From: Flavobacteriaceae bacterium
GTDB lineage: Bacteria > Bacteroidota > Bacteroidia > Flavobacteriales > Flavobacteriaceae
Reading direction: 5' to 3'
Length of the DNA: 55,871 nucleotides
Assembly: GCA_024638225.1 (NCBI GenBank)
Contig: JAHEKR010000007.1
Location: 17,815-73,685, forward strand
The position numbers and the translations under genes are program-made. Numbering within the stretch: position 1 is the first letter of the stretch; every line of letters begins with the position of its first letter. Shown here in pieces: positions 1-55,871 of the stretch. The notes beneath the pieces were generated by a model that saw only the letters and a list, made by a program, of their open reading frames with translations, was not told the DNA's origin and searched no databases.

Positions 1-555
1 TTTGCTTTTTGAAGTTATTGAAAGTACCGTGTTGCTGCTATTAGGCGTTGGGCTTGCTGCTTTAAAACTACCATCTGCTTGGCGTTGCAATGAATGATTC
101 TGCGCATCCAAACCTTCATTTTCGTTGTACTGAACCGTTTCGCCTAAGTCGGTTAACAAGCCCGTGTCGTCTGCATCATCGCTGTCATAAACAATGGCAT
201 CAATTAGGTTGGTAGTCGTGGCTGGGGTATCGGTAGGAAAGTCTGACTTATTTGCCTGATAAAGTCCCACGGCGTCGGGACCGTTTTGAATAGCTGAAGA
301 GTTTAGCGTAATCGATATTCCTGTTACTCCAGAGTCGCCAACGACAAAATAACCGTTGCTGTCCGTACTAAACCCGTCTAAATCATAAGCTGCATAACTA
401 GCATCATCAGCACCATTAAATAACACCAAAACATAACCCTCCAATGATTGGTTTGGTGAGGAGGAAAACAACTCAATAAATTCAGCTGTATCTGTACCTG
501 GAGTATCGGCATCTAGTTCGTTAATCACAAGGCTTTGGGCGTTCAAGAAGCCCAT
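1..555 (-). CDS. Lamin-tail-domain secreted protein, N-terminal part (runs off the left edge)
   Basis: The reverse strand is open from about 657 down to base 1. It encodes a lamin tail domain: the segment VINELDADTPGTDTAEFIEL, a GYVLVLFNG strand, then DLDGFSTDSNGYFVVGDSG. This family is common in secreted nucleases and surface proteins of Bacteroidota; a single-protein function cannot be given because the C-terminal part lies outside the window. The first in-frame ATG is at 555, but it falls inside what looks like a signal peptide. The frame upstream reads ITKPIFICLYVIG before MGFLNAQS, and no ATG, GTG or TTG precedes it in frame. The true start is therefore probably near 590-600, either at a rare codon such as ATC or hidden by a base error. 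It lies downstream of ribE on the same strand and may share its transcript. Confidence 0.75.
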   Translation of the reverse strand, partial: MGFLNAQSLVINELDADTPGTDTAEFIELFSSSPNQSLEGYVLVLFNGADDASYAAYDLDGFSTDSNGYFVVGDSGVTGISITLNSSAIQNGPDAVGLYQANKSDFPTDTPATTTNLIDAIVYDSDDADDTGLLTDLGETVQYNENEGLDAQNHSLQRQADGSFKAASPTPNSSNTVLSITSKSK

Positions 556-656
556 ACCTATAACATATAGGCAAATAAATATAGGTTTCGTGATGTAAGA
601 TTTTAAGGGCTCTAAATTAAAAAAAGTTAGCGTTTGTACAAAAACCGCTCTCTTAC

Positions 657-1235
657 TTAAGCCATCTTAGCGATGTACTTCCCGATCATATCAAATTCTA
701 TATTGACCAAATCACCTAGCTGTAATTGGTGAAAAACAGTGTGTTCATAGGTATATGGAATTATGGCTACGCCAAAGGAATTGGGTTCGGAGCCAACTAC
801 CGTAAGGCTAGTGCCGTTGACACAGATAGACCCTTTTTCAATGGTGATGTTAGGTGATTGTTCCGCGTAAGAAAAGCGAAAAAGCCAACTTCCATTTTGT
901 TCCTCAACTAATGTACAAGTAGCCACTTCATCTACATGCCCTTGAACCATATGACCGTCCAGACGATCGCCCAATCGCATAGCGCGCTCCAAATTGACTT
1001 TATCGCCAACAGACCAGTTTTTTAGGGCTGTTTTGTCTAGTGTTTCTTGGATCGCTGTTACCATATACTGATCGCCTTCTATAGCCACAACGGTTAGGCA
1101 TACCCCATTATGCGCCAAGCTTTGGTCTATTTGTAATTCACTCGTTATCCTACTCGACAGCGTATAGTGCACATTTCCGCCATCGCGTTGGATTTGCTCA
1201 ATTGTACCCATAGTTTCGATAATTCCTGTAAACAT
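657..1235 (-). CDS. ribE: Riboflavin synthase, alpha chain
   Basis: Catalyses dismutation of two 6,7-dimethyl-8-ribityllumazines to riboflavin, in the cytosol. The 192-residue product starts with the family hallmark MFTGIIE. It contains two lumazine-binding repeats, roughly residues 1-95 and 96-192. The first holds HNGVCLTVV and the second MVQGHVDEVA and CVNGTSLTVV. An in-frame start 10 codons upstream exists, but ATG at 1235 gives the canonical N-terminus and sits 28 bases after a TACTTTTG promoter element (1263-1270). The gene diverges from pdxA with a gap of only 41 bases. No FMN riboswitch fits in so short a leader, so flavin feedback by that route is unlikely here. Confidence 0.97.
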   Translation of the reverse strand: MFTGIIETMGTIEQIQRDGGNVHYTLSSRITSELQIDQSLAHNGVCLTVVAIEGDQYMVTAIQETLDKTALKNWSVGDKVNLERAMRLGDRLDGHMVQGHVDEVATCTLVEEQNGSWLFRFSYAEQSPNITIEKGSICVNGTSLTVVGSEPNSFGVAIIPYTYEHTVFHQLQLGDLVNIEFDMIGKYIAKMA

Positions 1236-1249
1236 AGCTTGTGAATCTG

Positions 1250-1257
1250 TACCTTTG
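1250..1257 (+). promoter_or_regulatory. -7 element TACCTTTG for pdxA
   Basis: Exact TAnnTTTG match on the plus strand, 19 bases before the pdxA ATG at 1277. The expected start of transcription is near 1262, giving a leader of about 15 bases. It overlaps the region of the opposing ribE promoter. Confidence 0.7.
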
Positions 1258-1262
1258 CCAAG

Positions 1263-1270
1263 CAAAAGTA
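1263..1270 (-). promoter_or_regulatory. -7 element TACTTTTG for ribE
   Basis: Exact match to the Bacteroidota -7 consensus TAnnTTTG on the minus strand. It predicts transcription starting near 1258, 20-odd bases before the ribE ATG, and supports ATG 1235 over the upstream in-frame start. It forms a back-to-back promoter pair with 1250-1257. Confidence 0.7.
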
Positions 1271-1276
1271 CATAAA

Positions 1277-2269
1277 ATGCCTGCCTTACCCATCATAGCA
1301 ATTTCTATAGGTGATCCAAACGGTATAGGAGTAGAAATTATCTTAAAGGCCTTCTCCAATCCCGCTCATTTTCATCACTGTATCCCTGTGGTATTTGCCC
1401 ATTTGGATTTTATGGAGCAGCAACAAGAGCATTTTAACACAACTGCACCTCTAGCCGAGCAAACAGGCAACCCAAAGCAAGGTTTGCTTTATGTTGCTTC
1501 GATATGGAAAAGCCTTCCTAAAGTTTCGTTTGGAGAACAAAGTCCTCTGGCTGGCAAAGCAGCATTTGAATCATTAGAAGCAGCAGTAACTGCAGTTAAA
1601 ATACAACAAGCAGATGCACTAGTTACTGCACCCATCCACAAAGTATCGATAAAAAGTAATGCATTCCCTTTTGCCGGTCATACGCACTATTTGGCTAAAA
1701 AGTGGGGCGGAACTGCACTTATGATTTTAGCGCACAAATTATTGCGTGTAGCTTTGGCTACAGATCACATTCCGCTAAGAGAAGTATCCCATCAGCTAAG
1801 CCAACCGTTGTTAAAACAAAAACTCCTGCAACTGAACGCTACCCTAAAAAGAGACTTTGGTTGCCAATCTCCGAAAATTGCTGTGCTAGGTCTTAATCCG
1901 CATGCTGGCGATCAAGGGGTGATTGGAAACGAAGACGATGCGATACTGGTCCCTGTATTAAAAGAATTGGTAGATGATGGAATAAAGGTATCGGGGCCAT
2001 TTGCTGCAGACGGGTTTTTTGGCCAAAAGAAGTATGCCAACTACGATGGAGTAATGTCCTGCTACCACGATCAAGGCTTGGTAGGCTTTAAAACCTTAGC
2101 TTTTGGACAGGGCGTAAACGTTACAGCTGGGCTCCCTTTTGTGCGCACCTCCCCAGACCATGGAACTGCGTTTGACATTGCCGGAAAAGGACAAGCCAAA
2201 GAAGAATCATTTGTACATGCTATTGCCGCAGCAGCAACAATATGGCAAACAAGGCAAAAGAAGATTTAA
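1277..2269 (+). CDS. pdxA: 4-hydroxythreonine-4-phosphate dehydrogenase
   Basis: NAD-dependent oxidation of 4-phosphohydroxy-L-threonine in the DXP-dependent pyridoxal phosphate pathway; cytosolic dimer with a divalent metal. The 330-residue protein begins with IAISIGDPNGIG, the family's N-terminal signature. It carries TAPIHK and GHTHYL in the middle, and CYHDQGL plus TSPDHGTAFDIAG near the C-terminus, which supply the metal-binding histidines. Length is normal for PdxA. ATG 1277 was chosen because an upstream GTG (1241) precedes the TACCTTTG promoter. The gene is followed after 43 bases by yceD, which has its own promoter element. Confidence 0.96.
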   Translation: MPALPIIAISIGDPNGIGVEIILKAFSNPAHFHHCIPVVFAHLDFMEQQQEHFNTTAPLAEQTGNPKQGLLYVASIWKSLPKVSFGEQSPLAGKAAFESLEAAVTAVKIQQADALVTAPIHKVSIKSNAFPFAGHTHYLAKKWGGTALMILAHKLLRVALATDHIPLREVSHQLSQPLLKQKLLQLNATLKRDFGCQSPKIAVLGLNPHAGDQGVIGNEDDAILVPVLKELVDDGIKVSGPFAADGFFGQKKYANYDGVMSCYHDQGLVGFKTLAFGQGVNVTAGLPFVRTSPDHGTAFDIAGKGQAKEESFVHAIAAAATIWQTRQKKI

Positions 2270-2295
2270 TTGGAAGCGAGTACCAGCAAATTTTA

Positions 2296-2303
2296 TATAT
2301 TTG
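2296..2303 (+). promoter_or_regulatory. -7 element TATATTTG for yceD-rpmF
   Basis: Exact TAnnTTTG match 9 bases ahead of the ATG at 2313. Transcription would begin near 2308, so the mRNA would have almost no leader. It argues against longer in-frame starts inside pdxA. Confidence 0.6.
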
Positions 2304-2312
2304 CCGACTGTA

Positions 2313-2855
2313 ATGAACGAAGCAAAAAATGTATTGGCTCCTTTTGTGCTTGCATTTTCCGGCTTAAAAGAAGGAGTACATACGTTTGACCGTGAAATTA
2401 CAGCAACGTTCTTTGATGCTTTTGAGTACAATGAGTTTATTGATGCCCAGTTTGTGGTGCATATTGAGTTAACCAAAAAAGCCAGTTTGCTTGAACTTCA
2501 ATTCAGCATCGTTGGATCGGTAACTGTTTCCTGCGATCTGAGTAATGAGCCCTTTGCATTGCCCCTAGAGCCTACCTATGAACTGGTAGTCAAGTTTGGG
2601 GAAACGTACAATGATGAAAACGAGCATTTGCTCGTGCTTCCACATGGGTCACACCAAGTGGACGTAGCGCAAACTTTGTTTGAAACCATTGTATTGGCTG
2701 TGCCGCAAAAACGAGTTCATCCAAGTGTTGCTGATGGGAGCATGCACAAAGATGTATTGAATCGATTAAATGCGTTACACCCAGCAGAAAGCAACAACGA
2801 TACAAAAACAACGGATCCAAGATGGGATGCGTTAAAAAAATTAAAAAAAGACTAA
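2313..2855 (+). CDS. YceD family protein (DUF177)
   Basis: 180-residue member of the YceD/DUF177 family, which almost always precedes rpmF. In other bacteria and in plastids, family members are linked to 23S rRNA accumulation and large-subunit assembly. Here the role is inferred from family and position. Recognisable features are an N-terminal beta-rich half and the segment [11 protein letters not shown], which retains only one of the cysteines that some relatives use to bind metal. The C-terminal tail is charged and lysine-rich (DALKKLKKD), which suits RNA binding. The start at 2313 is supported by the TATATTTG element just upstream; a longer frame exists but overlaps pdxA by over 100 bases. 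rpmF follows after 10 bases. Confidence 0.88.
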
Positions 2856-2865
2856 AACAGCTGTT

Positions 2866-3063
2866 ATGGCACATCCAAAACGAAAAATATCCAAAACGCG
2901 TCGCGACAAACGCCGTACGCATTACAAGGCCGTAGCGCCACAAATTGCAACATGCAAAACTACTGGTGAGGCACATTTGTACCACCGTGCACATTGGCAT
3001 GAAGGCAAGCTGTATTACAGAGGAAAGGTTCTGATCGATAATTCTGTAGCGGCTGAAAGCTAG
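2866..3063 (+). CDS. rpmF: 50S ribosomal protein L32
   Basis: 65-residue ribosomal protein of the large subunit. It starts [17 protein letters not shown], the basic L32 N-terminal extension, followed by [14 protein letters not shown]. The zinc ribbon found in many L32 proteins is reduced to a single cysteine here (C+/C- variation is common in L32). It is co-transcribed with yceD (10-base gap) and followed by a strong hairpin terminator at 3084-3114. Confidence 0.96.
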
Positions 3064-3083
3064 ATTTTCTGCATCATATTTAC

Positions 3084-3114
3084 AAAAGCGTCTTTCGAAA
3101 AAGACGCTTTTTTT
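3084..3114 (+). terminator. Rho-independent terminator after rpmF
   Basis: Perfect 12-base inverted repeat AAAAGCGTCTTT / AAAGACGCTTTT around the loop CGAA, running into a T tract. It ends the yceD-rpmF transcript 21 bases after the rpmF stop and separates it from fabH. Confidence 0.9.
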
Positions 3115-3218
3115 ACGCCTTTTTGATAAGTTTTTGATGTTTTTTACTCAAAATGGGTTGTTTTTTACTAATTTTCGCCAAAATTTGAAGGATATCGCTT
3201 AAATGCAATCCGACTTAT

Positions 3219-4211
3219 ATGACAACGACGGCAGCAATAACCGCCATTGGAGGATTTGTCCCCGAGTTTGTACTCACCAACGCTGCGTTGACCAAAATGG
3301 TTGATACCAGTGATGAGTGGATAACCACGCGAACTGGAATTAAAGAGCGTAGAATCCTCAAGCCCATGTCGCTTGGCACCTCGCATATGGCCATAGCTGC
3401 AGCTCAAGAGCTCATCCAAAAAAAGAATATAGACCCTTCGTCCATCGATTTGGTTATTGTATGTACCGCAACACCTGATATGCCTGTTTCATCGACTGCT
3501 TCATATGTGGCTACTGAAATTGGCGCAACAACTGCTTTCGGCTACGATTTACAAGGAGCTTGTTCTGGGTTCTTATTTGGTATGTCTGCTGCGTCAGCGC
3601 ATATTTGCTCTGGGCGTTACCAAAAAGTATTGCTCATAGGGGCAGACACCATGTCCTCTATTGTCGATTATTCTGACAGGGCTACTTGTGTTATTTTTGG
3701 TGATGGTGCTGGTGCTGCTTTATTCGAGCCCAACACAGAAGGTCTTGGACTACAAGACGAAGTGCTTCGCGTAGACGGTAAAGGAAGAGATTATTTGCGT
3801 ATAAAAGCGGGCGGATCCATGCGTCCAGCTTCTACAGAAACGCTAAATAAACGTGAGCATTTTCTTTATCAAGAAGGAAAAAGTGTATTTAAGTTTGCCG
3901 TTTCGAACATGACTTCTGCAGCATTCCAGCTCTTAGAGCAAAACAACCTTAACACAGATGACATAGACCATGTTGTAGCGCATCAAGCCAATAAACGCAT
4001 CCTAGATTCAGTGGCAAAGAATCTAGATCTAAATGCAGGACAACTGCTCGTTAATATTGAGCGATACGGAAATACTACAGCTGCGACACTACCCTTGCTG
4101 CTGTGGGATTACGAAAAAAAATTAAAGAAAAATCAAAAACTACTTTTTACCGCGTTTGGAGGTGGCTTCACTTGGGGAGCTATTTATCTGACGTGGGCAT
4201 ACAACACCTAA
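3219..4211 (+). CDS. fabH: 3-oxoacyl-ACP synthase III (KAS III)
   Basis: Condenses acetyl-CoA (or a branched primer) with malonyl-ACP to start fatty acid synthesis. The 330-residue protein has the Cys-His-Asn triad at C115 (in GACSGF), H255 (in VAHQANKR) and N285 (in RYGNTTAAT). The typical [11 protein letters not shown] segment lies at residues 31-41. Length is normal. It is followed after 10 bases by accB and then accC, so the initiating condensing enzyme and two subunits of acetyl-CoA carboxylase are produced together. plsX, often found between rpmF and fabH in other bacteria, is absent. An ATG at 3203 is out of frame and was not used. Confidence 0.97.
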
Positions 4212-4221
4212 AACAAAAACC

Positions 4222-4713
4222 ATGGAATTAAAAGAAATACAAAATCTAATCAAGTTTGTGGCTAAATCTGGCGCTAGTGAGGTTAGCCTAGAAATGGGAG
4301 ATATCAAAATCAACATCAAAACCAGTAAGGAAGAAACGGCTAGCCCTCCGGTCATTGTTCAACAACCCACTCCTGCTGTTGCTCCAGAGCCTGTTGCCAC
4401 AGCTGTAGCGCCCGTTGCTCCTGTTGCTGCTCCTACTGCGGCGGCGGCTGCTCCAGAGGCTGAAGACGAAAACTTAAATACGGTCAAATCGCCAATTATT
4501 GGGACCTTCTACCGAAGACCCTCTCCGGACAAACCCAATTTTGTTGAAGTGGGCGATCGTGTAAACGAAGGAGACACCCTCTGCGTAATCGAAGCAATGA
4601 AACTCTTTAATGAAATTGAAGCAGAAGCAAGTGGCACCATAGTAAAGATATTGGTAGACGACTCGTCCCCTGTCGAATTTGATCAACCACTATTTGTTAT
4701 AGACCCCGCCTAA
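4222..4713 (+). CDS. accB: Biotin carboxyl carrier protein of acetyl-CoA carboxylase
   Basis: 163-residue carrier that presents biotin to the carboxylase and transferase subunits. The biotinylated lysine is K127 in the EAMKL motif. The N-terminal 35 residues form the usual AccB helix/strand segment. They are followed by a flexible Ala/Pro/Val-rich linker (about 41-78) and the biotinyl lipoyl-like domain (about 85-163, starting [11 protein letters not shown]). It lies between fabH and accC with gaps of 10 and 9 bases. The linker's GCT/GTT repeats are low-complexity but in frame. Confidence 0.97.
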
Positions 4714-4722
4714 ATCTAGCTT

Positions 4723-6069
4723 ATGTTTAACAAAATATTAGTTGCCAATAGGGGTGAAATTGCCCTTCGTGTTATTCGTACATGTCGTGAAATGGGAATC
4801 AAAACCGTTGCTGTGTACTCTAAGGCTGATGAAAATAGCCTTCATGTTCGCTTTGCTGATGAGGCTGTTTGCATAGGCCCTGCGCCTAGTGCCCAATCCT
4901 ACCTGAATATGGTGAATATTATTGCTGCTGCAGAAATTACAAATGCAGATGCTATTCATCCAGGGTATGGGTTCTTATCAGAAAATGCCAAGTTCTCAAA
5001 AATATGTGAGGAGCATAAATTTAAATTTATTGGTGCCTCGGCTCAAATGATTCAACAAATGGGTGATAAGGCTACTGCAAAAGCGACCATGAAAGAAGCA
5101 GGTGTGCCCACTATACCCGGCTCGGAAGGAATTATTCCCTCCTTTGAAGAATGTAAGAAACTAGCAAAAAAGGTAGGGTACCCTGTTATGCTAAAAGCAA
5201 CTGCTGGGGGAGGCGGAAAGGGAATGCGGGCTGTATGGGCTGCAGATGAACTACAAAAAGCATGGGAGAGTGCGCGTCAAGAATCAAAAGCTGCTTTCGG
5301 AAATGACGATATGTATATGGAAAAACTCATTGAAGAGCCCAGACATATTGAAATTCAAATTGTCGGTGATTCTTTTGGGAAAGCATGTCACCTTTCCGAG
5401 CGTGATTGCTCTGTGCAAAGACGTCACCAAAAGCTTACCGAAGAAACTCCTTCTCCGTTTATGACAGATAAGCTCCGTAAAAAAATGGGGGAAGCCGCTG
5501 TAAAGGCCGCTGAATACATAAAATATGAAGGGGCAGGAACCGTAGAGTTTTTGGTCGATAAAAACCGTAATTTCTACTTTATGGAAATGAATACACGGAT
5601 ACAGGTAGAACACCCGATTACGGAGCAGGTCATTGATTTTGACCTCATTGCAGAGCAAATAAAGGTTGCTGCAGGAATTCCGATTCTGGGGGAAAACTAC
5701 TTTCCAAAACTTCATTCGATAGAGTGTCGTATCAATGCTGAAGACCCTTTTAACGACTTTCGCCCCTCGCCGGGTGTGATAAAAACCTTACACACGCCTG
5801 GTGGGCATGGTGTGCGTCTAGACACGCACGTGTATGGAGGGTATACTATTCCTCCTCACTATGACTCTATGATTGCCAAGCTGATTACAACAGCACAAAC
5901 GCGTGAAGAGGCCATCAACAAAATGAAACGAGCGCTTGACGAGTTTGTGATTGAAGGAGTAAAAACAACCATCCCTTTTCACCGTCAGCTTATGGAACAT
6001 CCCGACTATGTTGCCGGAAACTATACCACTAAGTTTATGGAGGACTTTGAAATGGAGGAGGTAAAATAA
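4723..6069 (+). CDS. accC: Acetyl-CoA carboxylase, biotin carboxylase subunit
   Basis: ATP-grasp enzyme that carboxylates biotin on AccB using bicarbonate. The 448-residue product has the N-terminal [15 protein letters not shown] signature, the glycine-rich ATP lid GGGGKGMR (about residue 166) and the [13 protein letters not shown] active-site segment. Length matches bacterial AccC. It is the last gene of the fabH-accB-accC group and converges on the prolyl oligopeptidase gene. Only 3 bases lie between the two stop codons, so there is no room for a separate terminator. Confidence 0.97.
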
Positions 6070-6072
6070 TCT

Positions 6073-8199
6073 CTAGCCCTTCACTTTTTTGTTTGGAAGA
6101 ACTTTATAACCCATATTGTAAAGTGTAAAGGCAAAGATGTCTGCGTATTGCTCTATGGTCTTATCCACAGGAGTTCCAGCTCCATGACCGGCATCCGTTT
6201 CTATACGTATAAGTACGGGGTTTGCCCCGGCCTGCTTTGCCTGCAGTTCAGCGGCAAACTTAAACGAATGTGCAGGAACAACCCTGTCGTCGTGATCCCC
6301 AGTGGTTATTAGTGTTGCGGGATAAGCGGTATTTGTCACTACATTGTGTACTGGTGAATAGCCTTTTAAGTAGGCAAACATTTCTTTAGATTGTTCTGCC
6401 GTTCCATAATCGTAAGACCATCCCGCACCAGCGGTAAAGGTGTGATAGCGCAGCATATCCAACACGCCCACTGCAGGTAGTGCTACCTTGAATAGTTCCG
6501 GTCGTTGCGTCATGCAAGCGCCTACCAACAAACCGCCATTAGAACCTCCGCGAATCGCCAAATATTCTGGGCTGGTGTATTTTTCATCAATCAAGTACTC
6601 CGCTGCAGCAATAAAATCATCAAACACATTTTGCTTTTCCATCTGTGTCCCCGCATCGTGCCATGCTTTGCCGTATTCACCTCCGCCTCGCAAATTAGGA
6701 ACGGCATAAATACCTCCTTGCATCAACCAAACGGCGTTGGTAATACTGAAAGAAGGGGTTAGGCTAATATTAAATCCTCCGTAACCATACAATATGGTTG
6801 GGTTCTTAGCAGTAAGTTCAAGCCCTTTTTTATAGGTAATCATCATGGGGACTTTTGTTCCGTCTTTAGAAGTATAAAAGATTTGTTTTGACTCGAATTC
6901 GTCTGGATTAAACGCAATATCTGGTCGCCAATATTGCTTTGTTTTTCCTGTCTTTGGGTCTAGTGTAAAAGAAGATGATGGCGTATGGTAGTTTGAAAAA
7001 TTGTAATACAGTATTTCTTGATCTTCCTTTCCGCTAAAGCCGCTCGCACTACCTGCGGCTGGTAGTTTAATTTCACGAACAAGGGTTCCATCGTAAGTGT
7101 ACTGAAATACTTTAGACAAGGCATCAACCATATACTCAGCAAAAAAATACGAGCTCCCGCTACTGATGCTTAGTACGTTCTCCTTTTCGGGGATAAGGTC
7201 TGCCCAATTTTCTGGTGTAGGACTCTTAGCCTTGGCCACAACTACTTTTTTGTTGGGTGCATTTAGGTTAGTCACCAAAAACAATTTATCTCCTTCAGTA
7301 TCGAGCACATAGGTATCTGAGTCTTCATGGTCAACAATGGGTTTGATGTTTGCCTTTGGATTTTTTAGATCTAACATAAAAAGTTTATTCCCCGAAGTTG
7401 TGTTGGATGCACTAATAAACAAGTAACGTTGATCATCCGAAACATAGCCCCCAATATAGCGATGCTTTTGCGTTGATATGCCACCAAAAACTACCTTATC
7501 ATCGGCTTGAGCGGTGCCCAGTTTGTGGTAATACAGCTTGTGTTGATCTGTCTTTGCAGAAAGTTCAGAACCCTCTGGCTTATCATAAGAAGAGTAATAA
7601 AAGCCTTTATTTCCTCGCCATGAAACGGAGCTAAACTTAACGTTTGTCAAGGTGTCCTCAATAATCGTTTTTGATGCCGCGTCCATGACGATAATTTTAC
7701 GCCAATCTGAGCCGCCCTCAGAAATTAGGTAAGCTAATCGGCTCCCGTCTTTGGTAAAACGAACGCCCGCTAAGGAAGTTGTCCCGTCTTCAGAAAAACT
7801 GTTGGGATCCAAGAATACTTCTGCAGCACCATCCTCTTTTTGACGATACAAAACATAGTGGTTTTGTAGCCCATCGTTTTTATAAAAGTATGTAAAATCA
7901 CCTTCGACAAATGGGGTTGAGCGTTTTTCGTAATTCCAGAGTTTTGTCAAGCTTTGCTTGAGATCGGCTCGGTATTCTATTTTTGCTAAATAATCAAAAG
8001 TTACTGCATTTTGCCGTTTGACCCAATCTTCTGTTTCTTCAGAACGGTCATCTTCGAGCCAACGGTACGGATCTTCAACCGTTGTTCCAAAAAAACTATC
8101 GACAACAACTTCTTTTTTGGTTTCGGGATACATAATGGATGATTTTTTGGCGCAAGAAGTAATTAGCGCTGCAAACATTAGGAGTAAATAGGGGCGCAT
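6073..8199 (-). CDS. Prolyl oligopeptidase family serine peptidase, lipoprotein (S9A)
   Basis: 708-residue post-proline-cleaving peptidase. The catalytic triad is Ser553 in GGSNGG, Asp in GDHDDRV (about 637) and His672 in DAGHGAG, nearly identical in position to mammalian prolyl oligopeptidase. An N-terminal seven-blade propeller region (about 70-420) gates access to the C-terminal hydrolase domain. The start encodes a lipoprotein signal, MRPYLLLMFAALITSC, so the mature enzyme is probably anchored in the cell envelope with Cys16 lipidated and degrades short proline peptides there. It follows asd by 30 bases on the same strand and may be co-transcribed with it. It converges on accC. Confidence 0.95.
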   Translation of the reverse strand: MRPYLLLMFAALITSCAKKSSIMYPETKKEVVVDSFFGTTVEDPYRWLEDDRSEETEDWVKRQNAVTFDYLAKIEYRADLKQSLTKLWNYEKRSTPFVEGDFTYFYKNDGLQNHYVLYRQKEDGAAEVFLDPNSFSEDGTTSLAGVRFTKDGSRLAYLISEGGSDWRKIIVMDAASKTIIEDTLTNVKFSSVSWRGNKGFYYSSYDKPEGSELSAKTDQHKLYYHKLGTAQADDKVVFGGISTQKHRYIGGYVSDDQRYLFISASNTTSGNKLFMLDLKNPKANIKPIVDHEDSDTYVLDTEGDKLFLVTNLNAPNKKVVVAKAKSPTPENWADLIPEKENVLSISSGSSYFFAEYMVDALSKVFQYTYDGTLVREIKLPAAGSASGFSGKEDQEILYYNFSNYHTPSSSFTLDPKTGKTKQYWRPDIAFNPDEFESKQIFYTSKDGTKVPMMITYKKGLELTAKNPTILYGYGGFNISLTPSFSITNAVWLMQGGIYAVPNLRGGGEYGKAWHDAGTQMEKQNVFDDFIAAAEYLIDEKYTSPEYLAIRGGSNGGLLVGACMTQRPELFKVALPAVGVLDMLRYHTFTAGAGWSYDYGTAEQSKEMFAYLKGYSPVHNVVTNTAYPATLITTGDHDDRVVPAHSFKFAAELQAKQAGANPVLIRIETDAGHGAGTPVDKTIEQYADIFAFTLYNMGYKVLPNKKVKG

Positions 8200-8229
8200 G
8201 TTTTTAATTTTTCCTAAATGTAGAAAAAA

Positions 8230-9216
8230 TTAGATAAACCCTTTGTCCGCTAGGTATTCTGCTATTTGTACCGTATTGGTGGCAGCTCCTTTTCTTAGGT
8301 TGTCGGCAACGATCCAAAGGTTGAGGCCATTTTCTTGGGAGTTGTCTTTTCGAATGCGTCCAACAAAAACCTCGTCTTTGCCATGTGCCATAAGAGGCAT
8401 TGGATAATGGTTCTGTGCCAAATCGTCTTGAACCACCACACCAGCTGACTCAGCCAGTAAGCTTCGCACACGTGAAACGTCTACTGGCTTGGTTAGTGTT
8501 AGGTTTACCGACTCGCTGTGCCCACCAACTACGGGGATGCGAACGGCTGTTGCTGTCACGCGAATGTTGGGGTCTAAAATTTTGTGTGTTTCATTGACCA
8601 GTTTCATTTCTTCCTTGGTATAGTCGTTATCCAGAAAAACGTCGCAATGAGGTAAGGCATTTCGGTGAATTGCATGCGGATAGGCCATTTCGCTCGCGTT
8701 CCCTTCATATTCATTTTCCAATTGTTGTACTGCCTTGACACCCGTACCCGTAATAGACTGATAGGTAGAAACAACAACACGCTCAATACCAAATTCGGCA
8801 TGTATAGGAGCCAGCGCTACCAACATTTGTATGGTAGAACAGTTAGGGTTGGCAATGATTTTATCGCCCTTGGTCAATACGTCAGCGTTAATTTCAGGGA
8901 CAATTAATTTATGATCGGGATGCATCCGCCAAGCAGAGGAGTTGTCAATAACGGTACACCCTATTTCTGCAAACTTGGGCGCCCAAGCCAATGAAGTATC
9001 TCCGCCCGCTGAAAAAAGAGCAACATCTGGCTTTAGTACGATTGCATCTTCAAGGGTAACAACCGTATAGTATTTGCCATTGTAACTCAGCTGCTTACCA
9101 GCAGAACGAGCCGAAGCAACAGGAATTAATTCGGTTAATGGAAATTGACGTTCTGCCAACACTTCCAACATTACTTGACCAACCATACCGGTGGCGCCTA
9201 CTACTGCTACGCGCAT
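8230..9216 (-). CDS. asd: Aspartate-semialdehyde dehydrogenase
   Basis: NADPH-dependent reduction of aspartyl phosphate, the branch-point step to lysine/diaminopimelate, threonine and methionine. 328 residues; N-terminal Rossmann motif VVGATGMVGQ, catalytic Cys126 in ANPNCSTIQM, and a substrate-binding GGHSESVNL segment containing the catalytic-base histidine. ATG 9216 gives the canonical MRVAVVGATG start; the frame remains open for 10 more codons but with no family similarity. The promoter candidate TACATTCG lies at 9233-9240. The gene sits next to alr, so two enzymes feeding peptidoglycan precursors are neighbours. Confidence 0.97.
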   Translation of the reverse strand: MRVAVVGATGMVGQVMLEVLAERQFPLTELIPVASARSAGKQLSYNGKYYTVVTLEDAIVLKPDVALFSAGGDTSLAWAPKFAEIGCTVIDNSSAWRMHPDHKLIVPEINADVLTKGDKIIANPNCSTIQMLVALAPIHAEFGIERVVVSTYQSITGTGVKAVQQLENEYEGNASEMAYPHAIHRNALPHCDVFLDNDYTKEEMKLVNETHKILDPNIRVTATAVRIPVVGGHSESVNLTLTKPVDVSRVRSLLAESAGVVVQDDLAQNHYPMPLMAHGKDEVFVGRIRKDNSQENGLNLWIVADNLRKGAATNTVQIAEYLADKGFI

Positions 9217-9232
9217 GTGTTTATTTTTGCTG

Positions 9233-9240
9233 CGAATGTA
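9233..9240 (-). promoter_or_regulatory. Probable -7 element TACATTCG for asd
   Basis: One mismatch from TAnnTTTG on the minus strand, 16 bases before the asd ATG, in the only sizeable gap (about 98 bases) between alr and asd. Confidence 0.4.
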
Positions 9241-9314
9241 CGGCATATCTGCTTTATAAAAAGAAGCATGCTACACTTTATCAAAAAAATAACAGTTTGT
9301 TTGTTTTGTAACTT

Positions 9315-10412
9315 TTAATGGATCAATTTACGTTTTATCCTTTGTGATAATCCTGTAATAAACTCATAAGAAATGGTTCCCGCAGCATTAGCAAGGTTTT
9401 CGGCGCTTGCATCAGGTCCTATAACAGTCACTGCATCTCCTTCCTCGCAATCAATATGTGTAATGTCAACCATTATCATATCCATACATACATTTCCTAT
9501 AATGGGTGCTTTTTGCCCATGAATCCAGACAAAGCCTTTACCATTGCCGTAAATACGTCCGATTCCATCTGCATGGCCCAATGGCAGGGTTGCGGTCTTG
9601 ATAGGTTTTGATGCTATAAGTGCTCTGTTGTAGCCCAAAGAATCTCCTCCTTTAAGTTGATGTATTTGCGAAACAACTGTTTTGAGGCTTAGTACGGGTT
9701 TTAACTCTTTATCTACTTCTGCTGCATTCCCATATCCATAAAGGCTAATCCCCGTGCGCACCATGTCGTACTGAAAAGTGGCGTGGTTGACTACTCCCGA
9801 AGTATTTAATACATGAGCCAAAATATTGGGATAGTGTGTTCTAAAACGCTTTTCAATTAGGGCGAATTTAGCTAATTGGCTTTGGGTAAACGAAGCTTCT
9901 TTGGGGTCGTCAGAAGCGGCTAGGTGCGAAAACACGCCAAGCGGATTAACCCATTTTTTGTTTGCTTCCAAAGTATTCAAAAGGGCTTCGGTTTTGTCGG
10001 GTAAAAATCCTAACCGGTTTAGGCCCGTGTTAAATTTAATATGCACGGGATATGCTGAAGCGTTTGCTCGTTGTGCTGCCTCAATCATTGCGTTCAACAG
10101 TCGGATGCTGTACATACTGGGCTCTAGTTGATGCGCAATTAATTTGTCTAGATTTGCCATTTGGGGATGAAGCACTAAAATAGGCTGGGTAATCCCAGCT
10201 TTACGAAGCTGTATCCCCTCGTGCACATAGGCTACGCCAAAGTAATCAGCCCCTTCATTCGCCAAGCACTCCGCAATGGCGATGGCATCGCTTCCATACC
10301 CAAAAGCTTTTACTACAGCTAATATTTTGGTGTTAGAATTAATTGTCTTTTTTAGGAAGCTAAAGTTGTGGCGCAGATTAGGCAATTGGATTTCTAGGAT
10401 GGTTTCGCTCAT
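9315..10412 (-). CDS. alr: Alanine racemase
   Basis: PLP-dependent interconversion of L- and D-alanine for cell-wall synthesis. 365 residues; PLP lysine K35 in AVVKAFGYG and the second catalytic residue, a tyrosine, in the GYNRAL segment. LPLGHADGIGR and NVCMDMIMVD are further family blocks of the C-terminal beta domain. The gene lies 6 bases downstream of tdk on the same strand and probably shares its transcript, then is followed by asd. A single alr without a fused murF domain, unlike the MurF-Alr fusion found in some Bacteroidota. Confidence 0.96.
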   Translation of the reverse strand: MSETILEIQLPNLRHNFSFLKKTINSNTKILAVVKAFGYGSDAIAIAECLANEGADYFGVAYVHEGIQLRKAGITQPILVLHPQMANLDKLIAHQLEPSMYSIRLLNAMIEAAQRANASAYPVHIKFNTGLNRLGFLPDKTEALLNTLEANKKWVNPLGVFSHLAASDDPKEASFTQSQLAKFALIEKRFRTHYPNILAHVLNTSGVVNHATFQYDMVRTGISLYGYGNAAEVDKELKPVLSLKTVVSQIHQLKGGDSLGYNRALIASKPIKTATLPLGHADGIGRIYGNGKGFVWIHGQKAPIIGNVCMDMIMVDITHIDCEEGDAVTVIGPDASAENLANAAGTISYEFITGLSQRIKRKLIH

Positions 10413-10418
10413 ATTGCC

Positions 10419-11060
10419 CTAGGCTTTTTTACTTTTTTTGGAAACAACTTCTTCGGCGGTAACGTTCATTGTTCGCACTTTTTCGCCAACTGTTGCCTTG
10501 TAAAAAGCAGCACGGCTTAGGGGTTCGTATTCCGCAGTTTCACCCAGCATCACCAAACTGTCGTTTTCGCTTTTTCGGAAGCTGTAGTTGGCAAGCCGAC
10601 CGGTTCGTGTACATATCGCATGGACTTTGGTGACATATTCGGCTGTAGCCATAAGTTGTGGCATAGGGCCAAAAGGATTCCCCTTAAAGTCCATATCCAA
10701 GCCTGCGACAATAACGCGAATACCTTTGTTGGCAAGGTCGTTACAAACAGCTATAATTTCATCATCAAAAAACTGAGCCTCATCTATTCCTACTACATCA
10801 CAGTTGTCTGCCAATAAGCGGATATTGGCTGCTGCAGGAACAGCAGTAGAGACAATTTCATTGGCGTCGTGGGAAATAACCTTATCCTCGTCGTATCGAT
10901 TATCCACTTCGGGCTTAAAGATTTCCACTTTTTGTTTGGCAAATTTGGCGCGCTTAAGTCGTCGAATCAGCTCTTCGGTCTTTCCAGAAAACATAGAGCC
11001 CGTGATGACCTCTATCCATCCAAAAGAATCGCTGTGCTGTGCTTGATTTTCCAAAAACAT
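10419..11060 (-). CDS. tdk: Thymidine kinase, type II
   Basis: Phosphorylates thymidine with ATP in pyrimidine salvage. 213 residues from ATG 11060; P-loop GSMFSGKT at 21-28, GIDEAQFF Walker-B-like segment, and lasso region ending YEPLSRAAFYK. The four cysteines that bind zinc in typical type II enzymes are mostly missing. The first pair reads CTRT and the second pair reads SRAA, so the structural zinc site is probably absent. The upstream in-frame start at 11102 would lie at the predicted transcription start of the TACTTTTG promoter (11104-11111), so ATG 11060 is preferred. The C-terminal tail is lysine-rich. It diverges from the 11135 gene. Confidence 0.94.
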   Translation of the reverse strand: MFLENQAQHSDSFGWIEVITGSMFSGKTEELIRRLKRAKFAKQKVEIFKPEVDNRYDEDKVISHDANEIVSTAVPAAANIRLLADNCDVVGIDEAQFFDDEIIAVCNDLANKGIRVIVAGLDMDFKGNPFGPMPQLMATAEYVTKVHAICTRTGRLANYSFRKSENDSLVMLGETAEYEPLSRAAFYKATVGEKVRTMNVTAEEVVSKKSKKA

Positions 11061-11103
11061 GACTGTTGCATTTTGTCCCCTTGCCCATAGCGTCGGAACC
11101 ATT

Positions 11104-11111
11104 CAAAAGTA
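11104..11111 (-). promoter_or_regulatory. -7 element TACTTTTG for tdk-alr
   Basis: Exact TAnnTTTG match on the minus strand, 43 bases before the tdk ATG at 11060. It decides the tdk start because the longer frame would begin upstream of the transcript. Confidence 0.65.
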
Positions 11112-11134
11112 TTAAATTTAGACAGCCAAAAGAT

Positions 11135-11587
11135 ATGGAGAAAGAAAAAGTTATTCAAAAAACCGTTGAAGCTGCCTTGATGAGCCTTGCGCACGAAATT
11201 TTACGGAAGCGCAATCGGATGGATGTTGTCCAAATCCAGCAAATGGCACAACGAGTAATCGATCTTGCTAAAGGCGATAATCAAAAGGCAATTGCTTCCA
11301 AAAATGAAATGGAAGCGCCTCCAAAGGCCATTGAAGAAGCACTACGCGAACCCGTAAAGGAAGCCGAGTTTGAAACGCCAACTATAGATTTTGTCTCTAC
11401 ACTTTTTGAAGGAAGTATTGCAGACTACCACCGGGTTATGTCTGTGCTTCAATCAAAGCAAAATAAAGAGGAAGCCATGTTGTTTATTGAGCAAATGGTA
11501 AAACCTGATTATGACTGGAGCGATAAAAAAGAAATTGTAGCTGCCTTTATGGATGAGGTTTCAAAAAACTACAGTCCCCAAGCCTAA
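11135..11587 (+). CDS. Unrecognised helical protein between tdk and rsmI
   Basis: I do not recognise a family. The 150-residue product starts MEKEKVIQKTVEAALMSLAHEIL. It is predicted to be mostly alpha-helical and rich in Glu, Lys, Ala and Gln, with no signal peptide, no membrane segment and no cysteines. Two helical halves (about 1-50 and 80-145) are joined by an acidic, proline-containing stretch. The second half contains ADYHRVMSVLQSKQNKEEA. ATG 11135 follows a near-consensus TAAATTTA element at about 11113-11120. Its 3' end overlaps the first ATG of rsmI by 35 bases, so the two are probably co-expressed. A cytosolic adaptor or nucleic-acid-associated role is possible but unproven. Confidence 0.7.
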   Translation: MEKEKVIQKTVEAALMSLAHEILRKRNRMDVVQIQQMAQRVIDLAKGDNQKAIASKNEMEAPPKAIEEALREPVKEAEFETPTIDFVSTLFEGSIADYHRVMSVLQSKQNKEEAMLFIEQMVKPDYDWSDKKEIVAAFMDEVSKNYSPQA

Positions 11588-12293
11588 ACAAATTAAATTG
11601 GAAAACAACTCACTACATACAGGCTCTAGCGGTCTTTGGCTAATCCCAACTCCAATTGGAAACTTGGGTGACATCACCTTTCGCGCAGTGAAAACCTTAG
11701 GGGCTGTAGATTTAATTCTTGCCGAAGACACCCGAACCACGGGGAAGCTCTTAAAGCACTATGAAATCGATACGCCAATGCGCTCGTATCACATGCACAA
11801 CGAACACCAAGCTGTCCCAAAAATTATCTCCGAGCTAGAGCAAGGGAAAAACATCGCCTTGGTTTCTGATGCAGGTAGTCCAGGCATTTCAGACCCAGGA
11901 TTTTTATTGGTTCGTGCATGTGTGACTGCTGGTCTTACTGTTCATGCGTTGCCCGGAGCTACAGCGCTTATTCCCGCCATTACCCTTAGTGGTTTGCCCT
12001 CAGAACGGTTTTGTTTTGAGGGGTTTTTACCCCATAAAAAAGGACGACAAACTCGTTTGGCTGCGCTTACAAACGAATTGAGAACTATTGTTCTTTACGA
12101 ATCGCCGCATAGGGTTCTAAAAACGCTTACTCAGCTTGCAGAGCATTTAGGAGAAGATCGGCAGGTTTCTGTATCTCGTGAACTCTCTAAGAAATTTGAA
12201 GAAACCATTCGTGGTTCTCTAGCCGAGGCAGTTGCTCATTTTAGTGAGCACCCACCAAAAGGAGAATTTGTCTTAATCATAGAGGGAGTTTGA
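11553..12293 (+). CDS. rsmI: 16S rRNA (cytidine-1402-2'-O)-methyltransferase
   Basis: SAM-dependent methyltransferase of the tetrapyrrole-methylase fold that 2'-O-methylates C1402 in the ribosomal P site. 246 residues from the first ATG; family blocks IPTPIGNLGDITFRA, ILAEDTRTTGKLL, SDAGSPGISDPG and LPGATALIPA. The N-terminus is 20-25 residues longer than usual. A TTG at 11598 would remove the 35-base overlap with the preceding gene and give about 231 residues, closer to the family. Both starts are plausible. The recJ ATG follows one base after the stop, so translation is likely coupled. Confidence 0.93.
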   Translation: MRFQKTTVPKPKQIKLENNSLHTGSSGLWLIPTPIGNLGDITFRAVKTLGAVDLILAEDTRTTGKLLKHYEIDTPMRSYHMHNEHQAVPKIISELEQGKNIALVSDAGSPGISDPGFLLVRACVTAGLTVHALPGATALIPAITLSGLPSERFCFEGFLPHKKGRQTRLAALTNELRTIVLYESPHRVLKTLTQLAEHLGEDRQVSVSRELSKKFEETIRGSLAEAVAHFSEHPPKGEFVLIIEGV

Positions 12294-12294
12294 T

Positions 12295-13983
12295 ATGCAA
12301 TGGAAAGCCAAAGCTATTCCCGATGCAAAAACCATTGTTCATTTACAAGAATGCTTGGGTGTAAATCAGGTGGTTGCTTGCCTATTGGCACAAAGAGGAA
12401 TAACCACCTTTGACCAAGCAAAATCCTTTTTTAGACCTGACTTAAGTCAAATACACGATCCCTTTTTAATGAAAGACATGGATAAGGCTGTTGGGCGTCT
12501 TCAAAGGGCAATTGATACCGCAGAGCCTATCATGGTCTTTGGCGATTACGATGTAGATGGGACAACGTCGGTTAGTTTACTGACGCATTTTTTGACAGAG
12601 CAAGGGCTGGAGGTTACTGCATATGTTCCAGATCGATACAAAGAGGGCTACGGTCTGTCCATACAAGGTATTGACACAGCACATCAATCTGGTATTCGGT
12701 GTATCGTTGCACTCGACTGTGGTGTAAAGGCATTAGAACAGGCGTCCTATGCAAATGGGTTAGGTATTGATCTGATTATTTGTGACCACCATACTCCAGG
12801 CGATCTACTTCCAAATGCACTAGCGGTATTGGACCCCAAGCGTAGTGACTGCGCCTATCCGTATAAGGAACTTTGTGGTTGTGGTGTCGGTTTTAAATTA
12901 ATACAAGCCATTACGCAACGACAAGGCAAACCCCTTGAGGGCTTGTTGGCATACCTCGACTTAGTCGCCGTAGCTATAGCTGCAGATATAGTTCCTATTA
13001 CTGGCGAAAACAGAGCCTTGAGTTTCTTCGGGTTGCAACAACTCAATACTGCGCCTAGGCCAGGGCTTAAAGCCTTGATGCGCGAAAAAACAAGTCCACA
13101 TATTATTTCGGATGTTGTTTTTGGTATTGCCCCACGTATTAATGCGGCTGGCCGGATGAAGCATGGGCTATATGCTGTTGATTTATTGCGTTGCACTGAT
13201 GCAGAAAAAGCAAAAAAACAGGCAGAAGAAATTGAAACTTTTAATACAGGTAGAAGGGTTGTTGAGCAAGAGCTTACAAAAGAAGCATTGGTACAAATTG
13301 AGCAAAACAAAGAGCAAACAAAAGCGGCAACTGTTGTTTATGCACCGCATTGGCACAAGGGGGTTATTGGCATTGTCGCCTCACGTTTAATTGAAAAATA
13401 TTATCGCCCGACCTTAGTTTTTACACAGGCCGCTGAGGGAATCTTGGCTGCGTCAGCGCGTTCGGTTCGTGGGTTTGATGTGTACAATGCCATCGAGGCA
13501 TGCCGCGAACACATCATTCAGTTTGGTGGACACAAATACGCGGCTGGGGTAACGGTAAAAGAGGAGCAATATGCTGCGTTTAAAGCCGCCTTTGAACAGG
13601 AAGTGGAGCAGTCTTTACCCCCAGATTTAAAAGAAGAGGTGCTTGATGTCGATATTTCCCTTTCTTTGACAGAGATTACGCCTAAATTGCTGCGAATTTT
13701 AAACCAAATGGAGCCTTTTGGCCCAGAGAACAGAAGCCCTGTGTTTTATGCTAAGGGGGTTTTGGACAATGGTTATGCAAAACAAGTGGGCCAAAACAAG
13801 GACCACCTAAAGGCCCGTTTTGTACAGCAAGGTTCGTCACCAATTGATGCCATTGGGTTTGGGCTAGGCAATAAGCTGGCTTTACTCCAAAGCAAAAAAC
13901 CAGTAAAGATTGCCTTTGCTCTAGAAGAAAATCATTGGCAAGGGAATGTAAGCGTTCAGCTTCGGTTAAAGGATGTTCAGTGA
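12295..13983 (+). CDS. recJ: Single-stranded-DNA-specific exonuclease RecJ
   Basis: 5'-to-3' ssDNA exonuclease of the DHH superfamily, used in recombination, mismatch and base-excision repair. 562 residues. Metal-binding motifs: FGDYDVDGT (D84, D86, D88), ALDCG (D141) and CDHH (164-166), followed by the DHHA1 motif GGHKYAAG and a C-terminal OB-type domain. Length is normal for RecJ. The gene starts one base after the rsmI stop and converges with the endonuclease gene (stop codons 4 bases apart). Confidence 0.97.
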   Translation: MQWKAKAIPDAKTIVHLQECLGVNQVVACLLAQRGITTFDQAKSFFRPDLSQIHDPFLMKDMDKAVGRLQRAIDTAEPIMVFGDYDVDGTTSVSLLTHFLTEQGLEVTAYVPDRYKEGYGLSIQGIDTAHQSGIRCIVALDCGVKALEQASYANGLGIDLIICDHHTPGDLLPNALAVLDPKRSDCAYPYKELCGCGVGFKLIQAITQRQGKPLEGLLAYLDLVAVAIAADIVPITGENRALSFFGLQQLNTAPRPGLKALMREKTSPHIISDVVFGIAPRINAAGRMKHGLYAVDLLRCTDAEKAKKQAEEIETFNTGRRVVEQELTKEALVQIEQNKEQTKAATVVYAPHWHKGVIGIVASRLIEKYYRPTLVFTQAAEGILAASARSVRGFDVYNAIEACREHIIQFGGHKYAAGVTVKEEQYAAFKAAFEQEVEQSLPPDLKEEVLDVDISLSLTEITPKLLRILNQMEPFGPENRSPVFYAKGVLDNGYAKQVGQNKDHLKARFVQQGSSPIDAIGFGLGNKLALLQSKKPVKIAFALEENHWQGNVSVQLRLKDVQ

Positions 13984-13987
13984 GTGC

Positions 13988-15343
13988 TTAATCCCATTTA
14001 TTTTGGGCATTTTCTCCGCCCCAAGTTAACGTAACTAAATATGGGTTGTCAATAAACGGGTTCCTATTTCCTTGTGCGTTTTCAATAACATTATTCCTGT
14101 TTATTTCGAAAGCTGAAACTGGATCTTCAATATTCCAACTCAAAAACATTTCTAAAGTTCCCATATCAGTAATAACTTCATTGTATCGAACATTAAGATA
14201 TAATACCATTCGAGCAACATCGCCCTTCCAATTATCGCCAGGATACCATCCTGAGTTGGTTAGTTTGAATTCTCCTGTAGCATCAATAAAAATAAAGTTG
14301 CTTTTGTCGGAGTTAACCTGTTCATCACATACTCTTAAATGGTGTAAGTCCGTGATGGCGTCCTCTGCATTAAGTCTTGACTGTGGGTAAACATGTTCTG
14401 TGTTAAATGTTTGAGGAGAATGCGTGTTAGAGGGAGATGAATACTCTTTCCAATACCTGCTTTCGCCGGAGTACATTAAAATTACGTTTTGCTCATTTTG
14501 GGGGTCTTTGTCCGCATCATACAAGTAATTATGCCGTTGAGGGTACGTCAAAATAGTTGTGTGTTTCGTGCGGGTTAAGCTCTGTAACGCCAGAAGATTA
14601 GCAGACTCATCTGTGGTAAAAGAAGTTGTTCCATAATAATGTTGAAGATCTGCCGGAATAGTAAAAGATAAAGGCTCTAAAATTGTGACGCTTACGTTAG
14701 CTGTCGAACACGAAGCGGTAGGTGTATCATCATCACAAATGGTATAGGCAAAGCTATCGCTGTCAAGTGAGTCTGTTAATGGGGTATAAGTAACAGAGTT
14801 GTCGCTGTTTAACGTTACATTTCCCTTGGTGGATGTCTGATCAACGGCGCTTAATTTTGCTCCATCTAATAAATCGTCATTTTCTAAAAGGTTGTATAGA
14901 GTAACTGTTGTGTTGTATACCGCTTTTACTGAGTCATCGTTAGCCAATGGATTTCCTTCATCTGTAATGGTTACCGTAACGGTAGCGGAAGAACAATTCT
15001 CTGGAGATTGGGTGTCACAAATAGTATAGGTGAACTTATCTGTGCCGACAAAATCGTTTTTTGGTGTATATGTAAATGTAGCGTCTCTGTTATCAATTAC
15101 CTCACCATTTTGTTGACTTGTGGAGTCAAAGGATTTGATGCGTGTGCCCTGCGGGACTTTGTCATTTTCCAAAACGTTCACAGTAATAACTGCTGTATCC
15201 TCTACCGTTTCTGAGAAGTCATCAACAGCAACCGGTTTTTCTGTAGTGCCATTGGTATTGTCATTATCATCAACAACATTTGATTCGTCTTTACCGCAGG
15301 AAAACATTAAAGTCAGTATCGCAAATAGATATGTTTTTTTCAT
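13988..15343 (-). CDS. Secreted endonuclease I family lipoprotein with two Ig-like repeats
   Basis: 451-residue extracellular nuclease. The signal MKKTYLFAILTLMFSC is a lipobox with Cys16. It is followed by an Asp/Asn-rich linker and two cadherin/VCBS-like beta-sandwich repeats (about 38-127 and 131-222), each holding a VLEND or LLENDD motif, a YTP turn and an FTYTICD-type strand. The C-terminal half is the Endonuclease I domain: FNTEHVYPQS with H317, then DLHHLRV (H334, H335) and NSDKSN. This family cuts DNA and RNA nonspecifically and uses a His-metal site. A TTG start 4 codons upstream lies inside the terminator at 15352-15382, so ATG 15343 is preferred. It sits downstream of a TonB receptor and lipoprotein, which suggests nucleic-acid scavenging. 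Confidence 0.93.
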   Translation of the reverse strand: MKKTYLFAILTLMFSCGKDESNVVDDNDNTNGTTEKPVAVDDFSETVEDTAVITVNVLENDKVPQGTRIKSFDSTSQQNGEVIDNRDATFTYTPKNDFVGTDKFTYTICDTQSPENCSSATVTVTITDEGNPLANDDSVKAVYNTTVTLYNLLENDDLLDGAKLSAVDQTSTKGNVTLNSDNSVTYTPLTDSLDSDSFAYTICDDDTPTASCSTANVSVTILEPLSFTIPADLQHYYGTTSFTTDESANLLALQSLTRTKHTTILTYPQRHNYLYDADKDPQNEQNVILMYSGESRYWKEYSSPSNTHSPQTFNTEHVYPQSRLNAEDAITDLHHLRVCDEQVNSDKSNFIFIDATGEFKLTNSGWYPGDNWKGDVARMVLYLNVRYNEVITDMGTLEMFLSWNIEDPVSAFEINRNNVIENAQGNRNPFIDNPYLVTLTWGGENAQNKWD

Positions 15344-15351
15344 AATGTTTG

Positions 15352-15382
15352 ACAAAAAAGCCCTGCTTAATAACAGGGCTTT
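15352..15382 (-). terminator. Terminator between the repeat lipoprotein and the nuclease
   Basis: Read on the minus strand: 9-base stem AAAGCCCTG / CAGGGCTTT with an 8-base loop, followed by a run of six T. It is a convincing intrinsic terminator for the TonB receptor-lipoprotein transcript. It ends only 9 bases before the nuclease ATG, which leaves no space for a separate promoter between them. Confidence 0.85.
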
Positions 15383-15397
15383 AAGGTAACAATTTTA

Positions 15398-16552
15398 CTA
15401 ATTAAAAACCCACTCCGCGTTTTCTTTGATTACACGCATTGATTCATCAACGGTAGAGCCATTGTAAATCACAAAAGTTAAAACATATTTCTGTCCGTCT
15501 TCGGCTGTAGGGTTATTTTTGTCAAGAACTACATTAAATGCCTCTAGTAACATTTCATCACTCCAATAATTGGAGCTGCCTGATCTTCTGTCAAAGCTTC
15601 CAAAAAAGCCAACATTATCTGCAGGTCCTGGATATTTGATCTCAAATGAGCTCTCAATTAAGGCAATATCAGTACTTGTCAGGCGGTATTTAATGGTGTT
15701 ATCTGGAACCCACTTTTCGCCATCATGACCAAACTGGACAGTTTCTTGGACTTCATTCGTATAAGGCCCCCAGTCTACACCATCGTAAATGTAATAACTC
15801 ACATAGCTGTACGTTGTTCTATCGTTGACTCTTCCATCTTCATCAACATCATCTACGTCTGTAACATAGAGCTTATACATGATACTTTCGATGGTGCCAG
15901 CGTCTCTGTTCTTGAAGAAATACTTTTCTTTTAAGTATAATGGTATTTTTTCTTCCGCTTCATCCTCAGAAGAAAAGTTAGGAAAGCCTTCCCCCATTGC
16001 TTCGTATTCATCATCCGTGAACCCTTGGATGAAGTTCCAAGTATTGTTATTGTAAAGAAAGCCGTTGTTTAAAGTATTAACACTCCCGTCATAAAATTTG
16101 TACGTAAGGGAAACCAACAACCTATTGGTTGGATTGGGATATTTAGTGTCAAGAAAATCATAAATCTGATCCATGTCATCAAAGTTATTAAATCGGGCAG
16201 TCTCTGGATTAGCGTCATAATCGGCTGTTGTGACTCTATAAACTTCCAAGCTTCGCTCTGTTCTTAAAGGAGCGTATATATTGAATGTCACAAGTGCGCT
16301 GGAACCTTCTCCCCATACAGGGTATTTGCTGGATAAGAGTCCAGGTATCATATCCTTTGCGTCAGCAACGCTGTTGAAGTTGCCATACCCAAGGTCTAGT
16401 TGATCATAATCTTCGTCAGACATTGTAAAGGCAACATCTCCTAAAATAACAGATGACTGAGCATCAACTTCTGCATGTATGTCTTCCATAGGCTCGCAGC
16501 TTAAAAGCAATAGGCCAAGGAAAAAAGTGGATAAATAAGCTAAATTTTTCAT
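15398..16552 (-). CDS. Surface lipoprotein with four internal repeats, function unknown
   Basis: 384-residue lipoprotein: signal MKNLAYLSTFFLGLLLLSC with lipidation at Cys19. I do not recognise a named family. The mature part is made of four related units, at about 42-106, 107-175, 178-283 and 290-384. Each shows the pattern aromatic/Asp-rich turn (DEDYD, TADYD, DDEYE), an FNFS-like stretch, a helix ending in LxxKYP or KEKYF, then a strand such as VTFNIY, LTYKFY, IMYKLY or LTFVIY, and in most units a Trp near the end. The protein is strongly acidic. It follows the TonB receptor by 18 bases, so it may be the receptor's surface-exposed substrate-binding partner, analogous in position to a SusD lipoprotein but unrelated in sequence. 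Confidence 0.85.
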   Translation of the reverse strand: MKNLAYLSTFFLGLLLLSCEPMEDIHAEVDAQSSVILGDVAFTMSDEDYDQLDLGYGNFNSVADAKDMIPGLLSSKYPVWGEGSSALVTFNIYAPLRTERSLEVYRVTTADYDANPETARFNNFDDMDQIYDFLDTKYPNPTNRLLVSLTYKFYDGSVNTLNNGFLYNNNTWNFIQGFTDDEYEAMGEGFPNFSSEDEAEEKIPLYLKEKYFFKNRDAGTIESIMYKLYVTDVDDVDEDGRVNDRTTYSYVSYYIYDGVDWGPYTNEVQETVQFGHDGEKWVPDNTIKYRLTSTDIALIESSFEIKYPGPADNVGFFGSFDRRSGSSNYWSDEMLLEAFNVVLDKNNPTAEDGQKYVLTFVIYNGSTVDESMRVIKENAEWVFN

Positions 16553-16570
16553 TGTGGTCATTTTTAAAAA

Positions 16571-19099
16571 TTAAAATTGAACTTTCGTGCTAAGACTAAA
16601 TGTTCTGCCAAAGCCATACCAAACAATTGCTGTTTGTGCGTTATGGTCATTTCCATCTCTTGCGTCTGCAATATATTCGGTGTCAAACACATTGTTCATG
16701 CGAGCAATCAGCGACGCATCTAGTGAACCTATTTTGAATCTATGTATTAAATTAGCATCAAATGTTGCGTAATTTGGGAGTTTCCACGCTTGTGGAATAT
16801 TGTCAACTGTTCTATTGTTTGGATCAAAGTCCGCATAGATATTCCCAAAATAATTGTAATCAATCGCCAAATTAGATGAATCCGTTAACTTTACATCAAG
16901 GCCTAGCGCGGCAGTAGTTTGTGCGGCATCTGCTACCTTTAGTCCTTCAATGAAGACATTTATTGGGCTTCCAACAGCGTTTTGATCTTCATCATATACT
17001 TGAACATTTTTTACATCATTGCCCCACTCCCAATCACCAAGAGAAAGCATTCCTGTAAGTGTGATGGCTGAGCTAAAGTTGTAAACAAAATCCATTTCAA
17101 TTCCCTGGTGAATAGCGTCAATTCCAATTAAATTAACAAAATAGTCCACTCCGCCAGAGTTAAAGTTCCTTGTAAATGTTCTATCCATCCATTGTGTCCT
17201 GTAAACATTTACATTAGCAAATAATTTATCACTGCGGTAACCATATCCAAGTTCTACACTAAAAATTTTCTGGTTTTCTGCATCTTTATTGATGTGCTCG
17301 TTATCAAAATTTTGAAAAACTGCATCAAAGCCAGCTGCTTTTTCAAAATAACCAATGTTAGCAAATACGTTTTGGTTGTCGTCTAGATTAAAATTAGCGC
17401 CTCCTTTAACAGCAAAGCCCATAAAATCATATTTCCCCGTAGTCTGCAATGGATCGTTATCCGTGTAGTTAAAGTAATCTACTCGTCTATATGATGTGTT
17501 CGAAATGGATGCAGAAAGGAAAGTGGAAAGGTTGTTTTGGTTGTATTCTATTTGTGTAAAAAGGCCTTGCCAGCCCACTTCGCCATCATTCCAGTAATCT
17601 CTTTTATCCCCTACTTTAATTGCACGATTAGGGTTGTTTGCATCTGAATCCTCATATACATATGAACCACCCAAAAGGTCTGTTACTTCAGAAAAGTGCT
17701 TCCCTATGTAAGACCTTATATCAACTCCGGCTAACAATGAAATATTCTCTGTTAGTTGTGATTTATATGTTGATAAAATCCCATACCACTCGTGATCGTT
17801 TCTAGAAGCTCTTAAGTAAGCTATTGATCCTAACCCTTGCGCGCCTCGCTCGCGATTTATACGCATTATGTTGTCTAAATCGACTGGTTGGTCATCGCCT
17901 CCCAAGCGAACATTAAATAAGTCTCTATCATCTCCAGCAGTTCCACCGCCTCCGCCAGTTCCCCAAGAGGCATAAAGCGCTGTAGAAAGCATTGACCTGT
18001 CATTTATTGTCCAGTAATGGTTTAAAGAGGTTTGCGATTTGTGATAAAAATTATCTTCAATACTTACGACTTGACCGTTTTTAATTCCCCAGTCTGGATT
18101 GAATTTTGTTCCACTTTCTGCATTTCTATAGCGCTCAATGCTGCTTCTGTTTTGACGCTGCCCGTGACGTTGTGGTGCTCCAAAAGAGGTAAGTGAAATT
18201 ACGTGGTTCTCGTTAATTTTTTTCGATAGGTTTACAAAATAGTTGTATCCATCAAATTGGGTCCCGTCAATGTACCCATCTCCACTAATTCTGTGGGCGG
18301 AAACTGTTGCAGCAAACCCATTGTCCATTAGTCCTGTGGAAACTGTGGCGCCGTATTTTTGATATCCATCATTCCCAATAGAAGTAACAAAGCTTCCGCC
18401 GCTCTGAACGTCTGTTGTTTTGGATAAAATATTTATTGTACCTCCAATTGACGGTACTGCTAAGTTTGATGCGCCCAATCCACGTTGTACTTGCATCGAG
18501 CTAGTAACATCAGAAAGGCCAGCCCAGTTGCTCCAGTAAACACGGCCGTTTTCCATGTCGTTTACCGGAACACCATTGATAAGAACAGCAACGTTTTCCG
18601 AATTAAACCCTCTTAGGTTTATACGTCCATCTCCAAAACCACCACCAGATTTAGTCGCATATACTCCTGGAGTTGATTTCAAGACTTCTGGAAATTCTTG
18701 AGAGCCTAGTTTAGTCTCAATTGTAGATGCTTTTATCGTAGAAACCGCAACTGGTGTTTTTCGATCAATTGCTACAGCAGCAATTACCATGACTCCTTCA
18801 AGCTGTTCGGCTGAGGCATTTAGTTCTATTGTGCCTAAATCTCCACTAACAGGAACTGAAACCTCTGTTGAAGAATAGCCTATGTAGGAAATTATCAAGG
18901 TGGCCGAGTCTGATACATTAATGGAAAACTTTCCGTCAAAATCAGTAGTGACTCCAGTAGATGTTCCCTGGGCTACTACACTAGCTCCAGGAAGCGGGCT
19001 TCCACTGTCAGCATCGACCACAGTACCTGAAACTTGGTTCTGTGCATATGCGCTAATACCTGTAAATAAGGCAATAACATAAATGATTGTATTTTTCAT
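16571..19099 (-). CDS. TonB-dependent outer membrane receptor (partner of repeat lipoprotein)
   Basis: 842-residue outer-membrane transporter. Signal peptide MKNTIIYVIALFTGISAYAQ. The carboxypeptidase-regulatory-like domain follows at about 22-95, with VSGTVVDADSGSPLPGA and TDFDGKFSI. The plug domain (about 110-230) contains LKSTPGVYATKSGGG, INLRGFNSENVAVLI and VQRGLGASN, and the rest is beta-barrel ending in KVQF with a terminal aromatic residue. The long regulatory-like extension is typical of Bacteroidota receptors. Substrate cannot be read from sequence. The neighbouring lipoprotein (9-18 bases downstream) and secreted nuclease suggest nucleic-acid products or another polymer. The ATG lies 82 bases after the pgi stop; a TTTGACA box is visible upstream but no clean -7 element. 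Confidence 0.93.
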   Translation of the reverse strand: MKNTIIYVIALFTGISAYAQNQVSGTVVDADSGSPLPGASVVAQGTSTGVTTDFDGKFSINVSDSATLIISYIGYSSTEVSVPVSGDLGTIELNASAEQLEGVMVIAAVAIDRKTPVAVSTIKASTIETKLGSQEFPEVLKSTPGVYATKSGGGFGDGRINLRGFNSENVAVLINGVPVNDMENGRVYWSNWAGLSDVTSSMQVQRGLGASNLAVPSIGGTINILSKTTDVQSGGSFVTSIGNDGYQKYGATVSTGLMDNGFAATVSAHRISGDGYIDGTQFDGYNYFVNLSKKINENHVISLTSFGAPQRHGQRQNRSSIERYRNAESGTKFNPDWGIKNGQVVSIEDNFYHKSQTSLNHYWTINDRSMLSTALYASWGTGGGGGTAGDDRDLFNVRLGGDDQPVDLDNIMRINRERGAQGLGSIAYLRASRNDHEWYGILSTYKSQLTENISLLAGVDIRSYIGKHFSEVTDLLGGSYVYEDSDANNPNRAIKVGDKRDYWNDGEVGWQGLFTQIEYNQNNLSTFLSASISNTSYRRVDYFNYTDNDPLQTTGKYDFMGFAVKGGANFNLDDNQNVFANIGYFEKAAGFDAVFQNFDNEHINKDAENQKIFSVELGYGYRSDKLFANVNVYRTQWMDRTFTRNFNSGGVDYFVNLIGIDAIHQGIEMDFVYNFSSAITLTGMLSLGDWEWGNDVKNVQVYDEDQNAVGSPINVFIEGLKVADAAQTTAALGLDVKLTDSSNLAIDYNYFGNIYADFDPNNRTVDNIPQAWKLPNYATFDANLIHRFKIGSLDASLIARMNNVFDTEYIADARDGNDHNAQTAIVWYGFGRTFSLSTKVQF

Positions 19100-19181
19100 C
19101 GTGATTAATAGTTTATGCAGCTAATATCGAACTTAATCGCTTTGTAATGTTGCGTTATTGTCAAACAATTTTAACATTTTA

Positions 19182-20813
19182 TTAACTTTTATACCGCGCT
19201 AGAAGTTGGGTGGTAGAGCTATCGTGTTTTACTGAACTTGAAGCGTCCATCTCGTCTAAAATAACGGATGCCAATTGCTTGCCCAGCTCCACACCCCACT
19301 GGTCATAACTAAAGATATTCCACACCACACCTTCCACAAAAATCTTGTGCTCGTACATGGCCACAAGTGCACCCAGCGTTTTGGGGGTTAGCTTTTCTAT
19401 AAGAAGCGTGGTGGTGGGCTTATTGCCTGTAAATATTTTAAACGGCACCAATTTTTCTAAGGAGTCGCCAGATAGTCCTTTTGCAGATAATTCTTCGCGG
19501 ACTTGTGCTTCGGTTTTGCCACTCATTAAGGCTTCGGTTTGTGCAAAAAAGTTAGCCATCAGTTTGTCATGGTGCTCTTTGTTTCCATGCAGCGACTGAG
19601 CAAACCCAATAAAATGAGCGGGTATTAGCTTAGTGCCTTGATGCATGAGTTGAAAAAAGGCGTGTTGTGCATTTGTTCCAGGCGCTCCCCAAACAATATT
19701 CCCTGTTTGATATGTCACCGCCTTCCCGTTACGGTCAACAGACTTTCCATTACTTTCCATTATGCCCTGCTGTAAATAGGCTGGTAATTGATGTAAATAC
19801 TGTGTGTAAGGGATGATTGCTTCGGACTGAGCCCCCAAAAAAGTCGTATACCAAACTGTTAGTAGTGCAAGTACTACGGGAATATTTTCTTCTAATGGCG
19901 CTTGAGCAAAATGGTTGTCCATTTGCCGTGCTCCATCCAACAAGGCTTCAAAATGATCTGGTCCAACGGCTAGGGCAATTGACAAGCCAACCGCACTCCA
20001 TAGCGAAAAACGTCCGCCTACCCAATCGTTCATAGGAAATACGTTTTCGGGCTCAATGCCAAAAGATTTTATCGCCGTTAGGTTTGTGGATACAGCAACA
20101 AAGTGTTTTGCTACAGCTGTATCGCCTAGGGCAGCTGTCAACCATTTTTTGGCTGTTGTCGCATTGGAAAGGGTCTCTTGAGTGGTGAACGTCTTTGACA
20201 CCACAACAAAAAGTGTTGTGGCAGGAGTTAGCTTTTTAAGCACCTCCATCACATGGTCCCCATCTACATTGGAAATAAAATGTACGTTTAGGTGGTTCTT
20301 ATAATAGCCTAATGCCTCTGTAATCATGGCTGGGCCTAGGTCTGACCCGCCTATACCAATATTGACTACATCGGTAAATGCTTGACCTGTAGCGCTGGTT
20401 TGACTGCCATCAATAATTCGAGAACAAAATTCCTTTATCTGTTGACGAACTGCATAAACTTCTGGAACAACGTTTTGATCATCAACGCGTATGCTTGTCT
20501 TTTTGGATGCGCGCAAAGCCGTGTGTAAAACAGACCTGTTTTCTGTTTGATTGATTACTGCCCCACCAAAATATGCTTTTCGTGCGTCGTCTAACTTAAC
20601 CTCTTTAGCTAGAGCAAACAAGGCTTTTAGCGTATCGGCGTCTATGTGGTTCTTGGAAAAATCTACAAAAAATTCTTCCCATAAAATAGAATATTCAGCA
20701 GCACGAGAAGGTTCTTGAGCAAAGAGATCTTGTAGTTTTTTAGGTGATTTAGCGAACTGCTCTAGTTGCTTCCACGCTTGTGTTTTGGTCGGGTTTATTG
20801 AAGGAAATGACAT
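19182..20813 (-). CDS. pgi: Glucose-6-phosphate isomerase
   Basis: Interconverts glucose-6-phosphate and fructose-6-phosphate. 543 residues; signatures NIGIGGSDLGP, VVSKTFTTQET, MESNGKSVDRNGK and YDQWGVELGKQLA (the last two cover the conserved Glu and Lys of the active site). Length is normal. It lies one base after the M23 peptidase gene and is probably co-transcribed with it and the DUF3108 gene, an unusual pairing of central metabolism with envelope genes. Confidence 0.97.
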   Translation of the reverse strand: MSFPSINPTKTQAWKQLEQFAKSPKKLQDLFAQEPSRAAEYSILWEEFFVDFSKNHIDADTLKALFALAKEVKLDDARKAYFGGAVINQTENRSVLHTALRASKKTSIRVDDQNVVPEVYAVRQQIKEFCSRIIDGSQTSATGQAFTDVVNIGIGGSDLGPAMITEALGYYKNHLNVHFISNVDGDHVMEVLKKLTPATTLFVVVSKTFTTQETLSNATTAKKWLTAALGDTAVAKHFVAVSTNLTAIKSFGIEPENVFPMNDWVGGRFSLWSAVGLSIALAVGPDHFEALLDGARQMDNHFAQAPLEENIPVVLALLTVWYTTFLGAQSEAIIPYTQYLHQLPAYLQQGIMESNGKSVDRNGKAVTYQTGNIVWGAPGTNAQHAFFQLMHQGTKLIPAHFIGFAQSLHGNKEHHDKLMANFFAQTEALMSGKTEAQVREELSAKGLSGDSLEKLVPFKIFTGNKPTTTLLIEKLTPKTLGALVAMYEHKIFVEGVVWNIFSYDQWGVELGKQLASVILDEMDASSSVKHDSSTTQLLARYKS

Positions 20814-20814
20814 A

Positions 20815-22065
20815 CTAGGGAGATGATTGGTTTGTTTGATAAAATTCGATACAGTCTAGGGACTCTTTCAAGGGCTCCATATGAACCATATACTTTGCTT
20901 TAAGTGCTGGGTTAATGGGTTTGGCTTCTGGGAGCTTCTGCCGAAAAGGGTCCACCTGTCTGCCGTTTTTCCAAAACCTGTAACACACGTGTGGGCCAGA
21001 AGTATAGCCGGTCATTCCAACGGTGCCAATGATGTCGCCCTGCTGTACTTTTTGACCTTTACGAACCTTGCGTTTATTCATGTGTAAATATTGTGTTTTG
21101 TATGTCCCTTTGTGCCGTAATGTAACATAATTTCCATTCCCGCGTGTGTAACCCGCCGCTACAACTGTCCCGCTTGCTGTGGCGCGAATAGGTGTTCCTA
21201 CTGGTGCGGCAAAGTCTGTCCCGTAGTGGGGTTTGGTACGTCCATAATAAGAAATTCGTCTGCGTTTGTTGTATCGAGATGAAATGCGCGAAAACTGCAC
21301 AGGAGCCTGTAAAAAAGCACGCCTTAAATTTTTGCCTTTTTCGTCAAAGAATTCGGTAATTCCTCGCTTAGCATCTGATTCAAATTCAATTGCGTAGTAA
21401 GGGGCTTTTCGATGTTCAAAGTACGCTGCGTGTATGCGATTAAGCCCCACATAAATAGAATCATCGACATATTTTTGGGTGTAAATAATTTTAAACCGAT
21501 CTCCTTTTTCGAGGCGAAAAAAATCAATACTCCAAGCATAAATATCAGATAAGTCATACGCCAATAATGGACTCAGTCGCTGAGCATCCAAGGTTTCTGA
21601 AAGTGAGCTACTAATCACACCTTGTGCCTCAAACGTGCGGAGTTTTATTTCTTTTTTATATCTATGGGCATAAATGGAGTCGCGCAGATGAACCACCACG
21701 TAATCAAGCATAGAAGGTTGATAGATAAAAGCCCTTGGGGTTGCTAAAGAGTCTTTTTCAAACAAAAAGGTGTAGGCCTTTTTGGGTTGTATTTTTCTAA
21801 AATTATATGCTTTTCTTGTCTTTCGGTTGATGTCGTAAATCTGTGGATAGCTAAATCCATTTTCCAAAAAAATATCCGCAAAAGTGTCGCCGCGTTGAAC
21901 GGTGTCGCGAACCACTTTAAAGTCGTTAAGGTTAAAGCCAAAAGCCATAACCTCGGGTTCTGGGGGTGGTCGTTTTGCTTCATCCTTTTGTTTTGATGAA
22001 CCGCCACAGGAGATTAATAGGCCCGTGAGTAAAAGAAAAATAATGCGCTTAATCTGGTACAACAA
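20815..22065 (-). CDS. M23 family metallopeptidase lipoprotein
   Basis: 416-residue probable peptidoglycan endopeptidase. Lipoprotein signal ending LLISCGG with Cys20. A LysM/OapA-like N-terminal part (about 50-250) precedes the LytM domain (about 275-385). Zinc and catalytic positions are H280 and D284 in HYGTDFAAP, H328 in YLHM and H359 in GPHVCY. The usual HxH pair reads HxC, so the third zinc ligand would be Cys361. The gene has no ATG. It starts with TTG at 22065 (a second TTG follows immediately), 17 bases inside the 3' end of the DUF3108 gene, which suggests translational coupling. pgi follows after one base. Confidence 0.92.
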   Translation of the reverse strand: MLYQIKRIIFLLLTGLLISCGGSSKQKDEAKRPPPEPEVMAFGFNLNDFKVVRDTVQRGDTFADIFLENGFSYPQIYDINRKTRKAYNFRKIQPKKAYTFLFEKDSLATPRAFIYQPSMLDYVVVHLRDSIYAHRYKKEIKLRTFEAQGVISSSLSETLDAQRLSPLLAYDLSDIYAWSIDFFRLEKGDRFKIIYTQKYVDDSIYVGLNRIHAAYFEHRKAPYYAIEFESDAKRGITEFFDEKGKNLRRAFLQAPVQFSRISSRYNKRRRISYYGRTKPHYGTDFAAPVGTPIRATASGTVVAAGYTRGNGNYVTLRHKGTYKTQYLHMNKRKVRKGQKVQQGDIIGTVGMTGYTSGPHVCYRFWKNGRQVDPFRQKLPEAKPINPALKAKYMVHMEPLKESLDCIEFYQTNQSSP

Positions 22066-22870
22066 TTTTGAATTGATTTTTTAGTCCTTTGAATGCATCT
22101 AAATCTGCCGTTATACTTCCCACTTTAAGCTCGGCTTCCATACGAAGCGGCATTTTGTTTTCGTCGTCACTTACCCACAGGGTTATGCTCTGTTTGCTGC
22201 GGAACACACGGCCAGAATGAACATAGGGGCGAAATTTTAATGATTTCACACGACCAAATTTGGTTTTGATCTCTTCTGTTCCTAAAAATTTAAACTTAAA
22301 GGCGAAATTCTCCTTATCAAAAAAAAGGTTAACAGTAATGAATTCACCCACATTTATGGATGATGCATCAAATTGGTTGCGCAAATAGTAGAAGCAAGAT
22401 ACTAGGTCTTGTACATCAGACTCCATATCAAAAGTTGCCGTATCGTTTTCAAGCAAATCATTAACCTCCGCTTTTTTGTTCTGGTGGTCAAAACGAATAG
22501 TTACGTTTTTCTTATAACCGCCTTCGTCTATATTTCGGGTGAAATAAAGCGGGCGAGATGTGTCCTGTGTAAAGTAAGAGTCATAATAATCGTCCACTTT
22601 AAAAAACAAGCGGGCCAACCCCGTTGTTCGACCAATGGCGCGCGCGTGATAGACGGGTTGATTTTCCCATTTTTCATCAATTAATTCAATTGTAGCGTAG
22701 CTGGCATTAAAAATACCGTAGTGAATTCGAAACCTAAACCACTCCCCTGCCTGGTAGGCCTGAGGGGCTTTGGTTGTCGTGTTTGCATCTTGTGCAGGTG
22801 CTGTTTCTTGTCCAATAATCGGAAAAGAGACGGCTAGCCAAAAAATCAAACGCCATGGGTTAGCAATCAT
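22049..22870 (-). CDS. DUF3108 family secreted protein
   Basis: 273-residue DUF3108 protein with an N-terminal signal sequence (MIANPWRLIFWLAVSFPIIG). Characteristic segments: AGEWFRFRIHYGIFNASYA, an FFKVDDYYDSYF block, and the C-terminal SITLWVSDDENKMPLR. The fold is probably an all-beta, lipid-binding-like barrel; the biochemical role of the family is not known to me. It overlaps the M23 gene by 17 bases and both act in the envelope, so a joint role in wall or outer-membrane maintenance is a reasonable inference. The in-frame start 8 codons further up lies upstream of the TACTTTTG element (22876-22883), so ATG 22870 is chosen, giving an almost leaderless mRNA. Confidence 0.88.
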   Translation of the reverse strand: MIANPWRLIFWLAVSFPIIGQETAPAQDANTTTKAPQAYQAGEWFRFRIHYGIFNASYATIELIDEKWENQPVYHARAIGRTTGLARLFFKVDDYYDSYFTQDTSRPLYFTRNIDEGGYKKNVTIRFDHQNKKAEVNDLLENDTATFDMESDVQDLVSCFYYLRNQFDASSINVGEFITVNLFFDKENFAFKFKFLGTEEIKTKFGRVKSLKFRPYVHSGRVFRSKQSITLWVSDDENKMPLRMEAELKVGSITADLDAFKGLKNQFKIVVPD

Positions 22871-22875
22871 GCGAA

Positions 22876-22883
22876 CAAAAGTA
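22876..22883 (-). promoter_or_regulatory. -7 element TACTTTTG for DUF3108-M23-pgi
   Basis: Exact TAnnTTTG on the minus strand, 5 bases before ATG 22870, in the gap after the patatin gene. It would give a leader of only a few bases or none. Confidence 0.55.
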
Positions 22884-22904
22884 CATAAAAGCATTTTTCT
22901 ATTC

Positions 22905-25112
22905 TTAAAATTGCCACCCTAAATTCACATAATAAACCATGCGTCCAAATTGAGGGCTGTAGGAGGCTGTAGCAGCCAATGGCCCCAGAAATGACTCCAG
23001 CCCGTATGTCAACGCCATGCCAAAATAATCCGGCTCTTTAGCCCAATTCTTTGTGCTAAAAATATCGTCATCAATAATACCGGTATGAAGGACTAGACGC
23101 CCATGCTGTCTGGCAGAAAAAGCATAATCAAATTCAATAACGCCTTTGATAAAGCTATCTCCGCCTGCGTATTGCTGGGTTAATCCTACAAAAGGCTGGT
23201 AATGAAGCAAAGGAGCGTTTCCAAAGCCGCCGAGGTAAAAATCAAAGCTGGAGATGTTTGGGCGGCCCACAGTAAAGCCTCCCATCGTATTTAGGTTTAA
23301 CGTCCACTTTCTAGAAACGGGAATCGTTGCCCCCATCTGAGCTTTTCCGATAAGAAATGGGGTAAAGGCATTCGTTGCTTGGCTTGCTTGTTGTTTAAAA
23401 TAGTAAGAAAGTGTACCCGAAAAGAAGCCCCCTTTTTTGGGAAAATGTGCATCGTCTCGAGTATCTGCTTTGAGGTACCCTAGGGCACTGTAATAGTCTG
23501 CATCGTCTACTGCCAAAAACGCTCCTGATTGGTTGTCCAATAAGTTTGTAATAAATTTATTTCTTTGGTGCTCAAGACCTATCCCCAATAGAGCTTCTTC
23601 GCGAAAAACGGTTTGTACATAAAAAGTATTTGTCTGTGCCAGTACCTTAGTGTTAGAGGCGGTAAACGAACCTCCGCCTGTGGCTGGGCTAACAACAAAT
23701 GGTGCCGCTGTTTCAAACTGATCCATTTTGGCACGGACCCCAATACTCCAAAAGCGACCTTTGTCAATAAAGTAGGATAGATGATACCTAAAATACTGCC
23801 CCAAAATAATGTCAGCAGACAACTCGTCATTTTTGAGTAATGCATGTTTTTGGGTCATGTTTAGAAGCGCTGAGGCGCCAAATAAGTCGTTATAACTTAA
23901 ACCCCCTCGAAAAAGTGCCTTATGAGGAAGTTCTTCAAGTGCTATATTCAAAACTTCCTGGCCATTCTCAGTGTCAAGCGAATAACGAAAGGTGTCAAAA
24001 TTCTGTGTGGCCGCCAGCGTGGACATGCCCTCACGAAGCTTGCTAAACGAATGTGTTGTTCCTTGTTGTAAGCGAATTTTTCCCAATAAATAATTCGTCT
24101 TGTAATTGGACGTTTGACTGAGTTTTAGTTTGTCAAGCCTAAATGATTCGGGCAACTTTTTTGGTGGTGCCTGAACTGGGTTTTGCTTTTCGGCTAGTTC
24201 TTTTAGCTGTGGATAAACGCTTCGCGCAGCCGCAACACCACGCGTAATGATTTCCGCTTGCTCCCCAAAAGACAACATATTGTATTCTGTCAAATCTGGT
24301 TTTATGTAAATGTCCGTTTTCTTCTTTTTTGGCCCCATAAGCTTTGCTGTCTGAAACCCGCTAATACGCACAAGTACCTCGGAAAATGTTTCTGCCTCTT
24401 TGTCTTTATTGAGAGAGGTTTGCACATCTACTCCGATAATAATATCTACTCCTTTTTGCAGCATTTCCTCTATTGGGTAATTGTCTGCAACGCCTCCATC
24501 AATTAACATTTTCCTCTTGACTTTTATGGGAGAAAAAAGAGTCGGCAATGCGCCACTTGCATTCATTGCCAGCGGCAAATATCCATTGTCTAAAACAACC
24601 TTTTCGCCGGTTTCTATGTCTGTAGCGATACAATAGAAAGGAATGGGTAACTGACTAAAGTCGGTTGTGTTTCGTTGATCGTATGTCAACTGCACCAAAA
24701 AGCCAAAGGTCTGTTGCCCTTTGGATAAAGATAGGGGAAATTGAACTTTGCCTTTATTAACGGGAAGCGAAAAAGCATAGCGTTCACTGTCTTCTTTTTC
24801 GGCAAATGATTTGTGGTCGCGCGGAAACTTATCGTTAATCAAATCGTTGAGGTTTGTTTGAAGCAATAATTGTTCCAGCTGTTGCGCAGAATATCCACAA
24901 GCGTAAAGGCCGCCAACAATTGCGCCCATGCTTGTGCCACCTATATAATCTATCCGTACCCCTGCGCGTTCAATTTCTTTCAGCACCCCTACATGGGCCA
25001 TCCCCTTGGCGCCTCCTCCACTTAAAATAAGCCCTACCCTTGGGTTCGTCACTTCTTGGGCTTGAAGTACAAAAAGAAAAAAAGAAAAAAGGAGTAGCTT
25101 AGGGTGTGTCAC
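22905..25112 (-). CDS. Patatin-like phospholipase fused to outer-membrane beta-barrel
   Basis: 735-residue PlpD-like protein. Signal peptide of about 18 residues. The patatin domain (about 25-215) has oxyanion motif SGGGAKG at 31-37, nucleophile Ser61 in GTSMG and catalytic Asp205 in DGGVADNYP. A POTRA-like segment (about 320-400) follows, and the C-terminal 300 residues form a BamA/Omp85-type barrel ending in YVNLGWQF with terminal Phe. This is a type Vd secretion-like architecture, in which the lipase is either displayed or retained in the periplasm. Start is GTG at 25112, overlapping the 3' end of uvrC by 14 bases, so it is likely translated from the uvrC transcript. Confidence 0.93.
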   Translation of the reverse strand: MTHPKLLLFSFFLFVLQAQEVTNPRVGLILSGGGAKGMAHVGVLKEIERAGVRIDYIGGTSMGAIVGGLYACGYSAQQLEQLLLQTNLNDLINDKFPRDHKSFAEKEDSERYAFSLPVNKGKVQFPLSLSKGQQTFGFLVQLTYDQRNTTDFSQLPIPFYCIATDIETGEKVVLDNGYLPLAMNASGALPTLFSPIKVKRKMLIDGGVADNYPIEEMLQKGVDIIIGVDVQTSLNKDKEAETFSEVLVRISGFQTAKLMGPKKKKTDIYIKPDLTEYNMLSFGEQAEIITRGVAAARSVYPQLKELAEKQNPVQAPPKKLPESFRLDKLKLSQTSNYKTNYLLGKIRLQQGTTHSFSKLREGMSTLAATQNFDTFRYSLDTENGQEVLNIALEELPHKALFRGGLSYNDLFGASALLNMTQKHALLKNDELSADIILGQYFRYHLSYFIDKGRFWSIGVRAKMDQFETAAPFVVSPATGGGSFTASNTKVLAQTNTFYVQTVFREEALLGIGLEHQRNKFITNLLDNQSGAFLAVDDADYYSALGYLKADTRDDAHFPKKGGFFSGTLSYYFKQQASQATNAFTPFLIGKAQMGATIPVSRKWTLNLNTMGGFTVGRPNISSFDFYLGGFGNAPLLHYQPFVGLTQQYAGGDSFIKGVIEFDYAFSARQHGRLVLHTGIIDDDIFSTKNWAKEPDYFGMALTYGLESFLGPLAATASYSPQFGRMVYYVNLGWQF

Positions 25113-26898
25113 GGCGTAGGTATTTAACTATTATTTTTGCTTTTGCAGGGCCTAAAAGTGCTGTTAGATCTTCTTGAGAGGTTGCCTTGATTCGCTTTAC
25201 AGATTTAAACTTTTTTAGTAATTGTATACTGGTTTTTTCGCCAATCCCTGGGATATTCTCTAGGGCAGAGCTAGTTGCCCCTTTGCTTCTTTTGTTTCGG
25301 TGTAGCCTTATGCCAAAACGGTGGGCTTCATTGCGAAGCTGTTGAACAATGCGTAAGGTTTCCGAACGTTTATCCAAATAAAGTGGAATGGGGTCGTCTG
25401 GAAAGTAAAGCTCTTCTAGCCTTTTCGCTATCCCAAGAATGGCTACTTTCCCTCTAATACCAAGCACGTCGAAGCTTTTTAGTGCCGCGCTTAGTTGTCC
25501 TTTGCCTCCGTCAATGACCACCAACTGTGGCAACGGAGTCCCTTCGGCCAACAAGCGCTTGTACCTACGATAAACAACTTCTTCCATTGAGGCAAAGTCA
25601 TCTGGACCGTCTACCGTTTTGATCCCGTAGTGACGATACTCTTTTTTGCTGGGCTTTCCGTTTCGAAAAACAACACATGCGGCTACTGGATCGCTTCCTT
25701 GTATGTTGGAGTTGTCAAAACACTCTATGTGAAACGGCGGTTTGGTCAGGCGTAAATCGCGCTGCATTTGCTCCATCACACGTTGGCTATGTTGCTCTGG
25801 ATCGGTGAGCTTTATCTGCTTAAGTTGTTCTATTCTTGCCTGCTTAGCGTTGCGAATTGAAAGGCTTAACAGCTGCTTTTTTTCTCCTTTTTGTGGAACA
25901 GTAACTCGAACGTCTTCCCCCAAGTCTATTGCAAATGGAAGTATGATTTCCTTTGAGGTAGAAGAAAACCTCCTCCTGAGTTCGACCACTGCTACACGCA
26001 ATAACTCCTCATCTGATTCGGCTAACTTTTTCTTTAAGGTTAAGCTGTGAAACCGTATGATTGAGCCGTAGGCGAGTTGTAAAAAGTTAACAAAAGCTGT
26101 TTGTTCATCACTGACAATCGTACAAACGTCAACTGCGTTTATTTTTGCACTAACTACAGCCGATTTGGCCTGGTAATGTTTGAGGGCTTCTATTTTTACT
26201 TTGATTTTTTGAGCATGTTCAAACTGTAGGGTTTCCGCAGCAGCTGTCATCTCTTTTTTAAACGCCTCATTTACCTGCTTGAACCTCCCTTGAAGTATTG
26301 CGCGTATGTGCGTAATTGCTTCTTCGTAGTGTGTTGTTGTTTGCTTGCCTACACAAGGTGCCAAGCAGTTTCCGATGTGGTATTCCAAACATACTTTGTA
26401 TTTCTCGCTAGCTACTTGCGCGGCGCTTAAGTCGTAATGACAGGTGCGCAATGGATATAACTCATTGATTAGTTCCAACAATACACGAACCGTTTTTGCA
26501 TTGGTAAATGGCCCAAAATATGCTGACCCGTCTTGTATAACTTTCCGAGTGGCAAATACACGAGGAAACCGCTCCTTTTTTATACATATCCACGGATATG
26601 TTTTGTCATCGCGCAATAAAATATTGTACTTGGGTTGGTGCTCTTTTATCAAGGTATTTTCCAAGATGAGCGCGTCTGATTCGGTAGGAACGACTATATG
26701 CTTGAGTGCATGTATGGAGTTAACAAGGTTTCGGGTTTTTCTGGAATCTACCTGCTTTCTAAAGTAGGATGATACGCGCTTTTTCAAGTCTTTCGCCTTT
26801 CCTACATAAATGATTTCCCCTGCTTCGTTGTAGTATTGATACACCCCAGGCTCATTGGGAAGTGAAGATACCTGTCGTTTTAGCGCCTCCTGAGTCAT
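25099..26898 (-). CDS. uvrC: UvrABC excinuclease subunit C
   Basis: Makes both incisions in nucleotide excision repair. 599 residues; N-terminal GIY-YIG nuclease domain (GVYQYY ... IIYVGKAKDLKKR), the cysteine block CHYDLSAAQ ... CLEYHIGNCLAPC, a UvrB-binding UVR motif, the RNase H-like C-terminal nuclease (ECFDNSNIQG, VVIDGGKGQL, RNEAHRF) and a helix-hairpin-helix end (LENIPGIGEKT). ATG 26898 gives the family N-terminus; the frame extends 31 codons upstream without similarity and across the divergent fau gene start. Divergent from the formyl-THF cyclo-ligase gene with a 46-base gap. Confidence 0.97.
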   Translation of the reverse strand: MTQEALKRQVSSLPNEPGVYQYYNEAGEIIYVGKAKDLKKRVSSYFRKQVDSRKTRNLVNSIHALKHIVVPTESDALILENTLIKEHQPKYNILLRDDKTYPWICIKKERFPRVFATRKVIQDGSAYFGPFTNAKTVRVLLELINELYPLRTCHYDLSAAQVASEKYKVCLEYHIGNCLAPCVGKQTTTHYEEAITHIRAILQGRFKQVNEAFKKEMTAAAETLQFEHAQKIKVKIEALKHYQAKSAVVSAKINAVDVCTIVSDEQTAFVNFLQLAYGSIIRFHSLTLKKKLAESDEELLRVAVVELRRRFSSTSKEIILPFAIDLGEDVRVTVPQKGEKKQLLSLSIRNAKQARIEQLKQIKLTDPEQHSQRVMEQMQRDLRLTKPPFHIECFDNSNIQGSDPVAACVVFRNGKPSKKEYRHYGIKTVDGPDDFASMEEVVYRRYKRLLAEGTPLPQLVVIDGGKGQLSAALKSFDVLGIRGKVAILGIAKRLEELYFPDDPIPLYLDKRSETLRIVQQLRNEAHRFGIRLHRNKRSKGATSSALENIPGIGEKTSIQLLKKFKSVKRIKATSQEDLTALLGPAKAKIIVKYLRRDTP

Positions 26899-26944
26899 GA
26901 TACTAAAATACAAAAACTTAACAGGGAATCGTTTATATTTATGC

Positions 26945-27508
26945 ATGGCCAAAAAGGAAGCCTTACGACAGTTATTCAAAGATAAACGCAAGAGCTTGAC
27001 AAAACAACAATTGAGCGATGCCAGTAATGCTATATTAGCACAACTACAACAAACAGGTTTCGTTCAAGGCCAGCGCTTGCTCCTCTACAAAGCTAGCCCC
27101 AAAAAAAAAGAAATCCCAGTCGAAAACTGGATCACTCACTTTCAACAGATGGAGCTATGTTTTCCAAAAGTAATAGACAACTCTGGATTAATGGAAGCTG
27201 TTCAATGGGATATAAATCATCCTTTTGTGCCCAATAAATGGGGAATACTAGAGCCAAAAATTAATTCCGTTGTCCCCCCAAAAAGCATCGATGTCGTTAT
27301 TGTGCCCCTGCTCTGCTTTGATCTTTCTGGACAGCGAGTTGGGTATGGAAAAGGCTATTACGATCGTTTTTTGAAGCGCTGTCGTGCAGAGGTCAAGAAA
27401 ATAGGGGTGTGCTTTTTCGATCCCCTAAAGCAGATTGAAGATGTTGCGGATACAGATGTCCCTCTAGATGTAATCATAACGCCAAGAAGCGTCTATACTA
27501 TCGATTAG
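26945..27508 (+). CDS. 5-formyltetrahydrofolate cyclo-ligase
   Basis: ATP-dependent conversion of 5-formyl-THF to 5,10-methenyl-THF. 187 residues; basic N-terminal helix (KKEALRQLFKDKRKSL), phosphate-binding SPKKKEIPV and the signature GYGKGYYDRFL near the C-terminus. ATG 26945 chosen over an upstream frame that overlaps uvrC; a near-consensus TATATTTA element lies directly before it (26934-26941). A run of nine A in codons around 27104-27112 encodes the PKKK segment and is in frame. The 3' end overlaps lspA by 11 bases tail-to-tail. Confidence 0.94.
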   Translation: MAKKEALRQLFKDKRKSLTKQQLSDASNAILAQLQQTGFVQGQRLLLYKASPKKKEIPVENWITHFQQMELCFPKVIDNSGLMEAVQWDINHPFVPNKWGILEPKINSVVPPKSIDVVIVPLLCFDLSGQRVGYGKGYYDRFLKRCRAEVKKIGVCFFDPLKQIEDVADTDVPLDVIITPRSVYTID

Positions 27509-28127
27509 CGGATTTTCGCTGTTGAATCAATAATAGGGCAACCCCTACACAGATGGCGCTATCTGCAACGTTAAAAACAGGCTCAAAAAAAGTAAACGAT
27601 GTGCCCCCTACAAATGGAAGCCAATCGGGCCAAACCCATGTAAACATGGGAAACTGAAACATATCCACCACATGACCAAACATAAGGGGCGCATAACCTC
27701 CTCCCTTTGGCAAAAAAGTAGCTACTTGGCCTATGCTGTCCGAGAAAAGTACGCCATAAAACACCGAGTCTATGATATTTCCTATAGCGCCCGCAAATAT
27801 AAACGCAACGGCAATAAGCTGTTTTTTTGGGAGCTTTTGCTGTACCGCTCGTCTTAACCAAATACCAATTGCTGTAACCGCTAAAAGACGGAAAATACTC
27901 AACAAGAGCTTTGCTGTTTTTTCTGATATGAAAGGGAAAATATTGTCCAAGCGGGCGCCCCAAGCCATCCCTTTGTTTTCAACAAACAAAAGGCGAAACC
28001 AGCCCCAGTCCACAATAGCATCTGTACCGTAATAGGTAAGTGGGAAGCTAAGCTTAATATAAGCCTTCAGTACTTGGTCTACAACTAAGACCGCAAAGAC
28101 AATCCAGCAAATCTTGCGTAAGTTCAT
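27498..28127 (-). CDS. lspA: Lipoprotein signal peptidase (signal peptidase II)
   Basis: Aspartic membrane protease that cleaves the signal peptide of prolipoproteins after lipid attachment. 209 residues with four hydrophobic segments. Catalytic aspartates are D120 in NIIDSVFYG and D189 in FNVADSAI. The two lie 69 residues apart, against about 19 in the E. coli enzyme, because of an inserted extracytoplasmic segment (about 125-183, containing GHVVDMFQFP). Such a long insert is seen in Bacteroidota homologues. The many lipoproteins in this window are its likely substrates. It lies 3 bases after the DksA-like gene and forms part of the ileS-dksA-lspA group. Confidence 0.95.
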   Translation of the reverse strand: MNLRKICWIVFAVLVVDQVLKAYIKLSFPLTYYGTDAIVDWGWFRLLFVENKGMAWGARLDNIFPFISEKTAKLLLSIFRLLAVTAIGIWLRRAVQQKLPKKQLIAVAFIFAGAIGNIIDSVFYGVLFSDSIGQVATFLPKGGGYAPLMFGHVVDMFQFPMFTWVWPDWLPFVGGTSFTFFEPVFNVADSAICVGVALLLIQQRKSANR

Positions 28128-28130
28128 CAG

Positions 28131-28508
28131 CTATCGCTGCATTTTTTTGGCCTCAATGCTTAAGGTTGCGTGCGGAACAAGTTTCAGTCGCTCTGCGCTT
28201 ATGAGTTTCCCCGTTACCCGACAAACACCATAGGTTTTATTTTCAATACGAATAAGGGCATTTTTTAGGTCCCGAATAAATTTTTCTTGACGTAACGCTA
28301 GTTGCGTATTTGCCTCTTTTGACATGGTTGCTGAACCCTCTTCAAATGCTTTAAAAGTAGGGGCTGTGTCGTCTGTGCCATTATTCCCGTCGTTCATATA
28401 CGCGCTTCGTATGAGTTCGAGATCGTTTTGGGCTTTAGCTATTTTCTCTTCAATAAGTGCCTTAAACTCTTGTAAGGCTTCATCTGGATAACGGTTTTTT
28501 AGTTCCAT
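28131..28508 (-). CDS. DksA/TraR-like protein with degenerate zinc finger
   Basis: 125-residue protein of the DksA/TraR family: an N-terminal coiled-coil region (about 10-45 and 60-95) and the C-terminal finger core YGVCRVTGKLISAERL. Of the four cysteines of the classic finger only C95 or so remains, the others being replaced (TG, HAT), so zinc binding in the usual way is doubtful. Such variants are frequent in this phylum. By family it would enter the secondary channel of RNA polymerase, but the acidic tip residues cannot be confirmed by eye. It sits between ileS (9-base gap) and lspA (3-base gap). Confidence 0.9.
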   Translation of the reverse strand: MELKNRYPDEALQEFKALIEEKIAKAQNDLELIRSAYMNDGNNGTDDTAPTFKAFEEGSATMSKEANTQLALRQEKFIRDLKNALIRIENKTYGVCRVTGKLISAERLKLVPHATLSIEAKKMQR

Positions 28509-28517
28509 AATTTCACT

Positions 28518-31500
28518 TTATTTCGATTTAACCATCTGTACATTCACTTCTAATGAATCAAACGAGAGTTCGATTGCATTATTTGGAAGCTTTTTGGCTG
28601 TATTGATATTGGTTGCCAAAATTTCATGTTGAATATACGATTTGTTTTCTTTTAATATTGCGTCAAGTTCTTTACTTGTGGTTAACAAGACATCAACTTT
28701 GTCGGTTACTTCAAAACCTAACTCTTTACGTGTGTTTTGAAGTCGGTTTATCAATTCTCGAGCCATTCCCTCCAATCGAAGCGACTCGCTCATCTGTACG
28801 TCCAAGGCTACGGTTACCCCTTGCTCAGAGGCAACAAGCCATCCCGCCACATCTTTAGAGCTGACGACAACATCCTCTGCTTGTAAAATACACTTTTTAT
28901 TGTCAAGCTCTAACTCTACCGACCCAATTTGCTCTAGTGTAGCAATGTCTTCCTCGCTTAATGCTTGAATTGCTTTGACTACCTCGCCCATGTCTTTTCC
29001 AAATCGAGGGCCTAGGGTTTTAAAATTAGGCTTTATTTCTTTTACCAAAATAGAAGAGCTGTCATCTAATAGCACTACCTCTTTTACATTTACCTCTGCA
29101 GCAATTAGAGTAGATACTGCCTCAATCTGTTCGCGAGCAAGGTTGTCCAATACGGGTATCATTATCCGCTGTAGCGGTTGGCGTACCTTGATTTTTTCTC
29201 GTTTGCGCAGGGACAAAACCAAGGAGGTGATTTTTTGCGCACGTTGCATTTTTTGTTCCAAGTCTGGATTAATCCACTCAGGCTTATGCTTGGGATAATA
29301 CGACACGTGTACAGAGCTTGCGGGTTCCCGTTGAGTACTGCCGTTTAAATCCTGAAACAAGCGATCGGCATAAAACGGTGCTACGGGAGCCATCATTTTA
29401 GAAACGCTTATGAGGCATTCATAAAGCGTTTGATAGGCCGAAATTTTATCTCTTTCGTAGTCCCCTTTCCAAAAACGTCTTCGACACAAACGAACATACC
29501 AATTGCTCAAATCTTCCGTCACAAAGTGATTAATCGCACGACACGCTCGCGTAGGTTCGTAAGCATCGTATAGCGCTGTGGTGTTTTTGATTAAGCTGTG
29601 AAGCTCTGACAATATCCACTGATCAATTTCTGGACGGTCTGCGAGCTCTATTTCATCTTCTGAAAAGACAAAACCATCAATATTGGCATATAAACTAAAA
29701 AAAGAATAGCTGTTGTAAAGCGTGCCGAAAAACTTCCTGCGAACCTCCTCAATTCCCTCCAAATCAAATTTGAGATTATCCCAAGGGTTGGCGTTGCTTA
29801 TCATATACCAGCGGGTAGCATCTGGGCCATAACGCGCTATGGTTTCAAATGGATCTGCAGCATTTCCCAAACGCTTAGACATTTTCTGTCCATTTTTATC
29901 AAGAACCAAGCCGTTGGAAACTACATTCTTATAGGCAACTGAGTCAAAAACCAGAGTAGCAATAGCGTGAAGGGTGTAGAACCATCCCCGAGTTTGGTCA
30001 ACTCCTTCCGCAATATAATCGGCGGGGAAGCTAATGCCCTGGTCTATTTTTTCTTTGTTTTCAAACGGATAATGCCATTGGGCATAAGGCATAGAACCCG
30101 AATCAAACCAAACGTCTATAAGGTCTGCCTCTCGAAACATCGGCTTCCCTGACTCGCTTAGTAGCACCAGTTCGTCGACTGTATCTTTGTGCAAGTCTAC
30201 CTGATTGTAATTTTTCTCCGAAAAATCCCCTGGGGTGAATGCAGAAAATGGATTGTTTACCATCAACCCGGCAGCAACAGATTCTTCTACAGCTAATTTT
30301 AGTTCTTCGATAGAGCCTATAATACGCGTTTCATTTCCGTCTGACGTGCGCCAAATGGGCAGCGGAATGCCCCAAAATCTTGACCGGGATAAATTCCAGT
30401 CGTTGGCACTTGCAAGCCAATTTCCGAAGCGGCCCTCGCCAGTTTTGGCAGGCTTCCATTGAATCGTCTTATTCAACTCAACCATTCGGTCTTTGTGCCC
30501 TTGAACATGGATAAACCACGAGTCTAAAGGATAGTACAATACAGGTGCGTCTGTGCGCCAGCAATGGGGATAGCTGTGTACATATTTTTCAACTTTAAAC
30601 GCTTTATTCTCTTCTTTTAATCGAATAGCGATTTCTACATCAACTGATTTTTCAGGGGCTTCCCCTTTTGGGTAAAACTCATTTTTTATCCATTTCCCGC
30701 CTACCAAACCTACTTCTGGTCGGAATTTTCCTTGCAAATCTACCAAGGGTACCGCATGGTTGTTTTCGTCAAGCACAAGGAGTGGAGGTATAGGTGGACT
30801 AGCCTCTTTAGCAACCATAGCGTCGTCTGCGCCAAAAGTGGGGGCCGTATGCACTATTCCTGTACCATCTTCTGTTGTGACAAAGTTGCCCGAAATGACC
30901 CGAAAGGCATCAGCAGCATTTTGATAGGGTAGCGGAGATTCGGTCCATAGTTGTTCGTATTGGATACCTACTAACTCAGCGCCCAAAACCTGTTGTTCTA
31001 TCCAGTAAGGTATTACTTTATCTCCTTCTGAATACTGAACCACTTCATCGCGGGTATTTACCGCTTTATATTTTTTGCCAAACTGTTTGGTAATAAGTTT
31101 TTGCGCAAGCAATACCCGCACTGGTGAATAGGTGTATTGATTTACTGTATGTACAACAGCGTACTCAATTTTTGGGCCTACAGTAAGGGCTGTATTAGAA
31201 GGTAATGTCCAAGGGGTGGTTGTCCATGCTAGAATATACAACGGAAGGTCGTGCTTTAACGCTGCTGGAAGAGAGTCCTCAATGGTTTTGAATTGGGCGG
31301 TAACGGAGGTATCCGTAACATCGCGATAGCAACCCGGTTGATTCAGCTCATGTGAAGAAAGTCCTGTTCCAGCCATTGGAGAATAAGGCTGAATGGTATA
31401 GCCTTTGTAAATAAGCCCTTTTTTGTACATGGTTGCCAATAGCCACCAAACTGACTCCATATACTTAGGTGTATAGGTAACATAAGGGTCTTGCATGTCC

Positions 31501-31922
31501 ACCCAATACCCCATTTTCTTGGTTAGGTCGTTCCAAACGTCCGTGTAGCGCATAACTGCTTCGCGACATGCCTTGTTGTATTGAGCAACACTAATGGTTT
31601 TCCCAATATCTTCTTTGGTAATGCCTAATTCTTTTTCAACGCCGAGTTCTACTGGTAAGCCATGGGTATCCCAGCCTGCCTTGCGCTTTACCTGATACCC
31701 TTGTTGGGTTTTGTACCGACAAAAAATATCTTTTAATGCCCTAGCCAAAACGTGATGAATTCCTGGAAGCCCATTTGCAGAGGGTGGACCCTCAAAAAAA
31801 ACAAAAGGAGGTCTTCCTTCACGGGTATCCACACTTGCTTCAAAGACAAGATGCTCGTCCCAGAAAGAAGATATTTCTGCTGCTACGTGAGGCAGGTCAA
31901 GTTGTTTGTATGAAGGAAACAA
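28518..31922 (-). CDS. ileS: Isoleucyl-tRNA synthetase, type 2
   Basis: Charges tRNA-Ile. 1134 residues, the long eukaryote-like (type 2) form with an extended C-terminal region instead of the zinc finger of type 1. The class I HIGH signature is rearranged: the segment NGLPGIHHVLA reads GIHH at 54-57. The second signature is KMSKR in NGQKMSKRLGN. The CP1 editing domain is present (HTAPTFGADDAM). There is no ATG; TTG at 31922 is the only usable start, since a stop lies four codons upstream in frame, and the sequence from there (FPSYKQLDLP) matches the family N-terminus. First gene of the ileS-dksA-like-lspA group. Confidence 0.96.
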   Translation of the reverse strand: MFPSYKQLDLPHVAAEISSFWDEHLVFEASVDTREGRPPFVFFEGPPSANGLPGIHHVLARALKDIFCRYKTQQGYQVKRKAGWDTHGLPVELGVEKELGITKEDIGKTISVAQYNKACREAVMRYTDVWNDLTKKMGYWVDMQDPYVTYTPKYMESVWWLLATMYKKGLIYKGYTIQPYSPMAGTGLSSHELNQPGCYRDVTDTSVTAQFKTIEDSLPAALKHDLPLYILAWTTTPWTLPSNTALTVGPKIEYAVVHTVNQYTYSPVRVLLAQKLITKQFGKKYKAVNTRDEVVQYSEGDKVIPYWIEQQVLGAELVGIQYEQLWTESPLPYQNAADAFRVISGNFVTTEDGTGIVHTAPTFGADDAMVAKEASPPIPPLLVLDENNHAVPLVDLQGKFRPEVGLVGGKWIKNEFYPKGEAPEKSVDVEIAIRLKEENKAFKVEKYVHSYPHCWRTDAPVLYYPLDSWFIHVQGHKDRMVELNKTIQWKPAKTGEGRFGNWLASANDWNLSRSRFWGIPLPIWRTSDGNETRIIGSIEELKLAVEESVAAGLMVNNPFSAFTPGDFSEKNYNQVDLHKDTVDELVLLSESGKPMFREADLIDVWFDSGSMPYAQWHYPFENKEKIDQGISFPADYIAEGVDQTRGWFYTLHAIATLVFDSVAYKNVVSNGLVLDKNGQKMSKRLGNAADPFETIARYGPDATRWYMISNANPWDNLKFDLEGIEEVRRKFFGTLYNSYSFFSLYANIDGFVFSEDEIELADRPEIDQWILSELHSLIKNTTALYDAYEPTRACRAINHFVTEDLSNWYVRLCRRRFWKGDYERDKISAYQTLYECLISVSKMMAPVAPFYADRLFQDLNGSTQREPASSVHVSYYPKHKPEWINPDLEQKMQRAQKITSLVLSLRKREKIKVRQPLQRIMIPVLDNLAREQIEAVSTLIAAEVNVKEVVLLDDSSSILVKEIKPNFKTLGPRFGKDMGEVVKAIQALSEEDIATLEQIGSVELELDNKKCILQAEDVVVSSKDVAGWLVASEQGVTVALDVQMSESLRLEGMARELINRLQNTRKELGFEVTDKVDVLLTTSKELDAILKENKSYIQHEILATNINTAKKLPNNAIELSFDSLEVNVQMVKSK

Positions 31923-31967
31923 AACTGCTTTCTAAAATTATGCAAGCGAAAGTAATTAATTTAGGGG

Positions 31968-31987
31968 AAAACTCCGCTTCTACGGAG
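31968..31987 (-). terminator. Weak terminator after the heme-type TonB receptor
   Basis: On the minus strand: stem CTCCG / CGGAG with a 6-base loop followed by TTTT. It lies between the receptor stop (31996) and the ileS start (31922). The stem is short, so termination may be partial. Confidence 0.4.
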
Positions 31988-31995
31988 GCTAATCG

Positions 31996-34461
31996 CTATA
32001 AATTATACCGAATAGCTAACTTAAGGCTTCTCCCTGGGGCAGAAATTCCAGAGGCAAATTCACGATAATGCGTGTCCCATAGGTTAAAAATGCTGCCCGA
32101 AATCCATATTGAGGGGCTTAATGCAATGTCAATTTGGAAATCCCAGCGGTGCCATGCAGGGTTCCCCATATAAATTATTCCCTCGGCGTTTTCAGAACGA
32201 ATGGGTGTTTCCTCAAGGCCGTCTTCGCCCCAAGGACTATAATCATTTGCATTTTTTGCTTGCGCATGACTCCAAAGTAAGGAAAGCTCTCCATTTGGCA
32301 GTTTCCACTGGAGGCGTTGTGATACAAGCAAAGGGCTTATGGAGGGTAAATTCCCACTGATTTTATTTCCACGCCCTTTAGTAAGTATAAGGTTTCCATC
32401 ATAGCTGATGTTTGAAGAAATATTCCAATTCGCTCGACTGGTAAATCCATAAACACGAACGCCTCCTACGTTAACGTTTGCTATGGTATGAACCTCGTCT
32501 CCCGAGTATAAAATCGTCTCCCTGTCTTGAGTTGAATCGTCATAAGGCAACATATAATCTCCACGCGCTATATAATCCTGGACATAAGCATAGTAGCCGT
32601 TTATTTCGACAAAGGAGCGGTCTTTCCATTGGTGGCGCACCCCAATGTCCGAACTGTATATATATTCTGGGTTAAGCGCTACATTGGGAACACTTAAAAG
32701 ACCGTTGTTTTCACGGGTCTTCCCTAAATCGTCTATGTTTGGTGCGCGAAAACCCGAGGATACTAAAGCTTTTAATTGCCATTGGCTGTTTGGCTTGTGG
32801 CTATATCCGACCGTGGCGGTAGAGGATTGGTGGGTTTGCTTTGCATGATCTAGTCGGGCGTCTATAAGTGCTTGTTCACTCCAACTAGCTTGCAGCTCGG
32901 TCATGGTATGCCGAACACCAAAAGAAAGTGTGCTTTTTGGAGTCAAATCGTATCGGAAATCTGTGTATACAGCAAAAGTCGAATAGGTGCTGCCACCACT
33001 TGGGTAACGCGTAGGAATATGGTTTTTGGGACTCAATCCAATAATCGTGTTTCCCGCAACAGCCAGTTCTTGTGCAAAAGCGCTAGACTGAACATCGTTA
33101 TAGGTTAGTTCTAAACCATAAGACCAGTCTTTCCCCTTGGCTGTTTTGGCTTTAAAATCAGCGTTGAGGCTGTATACCGCTAGCTTTTCGAGCTGGGTTT
33201 CTCTAGTTAAGCTGCTAAACTTTCTTATGATACGAGATTCTTCTAAGTGTTGTACTGCTGCCGTAATCTTTCCAGAGTGTAACCACGACTTATTTCCCAC
33301 AAAGCTAAGCTGAGGAGAAATAAGTAATCGTTTTTGAGGTCCGTAGTCCCAGCGAGCAAAGCGTAAACTGCCGTTTCGGTGTTCGCACAATTTGTCAAAG
33401 CGAGGGATATTACTCGAGGATGAGCCTTGTAAGTTAAGTGTGAATTTAACTCCGTTCTGTGCGTGATAGATCCATTTTTGAAGTAGGTCTGTTTGTGTAT
33501 AGCCTGAATTGAACTGCTTATTGTGGTCATTTGTCTGGGTTGGCGCTGCAGCAAAATAGGTGTCTGAATTTTGTGAATAATGAGTAACCTTCCCCCAATC
33601 GGTAAACCCATGTGGGCGTCTTTTCCCCATTTCAATGTTTCCAAAATGAGAATAAGAAATTTGTTGTAACATGGCCCACTTGGCGCCGCTAAATTCAAAG
33701 AGGAGCGATTGTTTGCTCGTATTTTGATTAAATGTATAAGACGAAGAGCCCAGGAGTTTCATCTTTTTTTCTTGATTGATTAGTGGCGTTTTGGTATAAA
33801 AATGTATGACGCCTCCAAGCGCATCTGAGCCATATCCTACAGAAGATGGGCCAAAAATAACCTCGGCCCTGCTTAAGCTCAAAGGATCAACACTCAAAAC
33901 ATTGTGCAAATGTCCTGAACGAAAAATAGCATTATTTAGCCTAACGCCGTCCACAACCAAGAGAACCCTATTAGCCTCAAATCCGCGTAAAACAGGACTG
34001 CCTCCTCCGCCTTGAGATTGTTGAACGCGAACCCCAGGGGCTTGACGTAACAAAACCGCTGTGCTTTCTGGGTTTTGCCTGTTGATTGCTTCTTCCGTAA
34101 GTACGGAAACTTGTTGAGCTAAGCGCTGCTTTTTGTCTGTTGACCGCGATACAGAAAGGATAATTTCTTCGAGAAGTTCACGGTCTGGAGTTAGCCAAAT
34201 GGTTTGGTTCGTTACTAAGCTTGATTTGGTTCGAATCGTTTCTTCATAACCCATGTGCGTAAAGGAAAGCACTGCTTGGGATGAAAAGTTATTTAGATTG
34301 GCAACTCCATCGTTGTCGGTGGCCACAAATAAGCCGTTTTTTTTATCTACAATAGCAACCTGTGCCAAAACTTCTTGCGTAATGCCGTCTTGTACCACTA
34401 TCGTTTGGGTAAAACAGGCTGTGCCGATAAATAAAAAAAAGCTATTGCTTAAATACTTCAT
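31996..34461 (-). CDS. TonB-dependent receptor, heme/hemoglobin-receptor type
   Basis: 821-residue outer-membrane receptor. Signal peptide of about 20 residues and a carboxypeptidase-regulatory-like domain (to about 90) precede the plug (about 110-225: LLRQAPGVRVQQSQGGGGS, VLLVVDGVRLNN, FRSGHLHNVLSVD). The beta-barrel follows. The GFRAPN box and a downstream NPEY segment resemble the FRAP and NPNL boxes of heme/hemoglobin receptors, so heme or a siderophore is the best guess. The start overlaps the 3' end of recO by 20 bases, so it probably shares the porZ-recO transcript. Iron regulation (a Fur site) was not seen. Confidence 0.88.
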   Translation of the reverse strand: MKYLSNSFFLFIGTACFTQTIVVQDGITQEVLAQVAIVDKKNGLFVATDNDGVANLNNFSSQAVLSFTHMGYEETIRTKSSLVTNQTIWLTPDRELLEEIILSVSRSTDKKQRLAQQVSVLTEEAINRQNPESTAVLLRQAPGVRVQQSQGGGGSPVLRGFEANRVLLVVDGVRLNNAIFRSGHLHNVLSVDPLSLSRAEVIFGPSSVGYGSDALGGVIHFYTKTPLINQEKKMKLLGSSSYTFNQNTSKQSLLFEFSGAKWAMLQQISYSHFGNIEMGKRRPHGFTDWGKVTHYSQNSDTYFAAAPTQTNDHNKQFNSGYTQTDLLQKWIYHAQNGVKFTLNLQGSSSSNIPRFDKLCEHRNGSLRFARWDYGPQKRLLISPQLSFVGNKSWLHSGKITAAVQHLEESRIIRKFSSLTRETQLEKLAVYSLNADFKAKTAKGKDWSYGLELTYNDVQSSAFAQELAVAGNTIIGLSPKNHIPTRYPSGGSTYSTFAVYTDFRYDLTPKSTLSFGVRHTMTELQASWSEQALIDARLDHAKQTHQSSTATVGYSHKPNSQWQLKALVSSGFRAPNIDDLGKTRENNGLLSVPNVALNPEYIYSSDIGVRHQWKDRSFVEINGYYAYVQDYIARGDYMLPYDDSTQDRETILYSGDEVHTIANVNVGGVRVYGFTSRANWNISSNISYDGNLILTKGRGNKISGNLPSISPLLVSQRLQWKLPNGELSLLWSHAQAKNANDYSPWGEDGLEETPIRSENAEGIIYMGNPAWHRWDFQIDIALSPSIWISGSIFNLWDTHYREFASGISAPGRSLKLAIRYNL

Positions 34462-35167
34462 ACAAAACCGCTAATGATTTAGGCGCTTTAAAGCCCTGAA
34501 CGTGAATTTGATAATAGCGCATAAGTAGTAATAACAATTCTCTGCGCTGTTGGGCGTTAACCGAAATCTCTTGCACTTCATCAAATTTCATACCTAAATA
34601 GCTTTTCAACAAAGAAATTGCTTCGCCTCCCACGCAATCCGTGCTGTCAGCACTAACACAAAAGTGACCGTTTTGTAGGTCAAAAAATTGTAGCTTTCGG
34701 TTCGTTGTGTCGGGATAGAATCCCAAATACTTCGTTAGTCGTATAAGAACAAAGAGGTGAAAGTTGGCTGTTTTTTGATGCGTATCTAACCAAATAAAAG
34801 CGTGTTCCAAAAATGCATACAGAACTTCGTTTTTTTCTTCTTCCTTAAGAACAGACCTAAGAATTTCTGCCAAAAACATGCAAATACTAGATTTAATCAT
34901 GTTGGTTGGAATACTCGTATATGGGTGGATAATTTTAGCCGATTTTAAGGTCGCAAGCCCCGAGCGCTTTGGTGTGCTTGCTAGCAATTCCAGCTGGGTC
35001 AAGGGCTGAAACATAGCCATCGAAAGGCTTTTGTTTTTCTTAGCTGTCCGCACACCTTTAGCGATAAATGATCGCAACCCATAATCCAAGGTATACACAT
35101 GTACAATAACACTTGTTTCGCTATAGTTGATCGCGTTCAAGACAATCCCCTTCGTTGACAATTCCAT
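34442..35167 (-). CDS. recO: DNA repair protein RecO
   Basis: Works with RecF/RecR to load RecA on SSB-coated DNA and to anneal single strands. 241 residues; N-terminal OB-fold beginning MELSTKGIVLNAINYSETS and GLRSFIAKGVR, followed by a helical domain. Only one of the zinc-ribbon cysteines expected in many RecO proteins is evident (CVGGEA), so the zinc site may be lost. ATG 35167 shares its first base with the TGA stop of porZ (TGATG arrangement), a sign of translational coupling. The 3' end overlaps the TonB receptor start by 20 bases. Confidence 0.93.
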   Translation of the reverse strand: MELSTKGIVLNAINYSETSVIVHVYTLDYGLRSFIAKGVRTAKKNKSLSMAMFQPLTQLELLASTPKRSGLATLKSAKIIHPYTSIPTNMIKSSICMFLAEILRSVLKEEEKNEVLYAFLEHAFIWLDTHQKTANFHLFVLIRLTKYLGFYPDTTNRKLQFFDLQNGHFCVSADSTDCVGGEAISLLKSYLGMKFDEVQEISVNAQQRRELLLLLMRYYQIHVQGFKAPKSLAVLYEVFKQ

Positions 35168-37449
35168 CAATTTATAATCATCACTTTTTTGACATTACTG
35201 TCTGTTCCGTCCTTTGAGCTAATAAATAACAAATATACCCCAGAACGGACGCGGCTCCCTGAAAAAGACCTCAGATCCCAACTAACACTTCCTCCTTTGC
35301 TGGTCATGTCATAAACCAAGTTCCCGGCTATATCCGTAATCTTAATTCGTGCATCCTGCTGAAGCCCTCGAACAATCAGGTTTCCTGTATACTCAGGGCG
35401 TACAGGGTTTGGAAATAATGAAACTGAAGATAAGTCTTGTTCTGGCTGGTAGGCGTCCCCTTGATAAGAAATCATGCCCAATAGCGTCCCAAAATACACT
35501 TTCCCAGTGCTCGCATCAATTCCAATTGTTTTAACAGAAGAAGAAGGAAGCGGGCTGTTTTCTTTAGTAAAGTGGTGCAGGATTTCTGTGCCATTTGCGC
35601 TAATCAAAAAAACGCCAGAGCTTGCTGTGCTAATCCATTTTTGGTTGTTCCCATCTACTTCAATATCCGTTATAAACTGTCCGCTTAATAGTTCCCTAAG
35701 GTTGCCGTCATCATTTACAACAACAGCATTAAGCTTGGTGTCTTCTTCAAAAAATATATTTGGCGTGTAAAGAACGGCTATTCCCTCTCGTGTACCAACC
35801 CATAACCGGTTGTCTTTGTCCAAGCGTATTGAGCGGACGTCGTCTGAAGGAAGTCCAAAGTCTTGTCCTGTGATTCGCTTCATAACAGGTGGTGATTGCG
35901 ATGTGTCAACTGCCATAATTCCGCTGTTAATTCCACCAAAAAACATAAGCTTATTGTTGTAAAATTCTAAATTTGAGTAGCCTGATTCTTTGGTGTAATC
36001 AAGGATCGCTCCCGTGATATCAAATGATGTCCATTCGCCAGAAGGAGTGCGCTTTTTAAGCCCTCTTTCGATAAACGCAGTAATCGACCATAAGTTCCCT
36101 TGATCGTCTACAACTGCATCGCGGACGCGGATACTGACATAATTAGCTCCATCAAATATCAAGCTTTCCAAGCCGCTGTTGCTAAGATTCCACAATTCGA
36201 CAGCTTCATTTTCTTTTAAATGTACGATGCCCCCATGATAAGAGCATGCGTATAGCGTTCCCAACTCTGATGGATGTGCCACCACACGAACAATGCTATC
36301 AACGTTAAAAAGAGCGTCATTGCTTATGTTTTTCCATTGACTATCTACAAAATGACTCATGCCATACTTTTCTAATGGGTATGGGTTGTAAAATGTAGAA
36401 TAATCTCCGTGGGAAATCCACAGTTCATTTTCTAGCGTTTCGATGTCAAAAATGTTGTTGAGCAAGGGTCCGTCTGGGCTGAGAAATTGAGGCTCTTCTG
36501 TTGCTTCGTAGCGAACAAGGCCATTGCTTGATGTGCCTATCAAAAAATAATTACTCCGCCTATGCGCAAACATAAATGTATGCGCTTTAACACCTGGAAT
36601 AGATCCGTATTCACTAGCTGTAAACTGCTCAGGATCCAACAAGATAATTTTACTTCTTAAGGTTAATACAACCCCTTCTTCGCTTATGAAAACATCTCTG
36701 AAGGTGCCCGAGTAATGTGCTTTTTGTTCTATGGTTACGCCAATTCTGTTTAAGCTAGTCGCGCTCCCTTCATTAATTGCTCCAAATAGATCCGTTCCGT
36801 GGTGCCACAAAGACACCCATTTCCCAATGGAATGCATATCCCATGAAGAAAACTCCAATATCTGGGGGTTGCTTACTGAAGAGCTGTAAAGCCCCTGAAC
36901 AGTTGCTGCGTATAATTTATTTTGAAAAACATATGCTTGAATAACTTCAATTCGATTGCCTAGTGGGCCAAAGTAATAGGTATCGCCAAACTCTAGTGTA
37001 GAAGGGTTAAGCTCAACTATGCCGAAACCTGTAGCCAAAAAAGCCGTGTCTCCATTTAAATGAATATGATTTATCTGCTTTTGTGTCGCGATAAGGTTTG
37101 GATTTCGCTCAATTGAATTGTCGTATGTTATTTTTTTGGTTGTTGTATCATATTGCGCTACCAAGCCATTTGTATGCCCAATAAGCACCATGCTTTGGTA
37201 AACTGATATTGCAGAAATAATGTCTCCGGAAAGGCCATCTACCGTAGTTATTTTCTGTGAGGTTGCAGAGCTTGTGTCGTAAATTAAGAGCGCGTTCTCT
37301 GCAGCAACGACTAGCTTTTGTCCAAAAGGTACTGCTTTGGAGGTGCTGTTGTACGAATAAAATGATTCCCACTGGTTCGTTTGTGCGTAGTTCGTCTGCT
37401 GGCACAAAGCAACGCAGCACAAAAACATCCAATAGTTTAGTTGTTTCAT
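35167..37449 (-). CDS. porZ: Type IX secretion system component PorZ
   Basis: 760-residue secreted propeller protein. Signal peptide MKQLNYWMFLCCVALC to about residue 22. The N-terminal PorZ-type beta-propeller (about 28-330) and a second set of blades with WVGTREGIAVLY and WISTASSGVFLI follow. A type A C-terminal sorting domain occupies about 675-760: LFPNPVRPEYTGNL, KITDIAGNLVYD, and the final GVYLLFISS ... KKVMIIN. In Porphyromonas, PorZ is part of the cell-surface attachment complex with PorU, PorV and PorQ, and carries a sorting signal itself. Start: TACGTTTG promoter at 37457-37464 lies 8 bases before ATG 37449; a TTG one codon up is ignored. Coupled to recO by a TGATG overlap. Confidence 0.88.
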   Translation of the reverse strand: MKQLNYWMFLCCVALCQQTNYAQTNQWESFYSYNSTSKAVPFGQKLVVAAENALLIYDTSSATSQKITTVDGLSGDIISAISVYQSMVLIGHTNGLVAQYDTTTKKITYDNSIERNPNLIATQKQINHIHLNGDTAFLATGFGIVELNPSTLEFGDTYYFGPLGNRIEVIQAYVFQNKLYAATVQGLYSSSVSNPQILEFSSWDMHSIGKWVSLWHHGTDLFGAINEGSATSLNRIGVTIEQKAHYSGTFRDVFISEEGVVLTLRSKIILLDPEQFTASEYGSIPGVKAHTFMFAHRRSNYFLIGTSSNGLVRYEATEEPQFLSPDGPLLNNIFDIETLENELWISHGDYSTFYNPYPLEKYGMSHFVDSQWKNISNDALFNVDSIVRVVAHPSELGTLYACSYHGGIVHLKENEAVELWNLSNSGLESLIFDGANYVSIRVRDAVVDDQGNLWSITAFIERGLKKRTPSGEWTSFDITGAILDYTKESGYSNLEFYNNKLMFFGGINSGIMAVDTSQSPPVMKRITGQDFGLPSDDVRSIRLDKDNRLWVGTREGIAVLYTPNIFFEEDTKLNAVVVNDDGNLRELLSGQFITDIEVDGNNQKWISTASSGVFLISANGTEILHHFTKENSPLPSSSVKTIGIDASTGKVYFGTLLGMISYQGDAYQPEQDLSSVSLFPNPVRPEYTGNLIVRGLQQDARIKITDIAGNLVYDMTSKGGSVSWDLRSFSGSRVRSGVYLLFISSKDGTDSNVKKVMIIN

Positions 37450-37456
37450 CAAATAA

Positions 37457-37464
37457 CAAACGTA
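37457..37464 (-). promoter_or_regulatory. -7 element TACGTTTG for porZ-recO-receptor
   Basis: Exact TAnnTTTG on the minus strand between gdhA and porZ, 7 bases before the porZ ATG at 37449. The leader would be very short. Confidence 0.55.
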
Positions 37465-37484
37465 TTTTGTGGCATTCTGGTATA

Positions 37485-38825
37485 TTACACAACTCCTTGC
37501 GCCAACATGGCGTCCGCAACCTTGACAAAGCCAGCGATATTGGCCCCTTTTTCGTAGTTTATTTTTCCCTTTTCAGAACCATAGGTGACACATGATTGAT
37601 GAATGTCTTGCATAATGTCCTGTAGTCGCTGATCAACCTCCTCGCGAGTCCAATTATAACGCAACGAGTTTTGGGCCATCTCGAGGCCTGAGACAGCCAC
37701 CCCTCCTGCGTTGGATGCTTTTCCAGGAGCGTAAAGGATGTCATGATGATGGAACTGTGCTATTGCTTCTGGAGTAGCTGGCATGTTTGCGCCTTCGCTA
37801 ATACAGTAGCAGCCGTTGGCTATCAAGGTTTGGGCGTCTTGCCCATCTATTTCGTTTTGTGTTGCACAGGGCATAGCGATGTTACAGCGAATCCCCCAGG
37901 GCTTTTGACCCTTGTGAGAGCTTGCTTTTGGATATTTCTGTACATACTCATCAATTCGCTTACGCGCCACATTTTTTAAGTACATCACATGTGCCAGCTT
38001 TTCGGTGTCTATACCTTCGGGGTCATGAATAAATCCAGATGAATCGGAAAGGGTGAGCACTTTTGCGCCCAGTTGAATGCATTTTTCTGCTGCGTACTGA
38101 GCTACATTACCAGAACCTGAAAGGACAACACTTTTCCCGTCAAAGCTTTCTCCTCTAGTTCCCAACATATTTTGGGCAAAATAAACCGCTCCATAGCCTG
38201 TTGCCTCAGGCCGAATTAATGACCCTCCCCAAGAAATTCCTTTCCCTGTTAAGACGCCTGTAAATTCGTTTTTTAATCGCTTGTATTGCCCAAACATATA
38301 CCCTATTTCTCTGCCACCAACGCCAATGTCGCCAGCAGGAATATCTCGGTTTGGGCCAATATGCCGAAATAGCTCTGTCATAAAACTTTGACAAAAACGC
38401 ATTACCTCGCCATCCGACTTGCCTTTTGGATTAAAGTCTGCACCCCCTTTACCTCCGCCCATTGGAAGCGTCGTAAGCGCGTTTTTAAATACTTGCTCGA
38501 AGGCCAAAAACTTGAGTATGCTAAGGTTAACAGATTCGTGAAAGCGAAGACCTCCTTTGTATGGGCCTATCGCCGAGTTCATCTCAATCCGATAGCCTCT
38601 GTTCACTTGTATTTCCCCCTGATCGTCTATCCAGGGAACACGAAACATAACGACACGCTCTGGCTCAACCATGCGCATAAGTATGTTTTTTCCGTGATAA
38701 ATCTCTTGTGTAACGATGTAAGGCAAAACTGTTTGCGCTACTTCAGTTACTGCCTGCATAAACTCAGGTTCGTGCGCATTTCTTCTCTTTACTTCTTCCA
38801 GAAAGTTATTGATGACTTGATCCAT
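37485..38825 (-). CDS. gdhA: Glutamate dehydrogenase (NADP type)
   Basis: Reductive amination of 2-oxoglutarate. 446 residues, the length of the hexameric NADP-dependent class; catalytic Lys126 in PMGGGKGGAD, substrate segment GPYKGGLRFH, and nucleotide-binding LSGSGNVAQYAAEK. The coenzyme preference is inferred from overall similarity to GdhA of the small hexameric class. It lies 42 bases downstream of the cystathionine gamma-synthase gene; a near-consensus TACATTGG in that gap could be its promoter. Confidence 0.95.
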   Translation of the reverse strand: MDQVINNFLEEVKRRNAHEPEFMQAVTEVAQTVLPYIVTQEIYHGKNILMRMVEPERVVMFRVPWIDDQGEIQVNRGYRIEMNSAIGPYKGGLRFHESVNLSILKFLAFEQVFKNALTTLPMGGGKGGADFNPKGKSDGEVMRFCQSFMTELFRHIGPNRDIPAGDIGVGGREIGYMFGQYKRLKNEFTGVLTGKGISWGGSLIRPEATGYGAVYFAQNMLGTRGESFDGKSVVLSGSGNVAQYAAEKCIQLGAKVLTLSDSSGFIHDPEGIDTEKLAHVMYLKNVARKRIDEYVQKYPKASSHKGQKPWGIRCNIAMPCATQNEIDGQDAQTLIANGCYCISEGANMPATPEAIAQFHHHDILYAPGKASNAGGVAVSGLEMAQNSLRYNWTREEVDQRLQDIMQDIHQSCVTYGSEKGKINYEKGANIAGFVKVADAMLAQGVV

Positions 38826-38867
38826 AAGAATTAAATTGTTAATCCAATGTACGCTTTATTTATAAAT

Positions 38868-40022
38868 TTAACCCAATGCTTGGGCTAGGTCTGCAATTAG
38901 GTCTTCGCTGTCCTCAATTCCTACACTTAAGCGAATTAGTCCGTCTGTTACTCCCGTTTTCTCGCGCTCCTCTTTGGGGATTGATGCGTGAGTCATGCTT
39001 GCCGGATGCCCTGCTAGACTTTCTACACCCCCAAGAGACTCTGCTAGCGTAAAGACGTTAAGTGAGGAAACAATCGACACCGCTTTCTCAAGGCTACTGT
39101 CTTTGTGTACAAAAGAAATCATACCGCCAAAATCGTCCATTTGGGTTTTGGCTACTTCATGATTTGGGTGATCAGAAAAACCTGGCCAATACACTTTTTG
39201 AATCTGTGGGTGTCCTTTCAAAAAAGCCGCAACTATACGCCCGTTCTCGCAGTGTCGTTGCATGCGAACATGTAGTGTTTTGATTCCTCGGAGTACCAAA
39301 AAAGCATCCATGGGCCCAGGAACAGCTCCACTTGCGTTTTGAATAAACGCCAAGCGATTTGCAAGCTCCGAATCATGAACAACAAGAGCGCCTAAAACTA
39401 CATCGCTGTGTCCACCCAAATATTTGGTTGCAGAATGCATCACGATGTCAGCGCCAAGCTCCAAAGGACGTTGTAAGTATGGAGATGCAAAAGTGTTGTC
39501 TACCGCAAGCATCAACTGGTTCTCTTTGGCGAGGATAGACATCGCCTTAATGTCGATGACCTGCATCAGTGGGTTTGTTGGTGTTTCTACCCAAAGTAGC
39601 TTAGTGTTGTTGTTGATGTGCTTTTTCACCTCATCGATATCTCCCATGGGAACAAAGTGAAATTTCACTCCATAGTGTGCAAATACTTTTGTGAAAATAC
39701 GATAGGTTCCTCCGTATAAATCATTGGTTGAAATTACCTCATCTCCAGGGCTAAGTAACTTAATCACGGCATCAATTGCTGCCATTCCTGAAGCAAATGC
39801 AAGTGCGTGGTTCCCCGATTCTATACTTGCCAAAGACTGTTCTAGGGCTGTCCGTGTAGGATTGTGCGACCTGCTGTATTCATAGCCTAAGTGCGCTCCA
39901 GGTTTTGACTGTGCGTAAGTGGATGTTAGGTAAACAGGGGGCATCACAGATCCGTATGCTTTGTCTGGTTCTTGCCCTCCATGAATGGTTCTTGAGTTAA
40001 ACTTTAGCTTATCTTTAGCCAT
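38868..40022 (-). CDS. Cystathionine gamma-synthase / gamma-lyase family PLP enzyme
   Basis: 384-residue enzyme of the Cys/Met metabolism PLP family. PLP lysine K200 in [12 protein letters not shown], phosphate-binding SGMAAI (79-84) and YGGTYRIF, N-terminal tyrosine/arginine pair [12 protein letters not shown]. Sequence alone does not separate cystathionine gamma-synthase (metB) from gamma-lyase or O-acetylhomoserine sulfhydrylase; the short N-terminus and length favour synthase/lyase. It has its own TACATTTG promoter (40038-40045), divergent from the ArsC-like gene. Confidence 0.92.
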
Positions 40023-40037
40023 AACAATAATTTACCG

Positions 40038-40045
40038 CAAATGTA
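40038..40045 (-). promoter_or_regulatory. -7 element TACATTTG for the cystathionine gamma-synthase-type gene
   Basis: Exact TAnnTTTG on the minus strand, 15 bases before ATG 40022. Divergent from the gene at 40085. Confidence 0.65.
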
Positions 40046-40084
40046 TTTAAGTTTCTGCATTAATTGATAGACCTTTGCATCATT

Positions 40085-40441
40085 ATGGAAAATACCTTTC
40101 TTTATCTCTCAACTTGTTCTACCTGCATCCGTATAATAAAAGATCTTGGCCTTACAGAAAGTCCACTACTACAAGATGTCAAGCAGCGCCCTGCAAGCAA
40201 AGACCAACTCGATTTTTTGTACGCCACTACAAAAAGCTATGAGGCCTTAATAAATAAACGGGGGCGGGTTTTTGCTCATCTAAAACGTGAAGGCACGGTC
40301 TTTACTGAACGCGTTTATAAAGACTTATTAGAAAAAGAATACAGTTGCTTAAAGCGCCCCATCCTTATCTTTAACAATGTTGCTTACGTGGGAAATGCCA
40401 AATCAACTGTTGCTGAAATGAACTCTGCGCTTCATGGATAA
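40085..40441 (+). CDS. ArsC/Spx-like thioredoxin-fold protein
   Basis: 118-residue member of the arsenate reductase-like (ArsC/Spx/YffB) family. It has a CxxC motif in LSTCSTCIRI near the N-terminus, the helical insert typical of the family and the late RPILIF segment with the conserved arginine before a strand. A classic arsenic-resistance context is absent, so a general thiol or regulatory role is just as likely. An upstream in-frame start (40064) would add 7 unrelated residues; ATG 40085 lies just after a GACCTTTG element, one mismatch from consensus. It overlaps the EamA transporter gene by 8 bases. Confidence 0.82.
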   Translation: MENTFLYLSTCSTCIRIIKDLGLTESPLLQDVKQRPASKDQLDFLYATTKSYEALINKRGRVFAHLKREGTVFTERVYKDLLEKEYSCLKRPILIFNNVAYVGNAKSTVAEMNSALHG

Positions 40442-41339
40442 ACGAACGCTTGCCCTTTTGGCTGCTTTCTGCGCAACCACAATTTATGCGCTGAACCACA
40501 CCATTGCAAAAGAAGTGATGCCCACCTACATTCAAGGGCTTGGGTTTGTTCAGCTGCGCTTATTAGGCGCCACTGTGCTGTTTTGGCTGGTAAGTTTCTT
40601 TATTCGTCCACAACGCGTTTTGTTGCGCGATTTCCCCCATATATTGTTGTGTGCCTTTTTGGGCATGGTCATCAATATGCTTTGTTTTTTTAAAGGAATC
40701 GAGTACTCTACGCCCATCAACAGCGCTGTGCTCATTACAATCACTCCTATTCTGGTCTTTGTCTTCTCGGCACTTTTGATAAAAGAGAAGTTGCTGTTGC
40801 CTAGAGTTCTGGGAGTTTTATTGGGCTTTGCTGGCGCAATGGTGCTGGTGTTGTTTGGTCAAGAAATACGACAAGATGCCCCCAATATTCCTTTGGGCAA
40901 CATCCTCTTCGTTATTAATGCCACATCCTTTGCTCTATACTTGGTTTTAGTTAAGTCATTGTCTGCCAAGTATACTACCGTTCATTTACTAAAATGGTTG
41001 TTTTTGTTTGGCTTTGTATTGTCCTTACCTGTTACTTATAAAGAATTCAATGCGGTCGCGTGGGGCGATTTGCCTTTTTCAGCAATTTGGCGCTTTGCTT
41101 TTGTAATTGTAGGGACTACTTTCTTGACATATTTATTTAATGTATATGCTTTAAAGCAACTGAAGGCAAGCACCATAGGGGTCTTTACTTATTTACAGCC
41201 CCTTATTGGTATTTTGTATGCAATTATTGTTGGCGCTGATACCCTGTCAATTACAAAATTTGCCGGTGCTGTTGTTGTGTTGTCGGGTGTTTATTTAGTC
41301 ACTAAAAAATATCCGCGATTTTCTCAAAAGGGCTTTTGA
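40434..41339 (+). CDS. EamA/DMT-family transporter
   Basis: 301-residue inner-membrane protein with ten hydrophobic segments arranged as two EamA repeats (about 5-140 and 150-290). The typical ends of the repeats are visible: PILVFVFSALLIKEKL in the first and QPLIGILYAIIVGADTL in the second. The DMT superfamily exports or takes up small metabolites, and no substrate can be named. Its ATG lies 8 bases inside the 3' end of the ArsC-like gene, so the two are translationally coupled. Confidence 0.92.
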   Translation: MDKRTLALLAAFCATTIYALNHTIAKEVMPTYIQGLGFVQLRLLGATVLFWLVSFFIRPQRVLLRDFPHILLCAFLGMVINMLCFFKGIEYSTPINSAVLITITPILVFVFSALLIKEKLLLPRVLGVLLGFAGAMVLVLFGQEIRQDAPNIPLGNILFVINATSFALYLVLVKSLSAKYTTVHLLKWLFLFGFVLSLPVTYKEFNAVAWGDLPFSAIWRFAFVIVGTTFLTYLFNVYALKQLKASTIGVFTYLQPLIGILYAIIVGADTLSITKFAGAVVVLSGVYLVTKKYPRFSQKGF

Positions 41340-41364
41340 AAACTTGTGTTTTCGCGCCTTTTTT
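41326..41364 (+). terminator. Possible terminator after the EamA transporter
   Basis: Imperfect hairpin at the end of the gene: outer arms AAAAGG / CCTTTT and inner arms GAAAAC / GTTTTC with loop TTGT, followed by T residues. It lies between convergent genes. The internal mismatches make this a moderate call. Confidence 0.4.
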
Positions 41365-41387
41365 ATCATCAATAACGAGGGGGTAAT

Positions 41388-42887
41388 TTATTGTTTAAGG
41401 GACTCGTTTTTGAGCGCATCTGCAATTTTTCTGTCGTTTGTTAGCCTAGGGGTTTTGTTTTGACCGCCAAGCTTTCCTATGCTTTTCATATACTGTTCAA
41501 AGGCGTCTGCAGCTAATGCTCTAATAACTAGTGGCCGTAAAACAGCCCCTTTTATAAGATCATCGTAATAGGTATTTTGGTCACACATGGCTCTGTCTAA
41601 GTCTGCCGCAAACGCATCTAGGTCTTTGGGTGATTTTTCAAAAGCAATCCACCATTCATGGTGCGGCAATCCGCTCTCGGGCGTAACTTCGGGGGCAACT
41701 GTAAATTCAGCTACTCGAGCTTCGTGCTTAATCAATGTTTCTTGCATAGCACGCTCAACTTCTTTGCCAATTACGTGCTCGCCAAAAGCAGAAATGAAGT
41801 GCTTTATTCTACCCGTGACTATAATTCGGTACGGATTAAGGCTAACAAACGAAACCGTGTCGCCTATGTTATAGCCCCATAGTCCGGCGTTGGTGTTTAG
41901 GATAATGGCGTAATTAACCCCTAACTCCACCTCTTCTAAGGAAAGGCGAATTGGGTTTTCTTCGTGTATTTTGTCTGCCGCAACAAATTCATAAAAAATC
42001 CCTGTATTCAACTGCAGCAACATGCCGTCACTATTGGGGTCGTCTTGGAAAGCAATAAAACCCTCAGATGCAGGGTATAACTCTACGCTGTCCACTTGCT
42101 TGCCTATCAACTCCTCCAATGCACCTCGGTAGGGTGCGTAATTTACTCCGCCATAAACAAACAACGAAAAATTAGGAAAAAGTTCAGCAATTTTTTTTTC
42201 GCTCTTAGCGCTAAGGCGCTCAAAATACATTTTTACCCAAGGCGGAATACCGCTAATCAAACGCATGTCCTCATGTATGGTTTCAGCTACAATCGCATCC
42301 ACCTTTTGTTCCCAATCCTCTATACAGTTTGTTTTCCAGCTTGGAAGACGGTTACGTTGCAAGTATGAAGGGACATAGTGGGCGACTATTCCTGACAACC
42401 GTCCGGTTTGTATGCCGTTGGTGACCGACATAATGGGGCTGCCTTGTAAAAAAATCATCTTCCCGTCAACAAAAGAACTGTTGCCGGAGTGGTGAATGTA
42501 ATGAAGCAGGGCGTTTTGAGCAGTATTTATATGGGTGGGCATAGACTCCTTTGAAATAGGAATGTATTTAATTCCTGAAGTTGTTCCTGAGGTCTTGGAA
42601 AAATACATGGGTTTTCCGGGCCAAAGCACATCTTTTTCCCCAGAAACAACGCGGTCTACATAGGGACGAAGTCGCTCATAATCCCCTAATGGTACTCGTG
42701 CCTTAAATGAAGCATAATCGGTAATGCTGTCAAAATCATGGTCGCGACCAAAGCCCGTTTTTGAGGCTTTGCGCACCAACGCCAGTAGGACCTTCCTTTG
42801 CGTTTCTATAGGGTTGTTCGCCCAAAGGGTGGTTTTTTTTACTACCCTTTTGGCCCATTTTTTGGCCATGTATTGCTTGATACTCAT
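41388..42887 (-). CDS. GH3 family acyl-adenylating enzyme
   Basis: 499-residue member of the GH3 family, named for plant enzymes that conjugate amino acids to jasmonate or auxin through an acyl-adenylate. Visible blocks are YFSKTSGTTSG (ATP-binding P-loop motif, about 96-106), YGGVNYAPYR, ELYPASEGFIA and VTGRIKHFI (the hinge to the C-terminal domain). Bacterial members are widespread in Bacteroidota but their substrates are unknown to me. The ATG shares a base with the stop of the preceding M23 peptidase gene (TAATG), which implies translational coupling and perhaps a common envelope process. Confidence 0.9.
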   Translation of the reverse strand: MSIKQYMAKKWAKRVVKKTTLWANNPIETQRKVLLALVRKASKTGFGRDHDFDSITDYASFKARVPLGDYERLRPYVDRVVSGEKDVLWPGKPMYFSKTSGTTSGIKYIPISKESMPTHINTAQNALLHYIHHSGNSSFVDGKMIFLQGSPIMSVTNGIQTGRLSGIVAHYVPSYLQRNRLPSWKTNCIEDWEQKVDAIVAETIHEDMRLISGIPPWVKMYFERLSAKSEKKIAELFPNFSLFVYGGVNYAPYRGALEELIGKQVDSVELYPASEGFIAFQDDPNSDGMLLQLNTGIFYEFVAADKIHEENPIRLSLEEVELGVNYAIILNTNAGLWGYNIGDTVSFVSLNPYRIIVTGRIKHFISAFGEHVIGKEVERAMQETLIKHEARVAEFTVAPEVTPESGLPHHEWWIAFEKSPKDLDAFAADLDRAMCDQNTYYDDLIKGAVLRPLVIRALAADAFEQYMKSIGKLGGQNKTPRLTNDRKIADALKNESLKQ

Positions 42888-43756
42888 TATTCAAATTCTA
42901 TAAACTCTGTTGGATTTAGGGCGTACCCATTGCTCCAAAGTTCAAAATGTAGGTGTGGCCCTGTGGTCATGGTGCCTGAGTTTCCTGTGGTGGCAATTAC
43001 TTGTCCTTGCTGAACGGCATCGCCTTGATTTACGTTTAAAGAAGCGTTGTGCTTGTAAACAGAGATAATGTTGTACGGATGGTTGATGATAATCACATAG
43101 CCCGTGTCTGTGGTCCAGCCGGCAAAAATTACGTTTCCTTCAGCAACCGCTTTTACAGGTGTTTTTCGGTCCGTTACTATATCCACCGCATAATGTGCTG
43201 CCGCTGGGTCAAAGAGCTGGCTAATAGTGCCCGTTGCTGGAGGGAAAAGAACAAAGGGAATCGTTTGATCTGCAGTTTCCAAAACATTGTATTTCTCGTC
43301 TTGTTCTACGTCTGCACGTAGCAATGAGTCCGCCTCTGAAGTAGCAAAGTCAACGGTGGCAGTATCAATACGAATAGAGTCGTTGGTTATTTGTCGCTCA
43401 AGCTCTTGGAGGTCTAAATCTCCACGTAACACCTGATTTACAGAGAGTAAATAGCGCTGATTGCGCATCAATGCCTGCTGCAATGAGTCGAGGCGAAAGT
43501 TGTTGCGTATTGCTTGTCGCCGTAACTCAGAAGAGTCATATCCGGGGATGTATTCTTTTAGTGAGGTTTTGGCAATAACCAAAAAAGTAGCTGCGATAAG
43601 CAGCATAATGGAAATAGAAACGGTCAAAAACACATTCAGGCGATTCAGTTTGTAGGAAAATCGCTCTTCAAAAGTTTCTTCGTTAAGGATAACAAAACGA
43701 TACTTTGCCAGCCAACGCTGCCAAAAACCAGACCTCTTTGTTTTTTTGGGCTCCAT
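42887..43756 (-). CDS. M23 family peptidase, membrane-anchored
   Basis: 289-residue probable peptidoglycan hydrolase. A basic cytoplasmic N-terminus (about 1-38) precedes one membrane segment (about 40-62), a periplasmic coiled-coil (about 75-125) and a LytM domain (about 175-289). All catalytic positions are intact: H188 and D192 in HYAVD, H236 in YKHN, and H268/H270 in GPHLHFEL. This contrasts with the 20815 peptidase, whose HxH reads HxC. The exact promoter TATATTTG (43762-43769) is only 5 bases before the ATG, so the mRNA is nearly leaderless. GH3 follows with a one-base stop/start overlap. Confidence 0.94.
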   Translation of the reverse strand: MEPKKTKRSGFWQRWLAKYRFVILNEETFEERFSYKLNRLNVFLTVSISIMLLIAATFLVIAKTSLKEYIPGYDSSELRRQAIRNNFRLDSLQQALMRNQRYLLSVNQVLRGDLDLQELERQITNDSIRIDTATVDFATSEADSLLRADVEQDEKYNVLETADQTIPFVLFPPATGTISQLFDPAAAHYAVDIVTDRKTPVKAVAEGNVIFAGWTTDTGYVIIINHPYNIISVYKHNASLNVNQGDAVQQGQVIATTGNSGTMTTGPHLHFELWSNGYALNPTEFIEFE

Positions 43757-43761
43757 TGATG

Positions 43762-43769
43762 CAAATATA
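43762..43769 (-). promoter_or_regulatory. -7 element TATATTTG for M23-GH3
   Basis: Exact TAnnTTTG on the minus strand, 5 bases before ATG 43756; divergent from the tatA promoter at 43821-43828. Confidence 0.6.
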
Positions 43770-43820
43770 GGCAGTTGTACAATAGCGAAATTACATAAAC
43801 AGCAAGTCCCTTTTCTTTGT

Positions 43821-43828
43821 TACCTTTG
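43821..43828 (+). promoter_or_regulatory. -7 element TACCTTTG for tatA
   Basis: Exact TAnnTTTG on the plus strand, 15 bases before ATG 43844. It excludes the in-frame start at 43817, which lies upstream of the element. Confidence 0.65.
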
Positions 43829-43843
43829 TTAAAAATCAGTAGT

Positions 43844-44017
43844 ATGATACTTGCTATTAGTCCTGTTCAAATTCTAGTCATTGCCTTGGTTATCCTTCTT
43901 TTATTTGGGGGAAGAAAAATTCCTGAGCTCATGAAGGGTCTGGGCACAGGCATAAAAGAATTTAAAAACGCAACCAAAGAAGAAGAAGAAAAGAGTGAAG
44001 AGGAAAAAAAAGATTAA
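43844..44017 (+). CDS. tatA: Twin-arginine translocase TatA/E family subunit
   Basis: 57-residue membrane protein: a short periplasmic start, one transmembrane helix (about 7-22), the hinge FGGRKIPEL, an amphipathic helix ([15 protein letters not shown]) and an acidic/lysine tail ([12 protein letters not shown]). TatA oligomers form the pore for folded proteins. tatC is not in this window. Short but with the full TatA layout. Its stop overlaps the stop of the convergent DUF4837 gene by 4 bases. Confidence 0.92.
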
Positions 44018-44985
44018 TTCTTTTTATCGCTAGCCCATGAGCGCATAACCGACTCTGCTTCAAAAATATAGTCTCGCTTTGTCGCCGAAGGAGCGAAAAC
44101 AAATCCTTCCATAACCATATACCTGTTCGCCTTCTTGTCGTCTAAGACAAACTGTATAAATGGCCCGGCCATAAAATCTCCCCTTACCTCCCACGTTCCA
44201 CGAATTTCCACCGCTGGAATGCTGTCAAATGAAGTATAAAAAATATAGGGCTCGTAAGCTTCTTCAGTGATCATATGGCTGCCTGTTAAGCGGCCAGGAA
44301 CAAACGCAAGTCCAACAGAGTCGCGAATACGAATAATGTCTTCAAGCGGGTTTTCCCAGTTTAGTTTTGTTGTCCTTGGAAGCGAATAAAAAAGTAAATT
44401 AACATGTCCTTTTCGTATTTCGCGCTGAAACCAAGCTGTTTGCTTGTTTTCTTTAAACAGCTTATAAGCGGAAGGAAGTATTGCTTCAGATCTAAATAAA
44501 TCACGAAGCGTATTCTGCTTAAGTGTTGATTTATTCGTTCGCCTTTGGCGCTCCTTAATTTCATTCTTCTTCATGGCCGCAATCACCCCTTCAGACTGTG
44601 AAAGAATCATTTCAATTAAAGCTTCGCTATCGGGAGCGCTAAAAACGGCCATCTGTTGCGGACTAGCATAGCGATTGGTGTCTGTGCGCAACACGGTCTC
44701 GTCGCCCAAACCCACCCATATAATGGCTCGACTCATACGAGCAAAGCCCGTAAAAACTTCTGGAGGCATTTGCTTTAAGTCAAAAAGAGGCTCTTGTTGT
44801 GGAAGTCCAGGAGCAGGATAAGCAAAAGCTGCGCGCACAGCGTCACCTACATCCGACGACCAAAGTAAATCTGAAATGACAACCGTGACGGTATTGATGT
44901 TGCCGCTGGATTGTTTTACAATAGGGGCAGATTTTTGTGAACAGCTAAAAAAAAGAAACAAGATGGTAAAGAAAAATACTCTCAT
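44014..44985 (-). CDS. DUF4837 family lipoprotein
   Basis: 323-residue lipoprotein restricted, as far as I know, to Bacteroidota. Signal [15 protein letters not shown] with lipidation at Cys15. Recognisable segments: [20 protein letters not shown] near the start, then FLVD-like mixed alpha/beta repeats, and [13 protein letters not shown] and [15 protein letters not shown] in the C-terminal half. No enzyme motif is seen. It lies 19 bases downstream of pgk on the same strand and probably rides on its transcript. Confidence 0.85.
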
Positions 44986-45004
44986 GGACTAACTTGAGCA
45001 AAAA

Positions 45005-46192
45005 TTAAGCCAACATGGCCGCAATTCCTGGCAGTGTTTTACCTTCAAGGCTTTCAAGCATTGCGCCTCCTCCAGTTGACACATAACTCACTTTGTCTTC
45101 AAGTTTAAATTGCTTGACGGCTGCTACTGAATCTCCGCCGCCAACTAATGAAAAGGCGCCTAAAGAAGTCTGCGCTACAATATTGTCGCCCAAGCTTTTG
45201 GTCCCTTTGGCAAAGTTTGAAAATTCAAATACACCCAAGGGTCCGTTCCATAAAATTGTTTTGGATTGTTTGACAACGGCATCAAACTTTTCTTCAGACA
45301 TAGGGCCTGCATCCATCCCCTCCCAATCGCTAGGGATTTGATCAATCGGAAAAAGCTGTTGTGGTGCGTCGTTAGAAAACTGCTGTGCAGCACGAACATC
45401 AACGGGTAGGTGCACTTGTACATCCAATTTCTTGGCTTGTTCCAAAATAGATAACGCCAACGGCATTTTGTCGTCCTCACAAATAGACTTGCCTATTGAA
45501 CCACCCAATGCTTTAATAAATGTAAATGCCATACCTCCGCCAATAATAAGGTGGTCTACTTTTGGTAAAATGTTTTCGATGATGGTGATTTTAGAAGAAA
45601 CTTTTGCTCCTCCGAGTATCGCCAATACAGGCTTTTCGCCAGACGCCATGACCTTGTCAATTGCTTTGATTTCTGCGGCCAGTAACGCGCCAAAACACTT
45701 TTTGCCATTAAAAAATTGAGCGACAATTGTTGTCGATGCATGGGCGCGGTGAGCAGTCCCAAAAGCATCGTTAACATAAATGGTTCCAAGCTTGGAAAGC
45801 GCTTGTGAAAATGCTACATCTCCAGCGGTTTCTTCCTTGTGAAAGCGAAGGTTTTCAATCAATAAAATTTGTCCTGGCTGTAGAGCAGCTGCCTGCTGTT
45901 CTGCCTCTTCGCCAATAGAAGTTGAACAAAATAAAACGTTTTTGCCTAATTGTTTTTCTAATTCAGGAACTATTCGGGATAGGCTTAATTCTGCATCCCT
46001 CCCTTTTGGTCTGCCAAGATGGGACATCAACACACAACTTCCTCCAGAATTAAGAATGTATTGAATCGTGGGTAAAGCTGCCGTAATTCGTGTTGCATCT
46101 GTTACTTTCCCGTTATTATCTAAGGGAACATTAAAGTCCACGCGAACAAGTGCGCGTTCGTTTTTAAAAGACAGGCTGTCGAGCGTGTTCAT
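45005..46192 (-). CDS. pgk: Phosphoglycerate kinase
   Basis: Glycolytic ATP-forming enzyme. 395 residues; N-terminal ALVRVDFNVPLD, SHLGRPKG, and C-terminal nucleotide-binding segments WNGPLGVFE and GGGDSVAAV. ATG 46192 gives the usual N-terminus; the frame extends 21 codons upstream but runs through the TACTTTTG promoter at 46209-46216. Diverges from holB. Confidence 0.97.
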   Translation of the reverse strand: MNTLDSLSFKNERALVRVDFNVPLDNNGKVTDATRITAALPTIQYILNSGGSCVLMSHLGRPKGRDAELSLSRIVPELEKQLGKNVLFCSTSIGEEAEQQAAALQPGQILLIENLRFHKEETAGDVAFSQALSKLGTIYVNDAFGTAHRAHASTTIVAQFFNGKKCFGALLAAEIKAIDKVMASGEKPVLAILGGAKVSSKITIIENILPKVDHLIIGGGMAFTFIKALGGSIGKSICEDDKMPLALSILEQAKKLDVQVHLPVDVRAAQQFSNDAPQQLFPIDQIPSDWEGMDAGPMSEEKFDAVVKQSKTILWNGPLGVFEFSNFAKGTKSLGDNIVAQTSLGAFSLVGGGDSVAAVKQFKLEDKVSYVSTGGGAMLESLEGKTLPGIAAMLA

Positions 46193-46208
46193 GGTTGTTT
46201 TGTTTGCG

Positions 46209-46216
46209 CAAAAGTA
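46209..46216 (-). promoter_or_regulatory. -7 element TACTTTTG for pgk
   Basis: Exact TAnnTTTG on the minus strand, 16 bases before ATG 46192. It excludes the longer pgk frame. Confidence 0.65.
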
Positions 46217-46276
46217 CAACATCAATTGGGTATTACATAGTGTATTTTTTCTCACTTGTGCTTTGTATATTTAGGC

Positions 46277-47443
46277 GTGCGATTTGACGACATAATAGGG
46301 CAGCAAAAGCAGATAGCTGCATTGCAGGTTACGATAGAAAAAGGGCGTATCCCGCATGCGCAACTTATTGAAGGAAAAGATGGGCAGGGATTGCTTTCGC
46401 TTGCCTTGGCATATGCAAATTCAGTAGTTTGCGGTACATACAGTCCTGAAAACGCTGGCTGGTTAAAGGCAAAAAAACTGGTACACCCTGATATTCATTT
46501 TGTCTTCCCAACAACCACAACGACAGAAATAAAATCAAAGCCAAGCTCGGAAGAGTTTCTCGCCCAATGGCGTGCGTTTGTTTTTGAGCACACTTATGGC
46601 TCGGAATACGATTGGGCTAAATATTTAGGCGTAGAAAACAAACAGGGGGTAATCAATGTCACAGATGCGCTTCAGCTTATTAAAAAAGTAAGCCTAACGT
46701 CTTTCGAGGGGGGGTGGAAGTGCGTCCTTATTTGGCATGCTGAGAAAATGACTACTGCTGCTGCCAACAAACTGCTCAAGAGTATAGAAGAGCCGCCTGC
46801 AAAAACACTTTTTTTGTTGTTGTGTCCAGATCAGAATCAGCTCTTAGCAACAATACGATCGCGCTGTCAATGTACTGCCTTATCAAGAATTCCGACAACA
46901 GACGTTTACAATACCCTTGTTGGTCGCGGTGCTGCGAAACAAGTGGCGGATTCTTTGGCAAAACAAGCCAGCGGAGATCTAGGTATTGCGTTAGGGCAAC
47001 TCGAACAACAAGAGGAGTTAATGGAATTTGAGGACTGGTTTGTCACGTGGGTACGAACAGCCTTTAAAGCAAAGGGCAACAAGGCGGTAGTGCTTGAATT
47101 ATCAGAGTGGAGTCGTACAGTTGCAAGCAAAGGGGTGGAAACACAAAAACAGTTTCTCGCTTATGCTATTGGCTTTTTTCGATCGGCGCTCATGGAACAC
47201 TATGCCCTAGACAACTTAAAAACATTGACTCCCAAAGGCGACTTTAGCCTAAACAAATTTGCGCCTTACATACATGGAGGTAATATTATTTCCATTATTA
47301 GCGAATTGGAAAAAAGTAATTACCATTTGGAACGAAATGGAAACGCACAAATGATCTTTACTAGTCTTTCATTTGCTTTGACACGATTATTACATCAAAA
47401 AGGGGGCATAGCTATTGCTTATGCTTTTTTGTGTTGTCTATAG
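46277..47443 (+). CDS. holB: DNA polymerase III subunit delta prime
   Basis: Clamp-loader subunit. About 388 residues from GTG 46277 (MRFDDIIGQQKQ is the family start; a TTG 7 codons earlier is possible). AAA+ fold with degenerate Walker A (GKDGQGLL, no GKT), as expected for a non-ATPase delta prime. The sensor-type block AAANKLLKSIEEPP and the conserved SRC in TIRSRCQ (arginine finger) are present. The C-terminal helical collar domain follows. A hairpin with T tract lies across the last codons (47406-47430). Near-consensus promoter TATATTTA at 46266-46273. Confidence 0.9.
   Translation: MRFDDIIGQQKQIAALQVTIEKGRIPHAQLIEGKDGQGLLSLALAYANSVVCGTYSPENAGWLKAKKLVHPDIHFVFPTTTTTEIKSKPSSEEFLAQWRAFVFEHTYGSEYDWAKYLGVENKQGVINVTDALQLIKKVSLTSFEGGWKCVLIWHAEKMTTAAANKLLKSIEEPPAKTLFLLLCPDQNQLLATIRSRCQCTALSRIPTTDVYNTLVGRGAAKQVADSLAKQASGDLGIALGQLEQQEELMEFEDWFVTWVRTAFKAKGNKAVVLELSEWSRTVASKGVETQKQFLAYAIGFFRSALMEHYALDNLKTLTPKGDFSLNKFAPYIHGGNIISIISELEKSNYHLERNGNAQMIFTSLSFALTRLLHQKGGIAIAYAFLCCL
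47406..47430 (+). terminator. Possible terminator inside the 3' end of holB
   Basis: Arms GCATAGC / GCTTATGC with one bulged base and loop TATT, followed directly by six T. It overlaps the last codons of holB and precedes the convergent methyltransferase gene. Confidence 0.45.
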
Positions 47444-47545
47444 CTTTTTGTTATTACTTACTGCCGTTTTAATTGTTCTTTTTGGGCTGTTTTTTTGTTC
47501 GTGAGACAAACCGTTTTCTCGGCGGAAAACTGCGCTTAAAACAGC

Positions 47546-48376
47546 TTATTTTGGCTTTTGGAGCAAAAACGTAAGCGCCGAGGTGTTGTTGTTGCGCCAT
47601 CCCAAGAGATTTGAATAAGCGCCTTTTATGAGCCCTTTGACCCATCGGTATTTTGCTTTTTTGTTTTTTTCTGAGAGAAGGCATATATAAAATGCATCCC
47701 AAAACATGGGCCTTAGCTCACGAAGATGAAAACCTGCTTCCAGTGCCAGTTGCCGTATACTTTCTTTGTTGTAATGCCACATATGCCTTGGCACATCATA
47801 TGCTGCCCAGAAAGTACCATAATGCTTACTGTCCCAAGCGTCTGTATTGGGAACGGCCAGGGCTAAAATCCCTCCGGGCTTTAAGGCTGCATAAAATGCA
47901 GCTAGGGCTTTCTCAGGGTGGGGTAAATGTTCAAAAACGTGCCAAAGCGTAATCACGTCATAGGAGCTATCGACCAAGGAGTATTGCTGGCTGAGTTTCA
48001 TTTGTTGCAATTGTTTGTGCGTATTGGCCGAAGGCTCAAAAACATCAACCGCCCAACCTTTCTGCTTGGCGGCAAGCGCAAAAGACCCGTTCCCTGCGCC
48101 ATAATCCAACAATGAACCTACAGCTAAGTACCTATTTAAAAGACGCAATTTAGTTTTGTTGTTGCGCTGTTTTACCCACAAATAAATCTTTGAGAAGAAA
48201 TCTGATCCTTTTGTTTGGTGGGAGGTATACTTCTCTTTTGGGTAATACGCAGCAAGGTCCTCTTGTGCAAGCTGTGGATTTGTTTTCCAGGCCCTTCTCT
48301 TGGTGTCATAAACCAGTTCAAATGACTCATTGCTTATCAAAAAATCGGTGACTTGAAATGGTTTCACGTGGAACAA
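47546..48376 (-). CDS. Class I SAM-dependent methyltransferase
   Basis: 276-residue methyltransferase of unknown substrate. An N-terminal segment (about 1-85) with paired Tyr/Lys (YYPKEKYTSH) precedes the Rossmann core: motif I LLDYGAGNGSFALAA, DVITLWHVFEHLPHPEKAL, and LKPGGILALAVPN. The GAGNGSF and WHVFEHLPHP pattern is that of methyltransferases acting on small molecules, lipids or glycans. Start is TTG 48376, one base after the mnmG stop, and the codons reading FHVK are part of a parS-like site (48360-48375); GTG 48367 is an alternative start. Likely co-transcribed with mnmG. Confidence 0.87.
   Translation of the reverse strand: MFHVKPFQVTDFLISNESFELVYDTKRRAWKTNPQLAQEDLAAYYPKEKYTSHQTKGSDFFSKIYLWVKQRNNKTKLRLLNRYLAVGSLLDYGAGNGSFALAAKQKGWAVDVFEPSANTHKQLQQMKLSQQYSLVDSSYDVITLWHVFEHLPHPEKALAAFYAALKPGGILALAVPNTDAWDSKHYGTFWAAYDVPRHMWHYNKESIRQLALEAGFHLRELRPMFWDAFYICLLSEKNKKAKYRWVKGLIKGAYSNLLGWRNNNTSALTFLLQKPK
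48360..48375. other. parS-like ParB-binding site, copy 1
   Basis: Sequence GGTTTCACGTGGAACA, matching the widely conserved 16-base parS palindrome TGTTTCACGTGAAACA at 14 of 16 positions. It lies at the junction of mnmG and the methyltransferase, overlapping the latter's first codons. A second, perfectly symmetric copy is about 1.9 kb away at 50263-50278. Confidence 0.75.
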
Positions 48377-50248
48377 TTAACGACCCATATACACCAACAA
48401 TACGGAAATATCGCTTGGTGAAACCCCACTTATTCGGGAGGCCTGGGCTATGGTTACGGGTTTAATTTCGGTCAGTTTTTGGCGCGCCTCATAGGACAAG
48501 GACTTCACTTTTTTATAATCAAAAGTAGCGGGAATGGGTACGTGCTCGAGTTGGGTTAATTTATCTGCCTGGGCCTTTTCCTTTGCAATGTAGCCTGCGT
48601 ACTTAATTTGTATTTCTACCTGTTCTTGTACGGCTTTGTCGGCCTGTTGTTTGTCAATAAACTCACCAACTAATGGAATGCGTTTGAAATCTTGTAGGGT
48701 GATGTTGGGACGTGCCAGGACCTTCGCCATTTTGAGCGATTGTTTTACTGGCGCAGAGTCCTTTTGATGCAAAATTGGGTTTATGTCATCTGGACGAATA
48801 CTCGTTTTTTTAAAAAAAGACAATAGGGAGGATGCTTTTGCTGCTTGCGCTTCCATTTGCCGCATGCGCTCGTCTGTAGCAAGGCCAATTGCATGGGCTT
48901 TAGGGGTAAGACGCGTGTCTGCATTATCTTGACGCAACAAGGTGCGGTATTCAGCTCGAGAAGTAAACATGCGATACGGTTCTTCCGTGCCCTTTGTGAT
49001 TAAGTCGTCGATGAGCACTCCAATATATGCCTCGTCACGAGTGAGCACAAAAGGAGTGGATTGACGCACGTGTTGGTGTGCATTGATCCCCGCCATAAGC
49101 CCCTGAGAGGCAGCCTCTTCATATCCTGTGGTCCCGTTGATTTGACCAGCAAAAAACAAGCCGGATACTAACTTAGTTTCTAAAGAGTGCTTTAGTTGTG
49201 TTGGGGGGAAATAATCGTACTCAATTGCATAGCCTGGGCGGAAAAACTTAACCTGTTCAAATCCAGCGACAGCTTTTAGGGCCTTATACTGAACTTCCTC
49301 AGGCAAAGAAGTAGAAAATCCATTAACGTAAACTTCTACCGTGTCCCAACCCTCCGGCTCCACAAAAATTTGATGGCGCTCTTTTTCAGAAAAACGATTG
49401 ATTTTGTCTTCAACAGAAGGACAATACCTCGGACCTATGCTTTTAATTCTTCCGTTGAACATAGGAGAGCGATCAAAGCCTTCACGCAACAAATCATGTA
49501 CATTAGGGCTTGTATACGTCATGTGGCAGGAACGTTGAGAGGTAAGGGACTTGGTGCTCGCCAAATAGGAAAATGTAGACGGGTTTGCGTCACCCGGCTG
49601 TTCGGTCATCCTTGTATAATCTAATGAGCGGCCATCAACACGAGGTGGGGTTCCTGTCTTCATCCGGCCAGACGTAAACCCAGCGCGAACCAATCGCTCT
49701 GTGATACCAAAGGAGGCGCTTTCGCCTGCTCTTCCTCCGCCAAATTGTTTTTCACCTATGTGAATTAAGCCATTTAAAAAGGTGCCGCTTGTCAAGACAA
49801 CAGCATGGGCACGGATTTCTAACCCAAGAGAAGTGATAACACCTGTAATGCGATCCCCTTCCATGAGCAAGTCGACAACCATGTCTTGATAAAAGTCGAG
49901 ATTTGGTGTCTGTTCTAAGGCAAGACGCCATTCAGATGCAAAAAGCATACGATCAGACTGCACCCGTGGACTCCACATGGCTGGCCCCTTAGATCGATTA
50001 AGCATTTTAAACTGGATCGCAGACTTGTCGGAAACAATACCGCTATATCCGCCAAGAGCATCAATTTCACGAACGATTTGACCTTTAGCAATGCCGCCCA
50101 TAGCCGGATTACAAGACATCTGACCAATGTTTTGCAGGTTCATGGTCACCAACAAGGTCTTACTGCCGAGGTTTGCTGCTGCCGCTGCTGCCTCTGCGCC
50201 AGCGTGCCCACCACCAACTACGACAACATCGTATACTTCAGCAAACAT
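48377..50248 (-). CDS. mnmG: tRNA U34 carboxymethylaminomethyl-modifying enzyme MnmG
   Basis: FAD-dependent enzyme (formerly GidA) that with MnmE installs the cmnm5 group on wobble U34. 623 residues; N-terminal FAD motif VVVVGGGHAGAEAA, CNPAMGGIAKG, the family block GTFLNGLIHIG, KTGTPPRVDGRS with the catalytic-cysteine-containing region nearby, and C-terminal YEARQKLTEIKP helical domain. Length is normal. It overlaps ybeY by 11 bases and is bracketed by two parS-like sites. mnmG neighbours the replication origin in many bacteria. Confidence 0.97.
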   Translation of the reverse strand: MFAEVYDVVVVGGGHAGAEAAAAAANLGSKTLLVTMNLQNIGQMSCNPAMGGIAKGQIVREIDALGGYSGIVSDKSAIQFKMLNRSKGPAMWSPRVQSDRMLFASEWRLALEQTPNLDFYQDMVVDLLMEGDRITGVITSLGLEIRAHAVVLTSGTFLNGLIHIGEKQFGGGRAGESASFGITERLVRAGFTSGRMKTGTPPRVDGRSLDYTRMTEQPGDANPSTFSYLASTKSLTSQRSCHMTYTSPNVHDLLREGFDRSPMFNGRIKSIGPRYCPSVEDKINRFSEKERHQIFVEPEGWDTVEVYVNGFSTSLPEEVQYKALKAVAGFEQVKFFRPGYAIEYDYFPPTQLKHSLETKLVSGLFFAGQINGTTGYEEAASQGLMAGINAHQHVRQSTPFVLTRDEAYIGVLIDDLITKGTEEPYRMFTSRAEYRTLLRQDNADTRLTPKAHAIGLATDERMRQMEAQAAKASSLLSFFKKTSIRPDDINPILHQKDSAPVKQSLKMAKVLARPNITLQDFKRIPLVGEFIDKQQADKAVQEQVEIQIKYAGYIAKEKAQADKLTQLEHVPIPATFDYKKVKSLSYEARQKLTEIKPVTIAQASRISGVSPSDISVLLVYMGR

Positions 50249-50681
50249 TATCAGATGGGTTCTGTTCCACGTGGAACAAATGAATGAGTTGGTCTTCTGC
50301 CTGACGCATCTTAGCTACATCTTCAACTGACTTATCTGTATAACCAACACAATGGAGCATACCATGTGCCATTACGCGACATAATTCATTAGTAAAATCA
50401 ACCTTGTGAATGGCTGCGTTTTCTTTGACGCGATCCACAGAAATAGCAATGTTGGCCTTTAGGTCGCTGCCAATGGTGTCGTCAAAAGTGATAATATCTG
50501 TGAACGTGTTGTGGCCCAAATACTTTTTGTTTAATGCCAACAAGGCATTGTCATCCATAAAAGCGTAGACAAGGTCCATGGTGCGTATGCTTAAGCGAAC
50601 AGCACAGCTCGTTAGCCAATTGGTGTATCTAGGCTCGTTAGCTAGACTAAAGTCCGTTTCATAGGTATAAGCGATTGACAT
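50238..50681 (-). CDS. ybeY: Endoribonuclease YbeY (rRNA maturation factor)
   Basis: 147-residue metal-dependent RNase for 16S rRNA 3'-end maturation and ribosome quality control. Core motif HGMLHCVGYTDK: the first two zinc histidines are present. The third ligand of the classic HGxLHLxGYDH is replaced, with Asp at the place of the last His, as commonly seen in this phylum. The C-terminal LFHVEQN codons form the perfect parS-like site at 50263-50278. ATG 50681 follows the TATATTTG promoter (50692-50699); the longer frame would run into gltX. Overlaps mnmG by 11 bases. Confidence 0.92.
   Translation of the reverse strand: MSIAYTYETDFSLANEPRYTNWLTSCAVRLSIRTMDLVYAFMDDNALLALNKKYLGHNTFTDIITFDDTIGSDLKANIAISVDRVKENAAIHKVDFTNELCRVMAHGMLHCVGYTDKSVEDVAKMRQAEDQLIHLFHVEQNPSDNVC
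50263..50278. other. parS-like ParB-binding site, copy 2
   Basis: TGTTCCACGTGGAACA, a perfect 16-base palindrome. Identical in its central 14 bases to the parS form known from pseudomonads and two paired changes away from the general consensus TGTTTCACGTGAAACA. It lies in the 3' coding end of ybeY, 15 bases upstream of the mnmG ATG. Confidence 0.85.
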
Positions 50682-50691
50682 CTTCACAAGG

Positions 50692-50699
50692 CAAATATA
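50692..50699 (-). promoter_or_regulatory. -7 element TATATTTG for ybeY-mnmG
   Basis: Exact TAnnTTTG on the minus strand, 10 bases before ATG 50681. Forms a divergent pair with the gltX element. Confidence 0.65.
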
Positions 50700-50736
50700 T
50701 TCAATTAACCCTGCATGGAGTGACAGCCTAGGGTTG

Positions 50737-50744
50737 TATCTTTG
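50737..50744 (+). promoter_or_regulatory. -7 element TATCTTTG for gltX
   Basis: Exact TAnnTTTG on the plus strand, 12 bases before ATG 50757. It overlaps the in-frame TTG at 50742, which is therefore not the start. Confidence 0.7.
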
Positions 50745-50756
50745 CAAAAAATTTTT

Positions 50757-52265
50757 ATGCCCGTTCGAGTTCGTTTTGCGCCTAGCCCAACAGGACCCCT
50801 GCATATCGGTGGGGTGCGTACTGCGCTTTATAATTTCCTGTTTGCCAAGAAGCACGGGGGAACATTTATCTTGCGGATTGAAGATACAGATAGGCAACGA
50901 TACGTCGGTGGGGCAGAGGCATACATCCTTCAGGCCTTAGCGTGGATGGGCATATCGCCTGCTGAGGGGCCTGAACATGGAGGCGACTACGGACCATATC
51001 GACAGAGTGAGCGTAAAAAGCTGTATATCAAAAACATAGAGCGGCTTGTGGCGCAAGGAAATGTTTATTTGGCCTTTGATACTGCTGCAGAATTGAGCGC
51101 ATTGAGAAAGGCGGCCGATTCAAATGGCGAAACCTTCATTTATAATTGGAAGAACAGAAGTGGGCTTAAAAACAGCCTCTCCATGACGCACGAAGAGGTC
51201 CAAAGCGCACTGGAGAACGACACCCCTTTTGTGTATCGTTTTATTGCGCATCGAGATGGCGAAAATAAGGACCTGTTTTTAGAAGACATCGTTAGAGGAC
51301 GGATGCGCGTTGATAAGTCATTGTTAGACGACAAGGTTCTGGTAAAACAAGACGGCATGCCAACTTATCACTTGGCAAACGTAGTGGATGATCATCTAAT
51401 GGAAATATCCCATGTTATTCGGGGTGAAGAATGGCTTCCCTCTTTAGCCATGCACCTATTGCTTTACCAGGCTTTTGGTTGGCAAGCGCCAGAGTTTGCG
51501 CATGTGCCCTTGATTTTAAAGCCAAAAGGGAAGGGAAAGTTATCGAAACGAGATGGCGCTACTTTTGGGTTTCCTGTTTTTCCTCTGGAATGGAAAGGCG
51601 AAAACGCTGGTTTTCGAGAAAGCGGATACTTACCCGAAGCGCTTCTTAATTATTTGGCGCTCTTGGGGTGGAATGATGGAAGTGACCGTGAACTGTTTTC
51701 GCTAGACGAATTAACAAGTGCCTTTTCGCTCACAAGCATAACAAAATCTGGAGGGCGATTTGATCCAGATCGATGTAAATGGTTTAACCAACAATATCTT
51801 GCACAGCTATCCGTAGATGAATTAATTCCTGTGCTGCAAAAGGAGCTCGCTGTACACGGAGTTGAACAGACGTCAATGGAACTAGGAAAAGTAGTTTCCC
51901 TTATACAAGACCGTTTGGTTTTGTTAAGCGATCTGTGGAAAGAGGCCGCTGTGTTTTTTGTCCGCCCCAGTGATTTTGACGAAAAGGCCGTACAAAAACA
52001 ATGGAAGGCAGAAACCCCTAAAATATTGCTTGCTCTTGAAGGGCTCATTACTTCACTAGACGATAAGTCCGCTGAGGGAATTCGTACGGCTGTGAAAAAA
52101 TGGGCAGACGCCAATGAAATACGCTTGGGTGCTGTAATGGCGCCGTTGAGATTAGCTCTAGTAGGCGAAATGAAAGGCCCTGACGTCTTTATGCTTTGTC
52201 AGCTTATTGGTGGAGATGAGACGAGCGTTCGTATTCTCTTTGCCGTTGAAACTATATCTGCATAA
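50757..52265 (+). CDS. gltX: Glutamyl-tRNA synthetase
   Basis: Class I synthetase, 502 residues. HIGH-type motif LHIGG at 15-19 in FAPSPTGPLHIGG and KLSKR at 261-265. The C-terminal anticodon-binding domain is of the bacterial helical type. Both GluRS and a separate GlnRS (53872-55871) are encoded in this window, so this enzyme is expected to be discriminating and not to need the Gln amidotransferase route. The SPFH gene follows after 36 bases. Confidence 0.97.
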   Translation: MPVRVRFAPSPTGPLHIGGVRTALYNFLFAKKHGGTFILRIEDTDRQRYVGGAEAYILQALAWMGISPAEGPEHGGDYGPYRQSERKKLYIKNIERLVAQGNVYLAFDTAAELSALRKAADSNGETFIYNWKNRSGLKNSLSMTHEEVQSALENDTPFVYRFIAHRDGENKDLFLEDIVRGRMRVDKSLLDDKVLVKQDGMPTYHLANVVDDHLMEISHVIRGEEWLPSLAMHLLLYQAFGWQAPEFAHVPLILKPKGKGKLSKRDGATFGFPVFPLEWKGENAGFRESGYLPEALLNYLALLGWNDGSDRELFSLDELTSAFSLTSITKSGGRFDPDRCKWFNQQYLAQLSVDELIPVLQKELAVHGVEQTSMELGKVVSLIQDRLVLLSDLWKEAAVFFVRPSDFDEKAVQKQWKAETPKILLALEGLITSLDDKSAEGIRTAVKKWADANEIRLGAVMAPLRLALVGEMKGPDVFMLCQLIGGDETSVRILFAVETISA

Positions 52266-52270
52266 TTTAG

Positions 52271-52278
52271 TACCTTTA
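52271..52278 (+). promoter_or_regulatory. Probable -7 element TACCTTTA for the SPFH gene
   Basis: One mismatch from TAnnTTTG, 23 bases before ATG 52302, in the short gap after gltX. Confidence 0.4.
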
Positions 52279-52301
52279 AATTCATTTTTTAATCTAACGT
52301 T

Positions 52302-53234
52302 ATGGCCGGTCTATTTAATTATATTTTAATCTTTTTTGGAGTCGCAATTGTCTCCTCTGCTATTTTTATTGTCAAACAACAAACAGCTGCTATTATAGAG
52401 CGTTTTGGTCGTTTTCAAAGCGTACGCCAATCTGGTTTTCAGCTTCGAATCCCAGTTGTGGATCGAATTGCAGGGCGCTTGAGCCTCAAAATTCAACAGC
52501 TTGATGTCATTGTAGAAACCAAAACAAAAGACGATGTTTTTGTAAAGCTTAAAGTTTCTGTACAGTATATGGTTATTAAAACCAAAGTGTACGATGCTTT
52601 TTACAAGCTTGACTACCCGCACGATCAAATCACCTCATATGTTTTTGATGTTGTCCGGGCTGAAGTTCCAAAAATGCGCCTTGATGACGTTTTTGAACGA
52701 AAAGACGACATTGCTATTGCTGTAAAAACCGAACTCAATGATTCCATGGTAAACTATGGATACGATATAATTAAAACGCTCGTTACCGACATCGATCCTG
52801 ATCAACAAGTAAAAGAAGCTATGAATAGAATCAACGCTTCGGAACGAGAAAAAATTGCCGCTCAATACGAGGGTGATGCTGCACGCATCTTAATTGTAGA
52901 AAAGGCGAAGGCGGAAGCTGAATCTAAGCGCCTACAAGGCCAAGGGATAGCCGATCAACGACGTGAAATAGCGCGTGGTCTTGAAGAGTCGGTAGAAGTT
53001 TTGAATAAAGTTGGGATAAATTCACAAGAGGCGTCCGCACTTATTGTGGTAACGCAACACTACGACACCCTGCAATCCATTGGGGAAGAGACAAACACGA
53101 ACTTAATATTGCTGCCGAATTCACCTCAGGCTGGTTCGGATATGCTTAACAACATGGTTGCCTCGTTTACAGCCAGCAATCAAATTGGAGAGGCGATGAA
53201 AAACCAAAAGAGTAAAGAGGCGGGCGGAGAGTAA
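52302..53234 (+). CDS. SPFH/band 7 (stomatin-like) membrane protein
   Basis: 310-residue prohibitin-homology protein. One N-terminal membrane segment (about 5-24), then the SPFH domain (about 25-190: IIERFGRFQSVRQSG, KTKDDVFVKLKVSVQY, MRLDDVFERKDDIA), a charged coiled-coil (about 195-235: EREKIAAQYEGDAAR ... KAEAESKRLQGQGIA) and a flexible tail. Such proteins form ring oligomers at membranes and organise microdomains or control proteases. The usual partner NfeD is not next to it. It converges with the DUF2490 gene. Confidence 0.93.
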   Translation: MAGLFNYILIFFGVAIVSSAIFIVKQQTAAIIERFGRFQSVRQSGFQLRIPVVDRIAGRLSLKIQQLDVIVETKTKDDVFVKLKVSVQYMVIKTKVYDAFYKLDYPHDQITSYVFDVVRAEVPKMRLDDVFERKDDIAIAVKTELNDSMVNYGYDIIKTLVTDIDPDQQVKEAMNRINASEREKIAAQYEGDAARILIVEKAKAEAESKRLQGQGIADQRREIARGLEESVEVLNKVGINSQEASALIVVTQHYDTLQSIGEETNTNLILLPNSPQAGSDMLNNMVASFTASNQIGEAMKNQKSKEAGGE

Positions 53235-53267
53235 AAGATGCGCTCAAGCAGCGTCATTAACCTTGAT

Positions 53268-53894
53268 TTATAGCGATAAAGCTTGTGTGAGTGTGCACAA
53301 AAACACCCAGCGTTTTAGCTTGCTAAACTGCCAATGCATCATACCCGCATTTAGGCGTAAGTACGGCGAAAGTTTGTGCGCAGCTTGGGCAATAAAACGG
53401 TTTTGATTAAAGCTGCCCGCTGTATTTGTTAGAAACGCCTCGTTGCTTATGGATACTGCCGTTTTTTCGTTTAATTGACGGCTTAATGTAATTCCTATTC
53501 TGTAGCGCAATTGAAAATGATCGTCTGTCCACCGCTCTTCCAACATAAAACTATTGGTTAGCTTGAGTTGGCCTAGGCTGCTTACCAAGGCCGCCTTTTG
53601 ATACATTCCGTTTTCTAAAAACGTATTTGTGTTTAGGTGTCGATATCCGGCACCAACAGTAAATGCGGGTGTGATTTTTCTGGTTAGACCTGCGGTAATG
53701 AGGTTTTGATCTTGTGCAAGGTTGAGCGTAAAGCTCCTGTGCTGATATTGGGTGTCAACTTGATATTTTTCAGATATTTTAAGTTGGTTTTTGTAAACAA
53801 ACCAAGAACCTACGTCTGTTTGAGCCAGAGCTGGGCTAGCCAACAGAAATAAAAACAGAGGGGTAATTTTTTTAAAGAATAAATGTTTGTGCAT
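53268..53894 (-). CDS. DUF2490 family outer-membrane-like protein
   Basis: 208-residue protein with a signal peptide ending SPALAQ. The mature part is a series of amphipathic beta-strands with alternating aromatic residues (GSWFVYKNQLKI, YQHRSFTLNLAQDQNL, FTVGAGYRHL, FQLRYRIGITLSRQL), ending in hydrophobic residues, as in small outer-membrane barrels. Function unknown. Its 5' end overlaps the 3' end of glnS by 23 bases, so it is probably translated from the glnS transcript. Confidence 0.82.
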   Translation of the reverse strand: MHKHLFFKKITPLFLFLLASPALAQTDVGSWFVYKNQLKISEKYQVDTQYQHRSFTLNLAQDQNLITAGLTRKITPAFTVGAGYRHLNTNTFLENGMYQKAALVSSLGQLKLTNSFMLEERWTDDHFQLRYRIGITLSRQLNEKTAVSISNEAFLTNTAGSFNQNRFIAQAAHKLSPYLRLNAGMMHWQFSKLKRWVFLCTLTQALSL

Positions 53895-55871
53895 AAGTTG
53901 CTAGTTTTTCGTTTTTGTCTTCTTGTGCTGTTTTAATGAATTCATCCGCTGATGTTGATCGGCTTAGTCCATTTGCCTCTTGAGCTTCCAGAACAATAAG
54001 TACCGCCATGCGTGTGCCTGTTTTTTTTACTGCTGTAGCGAAAAGTGGTTTTAAATCGTCTGGTGATATATCTACTGCTAATTCGATTAGCTTGGCTTTG
54101 GCCTCCTGCTGTTTTTCTTTTGGAAGGTTCATATACTTTTTACCAAGTTTACGAAGGGCATCTACTGGCTTTTGGGTGGGCGTTTGCTGCGCTTGTGGGC
54201 GGGTTTTTGGTTGTTGTTTACTCCACGTGTCTCTAATGCCAACGGTTTTGTTAAAAACCTTTTTTTTGTTGTTGCTGTCGCTGTCACAAACAAAATATCC
54301 CAAGCGTTGAAATTGAAACTTTTGATTCGGTTGAGCATCGCCTAGCATGGGTTCGGCTAGTGCGGCGCTTGTTACAAAGGAGTTGGGGTTAAGGCGATCC
54401 ATAAAATCTACTTCTTTGTCAGCGTCTGGGCTTTCTGTTCGAAACAAGCGATCGTATTGACGCACTTCAATTTCTGTTGCTTCGGCTGCTGAGACCCAAT
54501 GCAGGGTGCCCTTCACCTTGCGTTGGCTTTCTTCGGTTCCGCTACCGCTCAGGCTTTTTGGATCATATGTGCAGTACACCGCAGTTATGGTGCCGTCTTT
54601 TTCTTTTTCTACAGAAGTTGCCTTAATAATATATGCGCTTTTGAGGCGCACCTCACCTCCCAGCTTAAGTCGAAAAAATGTATCGTTTGCCTCCTCCATA
54701 AAATCTTCGTGTTCTATAAAAAGAGTGTTGCTAAATGGGATAAAACGCGTGCCGGAGTTTGGATCCTCAGGGTTGTTTTCTGTTTCTACTTGCTCTGATT
54801 TGTTCTGTGGGTAGTTGGTAATAATGACTTTTAGTGGATTTAGCACCGCCATTGCACGAGTAGCTGTTTTGTTTAAGTCTTCTCTTATACAGAACTCCAA
54901 AAGAGATGCGTCAATAACGTTTTCTCTTTTAGCGACACCAACCGCTTCTGCGAATTTACGAAGAGACGTAGGTGTATACCCTCGCCTGCGCAAGCCACTA
55001 ATTGTGGGCATGCGTGGATCATCCCAACCTGTTACTTTACCTTCATGTACAAGGCGCTGTAGTTTTCTCTTGCTGGTAATGGTGTAATTTAGATTCAGTC
55101 GAGCGAATTCGCGCTGCTTCGGTCGAAGACCGTCTGTGACAAGTTGATCTAGAAAGGCGTCATAAAGATCTCGGTGAGGTTTGAACTCAAGCGTACAAAG
55201 GGAATGTGATATTTGCTCTAAATAATCCGATTGACCGTGTGCCCAATCATACATCGGGTAAATACACCAACTTCCTTTTGTTCTGTGGTGGTCTTTGTGT
55301 AAAATTCTATACATGATGGGGTCGCGGAGTAGCATATTGGGGGATGTCATGTCGCCTTTATAGCGAAGGGTAAGCGATCCTTCGGGGTGTTGGCCTTCTT
55401 TCATTTCGAAAAAAAGACGAAGCGCTTCTGCCGGCTCTTGATTTCTATATGGACTATCCAGACCTGGGGTTGTTGGCGTTCCTTTCTGTTGTGCCATTTG
55501 CTCAGGAGATTGTGGATCAACGTAGGCCTTACCTTGCTTGATAAGTGACACTGACCAATCGAATAATTGATCAAAATAATCCGAGGCAAAACACTCCTTG
55601 TCCCATTTATATCCTAGCCAAGAAACGTCTTTTTTGATTGCATCAACATAATGCTGTTCTTCTTTTGCGGGGTTGGTGTCATCAAAACGCAAGTTAACTG
55701 GTGCACTGTATTTTTGTCCTAGCTCAAAATTTAAACATATTGCTTTGACGTGCCCGATGTGTAAATAACCGTTCGGTTCAGGAGGAAAACGAAAGCGAAG
55801 TAAGGATGGATCAAGTCCGGTTTCAAGGTCTTGATCTATAATGTGTTCAATAAAGTGTTTGGACGGCTTAT
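53872..55871 (-). CDS. glnS: Glutaminyl-tRNA synthetase with C-terminal extension (5' end outside window)
   Basis: Charges tRNA-Gln directly. 665 residues are visible and only the first few residues are missing at the right edge. HIGH motif in YLHIGHVKA (visible residues 35-43), the LRFDDTNP block, YDWAHGQSDYLEQI, and the second signature as TSKRKL. Canonical GlnRS proteins end shortly after the TVGIRDTW segment; here another 116 residues follow (53872-54222). They consist of a Gln/Pro/Thr-rich linker (PQTR... region, about 20 residues) and a helical domain of about 95 residues (LRKLGKKYMNLPKEKQQEA ...). The extension is not recognisable to me and does not resemble the YqeY domain fused to the deinococcal enzyme. 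DUF2490 gene overlaps the end. Confidence 0.93.
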   Translation of the reverse strand, partial: KPSKHFIEHIIDQDLETGLDPSLLRFRFPPEPNGYLHIGHVKAICLNFELGQKYSAPVNLRFDDTNPAKEEQHYVDAIKKDVSWLGYKWDKECFASDYFDQLFDWSVSLIKQGKAYVDPQSPEQMAQQKGTPTTPGLDSPYRNQEPAEALRLFFEMKEGQHPEGSLTLRYKGDMTSPNMLLRDPIMYRILHKDHHRTKGSWCIYPMYDWAHGQSDYLEQISHSLCTLEFKPHRDLYDAFLDQLVTDGLRPKQREFARLNLNYTITSKRKLQRLVHEGKVTGWDDPRMPTISGLRRRGYTPTSLRKFAEAVGVAKRENVIDASLLEFCIREDLNKTATRAMAVLNPLKVIITNYPQNKSEQVETENNPEDPNSGTRFIPFSNTLFIEHEDFMEEANDTFFRLKLGGEVRLKSAYIIKATSVEKEKDGTITAVYCTYDPKSLSGSGTEESQRKVKGTLHWVSAAEATEIEVRQYDRLFRTESPDADKEVDFMDRLNPNSFVTSAALAEPMLGDAQPNQKFQFQRLGYFVCDSDSNNKKKVFNKTVGIRDTWSKQQPKTRPQAQQTPTQKPVDALRKLGKKYMNLPKEKQQEAKAKLIELAVDISPDDLKPLFATAVKKTGTRMAVLIVLEAQEANGLSRSTSADEFIKTAQEDKNEKLATYAQTFIL

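What the first reader, a model, noticed from the sequence alone, without database searches (positions are those of the whole stretch)
31743..31775. IleRS with GIHH in place of HIGH
The type 2 IleRS has NGLPGIHHVLA where class I synthetases have the HIGH motif: the first and third positions are exchanged (GxHH). This rearrangement has been described in natural type 2 IleRS enzymes and associated with very high resistance to mupirocin. Its presence here predicts intrinsic resistance without any acquired gene.
Basis: partly seen in the sequence, partly recalled or inferred. Interest (0 to 1): 0.62.

Follow-up and report, generated by a model that had tools for sequence, protein, structure and literature searches.

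The report
Ordinary isoleucyl-tRNA synthetase with swapped motif
This is the normal housekeeping enzyme that loads isoleucine onto its tRNA in a flavobacterium; its swapped active-site motif is real, is shared by every relative of its phylum that was examined, and belongs to a kind already linked to very high resistance to the antibiotic mupirocin.

Summary
The 1134-residue IleRS on the minus strand (28518-31922) reads NGLPGIHHVLA at 31743-31775, GIHH at residues 54-57, where class I synthetases have HIGH. It is not an error: relatives encode the motif with other codons, and five other class I synthetases of the genome keep their usual motifs. The protein falls in the type 2 IleRS clade, has the type 2 C-terminus, sits in the gene order ileS-dksA/traR-lspA and is the only ileS found in its genome, 80.5% complete. 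The G/AXHH motif and its millimolar mupirocin Ki were published in 2023 (PMC10485003). New here is a survey: the motif was GXHH in 123 of 123 unnamed phylum genomes read (of 395 drawn, all 55 families) and 80 of 80 named close relatives. So this is an ordinary inherited trait of the phylum, not a peculiarity of this organism. Enzyme-level mupirocin insensitivity is very likely; whole-cell resistance is plausible but untested. Fixation in all families read suggests that something other than mupirocin maintains the motif; that is inference. A strict coupling of GXHH with Leu672, which I proposed, failed.

The parts
28518..31922 (-). ileS, type 2 isoleucyl-tRNA synthetase, 1134 aa, TTG start
   Evidence: ORF; TIGR00392 959.1 bits; PF00133, Anticodon_1 and C-terminal DUF5915; inside the IleRS2 clade of the tree. 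A TTG at the same place begins the open frame of the nearest relative L009.
31743..31775 (-). NGLPGIHHVLA, swapped HIGH motif (GIHH = residues 54-57, 31752-31763)
29871..29885 (-). KMSKR, the KMSKS loop (residues 680-684)
   Evidence: the fifth position varies across the phylum
29907..29909 (-). Leu672, at the place of the stacking Phe586 of PmIleRS1 / His582 of PmIleRS2
   Evidence: place counted by hand on the alignment to 8c8u/8c8w and; coordinate; Leu in 80 of 80 named loci and 53 of 60 family representatives
31206..31226 (-). WTTTPWT (residues 233-239), threonine-rich peptide of the post-transfer editing domain, intact
   Evidence: invariant in the 8 rows of alignment A1; role of the peptide is recalled
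28131..28508 (-). TraR/DksA-type zinc-finger protein, next gene after ileS
   Evidence: Family matches only under their cut-offs (best 54 bits, cut-off 134.4); identity rests also on the same gene order, annotated TraR/DksA, in L179, L180, L191
27498..28127 (-). lspA, lipoprotein signal peptidase
   Evidence: NF011369, 241 bits, cut-off 200

Best explanation
This is the housekeeping isoleucyl-tRNA synthetase of a Flavobacteriaceae-related bacterium (placed by its nearest named relative), a type 2 IleRS inherited vertically in Bacteroidota together with the G-X-H-H form of the HIGH motif. By analogy with the Priestia enzyme, the third-position His (H56) does the transition-state job of the usual first His, and Gly54 takes the swapped place; a shifted helix tip in type 2 enzymes lets the adenine still fit. 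The same His would clash with mupirocin, so a Ki from tens of micromolar to millimolar is expected. Shown here: motif, type, gene order, single copy found, fixation in all relatives read. Inferred: catalytic role of H56, Ki and cell-level resistance.
For: ORF and motif. Match to the ileS equivalog. Type 2 clade of 51 rows apart from 7 IleRS1 rows, SH-aLRT 99; window inside a 38-row Bacteroidota clade, SH-aLRT 97, all GXHH. C-terminal DUF5915 and no IleRS zinc finger, as in two type 2 controls and opposite to E. coli IleRS1. Best PDB match by sequence is 8c8w, the GVHH mutant of Priestia IleRS2. Gene order ileS-dksA/traR-lspA as in three other Bacteroidota records. One ileS over the cut-off in the genome. 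GXHH in 123 of 123 unnamed phylum genomes read and 80 of 80 named loci. Kinetics of natural and engineered GXHH enzymes in print.
Against: No kinetics or MIC for this protein or a near relative. The genome is 80.5% complete, so a second ileS could be missing. Engineered GVHH in Thermus IleRS2 reached only Ki 35 uM, so the motif alone does not guarantee millimolar Ki (table). The AlphaFold model was too poor (mean pLDDT 55.9) to look at the active site. The tree is a quick one with long-branch and composition warnings.
Confidence: 0.92

Rival explanations
1. The motif is an assembly or sequencing error, or the gene is decaying.
For: The source is a fragmented genome of 65 contigs and the gene has a TTG start.
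Against: Open frame of 1134 aa; relatives encode the motif with different codons; GXHH in all 203 relatives read; the TTG is shared with L009.
Confidence: 0.01
2. It is an acquired or second resistance copy of ileS rather than the housekeeping gene.
For: Mobile type 2 ileS genes exist: 142 of 181 plasmid records with a match are Staphylococcus, and the Staphylococcus rows among the 60 listed are annotated mupA or resistance ileS.
Against: Same gene order as three other Bacteroidota records; no other ileS over the cut-off in the genome; the protein lies within the Bacteroidota clade. The one mupA read has HAGH, not GXHH.
Confidence: 0.03
3. Mupirocin selection keeps GXHH in this organism, i.e. 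the motif is an active resistance adaptation.
For: The published authors presume selection by environmental antibiotic for the origin of the motif.
Against: No exception in 123 genomes read, all 55 families drawn; a trait kept only by one antibiotic would be expected to revert sometimes, as published for the Deinococcus-Thermus clade. This is an argument, not a test.
Confidence: 0.3
4. GXHH is an ancestral lock-in of the Bacteroidota active site and the mupirocin effect is a by-product.
For: Fixation in all relatives read; the published inactivity of GXHH in IleRS1 and its kinetic cost in canonical IleRS2 show that the motif depends on the rest of the active site.
Against: A natural reversion is reported in Deinococcus-Thermus, and the natural Deinococcus enzyme stayed active when its motif was made canonical (table). 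The coupled site I proposed, Leu672, is not strict: 4 of 60 family representatives with GXHH have His and 3 have Met.
Confidence: 0.45

Closest known systems
G/AXHH type 2 IleRS (DrIleRS2 ALHH, SgIleRS2; PMC10485003)
   Same: Type 2 IleRS with first and third HIGH positions swapped; natural; enzyme-level hyper-resistance expected.
   Different: From Bacteroidota; the main text of that paper has no hit for 'bacteroid' or 'flavobacteri', though its tree, which I could not see, may include them. KMSKR instead of KMSKS.
Priestia megaterium IleRS2 and its GVHH mutant (PDB 8c8u, 8c8w)
   Same: Matched over 17-258 and 306-1114, E 2.9e-222 and 9.9e-224; the GVHH mutant has the same motif pattern.
   Different: The natural Priestia enzyme is HVGH and has His582 where the window has Leu672.
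MupA / MupB mobile mupirocin-resistance IleRS
   Same: Type 2 IleRS; 733.8 and 727.6 bits, far under the 1900-bit cut-offs.
   Different: Acquired; the MupA read (L186) is plasmid-borne and has the canonical HAGH motif.
Type 1 IleRS (E. coli)
   Same: Same reaction, class I core.
   Different: HIGH motif and Phe at the position of Leu672, 26% identity, separate clade, zinc finger in place of DUF5915.

Membership tests
Isoleucyl-tRNA synthetase | Match to the ileS equivalog over its cut-off | tested here: met
   959.1 bits, cut-off 621.4
Type 2 IleRS | Clusters with IleRS2, not IleRS1 | tested here: met
   51-row clade, SH-aLRT 99, quick tree, motif columns left out
Type 2 IleRS | C-terminal region without the IleRS1 zinc-binding motif | tested here: met
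   Window: DUF5915 at 939-1130 and no zinc finger. Controls: MupA and Acetoanaerobium the same; E. coli IleRS1 has zf-FPG_IleRS and no DUF5915; the Listeria piece scanned ends before that region
G/AXHH non-canonical IleRS2 | Gly or Ala first, His third and fourth in the motif | tested here: met
   GIHH, residues 54-57
G/AXHH non-canonical IleRS2 | Raised mupirocin Ki | not testable with these tools
   Needs a purified enzyme
Intrinsic mupirocin resistance of the organism | No sensitive type 1 ileS in the genome | tested here: inconclusive
   None found, but the genome is 80.5% complete
MupA/MupB acquired resistance gene | Passes the family cut-off and lies on a mobile element | tested here: not met
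   733.8/727.6 bits against cut-offs of 1900; usual Bacteroidota gene order

The most novel reading that the evidence does not exclude
Across Bacteroidota the swapped signature motif is a fixed ancestral state locked in by the rest of the active site, so that a whole phylum is insensitive to mupirocin at the target as a by-product; such enzymes may also share the loss of tRNA-dependent pre-transfer editing reported for the Streptomyces griseus enzyme (GXHH), relying on post-transfer editing alone.
Probability: 0.3. Interest if true: 0.45.

Novelty: already known. Interest (0 to 1): 0.17.

Why it matters
The motif was described as a hyper-resistance device in 2023. Finding it without exception in the 123 phylum genomes read says that target-level mupirocin insensitivity should be expected of Bacteroidota generally, and that their ileS should not be called an acquired resistance gene; one paper on a flavobacterium lists it in its table of resistance genes (PMC10835994). 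It also makes the question of why the motif is kept testable in a well-defined phylum.

Tried and rejected
Coupled-site idea: GXHH with Leu at residue 672, HXGH type 2 with His, type 1 with Phe. It held in the rows first seen but failed as a rule. Among 60 family representatives with GXHH, 53 have Leu, 4 His, 3 Met; the viral-collection GXHH rows L198 and L199 have Met and His; the HXGH row L197 has Leu, as does the Thermus enzyme with HVGH (alignment). Phe was not seen with GXHH in these sets.

Mobile GXHH ileS: Bacteroidota records labelled plasmid (Riemerella L179, Parabacteroides L180, Bacteroides L191) have the ileS-traR/dksA-lspA order of the window, so they are probably chromosome pieces. 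Prevotella (1.8 Mb), Acetoanaerobium (2.6 Mb) and Nonomuraea (11.9 Mb) are very large records labelled plasmid. Of 181 plasmid records with a match I read the motif in 12, so a mobile GXHH gene among the rest is not excluded.

Structure: an AlphaFold model from 16 closely related sequences had mean pLDDT 55.9, with residues 24-93 under 50. No fold search was run on it.

Literature for mupirocin MIC in Bacteroidota: four searches, of which I saw the listings (15 of 18, 10 of 10, 12 of 77 and 12 of 344 papers), and passages of PMC7564983, PMC13085705 and PMC10835994, gave no MIC. PMC13085705 says that mupirocin was predicted to increase Bacteroidaceae diversity in culture, which is weakly consistent. 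That Bacteroides is mupirocin-resistant is recalled and comes from no call.

Motif in print: a search for GIHH, GXHH or GVHH found 17 papers, 15 listed; by the listing only PMC10485003 concerns a synthetase.

Full report
What is there. The minus-strand ORF 28518-31922 encodes 1134 residues. It matches ileS (TIGR00392, 959.1 bits, cut-off 621.4) and carries PF00133, the anticodon-binding domain and DUF5915. At 31743-31775 it reads NGLPGIHHVLA, so GIHH occupies residues 54-57 where HIGH is expected; the KMSKS loop is KMSKR at 680-684. The coordinates of the finding are exact. The start is TTG; an in-frame TAG lies four codons upstream (read by hand). The nearest named relative, L009 (Flavobacteriaceae NAT231, 77% identity), also has TTG there.

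It is not an error. The seven relatives whose codons I printed (L009, L010, L133, L138, L119, L182, L184) encode the motif pattern with various codons. Other class I enzymes have their usual motifs: ValRS HMGH, and HVGH and HIGH in the frames that I take, by size and motif context, for LeuRS and MetRS; GlnRS HIGH and GluRS HIGG in this window. A further class I frame of 499 aa on contig C10 was not read.

Type and ancestry. In a tree of 59 rows over 820 columns, with the motif and KMSKS columns left out, 51 type 2 rows separate from 7 type 1 rows with SH-aLRT 99, and the window lies in a 38-row Bacteroidota clade (SH-aLRT 97) in which every row is GXHH. It is a quick tree. The tool warned of long branches (the ValRS outgroup, L197, L198, L199, L209 and others), of joins between them that may be false, and of odd letter make-up in 13 rows; the smallest starred sets that hold the window (2, 5 and 9 rows) are all GXHH. 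GXHH needs at least three changes on this tree, but starred branches force only one, so I cannot count origins; the published analysis infers at least two. As a second test of type, the window protein, MupA and the Acetoanaerobium enzyme have C-terminal DUF5915 and no IleRS zinc finger, whereas E. coli IleRS1 has the zinc finger and no DUF5915.

Copy number. In the window's own genome (1,484,756 bases, 65 contigs, 80.51% complete) 11 stretches match ileS, and one exceeds the cut-off. PF00133 gives 7 stretches in 5 open frames, with no second ileS. Of 395 phylum genomes drawn, 390 have a match at 1e-100 or better. Four of these have two matches: in G190 and G255 they lie in one open frame, and in G280 and G315 they are pieces on different contigs; the two pieces of G280 overlap in the model, so a second copy there is not excluded. 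The matches near 1e-80 look like ValRS by length and coverage; I did not read them. Five of 395 had no match at 1e-100; G176, listed as 100% complete, had none at 1e-75 either and is unexplained.

Survey of the motif. Named loci: 80 of 80 GXHH (66 GIHH, 14 GVHH); these are the best 80 of 593 candidates in a capped search, so close relatives by construction. One or more genomes per family: 60 of 60 (50 GIHH, 8 GVHH, 1 GLHH, 1 GMHH). Best-scoring 30 of the phylum search: 30 of 30 GIHH (all, recounted). A further 40, mostly from other genera in the listed part: 34 GIHH, 4 GVHH, 2 GLHH. By eye they cover all 55 family codes of the draw. The choice was not random: the best 30 and most of the 40 come from the higher-scoring rows. 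None of those read has HXGH. Named and unnamed sets may overlap.

Known mechanism. Of PMC10485003 I saw the abstract, sections 7, 8, 9, 11, 18 and 31, and passages. It reports that natural G/AXHH type 2 enzymes have mupirocin Ki in the millimolar range (Deinococcus 6.6 mM), that making the Deinococcus motif canonical drops Ki 823-fold, and that GVHH raised Ki about 200-fold in the Thermus and Priestia enzymes (about 430-fold in its discussion of Priestia). In the Priestia structures the third His takes the place of the first His, and by modelling it would clash with mupirocin. Of PMC4861432 I saw section 34 and passages: the Streptomyces griseus enzyme has Ki 10 mM and no tRNA-dependent pre-transfer editing. 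By sequence the best PDB match to the window protein is 8c8w, which that paper deposited as the GVHH mutant of Priestia IleRS2.

Interpretation. The enzyme is the housekeeping IleRS, and the motif is inherited. Enzyme-level insensitivity follows with good probability from the published work; cell-level resistance also depends on uptake and was not tested. Fixation of the motif in all families read suggests that something other than one antibiotic maintains it, such as lock-in by the rest of the active site; this is inference.

A failed idea. I first thought that Leu at residue 672 (Priestia His582, type 1 Phe586) goes with GXHH. It is Leu in 80 of 80 named loci and 30 of 30, but in the 60 family representatives it is Leu 53, His 4, Met 3. 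In the tree alignment the positions that separate 43 GXHH from 8 HXGH type 2 rows at over 80% in each were 54, 56, 116, 120, 652 and 672; with 38 of the 43 from one phylum this reflects kinship as much as coupling.

Mobility. Plasmid records: 181 with a match at 1e-50, 142 of them Staphylococcus. Three Bacteroidota 'plasmid' ileS genes lie in the window's gene order. The MupA read is HAGH. Among the 12 records read I found no convincing plasmid-borne GXHH ileS. Contigs of the viral collection carry three GXHH enzymes, L192 (the same contig as L195), L198 and L199 (see noticed in passing).

Noticed in passing
L199:2971-5808 (IMG/VR contig of 430,229 bases): A GIHH IleRS of 945 aa beside an RtcB-type ligase (phrog_1075) on a very large contig classed as viral; it may be a huge-phage IleRS with the swapped motif. 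Long branch near the base of the type 2 clade, place unsure.
   Followed up: partly
L198:2953-6105 (IMG/VR contig of 31,678 bases): A very divergent IleRS-like protein with NPMGVHH and GKFSKT in place of KMSKS, near a tyrosine integrase (phrog_1). Possibly a mobile-element paralogue.
   Followed up: partly
L192:5324-8464 (IMG/VR contig of 15,846 bases; also L195): A GIHH type 2 IleRS about 4 kb from an integrase-like ORF; in the tree it pairs with the Clostridia enzyme of Acetoanaerobium, so the contig may be bacterial.
   Followed up: partly
L203-L209, L211-L217, L219: Most other viral-collection contigs found carry IleRS with canonical HXGH in a type 1-like context (YAN...), several on contigs over 100 kb; only L203, L206 and L209 were placed in a tree.
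   Followed up: no
L179, L180, L191 (PLSDB records): Bacteroidota records labelled plasmid carry ileS in the order ileS-traR/dksA-lspA, with lepA also in L179; probably chromosome fragments mislabelled as plasmids.
   Followed up: partly
genome G176 (phylum search): Listed as 100% complete but without any ileS match at 1e-75. Cause not looked into.
   Followed up: no
window 29871-29885: The last residue of the KMSKS loop is Arg; across 60 family representatives it is S 39 (one as KMAKS), R 15, T 3, and H, K, N once each.
   Followed up: partly
window 50742-52265 and 53872-55871: GluRS and GlnRS genes lie in the same window; GlnRS runs off the window's end.
   Followed up: no
window 35167-37452: PorZ of the type IX secretion system (NF052228, 632.5 bits) next to recO, upstream of ileS.
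   Followed up: no
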